Part shown: positions 1 through 64,000 of the stretch, one piece after another
How positions within the stretch are numbered: position 1 is the first letter of the stretch
How the letters are laid out: every line of letters begins with the position of its first letter
Assembly: GCF_017982655.1 (NCBI RefSeq)
Contig: NZ_JABXYX010000029.1
Coordinates: 1-64,000, forward strand
From: Brasilonema sp. CT11
GTDB lineage: Bacteria > Cyanobacteriota > Cyanobacteriia > Cyanobacteriales > Nostocaceae
Length of the DNA stretch: 64,000 nucleotides
Direction of reading: 5' to 3'
Notes under the pieces: generated by a model
What the model saw: only the letters and a program-made list of their open reading frames with translations
The model's database searches: none
Told to the model about the DNA's origin: nothing
Program-made: the position numbers and the translations under genes

Positions 1-171
1 AGAGCTCTTGGTTTATCGCTGCCAACAACTAATGAAACAGCACGATTTTATCTCTGGACTAACTTGCTACTACTGGTGGCCCAGAACCAGGGCGGCTTAA
101 TTATAAGTATTCATCCGGACATGATATTAGAGATTAAACCGCAAACCAATCGTTTTCGACGATTTCTATAG
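1..171 (+). CDS. 3' end of an unidentified protein (partial)
   Basis: Frame 1 is open from the first base to a TAG at 169-171 and encodes 56 residues: a hydrophobic stretch (LWTNLLLLVAQ), then GGLIISIHPDMILEI and a basic end (RFRRFL). The upstream part lies outside the window. I do not recognise the family. The open frame up to the window edge and the ordinary residue composition support a real gene end, but the fragment is too short to assign. The next 180 bases contain nothing I can call. Confidence 0.5.
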   Translation, partial: RALGLSLPTTNETARFYLWTNLLLLVAQNQGGLIISIHPDMILEIKPQTNRFRRFL

Positions 172-352
172 CATCAGTAGAAGATTAAGATCGATCTGAT
201 CTTTTTATATGCTTTTATACTGATAGAATGAGGGATTTTGTCAGTAAAGGCAGAGTGTGGAGATTTTGCCAATTCTACTCTTTAATTTGCTTGAACTTTG
301 GAACTGAGTTTTTACGGCATCTATTGTGTAGAGAAGAAATCTCCACAACTTT

Positions 353-2287
353 CTATTTCACACCTTCACTAGAGCGATGTTTTGAACCATCAGGCATAAT
401 CGCACCTTCTAGGAAAGCACCACTCAGTTCAGAAAGACTCACTTTAGCCCCTTTTAGATTTGCACCAGTGAGATAGGTACCATTCAGGTTTGCACCACTC
501 AAAGTAGCATTCCTCAAATTGACACCGCTCATATTGGCATGACTTAAGTCAGCACAAAGCAGCTTAGCGCTACTGAGGTTGGCACTACTGAAGTTAACAT
601 GACTCAAGCGAGCAAAACTTAGGTTGGCATAACTGAGATTGGCACCACTCACTTTAGACTGACTAAGGTTAGCATTATCGAGGTTGGCGTGGCTCAAATT
701 GGCATTACTGAGATCGGTTTCACTCAAATTAGCTGCACTGAGATTGGATGACGGGAGATTAATATCTACTAACTCTGCACCAGGAGCATCTAAACCTCTG
801 AGGGAAACACCATCCTGATTCAAATCTTGGAGTGCCATAATTCTTGCATAGCTAACTTTTACGTTGTGCGCTGCATCAACTGTGCTCCAAGCCTGGTAGT
901 GAAATTGTTTTCTGCGATCAGGAGCTTCCTTAATGAATAGAACTAGGGCAACTACAAGACTAGCAGTATTAGTGCCAGCCAAAGCCTTTCCAAGCAGAGA
1001 TTTTTCATCCGTGAACACAAAAACGACTGTCATCACCACGGCTGAAACAGTAGCGATTAACCATACTGGTAGTATCCAGAAAGCGTCGATACTTTTACGC
1101 ACAATTTGTTTGAGAGTTTCACTCCACCGCTCAACAGATAATTTCGGCTGAAATCGCTGAGAAGTGTTGGTGATTTTCACTCTTATTTTTTTGAGGATTT
1201 CACCATCCAACAGAATTAATATTAGATGCTTTCTCTGTTGCTCTGCTTGAGGTTGGAATTGCTCAGATTCGTTATTAAGTTCTGCCTTGATTTCTGAAGG
1301 CTTGTTAATGGTTGCTGCTTTTTCATCTCGGACAACTTTTGCTGAAGATTCTTGAGTTGCACCTTTTAACATCAAAGCATTAATCGCTCTGAATGCATCT
1401 GTCCACGCTTTGTTTACCTCGGGAGTCCAATCTTGCTGGAGATACTGCTCAAAACTCGAAAGCAGTGCTTTGCTAACTGCACCGTAATATTTGGGAATTG
1501 CTCCATATCCGACGTGTCTGGCTCCCAAGGCGTTGAGAACATCCCCTAAAGCTTCTGGATCGCGAAGATTTTCTACTACCAACACTAGAGCTTGTAACAG
1601 CTTTTTGTGTTGGGTTGCCATATCAACTTTGGCAAACAACGGTTTGACTTCTGGGTGAGATGTAAATAGGTTTTCGTAGAAGCTTGCTACAAATTCTGAT
1701 GTACGTGGTTTAATTTTATGAAAGCTGCTTTCTAGTAACTCTACGGGCAACTGTTTTAACTGTGAATCAGCAAAATCCTCTAGTTTTTGCCTGGAATTTG
1801 TGGCTGGTACTGTAGCCACTTGTTTGTTTGGAATTGCCTGTATTTCTAACTGAACTTCTTTTGATACATGAGATGAAGCTTGTTCACTTGCACCTTTTAA
1901 CATCAAAGCAGTCATTACTCCGAAGGCATCTTGCCACGCTTTCTTTACCTCTGGAGTCCAATCTTGCTGTAGAAACTGTTCAAATGTCAGTAGAAGTGCT
2001 TTGATAAATGCGCCGTAATATTTGGGAATTGCTCCATATCCGACGTGTCTGGCTCCCAAGGCGTTGAGAACATCCCCTAAAGCCTCTGGATTGCGAAGAT
2101 TTTCTACCACCAACACTAGAGTATTAAAGAGCTTTTTGTGTTGGGTTGCCATATCAATTTTGGCAAACAACGGTTTGACTTCTGGCTGAGTTGTAAATAG
2201 GTTTTCGTAGAAGGTTGCTACAAAGTCTGATGCGCGTGGTTTGATACGCTCGAAACTTTGCTCTAAAAGTTCAATATTTAAAGACAT
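353..2287 (-). CDS. Double-globin, transmembrane, pentapeptide-repeat protein
   Basis: The 644-residue protein starts with two near-identical globin domains (about 1-135 and 175-310) of the single-domain/flavohaemoglobin type. Domain 1 shows a B10-type Tyr27 (FYENLF), Gln49 at the likely E7 position and His81 in GARHVGYG as proximal haem ligand. Domain 2 keeps all three. A charged linker and two hydrophobic segments follow (about 400-425 and 438-455). The C-terminus (about 500-630) is a run of pentapeptide repeats of the A(N/D)LS type, expected to fold as a right-handed beta helix. Globins bind O2 or NO; by inference this is a membrane-anchored haem sensor or NO/O2-handling protein. No reductase domain is present. 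The start ATG at 2287 places the first globin at residue 1. It is apparently monocistronic; the small gene at 2423-2746 lies upstream on the same strand. Confidence 0.85.
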   Translation of the reverse strand: MSLNIELLEQSFERIKPRASDFVATFYENLFTTQPEVKPLFAKIDMATQHKKLFNTLVLVVENLRNPEALGDVLNALGARHVGYGAIPKYYGAFIKALLLTFEQFLQQDWTPEVKKAWQDAFGVMTALMLKGASEQASSHVSKEVQLEIQAIPNKQVATVPATNSRQKLEDFADSQLKQLPVELLESSFHKIKPRTSEFVASFYENLFTSHPEVKPLFAKVDMATQHKKLLQALVLVVENLRDPEALGDVLNALGARHVGYGAIPKYYGAVSKALLSSFEQYLQQDWTPEVNKAWTDAFRAINALMLKGATQESSAKVVRDEKAATINKPSEIKAELNNESEQFQPQAEQQRKHLILILLDGEILKKIRVKITNTSQRFQPKLSVERWSETLKQIVRKSIDAFWILPVWLIATVSAVVMTVVFVFTDEKSLLGKALAGTNTASLVVALVLFIKEAPDRRKQFHYQAWSTVDAAHNVKVSYARIMALQDLNQDGVSLRGLDAPGAELVDINLPSSNLSAANLSETDLSNANLSHANLDNANLSQSKVSGANLSYANLSFARLSHVNFSSANLSSAKLLCADLSHANMSGVNLRNATLSGANLNGTYLTGANLKGAKVSLSELSGAFLEGAIMPDGSKHRSSEGVK

Positions 2288-2422
2288 ATTTTTTTATCCC
2301 TAACCTACAAGCTGAATCTCCCCATGTTTAAAGACAGGGTTGGCTGGATAGTATTGTTGTGAATACTTTTGGCGAAAGTTTCTGAAATCTTAAAATTCCT
2401 CTGCTTCAACCAAGAGTTGATA

Positions 2423-2746
2423 TTAGAAACTCAAATTTTCCAATTCTTGCCACACAGCAGTCATAAACTCCTTAGCATCCTTGATTCCCATTTCTCCCAA
2501 GGCTTTCCATTCCTCACTAGAGTAATCTAAATCGTGTCCCATCACGTCTTGAGTCCAATAAGACAAATTAGACGGGTTTTCCATTAGCTGATAGGTTATC
2601 TTCAAGATTTCTGTTCCCGGAGTGTTCTCTCTAGCCTTTGTCGCCAAACAAAAAGAAAGCAGTTTAGCCAAGTTGCCTTCTGGTGGAATTGATATCAAAA
2701 AAGCCATATTTTGTGCTAGCAGGAACTTGTCTAACTTCATTGGCAT
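2423..2746 (-). CDS. Hypothetical protein, 107 aa
   Basis: A soluble-looking protein with no signal peptide or membrane segment. It contains a Trp/Asp/Glu-rich C-terminal half (YWTQDVMGHDLDY, EEWKALGEMGIKDA, VWQELENLSF). A purine-rich stretch (GAGGAA) precedes the ATG. Alternative starts are MPMKLDK (2746) or MKLDK (2740). It lies between the globin gene and the O-methyltransferase, beyond a terminator hairpin, so it is probably transcribed separately from the methyltransferase. I do not recognise the family. Confidence 0.6.
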   Translation of the reverse strand: MPMKLDKFLLAQNMAFLISIPPEGNLAKLLSFCLATKARENTPGTEILKITYQLMENPSNLSYWTQDVMGHDLDYSSEEWKALGEMGIKDAKEFMTAVWQELENLSF

Positions 2747-2881
2747 ATATTCCTCTGTTCAAAAAAATATTTTTATAACTCAATTTTAGGCAAAAATACA
2801 GGGGATTACCGTTAATTATGCTTTGGCTGAAACTATTTTTTTCTGGAGAGCGAATGCATAACCAAACTTTTTGCCAGTAAA

Positions 2882-2916
2882 GAAAAAGCCCTCTTGTCAT
2901 TAACGAACAAGAGAGC
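2882..2916 (-). terminator. Intrinsic terminator for the O-methyltransferase gene
   Basis: Arms 2888-2897 and 2907-2916 pair over ten positions (GCTCTCTTGT / ACAAGAGGGC read on the minus strand, one G-U). A TTTTT run follows on the minus strand (2883-2887 region). It lies about 130 bases after the stop of the gene at 3047-3712. The rest of 2747-3046 shows no gene. Confidence 0.65.
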
Positions 2917-3046
2917 TAGAGTGTGGTGTGAGGAGCAAACTAAATGTTTGCTAATACAAGTGTAGCAAACGAGATATGAGGTTTTGGTGATCAAGATCTT
3001 AGAATTACCGTAATTTGACGCAGCTGCTGTCCAGATATTCTATCAA

Positions 3047-3712
3047 TTAATCAAGCTTCAGCGCCAATGTTAAGCCATCTGCAATTGGCACCATGCTTAT
3101 CGCGATGCGTGAATCATCATGCAGTTTTTGATTAAAAGCGCGTATACTACTGGTTATTTTATCTTGCTCTTGGGGATTTGCGACTCGTCCTGACTGTAAG
3201 ACATTATCGATCGCAATCAACCCACCTGGACGTAGAAGTTGTAGAGATCGCTCGTAGTAGTTATCGTAGTTGCTTTTATCTGCATCAATAAAGGCAAAAT
3301 CAAACGTGCCTGCTTCTCCAGCAGTTATAAAGCGATCCAAACTCTCCAGCGCTGGGGCTATATGTAGTTCAATTTTATCTGCCACTCCTGCTTTGTGCCA
3401 ATAACTTCGGGCGATCGCCGTATACTCCTCACTCACGTCACAAGCAACAACCTTACCCTCAGCTGGCAATGCCAACGCCACTACCAAAGAGCTATAACCT
3501 GTAAAAACACCTATATCTAAAGTTTTCTTTGCTCCCATCAACTGCACCAGGAGTGCCATAAATTGTCCTTGTTCTGGAGCAATCTGCATTCTGCTATGTG
3601 GATGCTGTGCTGTTTCCTCCCTCAATTGTACTAATACTTGTGGCTCTCGCAATGAGACTGAGTGCAAGTACTCATAAAGATTTTCATCGAGTCCTAAGGT
3701 TTTATTTGACAT
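3047..3712 (-). CDS. Class I SAM-dependent O-methyltransferase
   Basis: The 221 residues match the bacterial/plant caffeoyl-CoA O-methyltransferase-like family (usual length about 220). SAM motif I is LDIGVFTGYSSLVVALAL (about 81-98). The acidic residue after strand 2 is in VVACDVSEEY. The metal/substrate motif is FDFAFIDADKSNY, and LLRPGGLIAIDNVLQSGRV is the canonical post-motif segment carrying the Asp-Asn metal ligand pair. The enzyme should transfer methyl from SAM to a catechol-like hydroxyl in a Mg2+-dependent way; the real substrate is unknown. It is divergent from the amylase gene, with 134 bases between. Confidence 0.9.
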   Translation of the reverse strand: MSNKTLGLDENLYEYLHSVSLREPQVLVQLREETAQHPHSRMQIAPEQGQFMALLVQLMGAKKTLDIGVFTGYSSLVVALALPAEGKVVACDVSEEYTAIARSYWHKAGVADKIELHIAPALESLDRFITAGEAGTFDFAFIDADKSNYDNYYERSLQLLRPGGLIAIDNVLQSGRVANPQEQDKITSSIRAFNQKLHDDSRIAISMVPIADGLTLALKLD

Positions 3713-3846
3713 ATATTCCTAATTGCTAACGAGAACTGAAACTGCATAAGTTAAATTTCCGTAATTCTATAAAAGCTAGAAAAGCTTTGTTTAGTAGTTC
3801 TCACTACTGTTGCAAAGCAAGATGTATCTAGAAAAGAGTATTTTCC

Positions 3847-5562
3847 ATGACTAGCCCAACTTCAATTGCTGAAATAGACTTCAACCCTATTCCAGGGAAG
3901 AAATATTGGAACTGCGATCGCGAGTGGCGAGAAGAGTTCATTTACTTCTTGATGGTAGATCGTTTTCACGATAACAGCTTGCGCACACCAATCAATACAT
4001 CTAAAAGATCCACAGGTAGCGGTACCCAAGAACAACTCAAGAAATTTTGTGGCGGTACTCTCAAAGGTATTCTCGACAATTTGGATTACATTGCAAACTT
4101 AGGCTGTACTGCATTGTGGCTAAGTCCAATATTTGAAAATAACGACGCTCCAGATCCTAACTCTGAGAACTACCACGGCTATTCAATTCAAAATTATCTA
4201 AATGTAGATCGGCACTTCGGTACAAAACAAGACCTGATCGATCTAGTAGACGCAGCCCATCATAGGGAAATGCGAGTATTTCTTGATGTCGTCATGAATC
4301 ATTCCGGAGACAACTGGTTTTACCCAAACGATAAGCCATACTATTATTCCAATGACCAGCAGTTTCCTTTTGGTGGATGGCGGCAAGAAGACAAACTAAT
4401 TCCCAAAGAACTAAGAAACGAAAATTATTATCATCGCCGAGGTCAGATTAAGAATTGGGATGGTTATCCAGAAACTCAACATGGCGATTTCTTCTCCCTC
4501 AAAGACTTCAATAACGATGACGATGCAGATGGACTCAAGCTTCAGGATGTTCTGATCAAAGCTCATTGTTACTGGATGCGTGAGGCAGATATTGACGGCT
4601 TTCGCTTAGATGCGGTCAAACATATGGGAGAGTTAACAATTTCCCGGTTTTGCTCAGCTATTCGTGAATATGCTTACCGCTTGGGTAAACGCTGGTTTTT
4701 CTTGTATGGCGAGTTAGTTGGTAACGATGACGCTATCCATCGCTATACAGGCCCAAACACACCTACCCAAGTTGATAGCAAAACAATCTATTTTGGATTG
4801 AACTCAGTCTTAGATTTTCCTCTCTACTGGACTTTACCTGGTACAATTAAGGGTTTAGGTGCTCCTGGAAATCTAATCAATCGCTACGATGCTTTGACGG
4901 GTCATGCCTTAAGTCGTGGAGAATTGGGTCGCTACCTCGTTACATTCGTCGATAACCATGACCAAATTGGACAAAATGAAAAGCGCAGATTTGCTGCAGA
5001 TAGTCCAGATGAACAGGTGATTGCAGGTATTGGCTATTTGCTCTGTGCTATAGGAACACCTTGCATTTATTACGGTACTGAGCAAGGATTTTCTGGCAAG
5101 GGTAATGGAGATGAGTTTATCCGAGAGGCAATGTTTGACCTTGAGGATTCCCAGAAAAACCATCTCAATCAAAACAGTAAAATCTACCAAGAAATCAGCA
5201 AAATCGCTAATCTTTTCAAAACAACGGAAGCTCTGCGCTTTGGTCGGATGTACTTCCGAGAAATCTCAGGTAATGGACGTGATTTTGGCTTACCTCAAGG
5301 TCAACCTTGTACTTTAGCTTTTTCTCGCATTTTAGATAGTGAAGAAATTCTGATTGCCTGCAACACCTCCACCACTGAACGACGCAGTGATTTCGTGATT
5401 GTAGACAGTACCATCCAAAAAAGCGGTGGCACAATGAAGTTTCTTTACGGTAAGGAGGGAAGCGTTGCTGTAGAAAAACACCCAGAGCCGGGAAATCCAT
5501 CCTTATTTGTACACATAGATCTCGAACCGATGCAGTTTGTTATTCTGCAACAAACTAGGTAG
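3847..5562 (+). CDS. Alpha-amylase family glycosidase (GH13)
   Basis: The 571-residue protein has the GH13 regions in order: region I DVVMNHSGDN (about 141-150), region II GFRLDAVKH with the catalytic nucleophile Asp, region III YGELVGND with the acid/base Glu, and region IV FVDNHDQIG with the transition-state Asp. It should cleave or rearrange alpha-1,4-glucans. No signal peptide is visible, so it is probably cytoplasmic and acts in glycogen or maltodextrin turnover. The N-terminus begins with a short strand region before EEFIYFLMVDRFHDNS, typical of GH13 entry. The exact subfamily cannot be fixed from sequence alone. Confidence 0.9.
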   Translation: MTSPTSIAEIDFNPIPGKKYWNCDREWREEFIYFLMVDRFHDNSLRTPINTSKRSTGSGTQEQLKKFCGGTLKGILDNLDYIANLGCTALWLSPIFENNDAPDPNSENYHGYSIQNYLNVDRHFGTKQDLIDLVDAAHHREMRVFLDVVMNHSGDNWFYPNDKPYYYSNDQQFPFGGWRQEDKLIPKELRNENYYHRRGQIKNWDGYPETQHGDFFSLKDFNNDDDADGLKLQDVLIKAHCYWMREADIDGFRLDAVKHMGELTISRFCSAIREYAYRLGKRWFFLYGELVGNDDAIHRYTGPNTPTQVDSKTIYFGLNSVLDFPLYWTLPGTIKGLGAPGNLINRYDALTGHALSRGELGRYLVTFVDNHDQIGQNEKRRFAADSPDEQVIAGIGYLLCAIGTPCIYYGTEQGFSGKGNGDEFIREAMFDLEDSQKNHLNQNSKIYQEISKIANLFKTTEALRFGRMYFREISGNGRDFGLPQGQPCTLAFSRILDSEEILIACNTSTTERRSDFVIVDSTIQKSGGTMKFLYGKEGSVAVEKHPEPGNPSLFVHIDLEPMQFVILQQTR

Positions 5563-5595
5563 AAAATGTATCTCCGATAAGGTATTTAGCGTTAT

Positions 5596-5619
5596 GTGCG
5601 TTAGCTTAAGGTAACGCAC
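5596..5619 (+). terminator. Stem-loop downstream of the amylase gene
   Basis: Perfect 8-bp arms GTGCGTTA (5596-5603) and TAACGCAC (5612-5619) enclose a loop GCTTAAGG. It lies 34 bases after the stop codon. There is no long T run, so termination is inferred from position. Confidence 0.4.
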
Positions 5620-5815
5620 CTTCAAACTATTTATCAGAAACTTTTAAACATCATAGATGCAGATATTTCTTAAAGATAAATATCTTCATTTTTGGTAATC
5701 ATGTCAACATTTCATCACTTTCTTGATTAAACTGTCTTCTATTTATTTTAGAAAAATAGTAAAATAACATACAATTTCAAAATAAACTTTACTGTATATT
5801 CAAGAAGGGGTAATT

Positions 5816-6754
5816 ATGAGCCGTCCTATAATTCTTGGTATTGTTGGCGACAGCGCTGCTGGGAAAACAACACTGACTAAGGGGATTGCTCAGGTTCTTG
5901 GACCGGAGAACGTTACGGTTATTTGTACAGATGATTATCACAAGTACGACCGTAAGCAACGTGCTGAAATTGGTATCACTGCTCTTCATCCTGACTGCAA
6001 CTATCTTGATATTATGCAGCAGCACCTGTCACAACTTAGGATAGGACAGTCAATTCTCAAACCTGTATATAGCCACAAAACTGGAACCTTTGAGCCACCA
6101 GTTTATATAAAGCCAAGTAAATTTGTGATTGTGGAGGGATTACTGGGTTATTCTACCCGTGGTGCTTGTGAGTCCTACGATGTGAAAGTTTACCTTGCTC
6201 CCCCTGAATCTGTGCGTGCTCAGTGGAAAGTCAAGCGGGATACGCAAAAACGAGGGTACACAGAAGAACAAGTGCTTGAAGAACTTAGAAAACGCGAACC
6301 AGATTCTGAGCAATTTATCCGTCCACAACGCCAATGGTCGGATATTGTGGTGAGTTTTTACCCTCCAAATGACGAAGTGGAGCAAATTAATGGACACCTA
6401 AATGTACGTTTGGTACTGCGTCCGACAATTCCTCATCCAGATTTTCTCCAGATTATCAATTACGGCAATGGTAATTTAGAGTCAGCAATCCGCTTGGGAT
6501 TAGATCGGGATATGAGCAAACCAGTTGATGTTCTGGAAGTAGATGGTCATGCCACTTTGGAACAGGTCAATAAGTTAGAACATATTATTTGTGGTGATAT
6601 GCCTCATCTCAAGAGTATATGCGATCGCGAAGGAAACCCAGAATTGGGCAAAGTCGCTGGTACAACAGGAGAAACCATCCAAAGTTACCCGCTTGCCCTC
6701 ACTCAACTCTTAATCACGTATCATATGCTCAAGGCAACACAAATATTTCAGTAA
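5816..6754 (+). CDS. Phosphoribulokinase-family kinase
   Basis: The 312-residue protein has a P-loop GDSAAGKTT (about 11-19), ICTDDYHKYDRKQR and ITALHPDCNY. These are the signature blocks of phosphoribulokinase, which phosphorylates ribulose 5-phosphate in the Calvin cycle. Later blocks (VIVEGLLGY, KRDTQKRGYT, FIRPQRQWSDIVV) also fit. It is shorter than the usual cyanobacterial Calvin-cycle enzyme (about 330) and has Ala-Ala where the main enzyme has GCGK-like residues, so it may be a second, divergent paralogue. GGGG (5807-5810) lies just upstream of the ATG. Confidence 0.85.
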   Translation: MSRPIILGIVGDSAAGKTTLTKGIAQVLGPENVTVICTDDYHKYDRKQRAEIGITALHPDCNYLDIMQQHLSQLRIGQSILKPVYSHKTGTFEPPVYIKPSKFVIVEGLLGYSTRGACESYDVKVYLAPPESVRAQWKVKRDTQKRGYTEEQVLEELRKREPDSEQFIRPQRQWSDIVVSFYPPNDEVEQINGHLNVRLVLRPTIPHPDFLQIINYGNGNLESAIRLGLDRDMSKPVDVLEVDGHATLEQVNKLEHIICGDMPHLKSICDREGNPELGKVAGTTGETIQSYPLALTQLLITYHMLKATQIFQ

Positions 6755-6883
6755 AAATTCGTAGTTTTTGTAAAAAAAAACCATAAGATTAAATATTCTG
6801 TCAAATCTTTAGATGTTTTCAGAATTACAGGGGATAACTAGGAATAAGTCTATATATGATCATTTTTCCCCTGTATGTAGTCT

Positions 6884-7615
6884 ATGACTTATAGCCTCAG
6901 AATTGCCGATATACCTGTGACTGAGCGTCCGCGTGAGCGGCTGTTAACGCATGGTCCAAAAATTTTAGCTACAGCCGAGTTAATAGCAATTCTGCTAGGT
7001 ACTGGTCAAGGACACGGAAAACTTTCTGCCGTGGGTCTAGGGCAATATATTTTACAGCAACTGAGCAAACACCAGCGAGACCCCTTAGCAGTTTTGCGAG
7101 ATGTCAGCGCCGCTGAGTTGATGCAAATTCCAGGTGTTGGTCCAGCAAAAGCGACGACTGTCTTGGCGGCGATTGAATTAGGGAAACGAGCCTTTCAATC
7201 CCGTCCAGGAGAAGGCACGTTAATTGATAGTCCTGCAGCTGCGGCTGCTGCTCTCAGTCAAGATTTAATGTGGCAAAATCAGGAGCGTTTCGCGGTGTTA
7301 TTGTTAGATGTGAAGAATCGCCTGCTTGGAACGCAAGTGATTACCATTGGTACAGCTACGGAAACCTTAGCCCCTCCTCGGGAAATTTTCCGTGAAGTTA
7401 TTCGCCAAGGAGCAACACGAGTTATAGTGGCACATAATCATCCGTCCGGAAATGTGGAACCGAGTCAAGAAGATATTGAATTGACGCGACAGTTGTTAAT
7501 GGGAGGACAATTTTTGAGCATTCCTGTTTTGGATCATCTGATTTTAGGCGATGGTAATCATCAAAGTTTGCGAGAGATCACAACATTATGGGAGGATTGT
7601 CCGCAGGGAGATTAG
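6884..7615 (+). CDS. radC: RadC family DNA repair / JAMM-motif protein
   Basis: The 243 residues match RadC (UPF0758). An N-terminal helix-hairpin-helix ([24 protein letters not shown] region, about 84-108) precedes the JAMM metal motif [14 protein letters not shown] and a final DHLILGD. RadC proteins are widely conserved; the original repair role has been questioned, so the molecular function is open. It stands alone, 129 bases after the kinase gene. Confidence 0.93.
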
Positions 7616-7670
7616 ATTTTTTGGAAAAATTTGGTTTAAGGTTTTTTAGAACGGCAGATGCACAAACCCT

Positions 7671-7703
7671 CACGCAGATGAGTACAGATCATTTATCTGC
7701 GTG
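7671..7703. repeat. Inverted repeat, 9-bp arms
   Basis: CACGCAGAT (7671-7679) and ATCTGCGTG (7695-7703) can form a stem-loop between radC and the glycosyltransferase. A further related copy (GTATCTGT) follows directly. It looks like a dispersed cyanobacterial repeat and may also end radC transcription. Confidence 0.45.
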
Positions 7704-7776
7704 TATCTGTCTTTATTTATGGTTTCATAATTAGAAAACAATTATCTGATTGTTGGTAATTATCAATTAAGCTAAC

Positions 7777-8613
7777 GTGATTTATTTTTTAGTCGTTAAT
7801 TATTATTCTACTAATCTCATTATAAAACTGATTAGTTCTCTCCCGAGTTATGACAGTCATGATTATAAAGTGGTCATCGTTAATAACTCTCCTGATGACA
7901 ACTGTATATATAATCTAAAAAATGAATCGGTACTCATTTTTAATGCTGAGAGTAATCTTGGCTTCGGTGGTGGTTGCAACTTCGGGCTGAAATGGATTTA
8001 TACCCAAAATTCCCAAGGAATTGTCTGGATAATTAATCCAGATGCTTATTTTGTAGAAAATTTTATAGATAAAGTTCCGTTATTCTTTGAAAGTCATCCC
8101 AATATTTCTCTGCTTGGGACAATTGTTCATACTACGACAGGTGAACTTTGGTTTGCAGGTGGTCGCTTTATTCTCTCAACAGGAGCAATTATCACTCAAG
8201 ATTTGTTGACGAATACAGATACAGATTATGTTGTTTGTGATTGGATTACAGGTTGTAGCTTGATAGTTAATCTTCGGAATTTTGATGATTGTCCTCAGTT
8301 TGATCCAGCTTATTTTCTCTACTATGAAGATTTTGACTTTTGCCGACGTTATGCCAATCAAGGACATTTGATTGGAGTGACTAAGCAGTTTGGTGTCATA
8401 CATCAGCCATCTTCGATTACAAATCAATATATTTTTCGGAAAATTAAAAATAGTACTTATGGTTATTTGTTATCTTTAGATAGATATACCCATAAATGGA
8501 TTGTCAAGATTAGGTTGCTTCGCTTGATTTCTCATGCTCTAGTTTTGATGTTTGTCAAACCTCAAGTAGCATTGGGGAAATTTGCTGGAGTGTTGATGTA
8601 TTGGAGGCGTTAA
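7777..8613 (+). CDS. Glycosyltransferase family 2 (rhamnosyltransferase-like)
   Basis: The 278-residue protein starts at GTG 7777. It shows the GT2 nucleotide-sugar fold: VVNYYSTNLI and VVIVNNSPDD at the start, then NLGFGGGCNFGLKW, INPDAYF as the DXD-equivalent, and WITGCSLIVN followed by YEDFDFCRRY, the acceptor/base region of the Rhamnosyl-type subgroup. It should transfer a sugar from an NDP-sugar in exopolysaccharide or O-antigen-like synthesis. Together with the Uma2 and GT4 genes downstream it forms a short same-strand group, separated by a 111-base repeat-like gap. Confidence 0.85.
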   Translation: MIYFLVVNYYSTNLIIKLISSLPSYDSHDYKVVIVNNSPDDNCIYNLKNESVLIFNAESNLGFGGGCNFGLKWIYTQNSQGIVWIINPDAYFVENFIDKVPLFFESHPNISLLGTIVHTTTGELWFAGGRFILSTGAIITQDLLTNTDTDYVVCDWITGCSLIVNLRNFDDCPQFDPAYFLYYEDFDFCRRYANQGHLIGVTKQFGVIHQPSSITNQYIFRKIKNSTYGYLLSLDRYTHKWIVKIRLLRLISHALVLMFVKPQVALGKFAGVLMYWRR

Positions 8614-8724
8614 GCGTTTGCGAAGCGCCCCTTTTAGGGGCTAGGTAATCGCTCTAGCAAAGCTTTCTCTCTAATGCTAGGCTAAGGTCATAGCGTAAAA
8701 TTAAAAAACCCACAGACTCGTGTT

Positions 8725-9315
8725 ATGGTTGTACAGATTACACCCCGTCTTTACTCGATAGAGGAGTATTTTGCACTTGAAGAAAACACCAATTACCGCA
8801 CCGAATACCGTGATGGAGAAATTGTTCCCATGACAGGTGGTTCGATTAACCATAATCAAATCGTTGTTAACTTAATAGTAACTCTTGCCCTTAGCCTGAC
8901 ACTCAAAGAGCAAAATTACCACATTTATGCTAATGATCTAGGCTTGTGGATTCCTCGTTATCGCCAATATGTTTATCCAGATGTCTTAATTATCAAAGGT
9001 GAACCTATTTTTGAGGAAGGACGTACTGACACTATACTTAATCCCTGCATTATCTTTGAAGTTTTCTCTAAATCTAGCAGTAGCCGGGATCGGGGTGATA
9101 AATTCACATACTATCGTTCTATTCCTCAATTTCAAGAATACATTCTTATTAATCAATATCAAGCTCATCTTGAGCAGTTTAGTAAAACCCCAGAAAATAA
9201 CTGGCTATTTAGTGAGTCTGATGCTGAGGATGGAGTTTTGACTTTAACTTCGGCTAATTGTCAAATCTCACACCGTCAGATTTATGAGCGGGTTAATTTT
9301 AATATAAATGACTAA
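8725..9315 (+). CDS. Uma2 family endonuclease-fold protein
   Basis: The 196-residue protein carries YSIEEYFALEENTNYRTEYRDGEIVPMTGG at the N-terminus. DVLIIKGEP and IIFEVFSKSSSSRDRGDKF follow, the PD-(D/E)XK-like core of Uma2 proteins (DUF820). These are very abundant in cyanobacteria and their targets are unknown. The 3' end overlaps the next gene by 8 bases, implying co-translation. Confidence 0.88.
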   Translation: MVVQITPRLYSIEEYFALEENTNYRTEYRDGEIVPMTGGSINHNQIVVNLIVTLALSLTLKEQNYHIYANDLGLWIPRYRQYVYPDVLIIKGEPIFEEGRTDTILNPCIIFEVFSKSSSSRDRGDKFTYYRSIPQFQEYILINQYQAHLEQFSKTPENNWLFSESDAEDGVLTLTSANCQISHRQIYERVNFNIND

Positions 9316-10402
9316 TATATTATTTAACCTATCTATTGTTTTTTCTCAACCTACAGGTATCAGTAACTATGCAAAAAATCTTTTTCCTTTTTTAAAAACT
9401 CTTAACCCCACCCTCTTAACTGCTCAAAATTACCCGGAATTTAAGTGTTATTCTATACCAGATAATCTAACTCCTGCTCAAGGAACAAAAGGACATTTTG
9501 ATCGCCTTGTGTGGACACAATTTAAACTGCCAAAAATCTATAAAAAGCTGAAATCCCAACTTATATTTTCTCCACTTCCAGAAGCGCCCCTTTATGCTAA
9601 CTGTCGTTTTATCGTGATGGTTCACGATTTGATCCCGTTGCGCTTTCCCAAACTTTTGTCACCACTAACACAATACTCGCGGTACTACATTCCTCAAGTT
9701 CTCGCCCAAGCGCAACATATTATCTGCAACTCTCACGCTACAGCAAAAGATATCATCGACTTCTATCAAATTAGCCCAAGCAAAATCACTGCTATTCCTC
9801 TTGCGCACGACGCCAATCATTTTTGTCCAACTCATTTAGATCATTGCGGACTAAATAGCCAACTTACAAAACCCTATTTTCTTTACATTGGGCGACACGA
9901 TCCCTATAAGAACCTGCACAAACTCATTACCGCCTTTGCAGCATTATCTCACAATCAAGACTATGAATTGTGGTTAGCAGGACCACAAGATAAACGCTTT
10001 ACTCCTTTGTTGCAAACGCAAGTTCAGGAATTGAAGATCACCGATAAAGTAAAATTCCTCAACTATGTTCCCTACAGTGAATTACCCAAAATTATTAGTG
10101 GTGCGATCGCCCTCGTCTTTCCCAGTCTTTGGGAGGGTTTTGGTTTCCCAGTTCTCGAAGCAATGGCTTGCGGTACTCCCGTGATCACCTCCAATCTCTC
10201 ATCTTTACCAGAAGTGGCTGGTGACGCTGGTCTTCTAATTAATCCTTATAATGTTGAGGAAATGACTCAAGCTATGGAAGCAATTGCAACTAATTCCGTA
10301 TTGCGTCAACATCTTTCAACTCAAAGCATCAACAGGGCTAGTCAATTCAGTTGGGAAAAAACAGGACTTGCTACTGTCGAAGTTTTATCACGCTACCTTT
10401 AA
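9308..10402 (+). CDS. Glycosyltransferase family 4
   Basis: The 364-residue GT-B enzyme carries an N-terminal acceptor domain ([27 protein letters not shown]). Its C-terminal donor domain has [38 protein letters not shown] (family E-x7-E motif region) and [18 protein letters not shown]. These match mannosyltransferase-like GT4 enzymes of polysaccharide synthesis. It starts inside the Uma2 gene (8-base overlap). The donor sugar cannot be read from sequence. Confidence 0.88.
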
Positions 10403-10897
10403 AACCCATTGGTCAGCTTATTATTAATGCGTTAGTTTGAAAATACATCGATATGGATAAAAACGCCTTAAATTCAGTACTCGCCGGACAAACGAATCAT
10501 CTATTTTAAAGCTTTGCCAAACATACGTTTTGGCTTATTCCGAGCCGATTTTTTTACAAAGTCTTATGAAATCACTTCATCAAGACTTTAATAGCTGTTT
10601 AATAACATTTTACTGATGGTATTAAATGTTACACTAAAAAGCAGTTTAGTAGCATTTGAATAACTGGTTAAAAAATGAGAAGATACTCAATAAAATAAAA
10701 AATAGCCAGTTAATAAGCTTGTTTTTGAATTGTGGTCAGAAAAAAATTTCTAACTATAATTTTGACATAGCTTTCCAACAAGCGCATAAAAATGACAAAC
10801 ATACAGTGTGTCTTCCCCTAATATATGATTTTGCTTAAAGTTCACAATAGGCGTAAAAATATTCTCCGATTATATAAAAAGGGGGAGAATTACTGAC
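10403..10897. other. Intergenic region, 495 bp
   Basis: No convincing gene is present. It holds a stem with arms AAAGTCTT (10558-10565) and AAGACTTT (10582-10589) and an inner TGAA/TTCA pair. AT-rich sequence leads to the next gene. GGGGGAG at 10879-10885, 13 bases before the next ATG, is a plausible ribosome binding site. Confidence 0.5.
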
Positions 10898-12325
10898 ATG
10901 AAGCAATTTAAGACTCATAGAAAACGCGGAATTTTGCTGACTCCTGCTGGACTGAATCGGCTACAAGAAGCCATTATGGCTGTAGAAAGGGTGGAGAATC
11001 ACGGCGATCACCTAACTTTAGACCAACTGAGCGATCGCATGAATGTTTCTACCAAAACACTGAGCCGATTGTGGTCATTGGATACAGGTGTAGATCAAAA
11101 AACTCTGAAACTATGCTTTAGCGCTTTTAACCTAAAATTACATAGCGAAGATTATACAATCTTGAATGAACAGGACAATACTGAAACTTCGGAAGCCCTC
11201 TGGCTGAGCTTAGATACAAAAAAAGTAAGTTCGTCTGAGTCTTTAGGTGTAAACTCATTTGTTGACCAACAGTATGACCAACTTGAAAATGTTTGGTCAT
11301 ACCCGGATGGACCGGTATCTCTGGATTCTCCTTTGTATATCGAACGTCCCCCAATAGAGGAACTAGTTTATCAGGAAATCACTCAACCGGGCTGCGTGAT
11401 TCGGATTCGCGCCGCCAGACAGATGGGTAAAAGTTCTCTCGTACTGCGGTTATTAGCCTTTGCACATAAGCGTGGGTATCGCACAGTGAATCTGAATTGC
11501 AACCAGATTGATTCCGACTGTCTGACTGATTTAAATAAGCTGTTACGTTGTATTTGCTGGCGAGTTGCAACACAATTAGACATAGATCCTCAACTGAATG
11601 ACAGATGGGATGAGGAAATTGGTTGTAAGTTGAATAGCAGCTTTTACTTCCAGAATTATTTGCTCAACCACAGTCAAAGTCCAGTGGTTTTGGTATTTAA
11701 CGAAGTTGATCGCTTTTTTGAACATCCTCAGATTTGTGACGAGTTTTTTGCCTTGTTGCGTTCGTGGTGCGAGGAAGCACGACAAAATCCCAATTGGCAA
11801 AAGTTGAGGTTAGTAGTAGTTTACTCTACACAAGAGTATGTCACCCTGGATATCAACCGCTCTCCATTTAATATTGGACTACCTATTCGTCTTGTGGAAT
11901 TTACTCAGCCGCAGGTAAAAGACTTAGCTAAGCGATATGGGCTAGACTGGAGTACTGGTAAAGAATCTGGCTCACTAATATCACTTGTGGGAGGTCATCC
12001 GGCACTGATTCAGCTTGCTCTTTATTATATTCGTTGTCAGGAAATGACTTTAGAAGAACTGATAGAGGAAGCTCTAGCCAACGGTGGCATTTACCGTTAT
12101 CATTTATGGCGACACTGGATGAAACTACAAGAAGATCCTGAGTTGGCTAAGACTTATGCTGAACTAGTAACGGCAAAGCAAGCTATTTATCTTAATCCTA
12201 TTGAAGCTTATAAACTTGAAAGTTTGGGATTAATTCGCTTTGAGGGCGATCGCATTCTCCCGCGTTGCGAACTCTACCGCGCTTACTTTGAAAAACAATT
12301 AGCGACAGCGACAACTCGAATTTAA
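10898..12325 (+). CDS. AAA-like domain NTPase with N-terminal helical/HTH region
   Basis: The 475-residue protein has a basic N-terminus with a helix-turn-helix-like segment (LTLDQLSDRMNVSTKTLSRL, about 42-61). An AAA-like NTPase follows: Walker A RQMGKSS (about 172-178), Walker B VVLVFNEVDRFF, and VVYSTQEYVTLDINRSPFNIG as sensor region. The winged C-terminal part is typical of the cyanobacterial AAA_35-type proteins. Such proteins often act in signalling or conflict systems with WD40 or effector domains; here none is fused. It is related in the NTPase core to the larger protein 736 bases downstream. Function is unknown. Confidence 0.8.
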   Translation: MKQFKTHRKRGILLTPAGLNRLQEAIMAVERVENHGDHLTLDQLSDRMNVSTKTLSRLWSLDTGVDQKTLKLCFSAFNLKLHSEDYTILNEQDNTETSEALWLSLDTKKVSSSESLGVNSFVDQQYDQLENVWSYPDGPVSLDSPLYIERPPIEELVYQEITQPGCVIRIRAARQMGKSSLVLRLLAFAHKRGYRTVNLNCNQIDSDCLTDLNKLLRCICWRVATQLDIDPQLNDRWDEEIGCKLNSSFYFQNYLLNHSQSPVVLVFNEVDRFFEHPQICDEFFALLRSWCEEARQNPNWQKLRLVVVYSTQEYVTLDINRSPFNIGLPIRLVEFTQPQVKDLAKRYGLDWSTGKESGSLISLVGGHPALIQLALYYIRCQEMTLEELIEEALANGGIYRYHLWRHWMKLQEDPELAKTYAELVTAKQAIYLNPIEAYKLESLGLIRFEGDRILPRCELYRAYFEKQLATATTRI

Positions 12326-12379
12326 CCAATTAACAGTAATCAATTATTAGTTATCAGGGAGCATCCTAATGGATGATTA

Positions 12380-12662
12380 CTATTCCTTGGTGATCCACAT
12401 GGCTTCAAACGTCGTTAAAGATCCTAACATTGAGCCACCAATCCAAGCAAAATCCTTCCTCTGGGGACGGGCGACGACTTTAACTGTGATTCCTGACGGT
12501 GCAAGCGAGCGTACTGTCTTCTCAAGTCGCTCAGGCAACCCTTCAAACATACTTAGGACAACCTATAAGAGTAGGAAAGACCACACTAGGTGCATTCTCT
12601 CCAGCAAATCCTACTTTGATTAAACCTCCGATTATGTCTATAACTATGGCTTTTCTCTTCAG
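12380..12662 (-). pseudogene. Actin-like gene remnant, internally deleted and frameshifted
   Basis: On the minus strand 12659-12546 encodes KAIVIDIIGGLIKVGFAGEN followed by APSVVFPTLIGCPKYV and a stop. This reads like the actin N-terminus (VIDNGSG.KAGFAGDDAP..VFPS.VGRP). From 12547 to 12380 a second frame reads FEGLPERLEKTVRSLAPSGI, then VKVVARPQRKDFAWIGGSML and GSLTTFEAMWITKE, then TAG. This matches the actin C-terminus (PG...R...E...LAPS...K..APPERK..VWIGGSILASLSTF..MWI). Roughly 260-270 central residues are missing, the parts are out of frame and the first phosphate loop is altered, so it cannot make actin. The similarity is from memory of actin sequences. Confidence 0.75.
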
Positions 12663-12870
12663 ATTTTCATCTCCTTTGCTATTAGTTGTCTGAGTTGTCT
12701 TTGATTGCTTCAGTTCACAAGAGCTAAACGAACGATCGCTTTCACTAACCTCAATCAGTGTTTTTGTACTCGGCAAAGTTTCTGTGGTGAAACATTAGTT
12801 TGACACTGTGAGTAGAAGTTGCCTTAACTCCGTATATACAGACTCTCGCTTTTATAGTGGAAACACAAGG

Positions 12871-12951
12871 ACAGATAAGACAGTTAAGCAGATAATTAAA
12901 AAGATTTTAAGAACCTACAATTAAACAGTTAAGACAGTTAAGACAGTTAAG
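12871..12951. repeat. 9-bp tandem repeats (ACAGTTAAG)
   Basis: Three perfect head-to-tail copies of ACAGTTAAG lie at 12925-12951. Two more copies lie at 12871-12888 (the first ACAGATAAG). They are upstream of the WD40/AAA gene and resemble short tandem repeats common in heterocystous cyanobacteria. The remaining 12663-13061 contains no recognisable gene. Confidence 0.75.
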
Positions 12952-13061
12952 CTACAAACAGCTAAATGATGTAGTTATAAAAGTAATAAATTCTTAAGTC
13001 AGATGTATCTACAAATTTCTAATACTTGTGTTAAATTACGATTTTGTAATCACACTTTGAG

Positions 13062-16000
13062 ATGAGATACCAAGTTGGTGGCAGTCTCCGCAGTGACGAT
13101 CCTAACTACGTTATCCGTCAAGCAGACGAAAAACTTTATGCCAGTCTGAAAACTGGTGATTTTTGTTATGTCTTAAATTCTCGCCAGATGGGCAAGTCAT
13201 CCTTATTACAACGCACAAGTTATCGTCTTAGAGAAGAAGGGCATAGCTGTGCTTACTTGGATGTCACCCAATTGGGTAGCGAAAATATCACGCCTGAACA
13301 ATGGTACAAAGGTATCATCCTTAGCTTGTTTTACGACTTAAATCTGGTAGAACACGTCAAGTTTAAGCAATGGTGGGATATGCAAGCAGGTATTTCTCCA
13401 GTGCAAAAACTAGACCAGTTTGTTGAAGAAGTTTTACTGCCAAATGTTCAAAGCGAACGGATTTTCATCTTCATTGATGAAATTGACAGTCTCTTGAGTT
13501 TGAGTTTTCCTGTCAGTGACTTTTTTGCCTGGATTCGTCATTGCTATAATCAGCAGGCACATAACCCGAAATTCCAACGCTTGGCATTTGCACTGTTTGG
13601 AGTAGCTAGTCCATCTGACTTAATTGCTGACAAACGCCGCACACCGTTTAACATTGGGACAGCGATTGAGTTGTATGGGTTTCAACGGCATGAAGCAACA
13701 CCATTGCTAAAAGGGTTAGAGGAAGTCGTCAGCCAAAGCGAAGCCGTGCTGCGGGAAATAATTTACTGGAGTGGGGGACAGCCATTTCTGACCCAAAAAC
13801 TCTGTCAGTTGATTGTCCGAATAGCCTTAGAGACACCAAATAGAACTATTGATTTACCGCCAAAAACCGCAGCATATTGGGTAGAAGAATTAGTGCGATC
13901 GCACATAATCCAACACTGGGAAGCAAAAGATGAACCGGAACACTTGCGCACGATTCGCGATCGCCTCCTTTTCAACGAACAGCGTGCAGGACGGTTGTTA
14001 GGTCTTTATCAGCAAGTGTTGCAAGCAGAAGAGAATCAAACATCTGGCGTACCTACCGATGACAATCGAGAACAGACAGAACTTTTATTATCCGGATTAG
14101 TTGAGAAACACAACGGCTATCTCAAAATTAAAAATCCTATCTACCGTAGTGTCTTCAATTCTGAATGGGTACTCAGGCAGTTAGACAATCTGCGTCCTTA
14201 CTCTCAAACATTTAATGCATGGGTAGCATCTGGTTATCAAGATGAATCACGTCTGCTGCGGGGGCGAGCATTACAAGAGGTGTTAAACTGGACTCAGCGC
14301 AAAAGCCTCAGCGATTTGGACTATCGATTTTTAACCGCCAGCCAGGAACTGGAACGTTGGGAAACTGAGCAAAGACTGAAAGCTGAACGGTTGAGACAAA
14401 CAGAAGCACGATTAGCGAGTGAGCGAAAAAGTGCCCGTCGTCAGAGACGATTATTGGCAGTAGTGAGTCTGGCTCTGATAGTTTCTACGGTGTTAGGAGT
14501 AATGACGCTTGTTGCCTACCGTGAATCTGCTTTGAGTGAAGTTCGGGTAACTGCTGTTGCCTCCAACGCAAACTTTGCCTCGAACCAGCATCTTGATGCG
14601 TTGGTGCAAGCGATTCAAGCACGCACAAAATTTCAACGGCTGTGGCTACTCGATGCATCAACGAAATCGGTGTTAGATCAGCAAACGCACAAGGTGCTAG
14701 AACAAGCAATCTATGGTGCAGATGAAGTGAATAGTATATTAGCGCACCAGGGAGGAGCCTTAGCCGTTGACCTGAGCAAGGATGGAAAGTGGATTGCTAG
14801 CGGTGGTACAGACCGAACCGTTCGGCTTTGGAAACGTGATGGAACTCTGGTTCACACCTTACCCCACAATGCTACCCTACATGGTGTTGAATTCAGCCCG
14901 GATAGCCAACGGGTTGCTGCGGCTGGGCTAGATGGCGTGGTGCGAGTTTGGTTAGTGGATGGTACCTCATTGGCAACAATGAAAGGACACACGGCAGCCG
15001 TTTGGCAAGTATCATTTAGCCCCGATGGACAGATAATTGCATCTGCCAGTGCGGATCAAACAATCAAACTCTGGAAGTTAGATGGCACGCTGATCAAAAC
15101 GCTAAAGGGACATAAAGCAGCGGCTTGGAGATTAGCGTTTAGTCCCGATGGAGAGATTATGGCATCTTGTAGTGTGGATGGTACCATTAAGTTCTGGAGC
15201 CGAGAGGGTAACCTTATCCGAACCATACCAGTAAGCAAGGCACCAGTTTGGGGGATAGCCTTCAGCCCCGATGGGCAAACCCTGGTCTCTGGCAGCGCAG
15301 ACAAGCTTGTCAGGCTGTGGAGCCGGGAAGGAAAGTTACTCAAAACTTTTGTGGGGCACACAGCAGAGGTTTATAAAGTGGTGTTTAGCCTCGATGGGCA
15401 AACCATTGCCTCAGCAGGTGCTGATAAAACCGTGAAACTTTGGTGGCCAGACGGCACTCTGCGAAGAACCTTACTCGGGCATCGCTCGCCGATTCGCCCA
15501 ATTGCACTCAGTTCAGATGGTCAGATGATTGTCTCTGCCAGCGATGACGGTACAGTCAAGCTCTGGAAAAACTCGCCTTTTTTACATCCTCTGTACGGTC
15601 ATCAAGATGTGGTTTGGCGAGTTGTCTATGCTCCAGGCACCCGGTCCAATGAGTCTCTCCTTGCTACTGTTGCGGGGCAAGAAATTAAGTTATGGCGAGC
15701 AGATGGCTCTTTAGTTAAGACCGTTGTGCTAAATACGAGTCAGTTTTATAATGCTGCCTTTAGTCCAGATCGGCAGACTCTTGCATTAGCAAGTGCCAGT
15801 AACGAGATACAACTGCTCAACCTTACGAATAACAAAACTGTGATTCTGCGGGGTCACAATGCTGCAATCTTTGGACTAGCGTACAGCCCTAATGGGCAAT
15901 TTCTAGTGTCGGGAGGTGACGACTTTACGATCAAACTCTGGCAAAGTAACGCTTCTGGAAAGTTTCAACTGAGTCAAACAATCCAAGCACATTCTGCGCG

Positions 16001-16601
16001 CATTTGGGATCTCGCTTTTAGTCCTGATGGTCAGTTAATTGTCTCCGCCAGTGCTGACGGTACAATCAAGCTATGGACTTGGAAAGATATTAACCACCAA
16101 GCCCTCCAGCTTGACAAAATCCTGAAAAAACACAAGAGTGCCATTTGGGGGGTTGCTATCAGCCCCGATAGCCAATACATCCTCTCTGCCGGACGCGATG
16201 GTCAACTGGTGCTGTGGAATCGCAACGGTAAACTCGTTCAAGCTTTTGAAGGGGCAAGCATTGGCTTAACGCGAGTTGCCTTCAGTCCGGATGGGCAGAC
16301 AATTGCCGCAGGCACTTTGGACAACACGATCAAGATTTGGACACTAAAGGGCACTTTGCTTGCAACCCTCAGTGGGCACAACGGAGGTGTGGTATCTGTT
16401 GTTTTCAGTCCGGATGGCAAAACCTTGGCATCTGGCAGCTATGACCAGACGGCAATTGTGTGGGATTTACAACAGATTCTCCATATCGATTTACTGAAAT
16501 ACGGCTGTGAGTGGGTGCGGGATTATTTGAAAACTAACACAGCAGTGGAGGAGGCCGTTAGCAAAGCTGCGATCCAGAAGGATCGCTTTCTGTGCAAATG
16601 A
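13062..16601 (+). CDS. AAA-like NTPase fused to WD40 repeats, membrane-spanning
   Basis: The 1179-residue protein begins with an AAA-like domain (about 1-330): Walker A NSRQMGKSSLLQ (about 40-51), Walker B IFIFIDEIDSLL, sensor FALFGVASPSDLIAD. A basic coiled coil (about 425-467, RLKAERLRQTEARLASERKS region) precedes one membrane helix (about 468-488, LLAVVSLALIVSTVLGVMTL). The rest (about 575-1145) is about fourteen WD40 blades with repeated FSPDGQ and KLW/RLW motifs, enough for two propellers. Cyanobacteria carry many such proteins; the architecture suggests an NTP-driven scaffold that reports protein binding across or at the membrane. The start ATG lies before YQVGGSL, the usual beginning of the family. 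Confidence 0.88.
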   Translation: MRYQVGGSLRSDDPNYVIRQADEKLYASLKTGDFCYVLNSRQMGKSSLLQRTSYRLREEGHSCAYLDVTQLGSENITPEQWYKGIILSLFYDLNLVEHVKFKQWWDMQAGISPVQKLDQFVEEVLLPNVQSERIFIFIDEIDSLLSLSFPVSDFFAWIRHCYNQQAHNPKFQRLAFALFGVASPSDLIADKRRTPFNIGTAIELYGFQRHEATPLLKGLEEVVSQSEAVLREIIYWSGGQPFLTQKLCQLIVRIALETPNRTIDLPPKTAAYWVEELVRSHIIQHWEAKDEPEHLRTIRDRLLFNEQRAGRLLGLYQQVLQAEENQTSGVPTDDNREQTELLLSGLVEKHNGYLKIKNPIYRSVFNSEWVLRQLDNLRPYSQTFNAWVASGYQDESRLLRGRALQEVLNWTQRKSLSDLDYRFLTASQELERWETEQRLKAERLRQTEARLASERKSARRQRRLLAVVSLALIVSTVLGVMTLVAYRESALSEVRVTAVASNANFASNQHLDALVQAIQARTKFQRLWLLDASTKSVLDQQTHKVLEQAIYGADEVNSILAHQGGALAVDLSKDGKWIASGGTDRTVRLWKRDGTLVHTLPHNATLHGVEFSPDSQRVAAAGLDGVVRVWLVDGTSLATMKGHTAAVWQVSFSPDGQIIASASADQTIKLWKLDGTLIKTLKGHKAAAWRLAFSPDGEIMASCSVDGTIKFWSREGNLIRTIPVSKAPVWGIAFSPDGQTLVSGSADKLVRLWSREGKLLKTFVGHTAEVYKVVFSLDGQTIASAGADKTVKLWWPDGTLRRTLLGHRSPIRPIALSSDGQMIVSASDDGTVKLWKNSPFLHPLYGHQDVVWRVVYAPGTRSNESLLATVAGQEIKLWRADGSLVKTVVLNTSQFYNAAFSPDRQTLALASASNEIQLLNLTNNKTVILRGHNAAIFGLAYSPNGQFLVSGGDDFTIKLWQSNASGKFQLSQTIQAHSARIWDLAFSPDGQLIVSASADGTIKLWTWKDINHQALQLDKILKKHKSAIWGVAISPDSQYILSAGRDGQLVLWNRNGKLVQAFEGASIGLTRVAFSPDGQTIAAGTLDNTIKIWTLKGTLLATLSGHNGGVVSVVFSPDGKTLASGSYDQTAIVWDLQQILHIDLLKYGCEWVRDYLKTNTAVEEAVSKAAIQKDRFLCK

Positions 16602-16624
16602 TACTTGATATTTCCTATAGCGGT

Positions 16625-18391
16625 TTATTGCCCCATTGCACCCGAGTAAACCAAACCGCGTTGCATATCCATTGTTAAAATTGTACCATCCCGAATCACT
16701 TGAGTTGCCTTTTTCACACCAACAATCACTGGCACACCAAGACGTAAACCAATGACTGCTGCGTGGCTTGTAAGACTTTCTTCTTCAGTAATGATACCGC
16801 CAGCTTTGCGAATTGCCTCAACAAAATCAGCACTCGTACCTGAAGCAACCAAAATATCTCCATAATTAAAGTTACTAGCATCAATGCCAGTATGGACGAC
16901 CCGGGCGCGACCACTGACAGAACCTTGTCCCAGTCCAATCCCCTGACCGAGTACCGCCGTCACAACTTCAACCTTAATCAAATCTGTAGATCCAGAAATC
17001 CCTTGGAGAGTCCCAGCTGTCATCACGACCAAATTACCCTGAGATAAGAGTTCTCTTTCTTGAGCCACGTTAATAGCTGCTTGGAATGTCTGACCAGTGG
17101 AAGGGAGTTCTAACATCAACAACGGCTTGACTCCCCACACAAGTTGCAACTGTCGGGCGACATTCACATGAGGTGTTACTGCTAGGATTGGTGTTTTAGG
17201 ACGAAACTTGGAGACATTGCGTGCTGTTGCTCCTGATTGCGTCAGAGTCATAATTGCTGCGGCTCCTAGCTGTTCTGCAATTTGACCGACAGCTTGACTG
17301 ATGGCGTTAGGGATGGAATGTTTGGTGTCTTTCACCTGACTAGCGTTTGTGTTCAGCCACACCTCTTGTTCCATCCGTTCGGCAATTCGTGCCATCGTTG
17401 CTACAGCTTCCACTGGGAAATTACCGACGGCGGTTTCGTTCGAGAGCATCACTGCATCTGTACCGTCTAAAATCGCATTTGCCACATCGGACACTTCCGC
17501 ACGAGTTGGACGGGGGTTGTTAACCATGCTGTCTAACATCTGGGTGGCGGTGATGATGGGAATTCCCAAGCGATTAGCGGTTGCAATCAGCCGCTTTTGT
17601 AGTATTGGAACATCCTCTGCTGGTAATTCTACGCCCAAGTCACCTCTTGCCACCATAACGCCATCGCACAAACTCAGAACAGCTTCCATTTGTTCTATAG
17701 CTTCGTGCTTCTCAATTTTGGCAATGACTGGTACTTGTTTACCCGTACTGGAAATGAGTTCTTTAATTTCTATCATGTCTAGGGGATTGCGGACAAAGGA
17801 AAGTGCGATCCAGTCCACACCCTGATCCAAACCGAACATGAGATCTTCTCGGTCTTTTTCGGTCATTGCTTTGACAGATAGGTAAACTCCGGGAAAGTTC
17901 ACCCCTTTATTATTTGAAAGTACCCCTCCTACAGTCACGCGACAGTGCAAATCTCCTTTTTCGCGGTTAATCTCCTCTACTAACATCTCTACACGCCCAT
18001 CATCAAGGAGAATTCTTGCTCCTGCGGGGACTTCGTCTGCTAAATAATCGTACGTGACGCAGCTAATATCTTGTGTACCAACAACCGGACGATTGGTTAA
18101 GGTGAAGCGATCGCCCTTCACCACGACTATAGATCCGTTTTCAAACTTTCCCAGGCGAATTTTTGGTCCTTGCAAGTCTTGAAGGATAGCTACCGGTTGA
18201 TTCAGTTCAAAGGCGGTTTGCCGAATCAGGCGAATATTACGCTGATGGTCAGCATGACTACCGTGAGAGAAGTTTAGCCGCAACGTTGTCGCACCAGCTT
18301 CAATAATAGCTTTGAGCATTTCTGGGCTGCTGGTGGCGGGTCCAATCGTAGCAACAATTTTTGTTCGGCGTACAGAATCTTTTAATTGCAT
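16625..18391 (-). CDS. pyk: Pyruvate kinase with C-terminal PEP-utiliser domain
   Basis: The 588-residue enzyme converts PEP and ADP to pyruvate and ATP. The N-terminus has RRTKIVATIGPATSSPEML. ALSFVRNPLDM, IAKIEKHEAIEQM and GVMVARGDLGVELP are substrate/metal motifs, and MLDSMVNNPRPTRAEVSDVANAI is the active-site helix. After the usual about 475 residues comes a mobile PEP-utiliser-like domain with GDILVASGTSADFVEAI and the TSHAAV histidine motif, normal for cyanobacterial and Bacillus-type pyruvate kinases. It is convergent with the WD40 gene. Confidence 0.96.
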   Translation of the reverse strand: MQLKDSVRRTKIVATIGPATSSPEMLKAIIEAGATTLRLNFSHGSHADHQRNIRLIRQTAFELNQPVAILQDLQGPKIRLGKFENGSIVVVKGDRFTLTNRPVVGTQDISCVTYDYLADEVPAGARILLDDGRVEMLVEEINREKGDLHCRVTVGGVLSNNKGVNFPGVYLSVKAMTEKDREDLMFGLDQGVDWIALSFVRNPLDMIEIKELISSTGKQVPVIAKIEKHEAIEQMEAVLSLCDGVMVARGDLGVELPAEDVPILQKRLIATANRLGIPIITATQMLDSMVNNPRPTRAEVSDVANAILDGTDAVMLSNETAVGNFPVEAVATMARIAERMEQEVWLNTNASQVKDTKHSIPNAISQAVGQIAEQLGAAAIMTLTQSGATARNVSKFRPKTPILAVTPHVNVARQLQLVWGVKPLLMLELPSTGQTFQAAINVAQERELLSQGNLVVMTAGTLQGISGSTDLIKVEVVTAVLGQGIGLGQGSVSGRARVVHTGIDASNFNYGDILVASGTSADFVEAIRKAGGIITEEESLTSHAAVIGLRLGVPVIVGVKKATQVIRDGTILTMDMQRGLVYSGAMGQ

Positions 18392-18676
18392 AAAAGCTAA
18401 ATCAAGGGAGCTACTCTGGGAATTATCCTAAATCAGGAAGCACCAGTTGTCTGTTGTTGGTGAGTCAATCAATCATTGTCGCACACTCACCTGTCGGGGA
18501 CTGTGGGCTTGCAGTTGATTTCATCAATACTCGATACTTACGAGCGTAGTATTCCATTGTTTCCCACTACACGCAAGTTTGTTTTTCGTCATTTTGCATT
18601 GCAAAACTTCACTTTCCTTATAAAAAAGTGGCATCATCTAAATACTATATCTCGTTAAAGCAACAAGGAGTTCATA

Positions 18677-19579
18677 ATGCTGACGTCGGAGGCAAAGAAG
18701 CCACTGACAGTTCCCCCAAAGGAATTTTTAGCGCCTCCGGGTGATTTTAATCCGACGCTGCTGATGTTTTTAATGGCTGTGGCAATTCTTATATTATCCA
18801 ATTTTGGTTACTGGGTCTGGCAATGGCCACACTGGTTATGTTTTGGTGCAAACACCATTGCTTTGCACCTTGCGGGAACTGTGATTCACGACGCCTGCCA
18901 CCAGTCTGCTCATCGTAACCGAATTATGAACGCCATGTTAGGACATGGCAGTGCTTTGATGCTAGCTTTTGCTTTTCCCGTATTTACACGGGTACATTTG
19001 CAGCATCATGGTCATGTGAACCATCCAGAAGACGACCCAGATCATTATGTTTCCACAGGTGGCCCACTTTGGCTGATTGCAGTTCGCTTTTTATACCACG
19101 AAGTATTTTTCTTTAAACGGCAACTTTGGCGTAAATATGAGCTACTGGAATGGTTTATCAGTCGCTTGATTGTGATTTCAATCGTTTATATCTCAGTTCA
19201 ATATCACTTTTTGGGTTATATTCTCAATTTTTGGTTCATTCCAGCATTTATCGTGGGGATAGCACTCGGTTTATTTTTTGATTATTTTCCGCATCGTCCC
19301 TTTGCTGAACGTGATCGCTGGAAAAATGCTCGCGTTTATCCCCATCCAATTCTCAATCTCCTGATTATGGGTCAGAATTACCATTTAATTCATCATTTAT
19401 GGCCTTCCATTCCTTGGTATAATTACCAGCCCACTTATTATCTCATGAAGCCTCTTTTAGATCAAAAAGGCTGCTATCAATCTATAGGTCTTCTACAAAA
19501 GAAAGACTTTTTTGAATTTGTTTATGACATTTTTTTAGGAATTCGGTTTCATCAGCACAAATCAACAAAAAAGGAGTAA
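18677..19579 (+). CDS. crtR: Beta-carotene hydroxylase, CrtR type
   Basis: The 300-residue membrane di-iron enzyme belongs to the fatty-acid-desaturase superfamily. Its histidine clusters are HDACHQSAH (about 74-82), HLQHHGHVNH (about 110-119) and NYHLIHHLWP near the C-terminus. Several membrane helices lie between (LLMFLMAVAILILSNFGYWV and others). CrtR adds hydroxyls to beta-carotene rings or to myxoxanthophyll precursors, giving zeaxanthin-type carotenoids that protect against strong light. AAGGAG at 18665-18670 lies a suitable distance before the ATG. Confidence 0.9.
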   Translation: MLTSEAKKPLTVPPKEFLAPPGDFNPTLLMFLMAVAILILSNFGYWVWQWPHWLCFGANTIALHLAGTVIHDACHQSAHRNRIMNAMLGHGSALMLAFAFPVFTRVHLQHHGHVNHPEDDPDHYVSTGGPLWLIAVRFLYHEVFFFKRQLWRKYELLEWFISRLIVISIVYISVQYHFLGYILNFWFIPAFIVGIALGLFFDYFPHRPFAERDRWKNARVYPHPILNLLIMGQNYHLIHHLWPSIPWYNYQPTYYLMKPLLDQKGCYQSIGLLQKKDFFEFVYDIFLGIRFHQHKSTKKE

Positions 19580-19610
19580 TTAAGTAGGTCAACTTAATTA
19601 AATATTATGA

Positions 19611-19628
19611 CGGCAGTTAAAACTGCCG
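19611..19628. repeat. Palindrome at the end of an IS remnant
   Basis: CGGCAGTT (19611-19618) and AACTGCCG (19621-19628) form a tight hairpin with a two-base loop. A second inverted repeat, TTAAGT/ACTTAA (19580-19585/19592-19597), sits just outside. Terminal hairpins like these are typical of IS200/IS605-type element ends. It could also terminate crtR transcription. Confidence 0.5.
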
Positions 19629-19916
19629 TGTCGCATTTCCACCCCGATATAAATGCCACCTATCTGTTAACTCATTTAATTTCTTGACAGATGGCTTCGG
19701 GGCTTCCATGCTCCCGCGTGAATCAGCGTGATCTCCTGAGTGCAGCTTTGCTTCAACTGTGTCACAAAAGCGAAATCGCCTCAGCACGCTCTGAACGAAA
19801 CTTAAACTTACACTAAACCGTTTCGCCAGTTGTCGTTGAGAGCCTTCTTGATTGTTGTAGGCATCAATAATTTTTTGGCGTAGCTCAGTGGAGTAAACTT
19901 TCATTTTGATACACAT
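19617..19916 (-). pseudogene. Transposase remnant: IS630-type HTH joined to other IS sequence
   Basis: The first 48 residues (KVYSTELRQKIIDAYNNQEG, SQRQLAKRFSVSLSFVQSVL) are the N-terminal helix-turn-helix of an IS630/Tc1-type transposase. Immediately after RRFR the reading changes to unrelated sequence (about 50 residues) that runs into the hairpin at 19611-19628 and lacks any DDE catalytic part. An 8-bp inverted repeat, ATATAGTG/CACTATAT (19919-19926/19937-19944), lies just upstream of the start. I read this as a truncated IS630 copy fused to the end of another element. Confidence 0.6.
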
Positions 19917-20117
19917 TCATATAGTGGATTCTCTCACACTATATTTCACTCAAGTGAAAACGGCTATAATCACGCTGATTCTAGTTGTTCATCAACCTAA
20001 AGTTGATAATAGTCGGGAATCGCGTTTTTCGTGTTAGGCTATTATCCCACGTCTCACAGGCAAAGGGAGCGTGGAATAAATAGCCGATCAACCTAAACTA
20101 CAGTCATAAAGTACTCA

Positions 20118-22676
20118 TCAAATCACATCGCCAGTCAAGTTGTTACCTACCCCAAGAACAGAAGATGATTGGGTAATATCGCTGCCAGCACCACTATTGA
20201 AGAGGTTAGTATTAGGAGTGCGGGGATTGTAGCTGCTGGTGTCAATTGTCAATGGGTTGGGCAAGGCGTAAGCAATGTTCTCCCAAGGCACAAACTTAAA
20301 GTTGGTGTTGACGTTTTCACCATCGACAATCTTCGCAGGGAGATTTCTGCCATCCTGAGTAATAAACACACCATAAGGGAAGTTGGCACCCAATGGCACG
20401 TTGGTAACATCTGCACCATCTGACTCTTGAACGCTGTCAATTGTTCCATTGTTACCAACACCAAAACGACCTACGAAGTCATTTTGACCCTGACGATTAT
20501 AAACTGCAAAGGTGCTGTCACCTTGGCTAGAAGCTAGCAGGTAACCTGTACCATTTTTACCATAATAGATGGAAAGTCCTTCCACATCGTCTTCGACATA
20601 GCTGCCGCCTAAGTCTTTAACTTTATCAATCAACGTACCAGTTGCCCCACCGTTTGGTTCTGCTTGATACTTCCAAATTCCTACATCTTCCTGACCAATA
20701 TAGAGGAAGCCAAGTTCTTGATCTGCCACTGTTCCCTCAAGTTGGGCATCACGTTCAGCCGTCGTGGGTACTGTAAAATTACGTACTCTTTCAGCACCAA
20801 TCTTACCATTACCTGCGTCAATCAATTTGTACTGTCCAACATCTCCAGTTTCTCTACGATTGGCAAAGACGTAGTAATCATCTGTTACTGGACTATGGTA
20901 CAAAGCTATACCATAAGCACTCCGCGACGATGGTGAGTAGGGAGGTTCAAAGGGTAAGGATTGGAATAAAGTACCAATGCTACTATCTGTGATATCTTCC
21001 AGGTATTGACCGGAGGCATTAGCAGAAGGATTGATTTTGAAGATAGCTAGTTTATCGTTGTTCCGGTCTGTGGCGACGGCAATATCAACAGAATCACCGC
21101 CTAACTTAAAGCCATATTGCAGGTCAAGATTGTTGTAACGGATATTACCTGGGTTAAATTCTTGTAACAGATTACCAGACAAGTCATAAACTCGTAAGCC
21201 TGCATTTTTGACTGCTGTGAGTACTAAGCTTTGTTCTGGATTAGAGGAATTTACGTAGATAGCGGGGTCATCCGCATCGGTGCGTTGGTCACGTGGTAAA
21301 TTTGGGTCATTCAACAAGTCAGGACGGGTTTCTACTGTAGGTGCTACAGTAGGAACTAAGTCTGCATCCAAAGCGACAATTTGAGTAAATTGAGTCTGGC
21401 TAAAGTTGTTGTCACTCACCAAAACGATCGACTGACGACCATCATTCAGTTTTGGACCAAAGGCGATGCCTTCAATATTATCTGTACCTGTAGGTAAGTT
21501 GAGTGAGTTCAGGTTTAACAGTAAACGCTTCTCGGCAGGTTTAATATCTGCTATTTGTTCAGCACTGAGATTATTAAGAGAATCGTAAGACTTGATGTCA
21601 GTTGCTCCTTGCAAGCTGACTTCGTAGATTTTGATGGTATTTCCAACCCCTGCGGAGAAAGAGCGCTCTAATGCTAGTAGTGTACCTCGGTTATCAAGTG
21701 CGAGTAAATCTACTAAGCCATTATCACCAGAACCAGTTGCAGGATTTGGTGTTGCAGCTACTGCATCAGTATTATAAAGATATTCCTTCTCTGGCTGTCC
21801 GCTTACCAAGTTATATTGCAGAATACGAGAACGACTTCCATGGGTGAGTGTAGCAATAGAGCCATCTTGGAACAGAGCGTTTTCTGTTGCTGTGTATAAA
21901 GTCTTTCGGTTAGGCGTAATGGTGAGACTTTCAAATGCCAAGTTGTTGCGAACACCTGATAGTTGAGTATCGCCAGCATCGACAACACCGTTTCCATTAG
22001 TATCTTGTACAACAGGAAGAAACTTGCTAGGAACAGGTAGAGAACGCACTTGCTGTCCTGTGGTTAGAGAAAATTCATTGACAAAAGGATTTGTCACTCG
22101 ACCTGCACTGATATTCACCTCTCCTTCAGAAGAAATAAATACCGTATTATTTTTGGTTAAAGCAATGCCTTCAGGATCGAGACTGTTGAGTAGGAACTCT
22201 TTTCCATTCTCATCCTTGAGGGTAGTCACATCTGTGAATGTGACACTCAAGTCAGTTTTTTGAGGAGACGGAGTTTCTAGGGTAAATGTGTAGAAGCGGG
22301 CGGGAGCAATTTGGGAGCGGTCATCTGAGATAGTATAGAAGCGATTATTTGCTGCATCGTATGTGACTCCCGACAGTCCGCCAACGGGAGTATCTTTTCC
22401 ATCCACGGTTGCAGCAGTACCATTGGGGACAAAGCCGGTGGGGAAGATTGTTTGTCCTAAAAAGTCTACATCCGGAATTGTCTTACCTGGTTCTGTGGGT
22501 GGTACCTGTAAATCAGCCCATACCAAGCGATGGTCAGAACTCGGTAAACCACCAGGTAAGTTAGAGTCGTAAGTACCCACCAGTGGGAACAGGGGATCGG
22601 TGACTAACTCACCTTCGGCGCTATTGTTAGAAGAAGCATTGAACTGTGAAAAGGGGACTGTGTTAGTGGTTACCAT
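20118..22676 (-). CDS. Two-domain phytase-like protein (esterase-like phytase plus 3-phytase propeller)
   Basis: About 852 residues. The first half (about 30-430) is the 'esterase-like activity of phytase' type: RLVWADLQVP, GGLSGVTYDAANNRFYTISDDRS, DPEGIAL and NIEGIAFGPKL. The second half (about 460-830) is a beta-propeller 3-phytase: RTDADDPAIYVNSSNPEQS, DLQYGF, GQYKLIDAG, EDVEGLSIYYG. Such proteins release phosphate from phytate or other phosphoesters outside the cell. No classical signal peptide is visible, so export, if any, may use another route. The open frame extends upstream to a TTG at 22712; I prefer ATG 22676 (or ATG 22697), as neither alternative has a clear ribosome site. Confidence 0.85.
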   Translation of the reverse strand: MVTTNTVPFSQFNASSNNSAEGELVTDPLFPLVGTYDSNLPGGLPSSDHRLVWADLQVPPTEPGKTIPDVDFLGQTIFPTGFVPNGTAATVDGKDTPVGGLSGVTYDAANNRFYTISDDRSQIAPARFYTFTLETPSPQKTDLSVTFTDVTTLKDENGKEFLLNSLDPEGIALTKNNTVFISSEGEVNISAGRVTNPFVNEFSLTTGQQVRSLPVPSKFLPVVQDTNGNGVVDAGDTQLSGVRNNLAFESLTITPNRKTLYTATENALFQDGSIATLTHGSRSRILQYNLVSGQPEKEYLYNTDAVAATPNPATGSGDNGLVDLLALDNRGTLLALERSFSAGVGNTIKIYEVSLQGATDIKSYDSLNNLSAEQIADIKPAEKRLLLNLNSLNLPTGTDNIEGIAFGPKLNDGRQSIVLVSDNNFSQTQFTQIVALDADLVPTVAPTVETRPDLLNDPNLPRDQRTDADDPAIYVNSSNPEQSLVLTAVKNAGLRVYDLSGNLLQEFNPGNIRYNNLDLQYGFKLGGDSVDIAVATDRNNDKLAIFKINPSANASGQYLEDITDSSIGTLFQSLPFEPPYSPSSRSAYGIALYHSPVTDDYYVFANRRETGDVGQYKLIDAGNGKIGAERVRNFTVPTTAERDAQLEGTVADQELGFLYIGQEDVGIWKYQAEPNGGATGTLIDKVKDLGGSYVEDDVEGLSIYYGKNGTGYLLASSQGDSTFAVYNRQGQNDFVGRFGVGNNGTIDSVQESDGADVTNVPLGANFPYGVFITQDGRNLPAKIVDGENVNTNFKFVPWENIAYALPNPLTIDTSSYNPRTPNTNLFNSGAGSDITQSSSVLGVGNNLTGDVI

Positions 22677-22970
22677 AATATTCGTCTGAATAAGCATCAA
22701 CTGCAAAGACAAGCTTTAGATTTGGGACAATTAGCGATTTACAAATAACAAAATTGCGCATTCCTTCTATGAAGAAGCGCAGATTCTCAAATGATTACCA
22801 TCGCTACTTGTATTAATTTCTATTCAGCATCATCAAATTATCTTAGTTACATTAAGAAGTAGATAGCAAAAGGTTAAGACATCAGTAAACTTGTAACGTT
22901 CTTTACTTCTTTTGTGAATTAACCAGTCGAATGTGGAAGCTATGCTTATCTCTGCCGAGATGAAAAACAC

Positions 22971-23004
22971 AGATCCCCCACTTTGTCAGAGTTGTGGAGG
23001 ATCT
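22971..23004 (-). terminator. Terminator hairpin downstream of the response regulator gene
   Basis: Arms 22971-22981 (AGATCCCCCAC) and 22994-23004 (GTGGAGGATCT) pair with one mismatch. On the minus strand the stem is followed by GTGTTTTTC, as expected for the end of the kinase-regulator operon. A T-rich stretch on the other side could make it work in both directions. The rest of 22677-23163 holds nothing I can call. Confidence 0.6.
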
Positions 23005-23163
23005 TGTTTTGTTTTTCACGTTCATGGGTAGCGGGCAAAGTAGGCTTATGATTACAACTGTTATATAGGAATCCTGCCTAATTTCTGAATAAGATTTTAG
23101 ATAAAACCTTGATAAAAGGGGCTTTTCAGTCTCAGTATGTTTTCAAAAATCTTTGGAGGAGTC

Positions 23164-24021
23164 CTATATATTCAGTGAAGTTTTATAATCTTCGACTTTG
23201 CTATTGCGAATCAGTTGATGCTCTTTTCTCCAGGTTTGAGGAGGGATACTGTGATGTTGACGAAACTGGCGGGAAAAATGACACGCATTTTGATAGCCAA
23301 GTCCTAAAGCAATTTGCTCGATTGTTTGGTTAGTATCTTGGAGTAAAGAACGTGCTGCTGACATCCGGCGCTTGACAATCCAGTTGTTGACTGTTTCTCC
23401 TGTGATTTTTCCAACTCTGTTAGTCAAGTAAGCCGAAGAGTAACCAACTGCTTCAGCCACGTCACACAAAGTGATACCTTGGTCATAATTTGCCTCTATA
23501 TAGTCGAAAACTTCTTTGAGTTGCGGTATGGAAGGAAAGATAGATTCTGAGTCCACCGATGAAGTTGTGTCTGTTGCGACTGGTACTGAAACATTCAGGC
23601 AGCAAACAGTGTACCAGTGCTCCATAAGTTTTGTCTGCTTTTCTAATCTGACTGCTATGGCTTTCAGTAACTGCTGTACTGTACAAGGCTTGGTAATATA
23701 GTCATCTGCTCCCAATTCCATGCCTTTGCGAAGAGATTCGTGACCAGCGCTACCAGTGAGAAAAATAAAGGGTATAATTGCAGTCACAGGGTCTTGACGC
23801 AGCGTTCTAAGAACCCCAAAGCCATCCATATCGGGCATCATAATATCGCAAATCACTAAATCAGGTAGATGCTCTTGTGCTTTTTGGATGCCAGTAGTAC
23901 CATTTTCAGCATCTATGGTGTCGAAACCTTCCGCCTCAAGACCGTCTAAAAAGATTTTACGGCTCATGGCATTATCTTCAATAATCAGTATTTTTTTTGA
24001 GGATTTGTTTATCATGTTCAA
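23164..24021 (-). CDS. Response regulator with AraC-type DNA-binding domain
   Basis: The 285-residue protein starts with a receiver domain (about 9-130): the acidic pair in IIEDN, phosphoacceptor Asp in DLVICDIMMPDMDGFG (about 55-61), Thr in FIFLTGSAG and Lys in DYITKP. It ends with two AraC helix-turn-helices (about 175-275: DVAEAVGYSSAYLTNRVGK and IALGLGYQNACHFSRQFRQ). It follows the kinase gene by 31 bases and lies divergent from scyA. In Nostoc punctiforme a kinase/regulator pair in the same divergent position (I recall Npun_F1277/F1278) controls scytonemin genes, so this is very likely the cluster's activator. Confidence 0.9.
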   Translation of the reverse strand: MNMINKSSKKILIIEDNAMSRKIFLDGLEAEGFDTIDAENGTTGIQKAQEHLPDLVICDIMMPDMDGFGVLRTLRQDPVTAIIPFIFLTGSAGHESLRKGMELGADDYITKPCTVQQLLKAIAVRLEKQTKLMEHWYTVCCLNVSVPVATDTTSSVDSESIFPSIPQLKEVFDYIEANYDQGITLCDVAEAVGYSSAYLTNRVGKITGETVNNWIVKRRMSAARSLLQDTNQTIEQIALGLGYQNACHFSRQFRQHHSIPPQTWRKEHQLIRNSKVEDYKTSLNI

Positions 24022-24052
24022 TTGGTAGATTTTGATGTCTTTTAGCTAAGAG

Positions 24053-26032
24053 TTAAGAGCTAAGCGATGGTAGATTGACAGTAAAAGTCGTGCCAAAACC
24101 AACCACACTTTCCACGGTGATTTCACCGCCATGTAGATCTACAAGAGTTTTTACAATCGATAGACCCAATCCAGTTCCTGGTATACTGTCAATATTGCTG
24201 CCACGATAAAATGGCTCGAATATTTGTTGTTGATCGACTACCGGAATACCAATACCTGAATCTTTAATTTGAAAAATGACTTCTTTGTTTTGACGGCAAA
24301 GTATAAAAGTCACCGCGCTACTACCTGGTGAATACTTGATAGCATTCGAGAGTAAGTTAGTTAATATATGCTGTAGCAGTTTTGGATCTAAATAAGCAGT
24401 ACAGCAGTTACCTTGACTAAGAAATTTGATAGCTTTTTGGTTACCGTTTGCTATCTGTAGCTGTGCTACGATATCTGTGCAAAACCTCTCCAGGTTGAGT
24501 TGTCTAGGCTCACACTCTAGTCTTGCAGATTCAGCCTGACCGTACAATAGAATTTCATCTAATAATTCACTAATTTGCTGAACCGCAACTTGAATCAAAT
24601 CTAAATACGAACGATTTTTTTCCTCAGTCCATTGGTGAATATGACGTCTGAGTAAATCAGCAGAGAATGAGACAATGTTGAGCGGAGTGCGGAATTGATG
24701 GCAAAACATAGAGACAAAGCGTTCTCTGAGTTCGCTTAGTCGTTTTGCTTGCTCAAGAGCTTGACGAACCTCTGATTCTGCTTGCTTATAATCTGTAATA
24801 TCAATAGCTGTTACTAATTCAACTGACTGACTTGCAAAATCCAGCACTCCATCCAATACTCCCACTGTACAAGCTAGCCAGCGTACCACACCGTTTTTAG
24901 TCAGAATCTGCATCTCCTGATATTCATAGCAACCTGTTCCATCGTGCTTGTCAACCTGCCTGAGCTTTTTGTCTTTAATAAGTCGGTTTATATTAAAGTT
25001 ATTAAGCAATTCTTTTCTTGGATAACCAGTCAGTTCCTGTGCAGCAGGATTGGCATAGCAAATATACTGATCCTGAATCAGGAAAATACTCGCTTCTGTA
25101 GTTTCTGCCAAAGTACGAAATCTGGCTTCATTGATCTTAAGTGCTTCTTCTGTTTTTTTGGACTCAGTAACGTCCCAGATACTCCATACTCTACCTATAA
25201 TTTTGTCTTCAAACCGTTGTGGCTTAGAGTGATGTGCGAAGACTCTGCCATCCTTCAATTCCACCAAGTCATAGCTTTCTTTATCTGATTGAGTAGGCAT
25301 TTCCCAAACAGCCCGAATAAAAGTCTGTGGATCTTTAACTTTGTTCTCAAAAAAGCTTTTTGCTCGCTGACATTTTTTAGAAAGACTAACTGAGTTTAAA
25401 GGAAGTTGCCACATCTCCATAAATTTCTGATTGTAGCAAAGGATTTCTCCTTCAATATTGACTGCAAGTATGCCATTTGCAGTGGATTCCAACGTCGAAC
25501 GAAGTAGGGAAAGAGATGTTTCTAGTTCGGTTTGTGTTCTTTGATATTCAATAACTTCTTGCTCGAACTCTTGTTTTGGATCAGAGGTTCTGTCAAGATA
25601 CTGTTGTACGCTAAAGCCTACTAATTCATCACTACTATTACGAGCAAAGACACAGCCAACTTCTTTGCCTTGATACTCTATATAAGTAAGATTGATTTCT
25701 ACTAGAAAAACTCGACTTGTTTTTGTTTGATATCTAGATTGAAAGGTGAGAGAACCTTGTTGCTTAAGTGAAGTCCATTTTTCTGACCAATCTTGTGCCG
25801 AAAAATCTACATCTATATCTTCCAGTCTCATCCGGAGTAGTTCCTTACGAGAATACTCACTTATACGGCACATGGCATCATTGACGTAGATAATTTGTGC
25901 ATTCAACCCCACGCAAAAAGCAGCATCTGCAACTTGGTTAATAAGGAATTGTGCCAGCTTCAATTCCTCTTCCGGTTGTTGGCTTAATTGAGAATTAGTA
26001 TCAATTAACATAGACTCACCAAAACTCATCAC
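24053..26032 (-). CDS. PAS-domain sensor histidine kinase, scytonemin cluster partner
   Basis: The 659-residue kinase has three PAS-like domains (about 25-140, 175-290, 300-420). The dimerisation/phosphoacceptor segment is RFVSMFCHQFRTPLN, with the His in CHQFRTPL. The ATPase domain shows LTNLLSNAIKYSPGSS (N box), KDSGIGIP (G1) and GTGLGLSIVKTL (G2). No membrane helix is evident, so it should sense a cytoplasmic or diffusible signal, by inference UV-A or redox stress. It shares an operon with the AraC-type regulator and is transcribed away from scyA. Confidence 0.9.
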   Translation of the reverse strand: MMSFGESMLIDTNSQLSQQPEEELKLAQFLINQVADAAFCVGLNAQIIYVNDAMCRISEYSRKELLRMRLEDIDVDFSAQDWSEKWTSLKQQGSLTFQSRYQTKTSRVFLVEINLTYIEYQGKEVGCVFARNSSDELVGFSVQQYLDRTSDPKQEFEQEVIEYQRTQTELETSLSLLRSTLESTANGILAVNIEGEILCYNQKFMEMWQLPLNSVSLSKKCQRAKSFFENKVKDPQTFIRAVWEMPTQSDKESYDLVELKDGRVFAHHSKPQRFEDKIIGRVWSIWDVTESKKTEEALKINEARFRTLAETTEASIFLIQDQYICYANPAAQELTGYPRKELLNNFNINRLIKDKKLRQVDKHDGTGCYEYQEMQILTKNGVVRWLACTVGVLDGVLDFASQSVELVTAIDITDYKQAESEVRQALEQAKRLSELRERFVSMFCHQFRTPLNIVSFSADLLRRHIHQWTEEKNRSYLDLIQVAVQQISELLDEILLYGQAESARLECEPRQLNLERFCTDIVAQLQIANGNQKAIKFLSQGNCCTAYLDPKLLQHILTNLLSNAIKYSPGSSAVTFILCRQNKEVIFQIKDSGIGIPVVDQQQIFEPFYRGSNIDSIPGTGLGLSIVKTLVDLHGGEITVESVVGFGTTFTVNLPSLSS

Positions 26033-27340
26033 CCTTTTCTAATCCACTGTATAATTTTTGACTCTAAGGCTTAAGAGACTTTGAAATCGAAATTTCATAA
26101 ATTTGCTGTTACGTTTTATATTCTCGACTAGATTACTTTATCAAATCTTTTGAAAACTTAATATAAATTTACAATAAAGTTATAACTATTAATTGTTTTT
26201 CCGAAAAAATATACGTTTTTTTTGACAAAAGTTTTAGCTGTGTGCTATTGGCACTGGAAAAACTGATTTTTTTCATATTAGGTATTAGTTATTACTTTTC
26301 ATCTTCTGTTGAACCTTTGCTTCTTAATATTGTTACTAGCTAAGAGTAGTACTAGCTTAAGGATTTATCTTGGCTTATTAGTTGCAAAAATAAGTCTATT
26401 TTTACTAAGTAATATTTTTTGACATAGTGATTCATAACACGCGCTACCCTGAAGTGATATTCAGCTAAGAAATTACTGGCGAAGTTGGCTGAACCTCCGA
26501 TAGAGAAGTGCGATACCTCGCTTGAAGTGGTAAATTCTTTCTCATAAACCGCCTAAATTGGTTGAGCTGAATAGAGAGCAAACAAATTTCTAAATTTTCA
26601 TAGCTGAATTGCTTTTAATCAACTTAATTTCTTTTGATTTACTCTTTTATGAATTCAACTACAAAAGATTTTACAATATCATCTGTCAAAAGATATACCA
26701 TAAAAACTTAAAAATATGTATTTGCTAATACTCATCTATCTTGGGATAGATTTTAGTAAAACCGAAGTGAGTGTTTTTGATAAGTAAATTTCTATTGAAA
26801 GGGAGTTTTGCAGCAAAATGACTACAATTTCTTTGAAATATCGAGCAGGAACAAGCAAAATATTAAATTTTTATTAAGAACAACAGCAACTTTTTTTGTG
26901 GTGATTTTATCCATCGCTTGTCCTGAGTTTTTCTCAGGTAGCTTGATTTTTATGTAAAAATTAACACATGTCACAGATGTAACAAAATAACATACTGTAA
27001 AGTACCAAAAGGTAGAGAAAAGTTGTTTAAATAGTTCTACATATCATATTTAGTACAAACAAAAAATCTGACAACCTAATCAAAAGATTTTTCATTGCAG
27101 TAAAGTATCTAGCTTTTGTAGTCTTGTTTCCATAAGCACAGCCTCAATTGTTTAACTTCTTCGCAACAAGTTTTTTTACTGACGAAAAGCGATGACTCAG
27201 CTTTGCCAGTGTTCGTCAAACTGGATCGTAAAAATGTAGAAAAAATGGGGACATGAGGGATACTTAAGGCTGTGTGTGCAAGTGCAGCCTGAGAAAGCAA
27301 ACTGGTAGCCTCTCCAACAATCAGGGAACATGTAGACACA
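26033..27340. promoter_or_regulatory. 1.3-kb divergent regulatory region upstream of scyA
   Basis: No coding frame is convincing in this AT-rich span between the kinase gene and scyA. It should contain the promoters of both and the regulator's binding sites, but I cannot mark them from sequence. A structured segment at 26458-26573 is listed separately. The span is much longer than the other intergenic gaps in the cluster, which suggests a long leader or an RNA gene. Confidence 0.5.
26458..26573 (+). ncRNA. Candidate structured RNA upstream of scyA
   Basis: A closing stem TATTCAGCT (26458-26466) / AGCTGAATA (26565-26573) encloses about 98 bases. Two smaller hairpins lie inside: GTT-GGCTG-AAC around 26484-26494 and GCGA-TACC-TCGC around 26510-26521. 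The strand is unknown; it is listed as plus because scyA follows. The segment is richer in G+C than its surroundings. No family was recognised and this could be chance. Confidence 0.25.
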
Positions 27341-29212
27341 ATGAGCCAAAATTTTACTCAGACAAATTCTCAAGCCGACACTCAGCCATACGACGTGTAC
27401 CAACCAACGGACTCTTCCAAAGAGCAGACAAATGGTAATTCCAATGGTCACTCCAAAAGTGCAGGAGTTTTACAAAAGCGATCGCTGACAGTTTCAGATG
27501 CGATCGCCAACATGATGGAAGATTTGGGAGTCAGCTGCGCCTTTGGCGTCAATGGGGGTGCGATGGCAGGTCTTTGGGGATCGCTATCGAATAGCCTATT
27601 ACAAGTGATGAACTGTCGTCATGAGGCCGGAGCTGCTTTTGCAGCAACTGAAGCGTACTTTGCCACTGGTCGTCCCACCGTAGTATTTACTACTGCAGGA
27701 CCAGGCATAACCAATGCTCTGACTGGATTATTTGCTGCTAGAGGTGAGGGTGCGAAAGTGATTTTGCTGTCAGCTTGCACCTCCTCATCACAGCGCGGAC
27801 GGTGGGCAATACAGGAAACCAGCAGTGACACTCTGCCAACTGAAGGAATTTTTACCTCAGGAGCGCTGTTTAACTATGCTACTACTGTGGAGAGTGCTGC
27901 ACAACTGCCACAGATTTTTCGTAAACTGGCTCTGGGTATGTCGCAACCAGGAGGCTTTGTCGCCCATTTGAGCATTCCCACAGCTGTGCAAACAAGTCCG
28001 CTTGATAGGACGCTTTTGTTCCAAGGAATTAATTGTTCTTCGGTAGTGCCACATCAAGAAACAATTGTTAAATGTACACAATTGCTATCAGAAGGACCGT
28101 TTGCCATTTGGGTAGGTTTTGGTGCCCGTGGTGCAGCAGAAGAAATTCTCCAATTCGCCGAGCTAACCGGGGCAGCAGTTATGTGTTCACCCCGTGGTAA
28201 AGGTATTTTTCCGGAGGATCATCCTCAATTTGTCGGGGTTACAGGCTTGGGAGGTCATGGTTCCGTTATAACCTACATGCAACAGCAAACACCTTTACGA
28301 ACACTTGTGCTGGGAACGCGTTTGAGCGAACCGACTTGCTTCTGGAATCAAGCACTGGTTCCCCCTGGAGGATTCGTGCACGTCGATATCGACCCAACAG
28401 TTCCAGGAGTCGCGTATCCAGAAGCGGAAACCTTTGCTGTCCAATCAGACATCAAAGCATTTTTACAAGCGCTGTTGCAATTTGACGATGAGTTTGTAAC
28501 CAGTACCCCAGTTACATCTTTGTTACCTCGTCCTGAAGGTCAGACAATTCAACCAGGTTCAGACTCTCCAGTCAGACCAGAGGTGTTGATGGAAGCTATT
28601 CAAAAGGTAATCATCGATAACAGCGATGCCATAGTGATGGCCGAGTGTGGTAACTCGTTTCTTTGGTCAACACATTTACTGCAATTTGCAAGCGCAAATC
28701 GTTACCGCATCAGTACCGGAGTTGGGGCTATGGGTCAGGCTGTAGCGGGAGTTATCGGAGCAGCAGCCGCACGCAATGGCAAAGCAGTCGCCATCGTTGG
28801 GGATGGGGCAATGCTGATGAATAATGAAATTAACACAGCTGTGAAATACCAAATTCCTGCCGTCTGGATTGTTCTCAACGATGCTCGCTACAACATGAGC
28901 TACCAAGGCATGGAAATGTTGGGACTCAAAGGTGCTGATGCATCAATTCCGCAAGCAAATTTTGCACTGATAGCTCGCGGTATGGGAGCCGAAGGAATCC
29001 GCATCAGTAAAGAAATGGATGTTTTCTCAGCCTTAGAGCAAGCAATGGCAGCCACTGGTCCAATCGTTGTCGATGTCGTGATTAACCCAGATAGACGCGC
29101 ACCCTCCAAAGGACGCAATGCAGGTTTGGCATTACAAGGAATCAAGTCAGATCCAGCCCAAAAGACCGAATTGCAGGTGTTATTTCCACAAGTATCATTT
29201 CCCAATGCCTAA
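27341..29212 (+). CDS. scyA: Scytonemin synthesis enzyme ScyA (ThDP-dependent)
   Basis: The 623-residue protein is homologous to acetolactate synthase. After a Gln/Ser/Asn-rich extension (about 1-45) it has the ThDP Pyr-binding domain (CAFGVNGGAMAGLWGS, RHEAGAAFAATEAYF with the cofactor Glu). A central domain follows, then a PP domain with VGDGAMLMNNEINTAVKY, the GDG...N Mg/ThDP site. In N. punctiforme ScyA couples indole-3-pyruvate with p-hydroxyphenylpyruvate to give the beta-ketoacid precursor of the scytonemin monomer. It is first in the plus-strand cluster, with scyB 56 bases downstream. Confidence 0.95.
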   Translation: MSQNFTQTNSQADTQPYDVYQPTDSSKEQTNGNSNGHSKSAGVLQKRSLTVSDAIANMMEDLGVSCAFGVNGGAMAGLWGSLSNSLLQVMNCRHEAGAAFAATEAYFATGRPTVVFTTAGPGITNALTGLFAARGEGAKVILLSACTSSSQRGRWAIQETSSDTLPTEGIFTSGALFNYATTVESAAQLPQIFRKLALGMSQPGGFVAHLSIPTAVQTSPLDRTLLFQGINCSSVVPHQETIVKCTQLLSEGPFAIWVGFGARGAAEEILQFAELTGAAVMCSPRGKGIFPEDHPQFVGVTGLGGHGSVITYMQQQTPLRTLVLGTRLSEPTCFWNQALVPPGGFVHVDIDPTVPGVAYPEAETFAVQSDIKAFLQALLQFDDEFVTSTPVTSLLPRPEGQTIQPGSDSPVRPEVLMEAIQKVIIDNSDAIVMAECGNSFLWSTHLLQFASANRYRISTGVGAMGQAVAGVIGAAAARNGKAVAIVGDGAMLMNNEINTAVKYQIPAVWIVLNDARYNMSYQGMEMLGLKGADASIPQANFALIARGMGAEGIRISKEMDVFSALEQAMAATGPIVVDVVINPDRRAPSKGRNAGLALQGIKSDPAQKTELQVLFPQVSFPNA

Positions 29213-29286
29213 TTAAATTGTAGTAAGCGCAAAGACTGTTTACTCCAAACACGATAGGTGATATATAGGTGAGCGAGGAGATAGTG

Positions 29287-30345
29287 GTGAATCTTTTTGA
29301 AACTGTTACACAAATGGGCCATGAGCAGATTCTGTTCTGTCATGGAAAAAACCCAGATATTAAGGCAATTATTGCCATTCATGATACGAGTCTAGGACCT
29401 GCAATGGGGGCGACACGATTGTGGCCTTATGCCAGTGAGGCTGCTGCGTTAAATGACGCTCTTCGTCTAAGCCGTGGTATGACTTACAAGGCTGCTTGTG
29501 CTAACATTCCGGTTGGTGGAGGCAAAGCTGTTATTATTGCTAATCCAGAAAATAAGACAGAAGATCTGTTTAGAGCCTACGGACGTTTTATAGAAAGTCT
29601 CAAAGGACGATTTATTACAGGTCAAGATGTGAATTTGAGACCCGAAGATGTCAGAATCATTAACCAAGAAACTCAATATGTTGTGGGGGTAGAAGAAAGG
29701 TCTGGAGGACCAGCTCCGGTGACAGCATGGGGAGTTTTCCTGGGAATAAAAGCCGCTGTTGAGTTTCGTTTACAAACTCAAAACCTAAAAGGATTAAAGG
29801 TCGCAGTTCAAGGTTTGGGAAATGTTGGTCAAAATCTTTGCCAACATTTGCATGAACATGGGGCTAAACTATTTGTTAGCGATATAAGTACAGAGAAAGC
29901 AGAGCAAGTAAAACATCTTTTTGGTGCTACTGTTGTAGAGCCAGACGAAATTTATTCTGTGGATGTCGATGTATTTTCTCCTTGTGCTTTAGGCGGAATT
30001 CTTAATAGTGAAACGATTCCTCGCATTAAGGCTTCAATTGTTGCTGGTGCTGCCAACAATCAGCTAGGAGTTGAAGTACTCCACGGTCAAATGCTTGCAG
30101 CAAAAGAAATTCTTTATTGTCCAGATTATGTTATTAATGCTGGAGGGCTAATCAACGTCTACAACGAAATGATTGGCTACAACGAACAAAGAGCCTTACA
30201 ACAAGTACGTAATATTTACGATACACTAACTGAAATTTTTGATATAGCGCAAAAGCAGGGTGTCACTACCAACGATGCTTCTAAGCAGTTGGCAGAAGAC
30301 AGAATCCTGAAAGCTAAATATCTCAAAACTATGGCTGTGGCCTAA
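29287..30345 (+). CDS. scyB: Tryptophan dehydrogenase ScyB (Glu/Leu/Phe/Val family)
   Basis: About 352 residues of the leucine/phenylalanine dehydrogenase family, with GPAMGATRLWPY, the catalytic Lys segment KAACANIPVGGGKAVI and the NAD-binding VQGLGNVGQNLCQHL. ScyB deaminates tryptophan to indole-3-pyruvate for ScyA. The open frame begins at GTG 29269 right after a TAG, but GAGGAG at 29275-29280 is well placed for GTG 29287, giving the start MNLFETV. I therefore prefer 29287. scyC follows 11 bases after the stop. Confidence 0.93.
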   Translation: MNLFETVTQMGHEQILFCHGKNPDIKAIIAIHDTSLGPAMGATRLWPYASEAAALNDALRLSRGMTYKAACANIPVGGGKAVIIANPENKTEDLFRAYGRFIESLKGRFITGQDVNLRPEDVRIINQETQYVVGVEERSGGPAPVTAWGVFLGIKAAVEFRLQTQNLKGLKVAVQGLGNVGQNLCQHLHEHGAKLFVSDISTEKAEQVKHLFGATVVEPDEIYSVDVDVFSPCALGGILNSETIPRIKASIVAGAANNQLGVEVLHGQMLAAKEILYCPDYVINAGGLINVYNEMIGYNEQRALQQVRNIYDTLTEIFDIAQKQGVTTNDASKQLAEDRILKAKYLKTMAVA

Positions 30346-30356
30346 AGGAGTCACAA

Positions 30357-31313
30357 ATGGTAACGGAAAGAAATACATTTGCAACATCAGCATATATTGC
30401 GACCACTCCAGAGACTACCTATGAATACCTTTGCAGTCTCAAAAATTTAAACGAGTGGACGCTTTATAGCCGTATGGAAGAGCAAGTTGACGAAGATACC
30501 TGGCTCGGAACTGCGTCTGGCTATCAGAAAAAGCTCTACTATCACGTTAAAAGACTCGATCACCCGGATTTTTACGGCATTGAATGGCACTGCGGGTTAG
30601 AGTATCAGAAATATTATCAGGTTTATCCTGTCCTGCTTTTTCCTGCCGACTACGTTGAACCGGGAACAGATGAAAAGGGCGTGTACTTACACTGGATCAG
30701 TTTTGTCGATCCCAAGCGGCGCAGTCCCTTGATCATGGAGGGAATTCACACGGTACATACTTCCGAGTGTCGTTCTCTCAAAGGTAATTTGGAACGTAAG
30801 GCTGGTCTTAGCGCCGCCGCAAAAGGGCGTTACTACGTTGATACCGACACCATCTATGTTAATGCCCCAATAGAGCTGGGGATTGAGTATTTGTCAGACC
30901 TCAAAAACATGGATGATTGGGCACACCTACTGCGAGCAGATGGCGAAATTTCTGGTCAGTCTGGAGAGTTCCGCGATGAATATGACCAAAAGGTCAAAGT
31001 GACTCAGCGGCTGCAAGCTGTTAACAAATCGTACTTGCTGGAACACGAATTCTTCTATCCAGACTACGGATTTTATCAGCGCTCTCCGGTGCTGCTGATG
31101 CCAACTTCCCATGCTTTCGGTGATCCGGAAGCACCTGGTTTCATCCAGCATCGGATCACTTTCTGGAAAGTAGGTGAGCAACTACCTCACAGTAAACTCC
31201 AAATCGAAGACTTTGGCTCTGAGAGCTTGAATATCAAGCGTATCTTGGAAGGCAAAGCTGGTAACCTTGATACGTTAGCTCAAGGTTTGAGCTATATGCC
31301 ACAAGCTAAGTAA
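30357..31313 (+). CDS. scyC: Scytonemin cyclase ScyC
   Basis: The 318-residue protein forms the tricyclic ketone of the scytonemin monomer from the ScyA product. Two similar halves are visible (about 8-150 and 160-305). Each starts with a beta strand and ETTYEYLCSLKNLNEWT or ELGIEYLSDLKNMDDWA, and each later has a YP(V)LL / SPVLLMP strand and an RK/KAG end. This resembles a duplicated START/SRPBCC-type fold, which is my inference. AAGGAGT lies just before the ATG. A 15-bp hairpin follows the gene. Confidence 0.92.
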   Translation: MVTERNTFATSAYIATTPETTYEYLCSLKNLNEWTLYSRMEEQVDEDTWLGTASGYQKKLYYHVKRLDHPDFYGIEWHCGLEYQKYYQVYPVLLFPADYVEPGTDEKGVYLHWISFVDPKRRSPLIMEGIHTVHTSECRSLKGNLERKAGLSAAAKGRYYVDTDTIYVNAPIELGIEYLSDLKNMDDWAHLLRADGEISGQSGEFRDEYDQKVKVTQRLQAVNKSYLLEHEFFYPDYGFYQRSPVLLMPTSHAFGDPEAPGFIQHRITFWKVGEQLPHSKLQIEDFGSESLNIKRILEGKAGNLDTLAQGLSYMPQAK

Positions 31314-31317
31314 TGAC

Positions 31318-31360
31318 TTGTTAGTAGTTAGTGGTTAATAAAACAACTAACTACTAACAA
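31318..31360 (+). terminator. 15-bp perfect stem-loop after scyC
   Basis: TTGTTAGTAGTTAGT (31318-31332) and ACTAACTACTAACAA (31346-31360) enclose a 13-base loop, five bases after the scyC stop. AT-rich sequence with a TTTATA tract follows. It could attenuate or process the transcript between the enzyme genes scyABC and the later genes. Confidence 0.6.
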
Positions 31361-31476
31361 TGAATAATTAATAAAAAAATAAATTTATATAGTCAGGGTA
31401 AAAACGCTGTTAGTACTTGTTGTTAGCAATGCGAGCTTCTACATAGAAAATTTAAAGCCGACCTGTGTTGTGACAC

Positions 31477-32589
31477 ATGAAACTGGAACAACTTACTGTT
31501 ACGTCTTTTACGGTACTTGCCGACGGTCTTGATAATCCCAAAGGTCTAAGCTTTGGTCCGGACGGCAATCTCTATATTACAGAGGCTGGTACGGGGGGAG
31601 ATGGAGCTAGCGTTCCATCACCAAGTGGTCAAGGTTCTTTACTTTATGGCACAACAGGTGCTATATTAAAAGTAGAGAATAATACAATAAAACGTATAGT
31701 CACTGGACTCCCTTCCTTGGCATTTCCAGATGGCACTGGAGCCGCCGGTCCTCACGATATAAAGTTTGATACTACAGGTAAGCCTTATGTTTTGGTCGGG
31801 TACGCTGCCAATCCAGCCTTACGCGACAGCACATTTGATGATACCGACTTAGGAAAAATTATCACTCCCGATTTCGATACGAATTCGTGGACTACTGTTG
31901 CCGATATAGCCAACTATGAACTGACTCATAACCCTGATGGAGGTGATGTCGTCAGTAATCCCCTGGCTTTTTTAATAGATGGCGACAAGATTGTAGTTGT
32001 TGATCCGGGTGCAAACGATTTGCTGAGTGTAGGCACCGATGGAAGTCATTTGGAGGCAATCGCTGTACTTCCGCAGCAACCTGTTACTAATCCAATATTC
32101 CCTGGTTCTAACTCGCAAAATTTTGATCGGGGACACGTGCCACCTCCCAATGCTTACCGTAATGCAACACCATCGCAAATAACGATCCAATCTGTACCTA
32201 CAGGAATCGCTAAAGGTCTAGATGGTGCTTATTACATCAGTATATTCACTGGTTTTCCTTTCCCGGAATGTGAAGCAAAAATTTACCGGGTGGATGCTGA
32301 TGGTCAACTATCAGTCTATGCTGATGGCTTTACACAACTGATTGATCTGGCTTTCGATGCCCAAGGCAACTTGTATGTATTGCAACACATCAATCAGTCA
32401 GGCTGGAAAGGAAAGCTGGATGGAAGTCTGATCAAAATCACTCCTGATGGCACTCGCACAACTATTCTCAGTGGTGATGGATTAGAGGCTCCTAGTGCAC
32501 TAACTATTGGTCCTGAGGGTGCACTTTATCTAATCAATCGAGGCAGTTTGCCAGGAAAAGGGCAAGTCATAAAAATTGATCATCATTGA
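31477..32589 (+). CDS. scyD: ScyD/ScyE-type beta-propeller protein without signal peptide
   Basis: The 370-residue protein belongs to the ScyD/ScyE family. It repeats NHL-like blades with FGPDGNLYI, DIKFDTTGKPYVL, DGAYYIS, FDAQGNLYVLQHINQS and GPEGALYLI. N. punctiforme ScyD is described as periplasmic. Here the protein starts directly with the first blade (SFTVLADGLDNPKGLSFG), lacks a signal peptide and has no C-terminal anchor. An in-frame TGA at 31471-31473 excludes a longer start. It may therefore be cytoplasmic, or its export sequence has been lost. Order in the cluster supports the name. Confidence 0.85.
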   Translation: MKLEQLTVTSFTVLADGLDNPKGLSFGPDGNLYITEAGTGGDGASVPSPSGQGSLLYGTTGAILKVENNTIKRIVTGLPSLAFPDGTGAAGPHDIKFDTTGKPYVLVGYAANPALRDSTFDDTDLGKIITPDFDTNSWTTVADIANYELTHNPDGGDVVSNPLAFLIDGDKIVVVDPGANDLLSVGTDGSHLEAIAVLPQQPVTNPIFPGSNSQNFDRGHVPPPNAYRNATPSQITIQSVPTGIAKGLDGAYYISIFTGFPFPECEAKIYRVDADGQLSVYADGFTQLIDLAFDAQGNLYVLQHINQSGWKGKLDGSLIKITPDGTRTTILSGDGLEAPSALTIGPEGALYLINRGSLPGKGQVIKIDHH

Positions 32590-32596
32590 TCATTGT

Positions 32597-32622
32597 GTTC
32601 ATTCAAGGTCTGTTGAATGAAC
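32597..32622 (+). terminator. Stem-loop after scyD
   Basis: Arms GTTCATTCAA (32597-32606) and TTGAATGAAC (32613-32622) pair perfectly around a six-base loop. They start 8 bases after the stop codon. The T run is weak, so this may be an RNA-processing or stability element. Confidence 0.5.
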
Positions 32623-32833
32623 ATGCTATAGAGTCATAACCAACTTATAAGAGCCTCTACACAACACAATAGCGAGACTCCTACCACTTTGGTAAAAATT
32701 TCAAGCCGGAGCAACGCCAGTTCCTCTCTATCGGTAGGGACTATTGCGGCAGATGCTTGATTTTCACATCCCACTTATTGGGACTGTTCATCTCTAACAC
32801 CCTACGACATTCCACAACTCCATTTTTACAAGT

Positions 32834-34189
32834 ATGAAATTCAAGTCATTTGCTCTTCTTTTCTCTGTTTGTGTCGCTGCTACTTGTGGAACACAAGCTG
32901 CGCGAGCAGCATCGCTGTCAGTAGTAGCTGACGGTCTTGATAATCCACGGGGTATTGCCTTTGGTTCTGACGGCAGTATTTATGTGACACAGAGTGGTAA
33001 AGGGGGCGACGGAAACGGCGGAGTAAACTGCATACCATCACCCAGCGCGCAATACATTCCTTTATGTTCTGGTAATACTGGTGCCGTTACCAAGATTACT
33101 GCTGATGGTCAGAAAGTACCTGTACTCACAAATCTTCCATCCATAGCATTAACGCCCTCTGGTGAACAAGCTGCCGGTCCTGCGGACATTAAATTTGATT
33201 CCAAAGGCAACGCTTATGTTTTGTATGGCTTAGCTGGCGATCCGAACTCGCGCGACACCAAGTTACAAAGCCCTTTACTTGGACAATTATACAAAATAGA
33301 TTTAAACACCGGTTCGTTGACAAGTCTTGCCGATTTTGCAAGCTACGAAGCTAAAAATAATCCCGATGGCACTGATTTGATTAGCAACCCCTATGCTTTT
33401 GCAATTAAGGGTGATACTGCTTACGTCGTTGATGGGGGTGGTAACTCGATCTATTCTGTAGGACTAGATGGCAGCGGTATTAAAAACGTAGCAGCCATAC
33501 CTGAGAAACTCATATCACCAGATAAACTACAATTTCCAACTCTTCCTGAGGGAACAGCAGACCCAACAGGAGGCGCACCACTACCTCCAGGTTATACTAT
33601 TGCTCCCAATGGTCTTCCGGTATCAAATCAATCAGTGCCAACAGGTATCGCAGTTGCTCCTGATGGCAGCTTAACCCTAAGCGAATACACTTATTTTCCT
33701 TATCCAGAAAAAGAAGCACGTATCCTTAAAGTTGACCCCGATACTTTGCAAACACAAGTCCTTGCTGATGGCTTTACACAGCTGACTGGCGTCACATACG
33801 ACTCTGATGGGAATTTGTATGCGTTGCAACATATCAACCAGTCAGAATGGAAGGCAATTCAACAGGGCGGTGTGATCACTGGTGATATCAGTGGTTCTGT
33901 GATCGAAATAGCCAAGGATGGAACTCGCAAAACTATTTGGAGTGGTGATGGACTAGAGGCAGCTTCTGAATTGACTTTCGGTCCTGATGGTGATTTGTAT
34001 ATTTCTAACAGAGCCAGACTCGCAGGAACAGGGCAAGTGATCAAGATTGATCCTAGATCTGGTGGTGGCGCGACAAAAGTTCCTGAACCCGCTTCTGTTA
34101 TTGCTTTATTAGCAACTGCGGCTTTAGGCGCAAAAGCGATGAAGCGCAAGCGCCAAGAAGATCTACTAGCTAAGGTAGAAACTATCTAA
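32834..34189 (+). CDS. scyE: ScyE, exported beta-propeller protein with PEP-CTERM tail
   Basis: The 451-residue paralogue of the preceding protein shares NPRGIAFGSDGSIYVT, DIKFDSKGNAYVLYG, GFTQLTGVTYDSDGNLYALQ and TFGPDGDLYIS. Unlike scyD it has a signal peptide (about 1-25, FALLFSVCVAATCGTQAARA) and ends with a PEP-CTERM sorting tail (VPEPASVIALLATAALG then KAMKRKRQ). It should thus be exported and handled by an exosortase. It is placed in late, periplasmic scytonemin maturation by analogy. The identity of D versus E is by gene order. Confidence 0.88.
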   Translation: MKFKSFALLFSVCVAATCGTQAARAASLSVVADGLDNPRGIAFGSDGSIYVTQSGKGGDGNGGVNCIPSPSAQYIPLCSGNTGAVTKITADGQKVPVLTNLPSIALTPSGEQAAGPADIKFDSKGNAYVLYGLAGDPNSRDTKLQSPLLGQLYKIDLNTGSLTSLADFASYEAKNNPDGTDLISNPYAFAIKGDTAYVVDGGGNSIYSVGLDGSGIKNVAAIPEKLISPDKLQFPTLPEGTADPTGGAPLPPGYTIAPNGLPVSNQSVPTGIAVAPDGSLTLSEYTYFPYPEKEARILKVDPDTLQTQVLADGFTQLTGVTYDSDGNLYALQHINQSEWKAIQQGGVITGDISGSVIEIAKDGTRKTIWSGDGLEAASELTFGPDGDLYISNRARLAGTGQVIKIDPRSGGGATKVPEPASVIALLATAALGAKAMKRKRQEDLLAKVETI

Positions 34190-34257
34190 TTTCTTATTTT
34201 TTTCTTGGAATTATGCCAAGGAATGTTTAAGAAATAGGCTACTACCTCAAATAGAAA

Positions 34258-34320
34258 GCTGTCTTTCAAAAAGACAGCAACACAATATTGAATCAAGTTC
34301 CCAGACTAAGTCCGGGAACT
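34258..34320 (+). terminator. Two consecutive stem-loops after scyE
   Basis: GCTGTCTT/AAGACAGC (34258-34265/34271-34278) is followed by AGTTCCC/GGGAACT (34296-34302/34314-34320). Both sit between scyE and scyF. The second shares the GTTCCC...GGGAAC core with the hairpin after scyF (35610-35635). Confidence 0.45.
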
Positions 34321-34365
34321 ACAAAAACCGAATAACAGTATAACTCATCACACAGAAGATTCATT

Positions 34366-35565
34366 ATGGGATTAGTCAAGAATTTGTCATTAGGCTTAAT
34401 CGGTGCCGGCTTTCTGGTAGCGGCTGCGGCTGCCCAAGCTATGGCATTAAGCTTACAGTACGATCGCTCTATTGGTAGTCCTGGTTTCGGTCCTGGGCAG
34501 CTGTTTGTTCCCCAAGGTATAGCGGTGGATAACCAAGGGAATGTCCTTGTAAGTAACGGTCGCGGTGTTAACCCCGATGGTACTCCTAATTACAACCTGG
34601 GTGACAAAATTGAAAAATTTAGTCCTAGCGGTCAGTATATTGGAGCAATTGGCTCGGGCGGCACAGGACCCGGACAGTTTGACGAGCCAACAACTGTAGA
34701 CTTTAATCCAGTAACAGGGGATCTGTATGCAGGTGATGTTTACAACAACCGCATCAATCAATTCGATTCTCAGGGTAACTTTATCAGATCCTTTGCAAAT
34801 GGACAATTTACCCCTCTGGTACAAGGTAGGCTTTTCTTTGGACCATCTGGTGTAACATTTGACAAAGCTGGCAACGTGTACGTTGGTGATTTTAACGGCG
34901 AAAGGATCCTTAAATTCACACCAGATGGACAGCCACTTGGTGTTATTGGTGGCACCACTGGCACTGGACTTGGAGAAACTCAAGGTGTAGCAGGTATAAG
35001 AATTTCCCCAGTCAGTGGAAAAATCTTTCTAGCTGACCAGTATAATAACCGCGTTCAAGTACTCGATCCAAATGGTAAACCTCTGTACACGTTTGGTTCA
35101 GCAGGTAGCGGACCTGGACAGCTTCTTCAGCCAATTGGCTTAGAAGTGGACGACCAAGAGAATGTCTATGTAGCTGATTCTATCAACAGCCGCGTTCAGG
35201 TATTCGATAAAAACGGTAAGTTCCTGACTTCCTACGGTCAACCAGCCCTCGATGCATCAGGCAACCCAGTCCCGCCTCCAGGATTAACCGATCCTCCATT
35301 CGGCAACCCCCTCGACCTGACTCCAGGCAGATTTAACTGGACAGGTGGCACAGCACTCAAAGATAACAAGCTGTATGTAGGCGATTTCTTCCAAGGTCGC
35401 GTTCAAGTATTGGACGTGGTTAAGGATGGCGCAACCAAAGTACCTGAACCTGCTTCACTATTAGGTTTAGGCTTGTTGGGAATTGGCGCTACTGCCAGCA
35501 CATTGCGGAAAAAGCAGCAAAAGGCAACCCTCAGTTTAGGGGAACCAGAAAAAGCTGCTGTTTAG
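34366..35565 (+). CDS. scyF: ScyF, NHL-repeat exported protein with PEP-CTERM tail
   Basis: The 399-residue protein has a signal peptide (about 1-28, LGLIGAGFLVAAAAAQAMA). Six-bladed NHL repeats follow (FGPGQLFVPQGIAVDNQGNV, YNNRINQFDSQGNF, YNNRVQVLDPNGKPL, SINSRVQVFDKNGKF, QGRVQVLDVV). It ends with a PEP-CTERM tail VPEPASLLGLGLLGIG followed by basic residues. It is exported by inference and should act with ScyD/E in the periplasm; the exact reaction is unproven. It is followed by a hairpin and the ebo genes. Confidence 0.92.
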   Translation: MGLVKNLSLGLIGAGFLVAAAAAQAMALSLQYDRSIGSPGFGPGQLFVPQGIAVDNQGNVLVSNGRGVNPDGTPNYNLGDKIEKFSPSGQYIGAIGSGGTGPGQFDEPTTVDFNPVTGDLYAGDVYNNRINQFDSQGNFIRSFANGQFTPLVQGRLFFGPSGVTFDKAGNVYVGDFNGERILKFTPDGQPLGVIGGTTGTGLGETQGVAGIRISPVSGKIFLADQYNNRVQVLDPNGKPLYTFGSAGSGPGQLLQPIGLEVDDQENVYVADSINSRVQVFDKNGKFLTSYGQPALDASGNPVPPPGLTDPPFGNPLDLTPGRFNWTGGTALKDNKLYVGDFFQGRVQVLDVVKDGATKVPEPASLLGLGLLGIGATASTLRKKQQKATLSLGEPEKAAV

Positions 35566-35609
35566 ACACTCCGAATTTTGTACTTCTTCAACCTTAATTT
35601 TTTTCGCCT

Positions 35610-35635
35610 CGTTCCCAGGCTATAGCTTGGGAACG
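35610..35635 (+). terminator. Stem-loop between scyF and eboA
   Basis: CGTTCCCA (35610-35617) and TGGGAACG (35628-35635) form a perfect stem with GCTATAGC nested in the loop. A T run precedes rather than follows, so it may be a processing site or a dispersed repeat. Confidence 0.45.
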
Positions 35636-35684
35636 TATTCCTAAGAATTCTGGTTCTTTTACATAACTCAATACTTATAAAGTA

Positions 35685-36578
35685 ATGGTTTCTGCAAGTT
35701 ATTTAGAAAAAACAACAATTAGTGCTAATGACTTACTGCATAATTGGTTGAAGCAACGCCTTAATAGTCAAGCTCTTACCTGGCTAGAACAGAAAATAGA
35801 GCAAATCAAAACTGCAGTCAATACGTTAGTATTTTTTAGTGCTTTTAGCGCTGTGCCTCGTTATACAGGCAAAAATGATTTACAACTGACAAAAACAGAA
35901 CTAGAAGCAGCCTGTTCTGCCCGGACAGGTTGGTTTCCCAGTCATTGGAGTGTAGATCAAGCTGCTCGCATCTTACTGGTACTAGCTTTACCACAGGATA
36001 ATGAACAGAAGTATTTACAAACCTTAGAGCGAGTTTTTACAGCCGCTGATGTAGGGGAGTTAGTCGCACTTTACCAAGCATTACCACTTTTGCCTTACCC
36101 AGAAAAGTTTCGCACTCGTGCCGCTGAGGGAGTTCGCAGTAATATGACCGCAGTCTTCAACGCTGTGGCTTTGGGAAATTCCTATCCAGCAGAGTATCTG
36201 GGTGACCTTGCTTGGAATCAGATGGTGTTGAAAGCCCTATTTGTGGGTAGCCCTTTACATCTGGTTCAAGGGCTTGACCAGCGTGCAAATCCAGAACTAG
36301 CTAGAATGCTAGTTGATTATGCCCATGAACGTTGGGCAGCAAAGCGTACAGTATCTCCGGAACTCTGGCGACTGGTGGGTCGATTAGCTAATGATGCAAT
36401 GTTAGCCGATTTGGAGCGAGCAATACAAGACCCCGATCCGGTTCAACAAGCAGCGGCGGCGATCGCCACTTCTGAGTGTCCTTTACCACAGGCTCAAACA
36501 CTGCTTGCCCGTTATCCAAACATACAAGCCGAAATTCAAGCAGGGCATTTGACTTGGAATAGCTTAATTATTTCCTAG
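35685..36578 (+). CDS. eboA: EboA
   Basis: The 297-residue protein is mostly helical, with LHNWLKQRLNSQALTWLEQK at the start, TGKNDLQLTKTELEAACSAR, NSYPAEYLGDLAWNQMVLKA and KALFVGSPL. It carries no known enzyme motif, signal peptide or membrane helix. EboA is a protein of unknown activity encoded with eboB-F in many bacteria and algal plastids. The ebo operon is needed to move the scytonemin monomer to the periplasm in N. punctiforme. eboB follows 46 bases later. Confidence 0.9.
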   Translation: MVSASYLEKTTISANDLLHNWLKQRLNSQALTWLEQKIEQIKTAVNTLVFFSAFSAVPRYTGKNDLQLTKTELEAACSARTGWFPSHWSVDQAARILLVLALPQDNEQKYLQTLERVFTAADVGELVALYQALPLLPYPEKFRTRAAEGVRSNMTAVFNAVALGNSYPAEYLGDLAWNQMVLKALFVGSPLHLVQGLDQRANPELARMLVDYAHERWAAKRTVSPELWRLVGRLANDAMLADLERAIQDPDPVQQAAAAIATSECPLPQAQTLLARYPNIQAEIQAGHLTWNSLIIS

Positions 36579-36624
36579 TCACCGCTCAAGCGCTGACTAC
36601 AAGTTTATAACTATTTTTGTAAAA

Positions 36625-37551
36625 ATGAACACTACTCCCATGATGTATATAGATCCTCACATTCACATGAGTTCCCGCACAACCGACGATTATCAAAAGA
36701 TGCGGGACTCTGGCATTGTCGCTGTGATTGAACCTGCTTTCTGGTTTGGGCAACCTCGTACCAGCGTTGGTTCATTCCAAGATTACTTTAGCAGCTTAGT
36801 GGGGTGGGAGCGATTCCGTGCTGCACAATTTGGTATCAAACACTACTGTACAATTGGCTTGAACTCCAAAGAAGCCAATAATGAATTATTGGCAGAGCAA
36901 GTCATGGAACTTTTGCCCTTATACGCTTGCAAAGAAGGAGTTGTAGCCATTGGTGAAATTGGTTACGATGACATGAGTCCACAAGAAGACAAATACTTCC
37001 GCTTGCAGCTAGAACTCGCAAGAGAACTGGATATGCTGGTGATGATTCACACACCTCATCGCAATAAAAAAGTAGGCACCAGTCACAGTATGGATGTTTG
37101 TATCGAGCATGGCTTAGATCCATCAAAAGTGATTGTAGATCACAACAACGAAGAAACTGTGGAGGAAGTTTTAGATCGGGGCTTTTGGGCAGCTTTTACA
37201 ATTTACCCCAATACCAAAATGGGGAATGCCCGCATGGTTGAGGTTGTACGCCAGTACGGATGCAATCGCATCATCGTAGACAGCAGTGCTGATTGGGGTG
37301 TGAGCGATCCACTCGCAGTTCCTAAGACTGCCCACCTCATGCGAGAAAGGGGAATTCCAGAAGCGCATATACGAGCTGTCTGTTATGAAAATGCACTTGC
37401 TGCTTATAGCCAAAGCGGTCAAATGCAGGAGTTAGACTGGCTCAATCCATCATCCATCGACCAGCGACAACTATTTAACGGTAACTCGGTACTCCGGGGA
37501 CAAAAACCCGTCGTTGAGTCTGCTACTCGTGAATACGCATTGATCGAGTAA
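36625..37551 (+). CDS. eboB: EboB, TatD-type metal-dependent hydrolase
   Basis: The 308-residue TIM-barrel hydrolase has the metal ligands HxH in YIDPHIHMSS (His12, His14), Glu in AIGEIGYDD, His in MIHTPHRNK, the site VIVDHNNEET and Asp in RIIVDSSADWG. The family removes acyl or phosphate groups or acts as a nuclease; the Ebo substrate is unknown. It lies in the eboABC group, with eboC 33 bases downstream. Confidence 0.9.
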   Translation: MNTTPMMYIDPHIHMSSRTTDDYQKMRDSGIVAVIEPAFWFGQPRTSVGSFQDYFSSLVGWERFRAAQFGIKHYCTIGLNSKEANNELLAEQVMELLPLYACKEGVVAIGEIGYDDMSPQEDKYFRLQLELARELDMLVMIHTPHRNKKVGTSHSMDVCIEHGLDPSKVIVDHNNEETVEEVLDRGFWAAFTIYPNTKMGNARMVEVVRQYGCNRIIVDSSADWGVSDPLAVPKTAHLMRERGIPEAHIRAVCYENALAAYSQSGQMQELDWLNPSSIDQRQLFNGNSVLRGQKPVVESATREYALIE

Positions 37552-37584
37552 AAAGTCAATTGTTTTCTCATCCACCTCCTTGCC

Positions 37585-38499
37585 ATGAACGCTGCAACCT
37601 TAAATTCTTCTCGCTTTTGGGCATATCTCCAGTTACTACGACCTGCTAACATTGTTACCGCGTGGGCAGATATTCTCGCTGGCTTCGCAGCCTCAGGATG
37701 CATTGTCTTTATTACCCCATCTTCCTCTGATTTGATATCACTTGCATGGTTGCTTCTAGCAACAACAGGTTTATATGGCGGCGGCATTGTTTTTAATGAT
37801 GTTTTTGATGCGGAAATAGACGCTGTTGAAAGACCTGAACGACCTATTCCCAGTGGTAGAGCATTTCAATTGACAGCATCTATTCTAGGAAGTTTACTTT
37901 TGAGTATTGGCATACTAGCAGCCTCTCAAGTGACCTGGTTGAGCGCCACTCTCGCTTGTGGAATTGCTGCTGCTGCGATTCTCTACGATGCATATAGCAA
38001 ACATCACCCTATTTTTGGCCCGCTCAATATGGGGGTTTGTCGCGGTGGCAACCTCATGCTTGGTGTGAGCGCAGTTTCACCAATGGTATCAAACTATTGG
38101 TTTTTAGCGCTGATTCCCATTGTTTACATTGCTGCCATCACAACCCTTAGCCGAGGTGAAGTTCATGGAGGTAAGAGTACTACTGGTGTGTTCACACTTA
38201 TGCTAATTAGCACAGTCATAGCTGGACTGTTAGGATTGAGTTTGTTAAAGAATTATCACCTGCTTGCAGTTTTGCCATTCATTTTGTTGCTAGCTGTGCG
38301 AGTGTTACTACCTTTTATTAAGGCAGTGAGCAAACCATCTCCAGAAAACATCCGCACAGCCGTGCGTGCAGGAGTCTTGTCACTCATTGTTTTAGACGCC
38401 GCAGTCGCTGCTGGTTTTGCGAGCTTGCCATATGGATTACTGGTTCTGAGTCTGTTACCAATTTCAATGGCTTTGTCACAAATATTTGCTGTTACTTGA
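37585..38499 (+). CDS. eboC: EboC, UbiA-type prenyltransferase
   Basis: The 304-residue membrane protein has about eight helices. The first Asp-rich motif is FNDVFDAEIDAVERPERPIP (about 71-90), which binds the prenyl diphosphate through Mg2+. The second motif region reads YDAYSKHHPIFGPLNMGVCRG. Homologues join a prenyl chain to an aromatic or polar acceptor. In the ebo system it may make a membrane-bound carrier, an inference from family chemistry. Confidence 0.9.
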   Translation: MNAATLNSSRFWAYLQLLRPANIVTAWADILAGFAASGCIVFITPSSSDLISLAWLLLATTGLYGGGIVFNDVFDAEIDAVERPERPIPSGRAFQLTASILGSLLLSIGILAASQVTWLSATLACGIAAAAILYDAYSKHHPIFGPLNMGVCRGGNLMLGVSAVSPMVSNYWFLALIPIVYIAAITTLSRGEVHGGKSTTGVFTLMLISTVIAGLLGLSLLKNYHLLAVLPFILLLAVRVLLPFIKAVSKPSPENIRTAVRAGVLSLIVLDAAVAAGFASLPYGLLVLSLLPISMALSQIFAVT

Positions 38500-38668
38500 G
38501 GCACACGTTAAAATTCTATCTTAGAGCTTATATCAGGAGTAAACATTAGGGAATATGCTGGATTTATACTACCCAGCTTAGCCTCATACCGCGACTCACC
38601 GTGCATCTTGTAAGAAAACGACAAAACTCACACCTTCGATTTGACCTTACCCAACAAAGAAACGGATA

Positions 38669-39964
38669 ATGCGGATTCTCATTTATTCTTACAACTATCA
38701 TCCAGAGCCAATCGGAATTGCCCCTTTAATGACCGAACTGGCAGAAGGACTGGTAAAGCAAGGTCACCAAGTGCGAGTGATTACAGGAATGCCTAACTAT
38801 CCTCAACGGGAGATCTACCAAGAGTATCGAGGCAAGTGGTACATGACCGAACAAAAAAACGGCGTGACCATCCAGCGTAGTTATTTACGAATAAAATCTA
38901 AACCAAACCTGATAGATAGATTGCTCTTGGAGTTGAGCTTTGTGTTTACAAGCTTGCCACAAGCTCTCAATGGTTGGCAAGCTGATGTTATTCTCCTGAC
39001 AGTACCACCACTATTGGTCTCCTTACCAGCAACGCTACTTGGTTGGTTACATAACTGTCCAGTCATACTAAATGTACAAGATATATTACCAGAAGCAGCT
39101 GTGCGGATGGGCCTAATAAAAAACAAATTGATGATTCGTGCATTGAGGGCGATCGAACAATTTGCATATCGTAGCGCACACACTATTAGCGTGATTGCCG
39201 ATGGATTTGTTGAGAATTTAGTTGACAAGGGAGTCCCAGCTCAAAAAATTGCTTGCATTCCCAATTGGGTGAATGTGAATTTTATCCGCCCCTTACCAAA
39301 AAAGGGCAACCCATTTCGCATAGCTAATCAACTCCAAGATAAATTTGTTGTGCTTTACTCGGGCAACATTGCTTTAACACAAGGATTGGAAACAGTCATC
39401 GAAGCTGCATCTAGGCTGCGTCACATACCACAAATCGTCTTTGTTATTGCTGGAGAAGAAAAAGCATTGAAAAGATTGGAGGCATATTGTCAAAAATGTG
39501 GGGCTGACAACGTGTTGCTTGTACCTTTGATGCCGCGAGAAAAATTACCCGAAATGCTAGCAGCGGCAGATGTGGGTTTGGTGGTGCAAAAGCGCAATGT
39601 CATCTCCTTCAATATGCCTTCCAAAATCCCACTGTTGTTGGCTAGCGGTCGTCCGATTGTCGCTTCTGTTCCCGTCTCTGGTACAGCAGCACGGGCAGTG
39701 CGTAACAGTGGCGGCGGCATAGTTGTCGCACCAGAATCACCAGAAGCGCTAACAGAAGGAATCGTGGATTTGTATAACAATCCAGCAAAAGCTGCAAAGC
39801 TGGGTTACTTTGCAAGGCTGTTTGCTGTAGAACACTATTCATTTGAGCAAGCCTTAGCCGAGTACGAAGCGCTATTTAGCGAAGTTGTTGCTACAAGCTC
39901 CGAATCACCTTCTTTAGGTATGTTACCAAAATTGACCGCTAGTGAATCGATTATTGATATTTAA
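38669..39964 (+). CDS. Glycosyltransferase family 4, WbuB-like
   Basis: The 431-residue GT-B enzyme has an N-terminal YSYNYHPEPIGIAPLMTELA and PNYPQREIYQEYRGKW. The donor-binding part has VVLYSGNIALTQGLETVIEA, VFVIAGEEKALKRLEA and SFNMPSKIPLLLASGRPIVAS, all typical of WbuB/WcaI-like transferases. A glycosyltransferase sits next to the scy genes in N. punctiforme too (I recall NpR1270), so it may glycosylate scytonemin or the sheath polysaccharide. Here it separates eboABC from eboDEF. The 170 bases upstream hold no feature. Confidence 0.88.
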   Translation: MRILIYSYNYHPEPIGIAPLMTELAEGLVKQGHQVRVITGMPNYPQREIYQEYRGKWYMTEQKNGVTIQRSYLRIKSKPNLIDRLLLELSFVFTSLPQALNGWQADVILLTVPPLLVSLPATLLGWLHNCPVILNVQDILPEAAVRMGLIKNKLMIRALRAIEQFAYRSAHTISVIADGFVENLVDKGVPAQKIACIPNWVNVNFIRPLPKKGNPFRIANQLQDKFVVLYSGNIALTQGLETVIEAASRLRHIPQIVFVIAGEEKALKRLEAYCQKCGADNVLLVPLMPREKLPEMLAAADVGLVVQKRNVISFNMPSKIPLLLASGRPIVASVPVSGTAARAVRNSGGGIVVAPESPEALTEGIVDLYNNPAKAAKLGYFARLFAVEHYSFEQALAEYEALFSEVVATSSESPSLGMLPKLTASESIIDI

Positions 39965-40184
39965 CTTATTCTCATTCCGAGGCAGTGTGCCCTAAGTGAA
40001 TAAGGGCGCGAATGACGGCTTTGCCGTTACTAGGCGATTGGTGTTAGGCTTCTGGCGTGCGCTTTGCGCATACCCGGAAGGGGGTCTTTCCCGTGGTAGC
40101 ACCTACTTTTGATTAGTCATCAGTCACTCTTGACGTTAGAGCGTCTTTGTGTGGTTTGCATCTGTTGATTTGTTCTAAAAACCT
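39965..40184. repeat. Cluster of GC-rich small palindromic repeats
   Basis: Between the glycosyltransferase and tyrA lie several short hairpins with TTT loops: ACGGC-TTT-GCCGT (near 40015) and TGCGC-TTT-GCGCA (near 40061), plus CCCGGAAGGGGG. Their composition differs from the AT-rich neighbours and matches repeats at 41281-41334, 45026-45062, 51520-51710 and 57715-57760. They resemble the small dispersed repeats known from Nostoc genomes. Confidence 0.65.
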
Positions 40185-41378
40185 ATGACCCAAGAATTGT
40201 TTAAGCAAACAGATCAAAGCCTGTATGATCTGCTGCGCGATACTCACACAGCGAGCCAACCCCTTGGGAGCGATGGCGAGCGCCATACACTTTTAACAGC
40301 ATCAGAAATTTCACCTATAGAAGAACAACTGGCAACTCTCGTCTCCTCACTTGCTCAAGCTGGTGTTCCTGAATCAGTTTGGCTTAATTTAGTTAACAGT
40401 TGTTATGCAGCCCTTTCCAGTGTTGCCTCATATTCGTCTACACAGATAACACCCCGGAAAATCACCATCATCGGTGGACGTGGCAGAATGGGTAGATTCT
40501 TTACCCAGCAACTGACAGCAGCTGGTCATAATGTCAGTATTCTCGAAAATGAAGACTGGGAATATGCAGATAAGCTCCTCAGTTATGCTGAACTTGTGAT
40601 CCTCTGTGTTCCCATTGAATGGACTACAGATGTTATAAAGCGTGCGGCTGAATATCTTGCACCAACCACAGCACTTTGTGACATCACAAGTCTCAAAACT
40701 GAGCCGATGTCAGCGATGCTTGAATACCATCGTGGTCCGGTTATGGGATTACATCCCATGTTTGGCCCAAATGTCAAATCCTTTGCCGAACAAAAGGTCG
40801 TGGCTTGTCCAGGTCGCCAGGACGATTCATTTGAGTGGTTATTAGACTTTATCAAAAGTCAGGGCGGGGAAGTCATAGTCTCAACACCTGAAGAACATGA
40901 CTACATGATGGTGATTATTCAGGCAACAAGGCACTTCTCGCGATTTAGCGTTGGTGTTTTCTTAGCACAAGAAGAAATTGATATAGAGCGCAGTTTGTGC
41001 ATGTCAAGTCCAAGCTACCGTCAAGAAATAGACATCATCAAGCGTTTGTTTACTCAAAGTCCACACTTATGTGTAGACATTATGCTGGCTACGCAAGATA
41101 GATGTCATGCCATTGCTAAATTAGCCGATACTTATGAGCGCTTGGCAAGCTTAGTCGCACACAAAGACCGAGCTGCTATCATCCAGGAATTTGAAACTGC
41201 TCAAAACTTTTTTGCTGAGGAAGACATTACTTCTTCCAACCTGAGTCACGAAAACCATGCTGATCGACATCTATCACGATACCCTTCGGGTTCGCAGTCG
41301 CCTACGGAGGGTTTCCCTCCTGTAGCGCTGTCTCACTGTATGCCCGTGGTGCCGAATCGGTCAGAAGCATCTTTTTGA
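40185..41378 (+). CDS. tyrA: Prephenate/arogenate dehydrogenase TyrA
   Basis: The 397-residue protein has an N-terminal region (about 1-85), then an NAD(P)-binding fold starting KITIIGGRGRMGRFFTQQL (about 91-109) and LVILCVPIEWTT. VMGLHPMFGPN holds the catalytic His, and the all-helical C-terminal part follows. It supplies the tyrosine/p-hydroxyphenylpyruvate branch for ScyA. The last ~35 residues read through the dsbA start region and a 54-bp repeat inserted at 41281-41334, so the tail is probably not native. Residues about 24-36 (SQPLGSDGERHT) may be another repeat insertion. Confidence 0.88.
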   Translation: MTQELFKQTDQSLYDLLRDTHTASQPLGSDGERHTLLTASEISPIEEQLATLVSSLAQAGVPESVWLNLVNSCYAALSSVASYSSTQITPRKITIIGGRGRMGRFFTQQLTAAGHNVSILENEDWEYADKLLSYAELVILCVPIEWTTDVIKRAAEYLAPTTALCDITSLKTEPMSAMLEYHRGPVMGLHPMFGPNVKSFAEQKVVACPGRQDDSFEWLLDFIKSQGGEVIVSTPEEHDYMMVIIQATRHFSRFSVGVFLAQEEIDIERSLCMSSPSYRQEIDIIKRLFTQSPHLCVDIMLATQDRCHAIAKLADTYERLASLVAHKDRAAIIQEFETAQNFFAEEDITSSNLSHENHADRHLSRYPSGSQSPTEGFPPVALSHCMPVVPNRSEASF

Positions 41379-41955
41379 TGCTTTGGCACAATATCAACAA
41401 ACGGTTAAAATTCGGTGGCACCCATTTCTTCTTGACAACTCCATTCCTTCTGCTGGCTACGAATTTCGTAGCTATATGCAACACAGAAAAGGCATAGAAC
41501 CGCAAGCAATAGAGAGCTTATTTGACCACGTGCAAAACGTTGGTCATGCAGCAGGAGTCAAATTAGATTTTAACAAGATTCATTTGGCTGTCAATACTAT
41601 CCTTTGCCATCAATTGATTGCCCTAGCAGCAGATGACATCAAAAACGATGTTGTGCAAGCAGTTTACAAGGCTTACTTTGAAGACGGTTTGAACCTTGGT
41701 GATCTTGACGTTGTGGTTGCTATCGGCACAAAAGTTGGTATGGATTCTACTAAGTTACGACTGCAATTGAACGATAACGCTCTTGCCGATAGAGTTCTAG
41801 CCGAGTCAACATTTGCTCGATTGAATGGCATCACTAGCGTACCTTTTTACGTTATCAACGACAAAGTCAAGGTTAACGGTTCACACTCAAGCGAGGTGTT
41901 CCTTCAAGCTTTAAATCGTGCCGCGCTTCTAGAAATATCCCCAAAAATATGGTAA
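41257..41955 (+). pseudogene. dsbA: dsbA (FrnE-like thiol oxidoreductase) interrupted by a repeat
   Basis: ATG 41257 begins MLIDIYHDT, the normal start of this DsbA/FrnE-type protein. A 54-bp GC-rich segment (41281-41334, with hairpin GGAGGG-TTT-CCCTCC) follows, then T-V-CPWC-RIGQKHLFDALAQYQQ in the same frame, giving the CxxC active site and the rest of the domain to 41955. The insert is a multiple of three but contains TAG at 41323-41325. An open frame resuming at TTG 41383 lacks the CPWC motif. The gene is therefore likely inactive unless the stop is read through. It overlaps eboD by 7 bases. Confidence 0.8.
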
Positions 41956-43187
41956 TTGACATCAAGCAAAAGGCTACACTTAATTTGCAACCCATCCGGC
42001 AAAGTTTCTCAGTCACCTTCCAGTACAAGGTGCACTTCACCAATAATGTGTTTGATCTGAAAAATTCCCTGCTGGCACAAGTGATTGCTGCTGATGGGGA
42101 AGTAGGACCAAAAAAAGTTTTAGCAGTTGTAGATTCAGGATTGTTGGAGTCTCGACGGACGCTACTCAAGCAAATTGCTGCTTATTGCGATCGCCATCCA
42201 GATACACTTAAACTTGTTGCCGATCCAATCATCATCACAGCAGGAGAAGCAGCCAAAAACGATCCAAATGAACTCTCAAAAATTCACCAAATCATAGATG
42301 AAGTCGGGCTTTGCCGCCACTCCTACATATTAGGAATTGGTGGTGGTGCTGTATTGGACTTAGTTGGATATGCAGCAGCAACAGCACATCGAGGAATTCG
42401 TCTGATTCGTATTCCGACAACAGTGTTGGCACAAAATGATTCTGCTGTTGGAGTCAAGAACGGAATTAACGCCTTTGGCAAAAAGAATTTTCTTGGCACT
42501 TTCGCTCCACCCTATGCAGTTTTAAATGATTTTAGCTTCTTAACTTCCCTAAATGACCGTGACTGGCGTTCTGGAATCGCAGAAGCAGTAAAAGTCGCGC
42601 TGATCAAGGATGCTGACTTCTTTGAGTACATCAATACCCATGCTGACGCGCTCATCTGTCGAGACATGAACTCCATGCAAGAAGTCATCTACCGTTGTGC
42701 TCAATTGCATATGGATCATATTGCTAACAATGGTGATCCCTTTGAGGTGGGTTCATCTCGTCCATTGGATTTTGGTCATTGGGCAGCACATAAACTTGAG
42801 CAGCTGACAAACCATAGATTACGTCATGGGGAAGCAGTGGCGATCGGCATTGCCTTAGACAGTACCTATTCCTACCTGATCGGGCTGCTGTCTCGGTTAG
42901 AGTGGCAGCGGATATTAAATACTTTGTTGTCATTAAACTTTGTATTGTACGTACCAGAACTGTCTGAAAAAATAACAGAACTGGAACATCCTCGTTGCTT
43001 GTTCCGGGGGTTGAGTGAGTTTCGCGAACACCTGGGCGGTGAATTAACCCTCACGCTATTGCAAGGTCTTGGTAAAGGTATAGAGGTTCACGAGGTTGAT
43101 ATATCCCTATTTCGGCAAGCAACTTGGTTGTTGGGCGAGTTTTACAATTCTTCGTTACCAGCCTCAGGTTGGGAATGTGTGATGTAA
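41949..43187 (+). CDS. eboD: EboD, sugar-phosphate cyclase / 3-dehydroquinate synthase-like
   Basis: The 412-residue protein belongs to the sugar-phosphate cyclase superfamily, with NAD-binding GIGGGAVLDLVGYAAATAHRG, metal-site region IAEAVKVALIKDADFFEY, and LDFGHWAAHKLEQL plus RHGEAVAIGIALD carrying His ligands. It is longer than AroB (about 360) and directly precedes eboE and eboF, which favours EboD over housekeeping or cluster AroB. In N. punctiforme the corresponding position of the scy cluster is annotated aroB, so this assignment rests on neighbours and length. Confidence 0.85.
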   Translation: MVIDIKQKATLNLQPIRQSFSVTFQYKVHFTNNVFDLKNSLLAQVIAADGEVGPKKVLAVVDSGLLESRRTLLKQIAAYCDRHPDTLKLVADPIIITAGEAAKNDPNELSKIHQIIDEVGLCRHSYILGIGGGAVLDLVGYAAATAHRGIRLIRIPTTVLAQNDSAVGVKNGINAFGKKNFLGTFAPPYAVLNDFSFLTSLNDRDWRSGIAEAVKVALIKDADFFEYINTHADALICRDMNSMQEVIYRCAQLHMDHIANNGDPFEVGSSRPLDFGHWAAHKLEQLTNHRLRHGEAVAIGIALDSTYSYLIGLLSRLEWQRILNTLLSLNFVLYVPELSEKITELEHPRCLFRGLSEFREHLGGELTLTLLQGLGKGIEVHEVDISLFRQATWLLGEFYNSSLPASGWECVM

Positions 43188-43304
43188 CCCTCTCACGGTT
43201 TGGTAGAAAACCACTACCAACATATGAAACAAACACCATTCACCCTGTTGCCTGTTGCCTATTCTCTATTCCCTGTTAAGCGTTCCCTGTGTTTTTTAAG
43301 AGAT

Positions 43305-44558
43305 ATGAAAATAGAAACAAATCACAACTTTCACCTAACCTACTGCACGAATATTCATCCTGGTGAAGAATGGAGCAAAGTCTTTGCCAACTTAAAGCAA
43401 TACATTCCTGCACTCAAAGCACAGCTAGCCCCAGAAAAACCCTATGGTATTGGATTGCGTTTGGCGGATGTCGCAACCAGAGAACTGCTACAAGGAAACG
43501 CGTTAGCCGAGTTTCAGTCATGGTTAACAGAACTTGACTTATACGTGTTTACCTTAAATGGTTTTCCCTTCGGTGGATTTCATTGGCAGGTTGTTAAAGA
43601 CCAAGTTTATGCACCAGACTGGTCTAAGCAGGAGCGATTGGAGTATACCCTACGACTGGTAAATATTCTGGCACAACTCTTGCCAGCCGATATGGAGGGT
43701 AGCATTTCTACACTACCCTTGTCATATAAACCTTGGTTCAAGGGAAATCAACTTTTTCTGACATCCTTGACAAGCAGCGCCAGCCTCAACTTAGCACAGG
43801 TTGTGGCACAAATGGCACGCATCCGAAGCGAAACAGGAAAACTCCTGCACATAGATTTGGAACCAGAACCAGATGGATTGATAGAAAATGCGGCTGAAGT
43901 GGTTGATTATTTCCAGACGCAGTTGTTGCCGATTGGGGGAGAATATTTAACAAAGCATCTGGGGATTTCTTTAGAAGCAGCTGAAGCTCTCATACTAGAA
44001 CACGTCCGTGTTTGTTATGATACGTGCCACTTTGCTGTGGAGTATGAAAACCCAGTTTCGGTTTTCAAGCAATTTCAAGCCGCAGGAATTCAAGTTGGTA
44101 AAATTCAAATCAGTGCTGCGTTGCAAGTGAACATACCCAACGATATAGAACAGCGCTCTCTAGTGAAAAAGCGGTTACTTCCTTTTGCTGAGTCTACGTA
44201 CTTACATCAAGTCATAGCCCGTGAAAGCACAGGACGCTTACGTCATTATACAGATTTGGAAAAGGCTTTACCAGATTTGGATAATACCACAGATCGTGAA
44301 TGGCGGATTCACTTTCATGTCCCGATTTTTATCCACGATTACCATCTGTTCCAATCTACTCAAGACGACATTTCTACCGTGTTAGACTTGCTGCAAATCA
44401 ATCATGCCTGTAGCCACCTGGAAATTGAAACTTATACTTGGGAAGTGCTACCTCAGGAGATGAAACTAGATTTACTAGCATCAATCCAACGAGAGTATGA
44501 GTGGGTATTATCAAAAATGTTAGTAAATAGCAGTCCTTTAGATTTGATCAGCTGTTAA
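43305..44558 (+). CDS. eboE: EboE, xylose-isomerase-like TIM barrel
   Basis: About 417 residues of the xylose isomerase-like TIM-barrel group. HLTYCTNIHPGEEWSKVF opens the protein. YVFTLNGFPFGGFH, the metal-site LHIDLEPEPDG, VCYDTCHFAVEYE and FHVPIF follow. It should isomerise or epimerise a sugar-like substrate, perhaps the EboD product. The frame is open from TTG 43200, but that stretch is a dispersed repeat (CCCTGTTGCCTGTTGCC type). AGAG just before ATG 43305 and homology at METNH-like MKIETNH favour 43305. Confidence 0.88.
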   Translation: MKIETNHNFHLTYCTNIHPGEEWSKVFANLKQYIPALKAQLAPEKPYGIGLRLADVATRELLQGNALAEFQSWLTELDLYVFTLNGFPFGGFHWQVVKDQVYAPDWSKQERLEYTLRLVNILAQLLPADMEGSISTLPLSYKPWFKGNQLFLTSLTSSASLNLAQVVAQMARIRSETGKLLHIDLEPEPDGLIENAAEVVDYFQTQLLPIGGEYLTKHLGISLEAAEALILEHVRVCYDTCHFAVEYENPVSVFKQFQAAGIQVGKIQISAALQVNIPNDIEQRSLVKKRLLPFAESTYLHQVIARESTGRLRHYTDLEKALPDLDNTTDREWRIHFHVPIFIHDYHLFQSTQDDISTVLDLLQINHACSHLEIETYTWEVLPQEMKLDLLASIQREYEWVLSKMLVNSSPLDLISC

Positions 44559-44596
44559 GCTTCCTACTGAATTATAAAGTTATTTCCATCAGAACT

Positions 44597-45997
44597 ATGA
44601 ATAAAACTGTTGTTCTCAACGTAGTAGGATTAACGCCTAGTCTACTGGGAGAGAATACACCGTCGCTGTCACGTTGGGCGGCTTCTGGGAAAGTCAGTGC
44701 GATCGCCCCCGTGTTACCTGCTGTTACCTGCACAGTTCAAGCAACCTATCTCACAGGCAAAATGCCGAATGAACATGGCATTGTTGCTAATGGGTGGTAC
44801 TTTCGCGACGAGTGTGAAGTAAAATTTTGGCGACAGTCTAACAAACTCGTTCAGGCTCCTAAAGTGTGGGACATAGCACGCTCGTTAGACCCATCTTTTA
44901 CCTGCGCCAATTTGTTTTGGTGGTACAACATGTACTCATCGGCCAATTATACAGTGACTCCCCGACCAATGTATCCAGCTGATGGTAGAAAAATTCCCGA
45001 TATTTATACACAGCCTCATGAATGGCGAACGCCCCAAAGGGGCGCGTCCTTCGGACGAACGCAACTCCAAGCTGAACTAGGTCAGTTTCCTCTGTTTAAT
45101 TTCTGGGGTCCCAACACATCCATTGCTTCTACTGAGTGGATCGCTAAGAGCGCCAAGTGGGTAGAAGAACGCTGCGATCCAACGCTGACTCTAATTTACC
45201 TACCTCATCTGGACTATTGCTTGCAAAAGTTTGGTCCTGAGGACAACCGAGTTACTAAGGATTTACAAGAAATTGACGCTGTTTGCGGCGATTTGATTCA
45301 GTACTACGAAAATCGAGGTGCTCAAGTTATTGTTTTGTCAGAATACGGTATTACACCCGTATCCCAACCCGTCCACCTCAATCGGATACTGCGGGAAAAT
45401 GGTTTGCTAACCGTGCGTGAGGAATTGGGGCGAGAACTGCTTGATCCCGGTGCAAGTCAGGCTTTTGCTGTCGCTGACCATCAAATTGCTCATGTTTATG
45501 TGAATGACCCGTTTTATATTCCGAAAGTGCGATCGCTCTTAGAAGACACCCAGGGTATTGCTCAAGTTTTAGGCGAAGACGAAAAGCCAGCTTACGGTCT
45601 GAATCACTCAAGATCAGGAGAATTAGTGGCGATCGCAAACTCAGATGCTTGGTTTACATACTACTACTGGCTTGATGACAATCGTGCCCCTGATTTTGCC
45701 AGAACAGTTGATATTCATCGTAAGCCTGGTTATGATCCTGTGGAATTATTCATTGATCCGGATATTAAATTTCCCCAGTTAAAAATTGGTTTAAAACTGC
45801 TGAAAAAACAGCTTGGTTTTCGCTACTTAATGGATGTTATTCCCTTAGATGCTACTCTAGTGCGTGGCTCTCATGGTTGTGTCACTGCTCCTCCTGCCAA
45901 TAGACCATTATTTATGACTCGCCAAAGTCACTTACTTGAGTCTGAATCAATCGCCGCCAGAGATGTTTGTCACTTAATTCTTAAACATCTTGAATAA
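44597..45997 (+). CDS. eboF: EboF, alkaline phosphatase/nucleotide pyrophosphatase family
   Basis: The 466-residue protein belongs to the type I phosphodiesterase family: VLNVVGLTPSLLGENTPSL, the nucleophile region VLPAVTCTVQATYLTGKMPNEHGIVANGW, LTLIYLPHLDYCLQKFGP, VIVLSEYGITPV and RGSHGCVTAPP with metal ligands. It probably hydrolyses a phosphoester or diphosphate in the Ebo pathway. A 30-bp in-frame insertion (residues about 147-156, TPQRGASFGR) made of two small hairpins lies between 7-bp direct repeats CGAACGC at 45026-45032 and 45056-45062. Removing it leaves EWRTQLQAELG, so the protein may still fold. Confidence 0.88.
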   Translation: MNKTVVLNVVGLTPSLLGENTPSLSRWAASGKVSAIAPVLPAVTCTVQATYLTGKMPNEHGIVANGWYFRDECEVKFWRQSNKLVQAPKVWDIARSLDPSFTCANLFWWYNMYSSANYTVTPRPMYPADGRKIPDIYTQPHEWRTPQRGASFGRTQLQAELGQFPLFNFWGPNTSIASTEWIAKSAKWVEERCDPTLTLIYLPHLDYCLQKFGPEDNRVTKDLQEIDAVCGDLIQYYENRGAQVIVLSEYGITPVSQPVHLNRILRENGLLTVREELGRELLDPGASQAFAVADHQIAHVYVNDPFYIPKVRSLLEDTQGIAQVLGEDEKPAYGLNHSRSGELVAIANSDAWFTYYYWLDDNRAPDFARTVDIHRKPGYDPVELFIDPDIKFPQLKIGLKLLKKQLGFRYLMDVIPLDATLVRGSHGCVTAPPANRPLFMTRQSHLLESESIAARDVCHLILKHLE

Positions 45998-46510
45998 ATT
46001 TTTTTCAAAAAAATTATAACTTTGGGTAGAAGCGACACAATACACTCATATACTTTTAGGAATTGTATCTAGTAACAATAGTATCAGCCAAAGATTTGAC
46101 ACATCTATCAAAAAATTGTTCATATCTCATTGCTTAACATTTAGATACGCTAATCTCATACCAAATAGCATTCAAATCTAAAACTTCGCTTGAGGTTTTG
46201 ATTGTTGACACTAAATAGTTAGCACTCAAGAGTTGACAGTTTAAGTTTGTTACCTAATAAAATGTAACATCGTATTGTAAGAGGTTTATCTGTTCGTTTT
46301 CTTTTGTATTTTTTTATTTGAATAGAGAAATACAATCAGACCCACTTTGGGACAAATTGTATATGCTATTTTTTGCTCTTCAGATTTTGTATTATTTTTG
46401 TAGCATTCAAATAGCTCATTGATATAGCTTCAATACACAATAGCCATAAGTCATAAGTCAAAATTTGGACTTTTGACTTATGACTTATGACTACTTCAGA
46501 GAAATAGCGC
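45998..46510. promoter_or_regulatory. Leader region upstream of trpE
   Basis: This 513-bp AT-rich gap holds no gene. Its last part carries a strong inverted repeat (46445-46489). The length suggests that trpE has its own promoter and marks a break between the ebo part and the Trp part of the locus. Confidence 0.5.
46445..46489. repeat. 19-bp perfect inverted repeat just upstream of trpE
   Basis: CATAAGTCATAAGTCAAAA (46445-46463) pairs perfectly with TTTTGACTTATGACTTATG (46471-46489) around a 7-base loop, 21 bases before the trpE ATG. Each arm itself contains a duplicated CATAAGT-type unit. It may be a dispersed cyanobacterial repeat, an attenuator, or both. Confidence 0.7.
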
Positions 46511-48709
46511 ATGATTGTTGATTCTCACTCCTATACAACTGTTGGCGGTATAAATATATTTCGCTCAATCAGTGAAGTACAGACGGACACAGCTCTCGAA
46601 GAAATTTTGTTTCACCTGGACTCTCAGCGTGGAGGTTTACTCAAAAGTAGCTACGAGTATCCAGGGAGATATAAAAGGTGGGCGATTGGATTTGTCAATC
46701 CACCACTGGAGGTGACAACACGTGAGAACACTTTCACGCTAAGAGCGCTCAACAATAGAGGCAAAGTGCTTCTACCAGTTCTTTTTACGCGATTGTCGGC
46801 GCATTCTCAACTTCAAGAGGTTGAATTAGATAACGATCACATCAAGGGTTTTGTCAAGCCAGCGATGCAACTATTTGTAGAAGAAGAGCGCAGTAAGCAA
46901 CCTTCTGCATTTACACTTATCCGCGATATCCTCCATACTTTCTCTAGTAATGAAGACGAGCATCTAGGACTGTATGGAGCATTTGGATATGACTTGGTAT
47001 TCCAGTTTGAACCCATTCCCAGGCGTTTAGAGCGTCCCACAGATCAACGGGATTTAGTACTGTATCTACCAGATGAACTACTCATTGTTGACTACTACTC
47101 GCAACGATCATACCGTATACAGTACGACTTTGAAACAGGGCATGGCAGTACCAAAAATCTTCCACGAACAGGTGACTCGGTTGATTATAAAGGAGAGCGC
47201 CATGTTCCTGTTCTAACTTCTGACCATAAATCAGGAGAGTATGCAAATCAAGTAGAAGTCGCACTAGATTACTTTCGCCGGGGAGACTTATTTGAAGTTG
47301 TTCCCAGTCAAAGCTTTTTTGAATCCTGTGAACAACCACCGAGCAAACTATTCCAAACACTACAGCAAATCAATCCCAGTCCCTATGGGTTTATATTTAA
47401 CTTAGGTGGAGAGTATCTAATCGGTGCATCTCCAGAAATGTTTGTGCGAGTCGAAGGTAGGCGTGTAGAGACTTGCCCAATCAGTGGGACAATTACCCGA
47501 GGACTAGATGCTATAGATGATGCTGAGCAGATTCGTCAACTCCTCAACTCTGGTAAGGAAGAAGCTGAACTGACCATGTGTACAGACGTGGATCGTAATG
47601 ACAAATCACGGATTTGCGAACCAGGCTCGGTACAAGTGATTGGTCGTCGTCAAATAGAATTGTATAGCCACTTGATTCACACAGTGGATCATGTGGAGGG
47701 ATTATTAAGACCAGAATTTGATGCTTTAGATGCCTTTTTGAGCCATACTTGGGCAGTCACAGTCACAGGCGCACCCAAACGCTCAGCAATTCAGTTTATC
47801 GAAAACCATGAGCGGAGTGCTCGACGTTGGTATGGTGGAGCTGTTGGTTACTTAAACTTCAACGGCGATTTTAACACCGGATTGATTTTGCGGACAATTA
47901 GGTTAAAAGACTCAATCGCCGAGGTGAGAGTTGGCGCTACAATTCTTTATGACTCCTTGCCATCAGCAGAAGAACAAGAGACAATGACTAAAGCTGCGGC
48001 TTTATTTGAGACAATTCGTCGCGCGAAGCAGGAAAAAAAATCAGAAGAATCTCAGCTAACAAAATTGAGCGCCTGCATCCAAGATGTTGAACCTAGTAAG
48101 CGCATCTTACTCATCGACTACGAAGATTCATTTGTTCACACACTCGCAAATTACATCCGCCAAACCGGTGCTACAGTCACAACACTACGTCATGGTTTCT
48201 CAGAATCGCTGTTTGATACAGAACGTCCAGACTTAGTTGTTCTATCTCCTGGTCCTGGTAGACCGAATGATTTTCGTGTTCCAGAAACTGTCCAGGCTTG
48301 CTTACGTCGGCAAATTCCACTTTTTGGAGTCTGTCTAGGACTTCAAGGCATTGTTGAATCGTTTGGTGGAGAACTAGGAGTTCTTAACTATCCTCAACAT
48401 GGCAAGTCTTCACGGATTTTTGTCAACGATTCAAATTCTGTCCTGTTCAAGGGTTTGCCAGAATCGTTTTCTGTGGGTAGATATCATTCCTTGTTTGCCT
48501 TACCGGAAAAATTGCCAGCACAACTAAACGTAACAGCTATTTCTAATGACCATGTGATCATGGCAATTGAGCATCAAACACTTCCTATAGCAGCTGTGCA
48601 ATTTCATCCAGAATCCATTATGACTCTGGCAGGAGAACTTGGTCTGGCAATCATTCAAAACGTAGTGCGTGCATACACTCAAACTCAAGAGTCAATAGTC
48701 ATTGGTTAA
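46511..48709 (+). CDS. trpE: Anthranilate synthase, fused TrpE-TrpG
   Basis: The 732-residue fusion makes anthranilate from chorismate and glutamine, the first step to tryptophan. The TrpE part (about 1-510) has [70 protein letters not shown] and [11 protein letters not shown]. The TrpG part (about 535-725) has [24 protein letters not shown], the nucleophile Cys in FGVCLGLQG and AVQFHPES. The fused form occurs in scytonemin clusters as a dedicated copy beside housekeeping trp genes. trpC overlaps or follows closely. Confidence 0.95.
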
Positions 48710-48737
48710 AATCACTCCCTCATCTGGTAAGCAGCAT

Positions 48738-49574
48738 ATGAGTAACTCAGTCGCTACTGCTAATGTCCGTCCACGCCACATTCTCGAAGAGATTGTGTGG
48801 TACAAGAACCAAGAGGTCGCACAAATGCGGCAAGAACTACCACTAGCGACTTTGCAACAGCAGTTAAATGCTGCTCCGAATGTACGAGATTTCCTAACGG
48901 CTTTAAAGCAAAATCCCCATCAACCAAGCCTGATTGCAGAGGTTAAGAAAGCTTCGCCGAGTCGTGGAGTTCTCCGGACTGACTTTGATCCAGTAGCGAT
49001 CGCCCAAGCTTATGAGCAAGGTGGTGCAGCTTGTCTATCTGTTTTGACTGACACTAAGTTCTTTCAAGGCAGTTTTGATAACCTGCGTAATATCAGACAG
49101 CAAGTTGCACTTCCACTACTATGTAAAGAGTTTATCATCGATATCTACCAAATCTATTATGCACGGGTTGCAGGCGCAGACGCTGTACTGCTGATTGCTG
49201 CCATCCTTAGCGATGAAGCACTTCAAGACTTTTTGCGCGTGATTCACGATTTGGGAATGAAAGCTTTGGTAGAAGTTCATAGCTTAGCTGAACTGGATCG
49301 AGTGCTAAAACTTGACGACCTGCGCTTAGTGGGGATCAATAATCGCAATCTAGAAGATTTTACAGTGGATATCACACTCACTCAGCAACTTGTAGAACAG
49401 CGACGCTCAAAGTTGCAAAGCTTTGGTATTACCATAGTCAGTGAGTCTGGTTTATATACTCCTGCTGATTTATCATTTGTCGCCCAAGCGGGTGTTCGTG
49501 CCGTTTTGGTAGGAGAGTCGTTAATCAAACAAGCTGATCTACAGCAGGCTGTGCGTAGTCTGCTCAACTCCTAG
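48738..49574 (+). CDS. trpC: Indole-3-glycerol-phosphate synthase
   Basis: The 278-residue TIM barrel closes the indole ring. [16 protein letters not shown] opens it. [15 protein letters not shown] carries the catalytic Lys, [18 protein letters not shown] and [15 protein letters not shown] the next ligands, and [12 protein letters not shown] and [12 protein letters not shown] close the site. The frame is open from TTG 48702 inside trpE, but ATG 48738 gives the usual family start. No strong ribosome site is visible (GGTAAG at 48727). Confidence 0.95.
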
Positions 49575-49606
49575 CACGTCACAGTAGTGACAAAGGAAAA
49601 ACGGCC

Positions 49607-50563
49607 ATGAAAGCTATGGTGATAACAGGCTTCGGAAGTCCAGAAGTTTTTGCTCAGCGTGAGGTGGATAAACCGATACCAGGTAAAAACGAAGTTTTGG
49701 TCAAAGTTTATGCAACATCAGTTAATCCTGCTGATTGTGGAGTACGCCAAGGACTCTTTAGACCAAAAATAAAACTACCTGCAATTCTCGGCTACGACGT
49801 TTCAGGAGTCGTTGAGGCGATTGGAGAAAACGTCAGAGATTTTCAGGTAGGTGACGAAGTCTATTACGCCATAGGACTTATGGATGGTCAGGGTGCAAAT
49901 ACTGAATATCATGTCACTAATGAGTCGATTCTTACCAAAAAACCCGCAAATTTATCGCATACAGAAGCGGCTAGTGTCCCGGTGGCGGGCGGTACAGCAT
50001 GGGCTGCTTTGTTCGATAGAGCAAGTCTTAAAGTAGGCGAAACCATACTGATTCATGGTGGTGCAGGGGGTGTAGGCTCCTTCGCTATCCAAATTGCCAA
50101 AGCAGCAGGTGCTTATGTTTATACAACCTGCGGCAGTTATGATTTTGATTTGGTGAAGTCTATCGGTGCAGATAGAGTTATTGACTACCGCAATGAAAAC
50201 TTTATCGACATTATCTTGAAAGAAACGGGTGGTGAAGGAGTTAATGTGACTTTTTCTACCGTACCAGGCGAAGTTTTAGCCCAAAGCCTAACAGTAACGA
50301 AAGTTGACGGTCGCGCTGTGACAGTCACAGGCGTACAGGGTGACCTTAACCCAGCTATTTTCAAAAATATTACAGTTCACTTTGTACACTTAGAAAATGC
50401 CCGCCCTAAACTCGAAGCTTTGAGAAAGCTCATTGAACGGGGTCAAATTAAACCTGTGGTTGGAATGACGTTTCCTCTAAGTCAAATTGCCCAAGCTCAT
50501 CAAAAACTTGAGGAAGGGGGCGAAGGTGTACGCGGTAAGATTGTTGTGCAAGTTGCGAACTGA
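49607..50563 (+). CDS. MDR-family NADPH:quinone reductase-like oxidoreductase
   Basis: The 318-residue medium-chain dehydrogenase/reductase has MKAMVITGFGSPEVF, SVNPADCGVRQG, LGYDVSGVVEAIG and the NADPH-binding IHGGAGGVGSFAIQIAKAAG. The Zn-binding Cys/His pattern of alcohol dehydrogenases is absent, so it should be a zinc-free quinone oxidoreductase. I do not recall this gene inside described scytonemin clusters. Here it sits between trpC and trpA, 33 bases after trpC, with a ribosome site (AAAGGAAAAA) before the ATG. A redox role in pigment synthesis is possible but inferred only from position. Confidence 0.88.
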   Translation: MKAMVITGFGSPEVFAQREVDKPIPGKNEVLVKVYATSVNPADCGVRQGLFRPKIKLPAILGYDVSGVVEAIGENVRDFQVGDEVYYAIGLMDGQGANTEYHVTNESILTKKPANLSHTEAASVPVAGGTAWAALFDRASLKVGETILIHGGAGGVGSFAIQIAKAAGAYVYTTCGSYDFDLVKSIGADRVIDYRNENFIDIILKETGGEGVNVTFSTVPGEVLAQSLTVTKVDGRAVTVTGVQGDLNPAIFKNITVHFVHLENARPKLEALRKLIERGQIKPVVGMTFPLSQIAQAHQKLEEGGEGVRGKIVVQVAN

Positions 50564-50668
50564 TAAGCCGGAGGACTTCGGCGTGAGCGCTCAGTCGAAC
50601 GCTTGACGCTACGCGTATCGCAACACTGACTACTAAACCAATACTCATTACTTAGGTGCATTATTCTG

Positions 50669-51496
50669 ATGAGTTCCATTTCCCAACGTTTTCAATCTTT
50701 AAGAGACCGCAATCAGCGCGCTTTAATTCCCTTCATAACAGCTGGAGACCCTGACTTACAAACTACAAAAGAAGCTTTACGCATCTTAGACAGCAATGGT
50801 GCTGACTTTATTGAACTCGGTGTTCCTTACTCTGATCCACTAGCAGATGGTCCTGTGATCCAAGCGGCTGCTACTCGTGCGTTGCACAAGAGAACTAAGT
50901 TAGAGCATGTGTTAGAGATTGTTGCCGATGTGAGTCCAAACTTGCAAGCACCGATAATTTTATTTACTTACTACAACCCAATTCTTAATCGGGGTGTTGA
51001 GTCGTTTCTGGCGCAACTCGCCAAGGTTGGAGTACGGGGATTAGTCGTACCAGACTTACCGTTAGAAGAAGCAGAATCTCTAATTAACACAGGCAGAGAA
51101 TTTGGCATAGAAGTGATTTTACTTGTCGCTCCTACCAGTTCTCAACAGCGGATTGAGGCGATCGCCAAGCAATCCCAAGGATTTATTTACCTTGTAAGTG
51201 TGACTGGTGTGACAGGTGTTCGCTCCCAACTACAAGAACGCGTCAAAACCTTACTAACCCAGATGCGAAGCATAACTGATAAACCGATTGGTGTTGGCTT
51301 TGGCATCTCTGGACCAGAACAGGCGCGTCAGGTAAGTGATTGGGGTGCAGATGGCGTCATTGTTGGCAGTGCCTTTGTTCAAAGATTAGCAAATGGTAGT
51401 CCCACAGAAGGACTGCAAGCTGTTGAAGAACTTTGTCAAGAATTGAAAGCCGCAATTGCCCAACCGTCTCTTCAAACGGTAGGTTCAATACAGTGA
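50669..51496 (+). CDS. trpA: Tryptophan synthase alpha subunit
   Basis: The 275-residue TIM barrel cleaves indole-3-glycerol phosphate. It has [37 protein letters not shown] (catalytic Glu and Asp), [26 protein letters not shown] and [22 protein letters not shown]. The upstream gap (50564-50668) contains a short GC-rich repeat. Partner trpB lies 281 bases downstream across a repeat-filled gap. Confidence 0.96.
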
Positions 51497-51777
51497 ACAG
51501 TTATCAGTGAGCCACCGCTGCACAGAGAAGTGCCTTGCGCGGGTTCCCCGCGTTGTGGCAACTAGCCCCGATAGGCGTAGCCGTGCCGCAGGCATAGGGG
51601 GCGCTACGCAAACGGAGAGGGTCTCCCGACCTAGGCGACTGGCGTTAGCTCCGGCTCCCTTAGGGGCTAGCGGAACCAGAGGTTCTCCCCGAAGGGTTAT
51701 CAGTCAAAAACAACTGTTGACTGTTAACTATTGTTAAGACTCCTGAAAAGTTACTAGAACGTAAGAGGTTATATCCA
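51497..51777. repeat. Dense GC-rich repeat tract between trpA and trpB
   Basis: This 281-bp gap is packed with short palindromic segments, such as CGCGGG-TTC-CCCGCG near 51537-51551, GGCGTAGCC, CTCCGGCTCCCTTAGGGGC and TTCTCCCCGAAGGG. The small plus-strand frame across it has the arginine/proline-rich composition of repeat DNA and is not a gene. In N. punctiforme the tyrosinase gene tyrP lies between trpA and trpB; nothing of it is recognisable here. Confidence 0.7.
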
Positions 51778-53019
51778 GTGGTTAGCATCTCAGATATCAA
51801 TAATAAAGTTGAATTGGCGACTGCAAGACCCGACTCCTTGGGGAGATTCGGAAAGTTCGGCGGTAAGTATGTTCCTGAAACCTTAATGCCCGCATTAAGT
51901 GAATTGGAAACAGCATATGAGCAATACCGCAACGACCCAAGCTTCCAAGCAGAGTTACAAAATTTACTCAAAGACTATGTGGGACGCTCCACTCCCTTAT
52001 ATTTTGCCGAGCGTCTCACAGCACACTACGCTCTGAGTGATGGTACAGGGCCACAAATCTATCTCAAGCGGGAAGATTTAAATCACACAGGTGCTCACAA
52101 AATTAATAACGCTTTAGGTCAGGTGTTGCTGGCAAAGCGGATGGGTAAGCAACGCATCATTGCTGAAACCGGAGCTGGTCAACATGGGGTAGCAACTGCG
52201 ACCGTGTGCGCTCGCTTTGGTCTACAATGCGTGATTTACATGGGCATCCACGATATGCAACGCCAAGCCCTGAATGTGTTTCGGATGAAGCTGATGGGGG
52301 CAGAAGTCCGTCCAGTGGAGGCGGGTACTGGAACACTCAAAGATGCAACCTCTGAGGCGATTCGGGACTGGGTGACAAACGTGGAAACGACTCACTACAT
52401 CCTCGGTTCTGTTGCAGGTCCCCATCCGTACCCGATGATAGTACGCGATTTCCACGCTGTGATTGGTAAAGAAACTCGCGCTCAGTCTCAAGAAAAATGG
52501 GGAGGAATACCTGATATTCTCTTAGCTTGTGTTGGCGGTGGTTCCAATGCGATTGGACTGTTCCATGAGTTTGTGAATGAGCCATCTGTGCGCCTGATTG
52601 GAGTTGAAGCAGCGGGTGAAGGTGTTGACACCCAGAAGCACGCAGCAACTTTAACACTGGGACGAATCGGCGTGTTGCACGGCGCTATGAGCTATGTACT
52701 ACAAGATGATGATGGTCAGGTTATCGAAGCACATTCGATTAGTGCTGGTTTGGACTATCCAGGCGTTGGTCCTGAGCATAGCTATCTCAAGGAACTTGGT
52801 CGCGCGGAGTACTACAGCGTCAGCGATTCTGAAGCTTTGGAGGCGTTGCAGCTTTTGTCTCAACTAGAAGGGATTATTCCAGCTTTGGAAACCGCTCATG
52901 CCATCGCCTATTTAGCAAAGCTGTGTCCTCAGTTAAATGGTAGTCCTCGGATTGTCATAAACTGCTCAGGCAGAGGCGACAAGGATGTGCAAACTGTTGC
53001 TAAAATCCTCAATTCTTAA
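51778..53019 (+). CDS. trpB: Tryptophan synthase beta subunit
   Basis: The 413-residue PLP enzyme condenses indole with serine. It has [18 protein letters not shown], the PLP-lysine region [33 protein letters not shown], the phosphate-binding [14 protein letters not shown], and [12 protein letters not shown] and [10 protein letters not shown] near the end. The GTG start at 51778 fits the family length (about 410). It is the last intact biosynthetic gene of the scytonemin locus. Confidence 0.96.
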
Positions 53020-53061
53020 TCTTTGTCCAAATATTAGGGACTATTGATAAATAACAATTTC

Positions 53062-53153
53062 AGGACTTACGCAAGGGAAACGTAGTTGCACTCGTTGCGA
53101 CGCAAGGAAGCAATCTCACAGTCAAGTTCATTAGTAACTCGTGCGTAAGTTCT
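53062..53153. mobile_element. Candidate MITE (92 bp)
   Basis: AGGACTTACGCA (53062-53073) and TGCGTAAGTTCT (53142-53153) are terminal inverted repeats with one mismatch. They enclose 68 bases with no gene. GGACTTACGCA-type ends are common to non-autonomous elements in cyanobacteria. It lies between trpB and the aroG remnant. No clear target duplication is seen. Confidence 0.5.
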
Positions 53154-53237
53154 AAATATCAGACGCGGTTATTTTTCAATAGCAGATCTTATTATTTTAT
53201 ATAAAAAATATAAAAAAAAAGCGGAGAACCAAAATCC

Positions 53238-53327
53238 ATGATCATTGTCGTCAAAAATGGTACGCCTGCTGATGAAATTACTCGCATCAGCCAAGAATTA
53301 CACGACACTTGGGGCGTCACTGTGTAG
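53238..53327 (+). pseudogene. aroG: aroG (DAHP synthase) 5' remnant, 29 codons
   Basis: The frame reads MIIVVKNGTPADEITRISQE then LHDTWGVTV and TAG. This matches the N-terminal regulatory segment of cyanobacterial/Bacillus-type 3-deoxy-7-phosphoheptulonate synthase (start MIVVMKNGTP-like, ISQEL, WGV). GGAGAA about ten bases upstream is a good ribosome site. The whole catalytic domain is missing: after GVTV the sequence changes to unrelated AT-rich DNA. aroG is a member of the N. punctiforme scytonemin locus, so this is a deletion scar. A functional copy must exist elsewhere. Confidence 0.75.
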
Positions 53328-53914
53328 TTTGGTAGCTTTAGGATAGGTGTAGGAAGTAGAGTGTAGTATTTTGTGTTTGTAACAGAGGTACCAATAGTTT
53401 TGAGTTAGGGGGAAAGGGAAAAATTCATCCTTTCTCTCTTTCCCTTTAACGTTTTCCTAAATAGCAAGGGAAATGAGTAGTGCTTATCCGAAAAGTATTG
53501 CCAGAGGTACTGCTATCAATGCTCAGAAAATATTTTTCTAAGATTTGGTATCCAACATCTTTCCTACGATATATTTTTAGGTTAATATTTTTTATATTTT
53601 AGTAAAGTAAAAAACCAAGAGAGAAATCTAAAAATTTGACAAATCAATCAAAAGAATTTTGATTGATAAATTTCTTAAAATTGCTTATTTTTGTATAGAC
53701 AGTAGCGTTAATTACAGTTTGACTTAAGTGCTCTCTACATTCCTTGGAGAATTTCCGAAACAAAGGCATTCTTGAGTTGTAATGCCCAGATAAATAATTA
53801 CTAGTTTTGGCAATAACAGAGCAATAAAAAATTAAAAATACAGGCTTATTTTGTACCTATTTTAATGCCTGTGCTTTCGTAATTTTTAACCTAGAAGTAA
53901 GAGGATTTTCTCTA
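53328..53914. other. Intergenic region, 587 bp
   Basis: AT-rich with no gene. A hairpin AAAGGGAAA/TTTCCCTTT (53413-53421/53439-53447) may be a terminator. No trpD or aroG sequence is recognisable. The last part should hold the promoter of the repeat-protein genes; AGAGG precedes the next ATG. Confidence 0.5.
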
Positions 53915-54625
53915 ATGGCAACTGACAATAGTAGTGGTGATCTCGGGAGTGTGCTGCAACAATCTCCCTGGGGTCGCTTGAGTGAAGTCACTTCTACTGA
54001 GAACGTATTACAAGGCTTTGCCAGTGCTACTGGTGGTGGTACCATCGGTGGCGCTCCCAGTGGTGCTGGTGGCGGTAGTCCCTTTACTAACTTTGGCAAC
54101 CCGAATGCCGCTGGTAGCCCGCTTACTGGTGGTATCAACCCTTGGGCTGCTATTGGCACTAGTGGTGGCAGTGCTCCCTCTGGTGGCGGTAGCACTGACG
54201 TGTTGACTGGCGCTTCCTCTAATGGCAGTGCTAGCGGGTTCAGTGGCGGCAGCCAAGGTGGTATCGATTTTGCAAGCGCAACCGATTCGTTGTCGTTTCA
54301 GAACAGAATTCTGATTGATCAATACGTGGCGAATGGTCCTACTGCCGAAAGTACAGATGTGTTGTCATGGCAGCTGACGAATAATGTTGTCAACCAGGTT
54401 TCCGGCTTGGGTAGCACATCACCTGTAAATGGTGGCGGCAGCACCGACGGCTTTGATGTTAGCAGCATCGGCGGCTTTAGTGGTGGCAGCACCGGCGGCT
54501 TTGATGTTAGCAGCATCGGCGGCTTTGGTGGTGGCAACACCGGCGGCTTTGATGTTAGCAGCATCGGTGGCTTTGGTGGTGGCAACACCGGCGGCTTTAG
54601 TGGTGGTGGCATCCCGTTTGCTTAA
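53915..54625 (+). CDS. Gly/Ser-rich repeat protein, family unknown (gene 1 of 3)
   Basis: The 236-residue protein has no cysteine, no signal peptide and no membrane helix. The first 45 residues are less repetitive (MATDNSSGDLGSVLQQSPWG). The middle is Gly/Ser/Ala-rich. A mixed segment (about 113-160, STDVLSWQLTNNVVNQVSGL) precedes a C-terminal array of 16-residue units, GGFDVSSIGGFGGGNT, about three copies. I do not recognise a family. The shared MAT(D/S)N start, upstream AGAGG site and downstream inverted repeat link it to the next two genes, suggesting a co-evolved set of structural, perhaps extracellular, proteins. Confidence 0.75.
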   Translation: MATDNSSGDLGSVLQQSPWGRLSEVTSTENVLQGFASATGGGTIGGAPSGAGGGSPFTNFGNPNAAGSPLTGGINPWAAIGTSGGSAPSGGGSTDVLTGASSNGSASGFSGGSQGGIDFASATDSLSFQNRILIDQYVANGPTAESTDVLSWQLTNNVVNQVSGLGSTSPVNGGGSTDGFDVSSIGGFSGGSTGGFDVSSIGGFGGGNTGGFDVSSIGGFGGGNTGGFSGGGIPFA

Positions 54626-54647
54626 AGTTTCACCTTGAAAGAAAAAT

Positions 54648-54681
54648 TGTTGGGTTAACCAATACCTAAGGCAACCCAACA
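54648..54681 (+). terminator. Inverted repeat after repeat-protein gene 1
   Basis: TGTTGGGTT (54648-54656) and AACCCAACA (54673-54681) pair perfectly around 16 bases. The same arms recur after gene 2 at 55372-55405. They are probably terminator or RNA-stability elements duplicated with the genes. Confidence 0.6.
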
Positions 54682-54818
54682 TCATTCCAAGACCTACTCG
54701 CCAAACTAGTCTCCTGTGAGGAAACCAAAGAAGAAACTTAGAGACCGATCTAGCTTGCTTTTTTTAGTTTCCCTAGTTCAACAACATTTTTGTTCTAACG
54801 ATAGGAGGATTTTTAGTT

Positions 54819-55349
54819 ATGGCAACTTCTAACACTAACTCTGCTGCTAGTAGTGACAGTGTTTTTCCACAGTTGACATCCAATTTTTTGGAGAGCCTGC
54901 GGACAAACACCTCAACCTTTACTGACATTGTCAACCAATATAGAAGTGACAAAGCCAATGCAAGTGACGATCAGCCTCTGGCACCTGTGGTTGATTTGGT
55001 GAATGCAGTTTATGGCAGCGACTCACCCTTCTTAAATGGCAATGCCAGTGTATCTAGTGGTAAGGACACAGTTGTTGGTAGTGACAGTGTGTTAAGTGGT
55101 AGCAGTCCAGTGACTGGTAGTAGCAGTGTGTTTCCTTCGCGTTCTGAGATTTGGAACCAGGTAAAAGCTGATATTTTAAGCTCTGACAACCTTGCTAATC
55201 AGAATTCTGGTGTCGGCAGTCAGCTTCCGCAATCAGCTTCTGATGTCTTGCAACTGGTCGCGAATGACATCACAACTTTGAGTCAAGCTTTTGATTCATT
55301 GCACTCTGGGAACAATGCGATCGCTAGTACTAGCACTCCGATTATTTAA
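54819..55349 (+). CDS. Ser/Asn-rich protein, family unknown (gene 2 of 3)
   Basis: The 176-residue, acidic, cysteine-free protein starts MATSNTNSAASSDSVFPQL. It contains two helical blocks (NFLESLRTNTSTFTDIVNQY and QSASDVLQLVANDITTLSQA, about 137-156) separated by a Ser/Gly linker. The second block resembles segments of the third protein (SPSDILRIVQDDLLNF, SPSDLLTLYKNDI). No signal peptide or enzyme motif is seen. A near-ideal ribosome site AGGAGGA precedes the ATG, implying strong translation. Function is unknown. Confidence 0.75.
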   Translation: MATSNTNSAASSDSVFPQLTSNFLESLRTNTSTFTDIVNQYRSDKANASDDQPLAPVVDLVNAVYGSDSPFLNGNASVSSGKDTVVGSDSVLSGSSPVTGSSSVFPSRSEIWNQVKADILSSDNLANQNSGVGSQLPQSASDVLQLVANDITTLSQAFDSLHSGNNAIASTSTPII

Positions 55350-55371
55350 CGTCCCAGTTTGAAGTCAAAAA

Positions 55372-55405
55372 TGTTGGGTTGACCGGTAAAAGGATCAACC
55401 CAACA
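55372..55405 (+). terminator. Inverted repeat after repeat-protein gene 2
   Basis: TGTTGGGTTGA (55372-55382) and TCAACCCAACA (55395-55405) form an 11-bp stem, extendable by CC/GG with a bulge. It is the same repeat as after gene 1. The sequence that follows is also similar in both gaps, which points to duplication of whole gene units. Confidence 0.65.
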
Positions 55406-55541
55406 ACATTCCAACATCTACTAGCCAATAAATAGCCTGCACTTAAAAAACCAAAGACTAAAGCAATAAGGCAGGCTTTATGTATTTAATTTCCCACTTT
55501 TTACGAGGTTTGAGTCCTAAAAATTAGGAGGATTATTTTTT

Positions 55542-57701
55542 ATGACAACTTCTACCGTTAATCCTGACAGCAATTCAGTTTTTCCCCCAGCTACTGATCT
55601 AGCTGGTGTTAGCAACTACTCGGCTGGTAATGTAGCACCAGTTTCAGATCCGCTAACTAGTGGTGGCAGTTCCCTACCGGTTGACACTTCCTTACCGGTT
55701 GACACTTATTCTGCTAGCACCTCTGTGCCTACTGATAGCACCTCTGTGCCTACTGCTTTTCCCCCAGCTACTGATTTAGCTGGTGTTAGCAACTACTCGG
55801 CTGGTAGTGTACCACCAGTTTCAAATTCCTTAACTAGTGGTGGCAGTTCCCTACCGGTTGACACTTATTCTGCTAGCACCTCTGTGCCTACTGCTAGCAC
55901 TTCTGCTCCTACTGCTAGCAGTCTGGCTCCAATCAGTAACAGCAACTCATCTGCAAGTGGTACTAACACCTTAGCCAGCAGCAGCAGCAACTTGTTTGCT
56001 AGCAGCTCAGGTACTAGCGCTGTTGGTGGTAGCAGCAACCCGTTTTCTAGCATCTTAGGTGCTAGCGACTCAAGTAGTACCGGCTTAGGATCTGGCAGCA
56101 CCAACACTTTTGCTGGTGCTGCAAACAATCCGTATGCTGGTGGTGGCGGTCAACCTTTCGCTAGTCTTGGCAACGTAGTTGTTGGTGAGAGTCAATGGAT
56201 TATCGGTAAAGAAAACACACCAGAAAGATTTTCAAAAGCGATAAATTTTACTGTCGAGCAGTTGGTTGACTCAGTCATGGACAAACTGAGTTACAAAATA
56301 TCTCAGAGTGGCATTACTGTTTCTTCCAGTGGTGGAAACCCATTTGCAGGTGGAAACAACCCGTTCGGTGCTACCAGTGCGTCAGATCTCAATAACTTGA
56401 AACAGGCATATGGTACAAATTTCGCTATACCTAAATCAACTGAGAATTTGCTGACATCCGTCTACAGTCAGACCTTGCCAAGTGCATCTGGTACTTCGGG
56501 TACTGGTGCTGGTACCTCGGTTGCTGGTGCTGGTACTTCGGTTGCTAGTGCTGGTACCTCGGTTGCTGGTACTGGTACTTCGGTTGCTGGTGCTGGTACC
56601 TTGGTTGCTGGTACTGGTATCCAAGGTGCTAGTGGTGGCAACCTGCTTGTACCTACTAATAACACGGCTATTGCTCCTGGCAGTATACCTCAGCAACCAT
56701 CTGTAGATATTGTGCAAGTCCTGTTTGGTCAGGACTTAAAAGGCGCTGGTGGTAGCAAATCACCTTCCGACATCTTAAGGATTGTCCAAGATGACCTATT
56801 AAACTTCACCAAAACAGTCAACTCTGCTACAGGTAAAAAACTGTTCAGTGGTAACAATACGCCTCTGAAATCACCTTCCGATTTGTTGACGCTCTATAAA
56901 AATGACATAGTGAGTGCCAATAGCAGTATTAATACTGGTACTAAAAATGCTGGTGGTGATCCCTACAGCAACGTGTTTGCTAGTAGTGCCACTCAAGGTG
57001 GATCTCAGGCTGTTCAACCACCCACCGATGTCTTGTACACTGTCCTTGGTGGTCTGTTGCCCTTCAGTGGCACTGACAACATTTTTAATACTCCTGAAGG
57101 TGGCATACCCATTGGTTATGGCAATAAGGACTTTGGTAGTAACAACGCTGTCATAGGTAATGCCAACTGGAACTACGGACAATCCAATGTAAGCGTAGGT
57201 AATGCTAATTGGAATTGGGACTCCACTAAGAACAACGCAACCATTGGTAATGGCAACTGGCATTTAGAATCTAGTCAAAACAACAGAACCATTGGTAATG
57301 GCAACTGGTACTGGGAGTCAACCAGTGACAACGTAACTCTCGGTAATGGTAACTGGGATTTCGGAAATAACAACACAACCATTGGTAATGGTAACTGGGA
57401 CTTCGGTAGTAATAATACAATCATTGGTACTGGTAACCATGTCTTCACCAGCAACAGCGTAGTTATTGGTGATGGCAATTGGTCTGTGATTATTGACAAA
57501 TCCAACACTGCGGCTGGTGAGTTTCTCGGTAAGTTAGATAATTTGGTATTGTCGATGGGAATCAAAGACGTTGGTGATAATCTAGTTAATTCCCTGTTCA
57601 CCAAATTCGCTGATGCTTTCCAACCCTTAACAGGTAACCTTGGAGAATCTGGCCTCAAGACATATAATCAACTCTTCTACTCCGGTGGCAATAACACCTA
57701 A
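55542..57701 (+). CDS. Large modular repeat protein with NGNW array (gene 3 of 3)
   Basis: The 719-residue protein is cysteine-free and lacks a signal peptide. A 59-residue duplication opens it (PPATDLAGVSNYSAG at about 15 and 74). Ser/Ala/Gly-rich sequence then includes GTSVAGAGTSVASAGTSVAG (about 325-350). Helical modules SPSDILRIVQDDLL, SPSDLLTLYKNDI and PTDVLYTVLGGLL (about 406, 443, 493) match gene 2. Next is an array (about 535-645) of eight 12-17-residue units with cores such as IGNANWNY, VGNANWNW, IGNGNWHL, IGNGNWYW, LGNGNWDF and IGDGNWSV. One earlier unit is VVGESQWIIG (about 212). The array should form a beta solenoid. The tail is helical. A strong AGGAGGA ribosome site is present. 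The family is unknown; a surface, sheath or adhesion role is only a guess. Confidence 0.78.
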   Translation: MTTSTVNPDSNSVFPPATDLAGVSNYSAGNVAPVSDPLTSGGSSLPVDTSLPVDTYSASTSVPTDSTSVPTAFPPATDLAGVSNYSAGSVPPVSNSLTSGGSSLPVDTYSASTSVPTASTSAPTASSLAPISNSNSSASGTNTLASSSSNLFASSSGTSAVGGSSNPFSSILGASDSSSTGLGSGSTNTFAGAANNPYAGGGGQPFASLGNVVVGESQWIIGKENTPERFSKAINFTVEQLVDSVMDKLSYKISQSGITVSSSGGNPFAGGNNPFGATSASDLNNLKQAYGTNFAIPKSTENLLTSVYSQTLPSASGTSGTGAGTSVAGAGTSVASAGTSVAGTGTSVAGAGTLVAGTGIQGASGGNLLVPTNNTAIAPGSIPQQPSVDIVQVLFGQDLKGAGGSKSPSDILRIVQDDLLNFTKTVNSATGKKLFSGNNTPLKSPSDLLTLYKNDIVSANSSINTGTKNAGGDPYSNVFASSATQGGSQAVQPPTDVLYTVLGGLLPFSGTDNIFNTPEGGIPIGYGNKDFGSNNAVIGNANWNYGQSNVSVGNANWNWDSTKNNATIGNGNWHLESSQNNRTIGNGNWYWESTSDNVTLGNGNWDFGNNNTTIGNGNWDFGSNNTIIGTGNHVFTSNSVVIGDGNWSVIIDKSNTAAGEFLGKLDNLVLSMGIKDVGDNLVNSLFTKFADAFQPLTGNLGESGLKTYNQLFYSGGNNT

Positions 57702-57714
57702 GTCACGCGATCTG

Positions 57715-57760
57715 CCTCACGCTCATGCGCTCGCGCTTTGCGCGTAAGGCAAGCGAATCT
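57715..57760. repeat. GC-rich small palindromic repeat
   Basis: CGCGC-TTT-GCGCG at 57732-57744 lies within a GC-rich segment after the large repeat protein gene. It is of the same type as the repeats at 39965-40184. Confidence 0.55.
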
Positions 57761-57783
57761 ATCGCCAACAAGTAGCCCCGAAG

Positions 57784-57821
57784 TTCAACCATCAAAACCC
57801 AAAAAAGTTTTGATGGTTGAA
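57784..57821. terminator. Bidirectional terminator between convergent genes
   Basis: TTCAACCATCAAAAC (57784-57798) and GTTTTGATGGTTGAA (57807-57821) form a perfect 15-bp stem with loop CCAAAAAA. It sits between the ends of the convergent repeat-protein and WD40 genes. Confidence 0.75.
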
Positions 57822-57833
57822 CCATTATGTGAT

Positions 57834-59006
57834 TTACTGACCAACTAACCAAACATTAACTCTTGTATCAAATCCACCAGTAGCAAGCTTTGTTCCATCA
57901 GGACTAAAGGCTACAACGCTAGCCCAGTCAGAATGTCCATAAAGTGTGGTTATTAACTCGCCTGTTGTTAAATTCCACAGCTTAATTCCATCTCTGGCAG
58001 CACTGGCAAGAGTTTGTCCGTTTGGGTTGATGGCGATATCATTTACCCAGTTGTTGTCTCCTGTCAGGGTGCGAACAGATTGTCCAGTGGTAATATTCCA
58101 GACTTTAATTGTGCGATCGCGACTCGCACTGACAAACGTCCTTCCATCTGGAGTAAAAACTATTTTAGTGACTGTATTATAATGTGCCCCTGGAATTGTG
58201 CGGATTAATCTTCCACTACTCAAATCCCATAGCTTAATCACGCCAATATTATCACCACTCGCCAGCGTCTGACCATCAGGACTAATCGCCACTGTATTAA
58301 TCGAGTTATCAAAACGTGTCAAAATCGCAAGTGGGCGCTGTTGTAGCAAGTCCCACATCCGAATACCATCTAATGCGCCACTGACAAGAACTTTACCATT
58401 TGGAGTTACGGCTAAAGATAGTACATTGCTTGTATGTTCCACAAAGGAGCGAGTAAATTTGCGGCTTTTGAGGTTCCAAAGGTTAATAGTGTTGTCATCA
58501 CTGCAACTGGCAAGAGTTTGACCATCTGGCGAAATCACGATAGATTCGACTGCGCTTTTTTGTGCTCTATCAATAATTCCAAGCCTTCTGCCAGTTAATG
58601 TATCCCATAAGCGAATGATGCCTTCATTATCATTGCCACCACTAAGAAGAATTCGGCTATCTGGAGTGAAGACGAGAGATTTTATAGGTCCGGTGTGCCC
58701 CGTGAATGTGTAAAGAAATTGTGGATTAGCAACACTAGTCGTCGGTTGAGCCACTGGTGTAGCTTTAAACTCAACAGGGGTTGCAGATGGTATTTGGATG
58801 AGCGAAGTGATGGCAACCGCACCTGCTACACTCATGAGTGTCACAAAATTCTTGGCACTGGTTATTTGAGACTGAAATTCCTTTATACGCCCATAAAGCT
58901 TTGCATTTTGGATTTGCAAGAGGAATTTATTGTGATTATTCATATATTTTAAATATCTCAAGATAGCCTGTACCATACTGACAGGCGGTAAACTTCCGCC
59001 CATCAA
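57834..59006 (-). CDS. WD40 repeat protein with N-terminal membrane helix
   Basis: The 390-residue protein has one hydrophobic helix (about 55-75, FVTLMSVAGAVAITSLIQI) followed by seven WD40 blades (about 98-390). These carry GHTGPIKSLVFTPDSRILLS, IRLWDTLTGRR, VISPDGQTLASCSDDNTINL and further SPDGQTLAS/KLW motifs, enough for one complete propeller. It is probably anchored in a membrane with the propeller exposed as a protein-binding platform. An alternative internal start (MNNHNKF) would shorten the N-terminus by about 16 residues. No partner is identifiable. Confidence 0.88.
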   Translation of the reverse strand: MMGGSLPPVSMVQAILRYLKYMNNHNKFLLQIQNAKLYGRIKEFQSQITSAKNFVTLMSVAGAVAITSLIQIPSATPVEFKATPVAQPTTSVANPQFLYTFTGHTGPIKSLVFTPDSRILLSGGNDNEGIIRLWDTLTGRRLGIIDRAQKSAVESIVISPDGQTLASCSDDNTINLWNLKSRKFTRSFVEHTSNVLSLAVTPNGKVLVSGALDGIRMWDLLQQRPLAILTRFDNSINTVAISPDGQTLASGDNIGVIKLWDLSSGRLIRTIPGAHYNTVTKIVFTPDGRTFVSASRDRTIKVWNITTGQSVRTLTGDNNWVNDIAINPNGQTLASAARDGIKLWNLTTGELITTLYGHSDWASVVAFSPDGTKLATGGFDTRVNVWLVGQ

Positions 59007-59104
59007 GGATCATACTGGCACATAGGTAGCAAAGCATACCATATTTGATTTTTTTTAGCAACAATCAATAATAAATATCATGACTCAAATTTCAGAGCCA
59101 AAAT

Positions 59105-59404
59105 CTACTGATATGGTGGCTTTTTCTTAGAAACACTCAGCATCGGTAAAGCAGGACTTGACGATCGCTCAGGCAGGTAATGTTGCACAACAGGTTCATC
59201 AGGCAAGGGCCGGCGTTGTTGAATCCGCCACCATTTGTAGGCTAGCGCCACTCCTGTTGTCCCTAAGCCAAAAGCAAACAACGACCACCTATCGTCAAAT
59301 CCACCAATCAATGCATCTATGACTCCCATTGTAATCAATACACTGATCAGTGGTTCTTTACGGTAGCTTGACTTCAAAAAACGAGGAAATACAGCATTCA
59401 TCAC
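59105..59404 (-). CDS. Small membrane protein, 99 aa
   Basis: Two hydrophobic segments (ISVLITMGVIDALIGGF, about 19-35, and LFAFGLGTTGVALAYKWW, about 42-59) precede a basic, proline-rich tail (RIQQRRPLPDEPVVQHYLPE). It is a cyanobacterial hypothetical protein type with no known function. It lies just downstream of the high-light-inducible protein gene on the same strand, across a terminator. Confidence 0.65.
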   Translation of the reverse strand: MMNAVFPRFLKSSYRKEPLISVLITMGVIDALIGGFDDRWSLFAFGLGTTGVALAYKWWRIQQRRPLPDEPVVQHYLPERSSSPALPMLSVSKKKPPYQ

Positions 59405-59558
59405 AAGCTTTTTTGTTCCTGTTCACCTTTACATATATATTTATATTTTTTGAGAGCACCTAAGCGAGCGATTGACGCTTTTGTGATAGAGCCTCAATTT
59501 CATTATAGTTCGGTTCAGTTCTACTACCATTAACGCTCAATTAAAGGTTTGATTAAGT

Positions 59559-59588
59559 CAAAACCAGCTGGGATATTCAGCTGGTTTG
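59559..59588 (-). terminator. Terminator of the high-light-inducible protein gene
   Basis: AAACCAGCT (59561-59569) and AGCTGGTTT (59579-59587) form a stem. On the minus strand it is followed by a short T-rich stretch, 53 bases after the hli stop. Confidence 0.6.
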
Positions 59589-59640
59589 AGCTTCTGGTCA
59601 TTTTTGTCGTACAAGAATCACTTCTAAGTTGGTAAAAATC

Positions 59641-59808
59641 CTACTTGAGACCGAGCCATGATAAGACTCCTTGGTTGGTAACATATTCTATTACCACCAT
59701 GATTAGGAAGCCAATCATTGCAGCTCGACCATTCAAACGCTCAGCATATTCATTAAACCCGAACTTCGGCTCTTCCAACTTAGGAGTTACGCTTGGCTGT
59801 ATCATCAT
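59641..59808 (-). CDS. hli: High-light-inducible protein (HLIP, CAB/ELIP family)
   Basis: A 55-residue protein read on the minus strand: MMIQPSVTPKLEEPKFGFNE, then YAERLNGRAAMIGFLIMVVI and EYVTNQGVLSWLGLK. The single helix carries the chlorophyll-binding core E-R-L-N-G-R-A-A-M-I-G of the CAB/ELIP/HLIP family. HLIPs dissipate excess energy and protect new photosystem II. AGAGG precedes the ATG. The plus-strand frame over the same bases is its shadow. The light-stress role fits a UV-exposed organism with scytonemin and CrtR. Confidence 0.9.
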   Translation of the reverse strand: MMIQPSVTPKLEEPKFGFNEYAERLNGRAAMIGFLIMVVIEYVTNQGVLSWLGLK

Positions 59809-60231
59809 TGAAAACCTCTTTTTTGCAAATGAACTTTTAAGTGGATATTTGTAAATGGATATTTAAGTGACAACACACCTGAGCTATTTTGCAGGATTGT
59901 CACCGTTTACATTTATTTACGATTCTTATCTTAGTTTATTGTAGAAGTACTTTGGTAATCGTCAAGAGTAAAAGTTTGAACTACAGTGGTGGTATCACAG
60001 AAAGTTAAGTTGTCCAGAGTAGTCAAGTGCATAGTGCCAAAGGTTAATCCCTTGTAAAGGTATCCTCCGGAAGATACTGAAACAGCGCTGTGTTCTCAAA
60101 GCTGAGTGCAGTCTTTGCACTTCAATACTTTCCACTTCAATACGAGTTCTAAAATTCGTAGTTTCTGATTCAACAGAAAATGAATGAGACTGACAAACTA
60201 TAGCTATACAAAAATTCATAAGAGGCAATAA
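59809..60231. other. Intergenic region, 423 bp
   Basis: It should contain the divergent promoters of hli and ald. A minus-strand frame at 59995-60228 has the Arg/Gln-rich composition of cyanobacterial repeat DNA and no family features, so I do not call it a gene. AGAGGCA lies just before the ald ATG. Confidence 0.45.
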
Positions 60232-61323
60232 ATGGAAATTGGTATTCCTAAAGAAACAAAAGACCTAGAGTTTCGAGTTGGGTTAAGTCCTTCTAGTGTG
60301 CGAGTCTTACAAGAAAATGGTCATAGAGTTTTCGTAGAGACTCAAGCAGGTATGGGGGCGGGATTTACAGATGATGACTACATTAGCGCTGGCGCGAAAA
60401 TAGTCACCACCACTGACGAAGCTTGGAAGTGCGAACTTGTTGTAAAAGTTAAAGAGCCATTGTCTGCAGAGTATAAGTTTTTGCAGAAGGGGCAAATTTT
60501 GTTTACATATCTGCATTTAGCAGCCGACCGAAAGTTAACCGAACATCTGATTGATTGCGGTGTAACGGCGATCGCCTATGAAACTGTAGAACAAACAGGG
60601 AACAACAAATTACCTTTGCTCACTCCCATGAGCATTATTGCAGGTCGGTTATCCGTACAATTTGGGGCAAGATTTCTAGAGCGTCAGCAAGGTGGTAGAG
60701 GAGTTTTGCTAGGCGGTGTACCTGGAGTTAAACCAGGCAAAGTCGTGATTCTAGGTGGCGGTGTTGTTGGTACAGAAGCGGCGAAAATTGCTGTGGGTAT
60801 GGGTGCTGCTGTCCAAATTCTCGATGTTAATGTTGAGCGCCTCGCGTATCTGGAAACCTTGTTTGGTTCCAGAGTCGAACTACTTTACAGCAACTCCGCC
60901 CATATCGAAGCTGGAGTAAAAGATGCCGACTTGCTCATCGGTGCTGTTTTAATACCAGGACGTAAAGCACCCATCCTTGTGTCCCGCAACTTAGTAAAAC
61001 AAATGCATCCTGGTTCTGTCATAGTCGATGTTGCTGTTGATCAAGGCGGTTGCGTGGAAACTGTACACGCCACATCCCATACTCATCCTGTCTATCTCGA
61101 AGAAGGTGTGGTGCATTATGGTGTTCCTAACATGCCGGGGGCAGTACCTTGGACTTCAACCCAAGCATTAAATAACAGCACTTTACCCTATGTCTTGCAG
61201 TTAGCAAATTCAGGGATAAAAGCACTGACAAACAACCAAGCATTAGCCAAAGGTGTGAACGTACAAGATCATCGCTTAGTTCACCCTGCACTACAGGAGG
61301 TATTTTCTGACTTAATCGTGTAG
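60232..61323 (+). CDS. ald: Alanine dehydrogenase
   Basis: The 363-residue enzyme interconverts alanine and pyruvate plus ammonia with NAD. It opens [20 protein letters not shown] (pyruvate-site Arg). [10 protein letters not shown] supplies the catalytic Lys, and [31 protein letters not shown], the NAD-binding [33 protein letters not shown] and [14 protein letters not shown] complete the signature. Length equals the family norm. Its 3' end overlaps the convergent kinase gene by 43 bases. Confidence 0.96.
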
Positions 61324-63098
61324 TTGGTTATGAGTTTAGTAGTCCGCTCTTCGTCTTCTTTTTCTTCCTCTTGTTCTGTCGTTTTCCCAGTACCCATGAG
61401 CGGTAGCTTCACAGTAAAAGTTGCTCCTTGTCCTAGTCCTGAACTTTCGGCATGAACGCTTCCCCGATGCATTTCCACCAGAGAACGTACAATTGCTAGT
61501 CCTAGTCCCAATCCACCTTGGTGTCTGGTGATGCTACCATCAGCTTGACGAAAGCGCTCAAAAACATAGGGAAGAAAATCTGGGCTGATACCACTACCTG
61601 TATCGCTCACCCGAATAAGTGCTAAGGAGCTTTTAGCCGCAGATGACTGGTGTTGCTGAGGTTGAAGTGTTTCTGGGGAGGATTCAGCACTGAGTAATAA
61701 TCGTACCTCTACTCTTCCGTCTTTGGGTGTGAACTTGAGGGCATTACTCAGTAAATTCCAAGCTATTTGCTGTAAGCGGTTTGGATCACCACAAACGACA
61801 AAAGAGGTGGAGGAGTTTGCAGTCCCCTCTGGGGATGAAGAGAGTAAGGGAAAATTTTCCCTATCTCCTATAGTGTTTCTTGTTCCCTCGCTCTGTGTGT
61901 TAGTGTGTTCAATAATGTACTCAAGTTGAATATTTTTTTTCTCAGCTTCTAAGCGTACGCTATCTACAACAGTTGCAATCACAGATGTTAAATTAAGTTG
62001 ACAGAGATTGAGCTTTAGTTTGCCACGCATAATCCGCGAGACATCTAGAATATCGTCTATAAGTTGTGCCTGCAAAGTAGCGTTGCGTTCAATCGTTTCT
62101 AGAGCGCGTGTAATGGCTTTTTCATCCATCTTTCGCTGACGCAGCAGTTTAGACCAACCTAGTATTGAAGTTAAAGGTGTACGAAGTTCATGGGAAAGAG
62201 TCGCTAAAAACTCATCTTTAAGGCGGTTTGCTGTTTCAGCTTCTTGTCGGGCTGCTTGTTCGCGGATTAAGTTAATGTGTTCTTCTTGTGCTTGTTTGCG
62301 CTCTGTAATATCTTCTATCGTGCCGATATATCCAATAACTTCGCTTTGATCCGAAAGCATCGCCGACGAGGACATATGAACCCAACGCTCAATTCCTGTC
62401 GAGGTTAGTATGCGAAATTCTGCTGTGTATTCCTGTCGTTGACCTGATGTATCATACCAATCAGCAATCACTCGCCCTCTATCTTCAGGATGAATTGTTT
62501 GTGTCCAACCGTCGCCTAAACTCTCCTCCAGTGTCATTCCATAGATAGCTTGATATCGTGGATTAATATAAGTGCATTTACCTAATGTATCTGTGAGAAA
62601 AATACCTACAGGCGAGCAAGCACTCAAAGAGCGAAACATCTCTTCGCGCTTTCTCAGCTCGGTATTCATCTGTGCCAATTGTGCCGCTTGTCGCTTGACT
62701 TCGACAGTTTTTTGAAACAGATCAACAAATGCGGCTACCTTGGATTTTAAAATTTCTGCATGAATGGGTTTGAACAGGTAGTCTACAGCACCAACAGAAT
62801 ATCCTTTAAACACCATGTTATCACTCGTGCTAAATGCAGTCAGAAAAATAATTGGTGTATGGCGCGATCGCTCTCGCTGTCGAATTAGGGCAGCTGTCTC
62901 GAAGCCATCCATGTCAGGCATTTGCACATCCAGCAGAATCACCGCGAAGTCCTGATTGAGCAAACATCGCAGTGCTTGCGCGCCGGATGTAGCCCTCACC
63001 ACATTTTGACGCTGACTATCTAAAATCGCCTCTAAGGCTAATAAATTTTCTGGATGGTCATCTACCAACAAAACGTTAACTTTCGGTTCAAATGGCAT
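61281..63098 (-). CDS. Hybrid response regulator / PAS sensor histidine kinase
   Basis: The 605-residue protein has a receiver domain first (about 8-125, phosphoacceptor Asp in [15 protein letters not shown]), a short coiled coil, and a PAS/PAC pair (about 150-275, [25 protein letters not shown]). The HisKA segment is [18 protein letters not shown]. The ATPase domain has [32 protein letters not shown] and [17 protein letters not shown]. It is soluble and probably signals together with CheB/CheR-type proteins encoded just upstream. The last ~14 residues are encoded antisense to the end of ald. Confidence 0.92.
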
Positions 63099-63262
63099 TT
63101 CTATCTGTATGCTTTAGGAAATAGATGAAAACGTTTTCACGTCTTCCTATTGACTGTGACGTTTGCGCTTATTTTTTTCACACTATCTTAAGTTAGAAAT
63201 TTAGTTATTCCTTCTGACTGCAGTTAAGAGCTTTTTGTATGAAGAATTAGCCAAGAACTCTC

Positions 63263-63847
63263 TCAAAAATTACAAATTTTCACTAAGTAAGGAGCAATAT
63301 CTGCCAAAGGTAGGACTTTATCTGCAACTCCAGCGGAGATCGCCGCTTCAGGCATTATTGGACAAGCTGCTGTTGAAGGTTCCTGTACCACAGTTTTGCC
63401 GCCCCGTGCTTTAATTTTTCTCATCCCTTGCATTCCATCATGATTAGCTCCTGTCAAGAGAACTGCAATCAACCTTTCGGCATAAGTATCAGCTGCGGTT
63501 TCAAATAGCACATCTATTGACGGGCGTGCATAAGTCACAGCAGTATCAACACATAAAGAAAAGCTTGGCTCAGGAACCGTATCGCTTGTTACTTCTATCA
63601 TCAAATGATAATCTGCTGGAGCTAGATATATGTAACCAGGCACAATTTCTTCTTTATCTTGCGGCTCGGTGACAACCAAAGCACTGTACTCCTGTAACGC
63701 GACTTTCAATTTCTGATCTGAAAATTTGTAACGATGCTGAACAATTGCTACAGGCACTGGGAAGTTTTTTGGCAATCCAGCGAGTAAAACTTCAAGGGCT
63801 TCTAACCCTCCTAAGGATGTACCAATAGCAATGAATTGAATTGTCAT
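63263..63847 (-). CDS. CheB methylesterase domain protein
   Basis: The 194-residue protein is the catalytic domain of chemotaxis methylesterase without a receiver domain. The triad is Ser in IGTSLGGLEAL (Ser10), His in AIVQHRYKF and Asp in LLTGANHDGMQGMR. PSTAACPIMPEAAISAGVAD is the typical end. Standalone CheB with CheR and a hybrid kinase is a common cyanobacterial signalling set in which the real target is unclear. It follows cheR (63902 onward) on the same strand. Confidence 0.92.
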   Translation of the reverse strand: MTIQFIAIGTSLGGLEALEVLLAGLPKNFPVPVAIVQHRYKFSDQKLKVALQEYSALVVTEPQDKEEIVPGYIYLAPADYHLMIEVTSDTVPEPSFSLCVDTAVTYARPSIDVLFETAADTYAERLIAVLLTGANHDGMQGMRKIKARGGKTVVQEPSTAACPIMPEAAISAGVADKVLPLADIAPYLVKICNF

Positions 63848-63901
63848 GAGTAGTGAGTGATCAGTCGTTAATAATTAGTAGTTTATGCCAATTATCAACA
63901 A

Positions 63902-64000
63902 CTACCGAATTCTACGATAAAACTTTTCCCCGCCTTCTAATTGCTCATAGTCTTGTTCATGCGGAGTAAACTTCATTGTTTCTTGGCGTCCTAAACCCAA
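63902..64000 (-). CDS. 3' end of a CheR-type methyltransferase (partial)
   Basis: The minus-strand frame is open from the window edge to the stop at 63902-63904 and encodes 32 residues: LGLGRQETMKFTPHEQDYEQ then LEGGEKFYRRIR. This matches the C-terminus of CheR methyltransferases (GKGE.L.FTPHE..YE.L...FYRRIR). The position directly before cheB supports it. The main part of the gene lies outside the window. Confidence 0.8.
   Translation of the reverse strand: MGLGRQETMKFTPHEQDYEQLEGGEKFYRRIR

Follow-up and report, generated by a model that had tools for sequence, protein, structure and literature searches.

Remnant of a eukaryote-type actin gene in the cyanobacterium Brasilonema sp. CT11

Two short minus-strand pieces that read as actin lie at 12380-12662 of the window, by which we mean the whole 64,000-nucleotide stretch of Brasilonema sp. 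CT11 DNA that was analysed (contig NZ_JABXYX010000029.1). They raise the question of whether a cyanobacterial chromosome can hold the remains of a true actin gene and, if so, how the gene came there and what became of it. A preliminary description of the sequence had proposed that these are the two ends of an actin whose middle is missing, left by a further transfer from eukaryotes or by a wider past distribution. Our analysis indicates that 12380-12776 is very probably a pseudogene of a eukaryote-type actin that was acquired horizontally by the ancestor of the Brasilonema-like genus.

Pfam finds Actin alone in each piece, at the start of the profile in one and near its end in the other, and in different frames (table 1). 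Residues 41-75 of the N-terminal piece correspond to positions 4-38 of the PF00022 profile; its actin homology spans ∼12552-12656 and is followed by a premature stop at the deletion junction. The C-terminal piece corresponds to positions 337-395 of 410. Searches of PDB chains with phmmer returned actins for both pieces, with a best E of 2.1e-17 for the C-terminal piece (the best 60 of 156 matches all being named actin) and of 3.5e-6 for the N-terminal piece (the best 60 of 135 being actins and Arp1). The assignment of the pieces to actin is thereby confirmed, as is their position between two AAA-like NTPase genes. The reading of them as the very termini holds for the profile start and the region near its end, but the C-terminal piece stops at 395 and the tail is absent. 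A six-frame search of the whole genome, reading through stops, gave matches of 55.5 and 31.4 bits, both at the remnant, the weaker one (12411-12656) passing four stops. An intact actin elsewhere in the same genome (8.79 Mb, 96% complete), which the preliminary description had proposed to look for, did not appear in this PF00022 search, the remnant's two matches being the only ones.

Table 1. Features at the actin remnant in the window, with the paired actin site in the Planktothrix genus
Feature	Coordinates	Strand	Remarks
AAA_35 NTPase gene, flank	10898..12325	+	PF14516 479.5 bits
Antisense open frame across remnant	12369..12623	+	84 codons; open in G003 too; candidate coding frame
C-terminal actin remnant, open frame	12380..12550	-	56 codons; PF00022 57.1 bits, E 1.6e-15
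Deletion junction	12543..12552	-	Net 560 bases fewer than B. bromeliae, frame change; same in G003
N-terminal actin remnant, open frame	12543..12776	-	77 codons; PF00022 26.4 bits, just under the curated Pfam Actin cut-off of 27 bits, E 3.3e-6
AAA_35 + WD40-repeat gene, other flank	13062..16601	+	PF14516 100.4 bits and WD40
Planktothrix-genus actin pair at one site	L040:9430-12261 and L078:8733-13210	Opposite strands	One with profilin, one alone

Actin matches occur in four of the seven genomes of the genus, the window's own included, and DNA comparison using 11600-13800 of the window placed copies at the same locus in three of the six others. The preliminary description had proposed to look for such a gene in sister strains, and Brasilonema bromeliae SPC951 (G002) carries here an open actin gene of 289 codons (PF00022, 256.3 bits). 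To one side of it is sequence from the beginning of the AAA-WD40 gene, here divided into two frames, and to the other a 3'-end fragment, which is all that is left of the AAA_35 gene. Additional DNA flanks the actin gene on both sides, one stretch with a Uma2 gene and the other with HNH and IS605-type genes. Beyond the flanks the genes follow the order of the window, resembling 16625-18391 on one side and 9308-10402, 8725-9315, and 7777-8613 on the other. Genome G003, assembled in 3 contigs, keeps both pieces with the window's junction, and G001 retains ∼35 C-terminal codons, the start codon and the greater part of the gene being gone. The gene is broken, then, in three of the four genus genomes that have actin. 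Near-identical frames of the AAA_35 flank are present in G003 and G001, and an orthologous start of the AAA-WD40 flank in G001, B. bromeliae, and G003. The remaining three genomes (G004-G006) had no actin match, and in the DNA comparison they matched the flanks only at ∼65% identity or as short repeats.

The B. bromeliae gene allows the break to be described. Window positions 12555-12683 align with residues 2-44 of its protein at 79% identity and 12383-12574 with residues 225-288 at 81%, with one stop inside the latter, upstream of the C-terminal frame. Shared marks lie 118 bases apart in the window and in G003 but 678 apart in B. bromeliae. The 560 bases by which they differ do not make a whole number of codons, which puts the pieces out of frame, in agreement with the missing middle and the different frames originally described. 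Relative to its open orthologue, therefore, the window copy is disrupted by a net 560-base out-of-frame deletion. Microhomology at the deletion amounts to ∼three bases, judged by eye, and is uninformative. In the AAA_35 gene, G001 is nearest to the window (dS 0.103 vs. 0.127 for G003), which fits a single break common to all three, with G001 losing more of the gene afterwards. The matches in G001, B. bromeliae, and G003 all end at profile position 396; since all copies end at ∼395-396 of 410, the loss of the C-terminal tail is older than the break.

What kind of protein the parent gene encoded can be judged from the B. bromeliae copy. Aligned with full-length actins, it is a mini-actin from which 68 of 89 subdomain-4 positions and the whole C-terminal tail are absent. 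By working lists of the residues that contact nucleotide (11 + 9) and profilin (21), the B. bromeliae protein retains 3 of the 11 and 3 of the 9 at the nucleotide site, 14 of the 20 being changed or absent, and 5 of the 21 profilin contacts. Its AlphaFold model has a pLDDT of 87.8, with values below 50 confined to residues 1-9 and the neighbourhood of the excision point; Foldseek superimposes it on actin with a TM of 0.90. The protein accordingly shares its fold and signature stretches with eukaryotic cytoplasmic actin, but it has neither the four complete subdomains nor most of the ATP-binding residues of a eukaryote-type actin, most of subdomain 4 and the tail being gone and the nucleotide site mostly changed. 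As the sole readable copy in the genus lacks subdomain 4, the decayed gene may itself have been a mini-actin; in the window the deletion spans that region, so that subdomain 4 of the common ancestor is not readable there. Searches for a carrier gave no match, either among phages and plasmids (with the B. bromeliae protein) or among viral contigs (with alignment A1).

We propose that a eukaryote-type actin gene entered an ancestor of the genus by horizontal transfer. It survives in B. bromeliae as the frame without subdomain 4 and tail, the window species and G003 sharing the net 560-base deletion and G001, presumably descended from the same broken gene, having lost more. With the greater part of its nucleotide contacts and almost the whole of subdomain 4 missing, the parent protein had probably ceased to work as a polymerising ATPase. 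It may have kept the two large subdomains, acting at most as a binding platform, and would have been deleted once it was no longer useful.

Actin being normally a eukaryotic protein, eukaryotic DNA joined into a cyanobacterial contig by contamination or misassembly might be thought to explain the locus. Four genomes of the genus carry actin at the same place, however, one of them assembled in 3 contigs, and the window and G003 share one deletion yet differ by point changes; with such shared synteny we reject this explanation as scarcely credible. It is just as implausible that the pieces derive from an actin-like gene native to bacteria, such as MreB or ParM/FcmB, whose likeness to actin is a coincidence. 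MreB genes do give weak PF00022 matches in eight genomes of the family, but the pieces and the B. bromeliae protein match Pfam Actin and have no match to MreB_Mbl at E 0.001, the phmmer matches listed are actins and Arp1, and the pieces are ∼80% identical to a eukaryote-type orthologue, which by itself rejects an MreB-type relic. The preliminary description was right, then, to see true actin rather than an MreB or ParM relative.

A less easily dismissed alternative, although we consider it improbable, is that the remnant is alive and makes a small protein, either from the 56-codon C-terminal frame or from the antisense frame. Both of these, and the 77-codon N-terminal frame as well, are open in the window and in G003, and the C-terminal frame has its own ATG, which overlaps the stop of the N-terminal frame, the two sharing 8 bases. 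Between the window and G003 the C-terminal piece shows 10 synonymous and 6 non-synonymous changes (dN/dS 0.16, against 0.40-0.47 for the neighbouring AAA_35 gene), an excess of synonymous change with P about 0.001-0.004 against neutrality in a test chosen after the counts had been seen. Such an excess would be odd for a dead gene, since both genomes carry the deletion. The C-terminal piece also differs more (16/165) than the N-terminal piece (5/111) and the flanks (22/387 and 3/54). Gene conversion or chance could account for this, as could constraint, either residual on the 56-codon frame or acting on the antisense frame; most differences fall at third positions in both the antisense and the actin frame, which leaves these two indistinguishable. 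Against a living remnant, the N-terminal piece has 1 synonymous and 4 non-synonymous changes, which is neutral-like, most of the fold is gone, G001 has dispensed with the start codon and most of the rest, and the differences are few. We therefore retain the pseudogene as the preferred reading.

The preliminary description had guessed at a wider distribution, and eukaryote-type actins or their remnants are indeed present in 17 cyanobacterial genomes of the order, phylum, and family samples combined, the gene being a remnant in three of them (the window's, G001, and G003). The order sample contributes 14 of 388 genomes, the window's own included. Actin was found in 3 of the 386 genomes of the phylum sample, none additional to the earlier samples, and in four further family samples (3/61, 4/13, 3/10, and 2/50), all already in the order sample. 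Within the window's own family 12 of 217 genomes match PF00022; four of these matches are actin, all in the genus, and the other eight were rejected as actin, Pfam ranking MreB first (243-262 bits vs. 25-37 for Actin). We infer that the cyanobacterial genomes include Planktothrix sp. PCC 11201 (G439), Microcystis aeruginosa LEGE 91341 (G323), Microcoleus sp. LEGE 07076 (G477), Spirulina sp. CCY15215 (G267), UBA2566 (G290), and filamentous cyanobacterium ESFC-1 (G333). In G347, which is also among the 17, a frame covers the N-terminal part of actin only (L084:7957-9447) and is overlapped on the opposite strand by a frame that looks transposase-like by eye; here too, perhaps, an actin gene has been broken in a cyanobacterium.

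A scan of genome contigs yielded 26 loci, comprising 7 cyanobacterial, 6 Asgard, and 13 binned as other bacteria, among them Finniella, Akkermansia, Pedosphaera, Thiosymbion, Alteromonadaceae, Thiodictyon, Myxococcales, Leptospiraceae, and an alphaproteobacterium. For each binned contig the label names a putative organism, the assignment being firmer for the long 2.0-Mb Thiosymbion scaffold. At these nine loci 0.83-0.97 of the bases lie in frames of at least 70 codons, a value that has no eukaryotic control and is a weak sign of bacterial contigs, high-GC DNA giving long chance frames. The Pedosphaera-binned contig carries the bacterial gene xseA (474 bits, cut-off 180). Eukaryotic actin PDB 4efh shares 58-59% identity with the actins of the Akkermansia and Pedosphaera contigs. 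Three tandem actin genes occupy a contig binned as Candidatus Finniella inopinata (L039:7395-11146); each begins with what by eye is a signal-peptide-like stretch, and these actins may be exported. The Candidatus Thiosymbion scaffold has a eukaryote-type actin (L048:9995-11083) that groups with cyanobacterial actin G322 at 93/95, and a Leptospiraceae-binned mini-actin without subdomain 4 (L053:9767-10834) has extra residues, signal-like by eye, before the actin part. No common partner gene emerged, in that besides the actins no cluster recurred in more than 6 of the 24 loci compared.

For the trees we set aside four partial rows (L044, L061, L062, and L063), as well as the remnants in the window, G001, and G003, which are too short. 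In the all-row tree, whose bootstrap had not settled, the 6 Asgard rows separate at 100/100 from the other 28, which comprise bacterial bins and three eukaryotic chains. The tree called for by the preliminary description thus places the B. bromeliae orthologue on the side of eukaryotic actins and not of Asgard ones, as does the reduced tree below. In the all-row tree Brasilonema lies among four other long rows (81/82). A reduced tree that also omits the four long rows G317, G333, G339, and Leptospiraceae joins it to the actins of G396 (of the Planktothrix genus) and of the Akkermansia and Pedosphaera metagenome-assembled genomes at 93/83. A core-column tree, made without subdomains 2 and 4 and leaving out G347, puts it in an 11-row set (96/92) including the Microcystis and Planktothrix actins, with no firm sister. 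The Brasilonema end branch is long (0.7-1.1) and its placement unsure. In the reduced tree a single clade for 11 cyanobacterial actins was rejected at a cost of 174 log units (p-AU 6e-38), and a single origin of the seven mini-actins was rejected in the core-column tree (p-AU 3e-10), on which the presence or absence of subdomain 4 requires at least 4 changes. With three eukaryotic rows, long branches, and an unsettled bootstrap, donors cannot be named.

The suggestion of a further transfer is therefore upheld as regards horizontal origin, but the last step need not have been direct from a eukaryote, the trees other than the reduced one being less decisive. Had the Brasilonema ancestor taken the gene straight from a eukaryote, in an event of its own, simple fast evolution after capture would leave eukaryotic actins as the nearest rows by branch path, and the three eukaryotic rows are indeed the nearest (1.3-1.34). 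Set against this are the highest identity, which is to the Akkermansia-binned actin (48%), the 93/83 grouping with bacterial actins, and the 96/92 support for the wider bacterial set; we regard direct capture as rather unlikely, in a weighing that is limited both ways by long branches and by the three eukaryotic rows. Less surely than the transfer itself, the gene may instead have arrived via another bacterium, because one tree joins it to the Akkermansia- and Pedosphaera-binned actins and a Planktothrix-genus mini-actin.

Actin seems not always to have travelled without its partners. Profilin occurs in 2 of the 17 cyanobacterial genomes with actin, adjacent to it both times (Microcystis LEGE 91341 and Planktothrix PCC 11201), whereas PF00235 was found in none of the four Brasilonema-genus genomes with actin. 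Among nine other bins one, Thiodictyon, has profilin above the cut-off, and a Myxococcales match falls under it. The Thiodictyon profilin (G819:C41:22399-22773, L107) scores 164 bits, and the actin of that bin is on the short contig L047. Cofilin (PF00241), in a search that covered these loci, matches near the actins of the Akkermansia contig and Spirulina CCY15215 at 78 and 85 bits (cut-off 22.4). On the Akkermansia-binned contig (L041:4873-6867) cofilin and EF-1-alpha-like genes stand just downstream of actin, the latter with an eEF1A C-terminal domain (60.6 bits) and 222 bits to the NCBI EF-1-alpha model against its cut-off of 540. In Spirulina sp. CCY15215 the cofilin gene (L050:2344-2769) is ∼2.4 kb upstream of actin. 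Whole eukaryotic modules, rather than actin alone, seem to have moved.

The mini-actin of Planktothrix PCC 11201 has 257 residues and is missing 33 of 37 subdomain-2 and 82 of 89 subdomain-4 positions. By the same working lists it keeps 18 of 21 profilin-face residues as against 6 of 20 at the nucleotide site, and its model (pLDDT 90.9) superimposes on actin chains with a TM of 0.93-0.94, which hints at a trimmed actin kept as a binding partner instead of a filament. Against this reading, the full-length Pedosphaera-binned actin also keeps 18 of 21 and no profilin was found in its bin. The G396 mini-actin keeps 15 such residues without profilin, the same number as the Microcystis actin, which has profilin beside it; in the mini-actins of ESFC-1, G339, G317, and Leptospiraceae the number is 9-11. 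G396 belongs to the same genus as PCC 11201 and has a different mini-actin, with no profilin, on the opposite strand of the same chromosomal site, which is surrounded by antitoxin and restriction genes; actin of any kind occurs in 2 of the 10 genomes listed for that genus.

A bolder reading, which we hold to be less likely than not, is that bacteria repeatedly took up eukaryotic actin, with profilin or cofilin at some loci, and independently cut away subdomain 4, and in some cases subdomain 2, so that a polymerising ATPase was reduced to a compact, partner-binding core that has the barbed-end face but forms no filaments. The Planktothrix mini-actin beside profilin would then represent a working form and the Brasilonema gene a record of decay.

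Among known systems the nearest is ActM, a eukaryote-type actin that a 2012 report describes as occurring solely in one Microcystis strain, M. aeruginosa PCC 7806, where it forms polymers and has the profilin partner PfnM (PMC3254629). The LEGE 91341 actin with its adjacent profilin is a probable relative. The Brasilonema gene resembles ActM in being a eukaryote-type actin in a cyanobacterium and differs in being a mini-actin without subdomain 4 in a genus with no profilin in its four actin-bearing genomes; it stands apart from the Microcystis row in the reduced tree and in the same 11-row set in the core-column tree. BARP of Haliangium and the actin-like protein of Candidatus Uab amorphum are reported to group with eukaryotic and Asgard actins, an Asgard-like source being suggested for the latter (PMC6906331). 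Compared by that description, our bacterial rows differ in splitting from Asgard together with the eukaryotic ones. FcmB is likewise an actin superfamily protein of filamentous cyanobacteria, set apart here by description only, as it is reported to derive from the plasmid-partition protein ParM (PMC12645912). BeeR, an actin homologue of Verrucomicrobiota, is reported to be MamK-like (PMC11929497), unlike the Akkermansia- and Pedosphaera-contig actins with their likeness to 4efh. Among the papers listed, mostly from outside subscription journals, titles and abstract openings mentioned no Brasilonema actin and no bacterial actin without subdomain 4.

The fossil of a eukaryote-type actin is solid; the function of mini-actins is something we can only infer. 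Within one genus an open copy, a broken copy, and a near-total loss can be seen side by side. More widely, eukaryote-type actins turn up again and again in bacteria, in some cases accompanied by proteins that bind them, and subdomain 4 has been lost more than once. This repeated loss of one subdomain, in proteins of 250-300 residues, amounts to a natural experiment in what actin can do without. If bacteria did repeatedly reduce captured actins to a partner-binding core, mini-actin cores could serve as cell scaffolds or as decoys against actin-handling predators and hosts.
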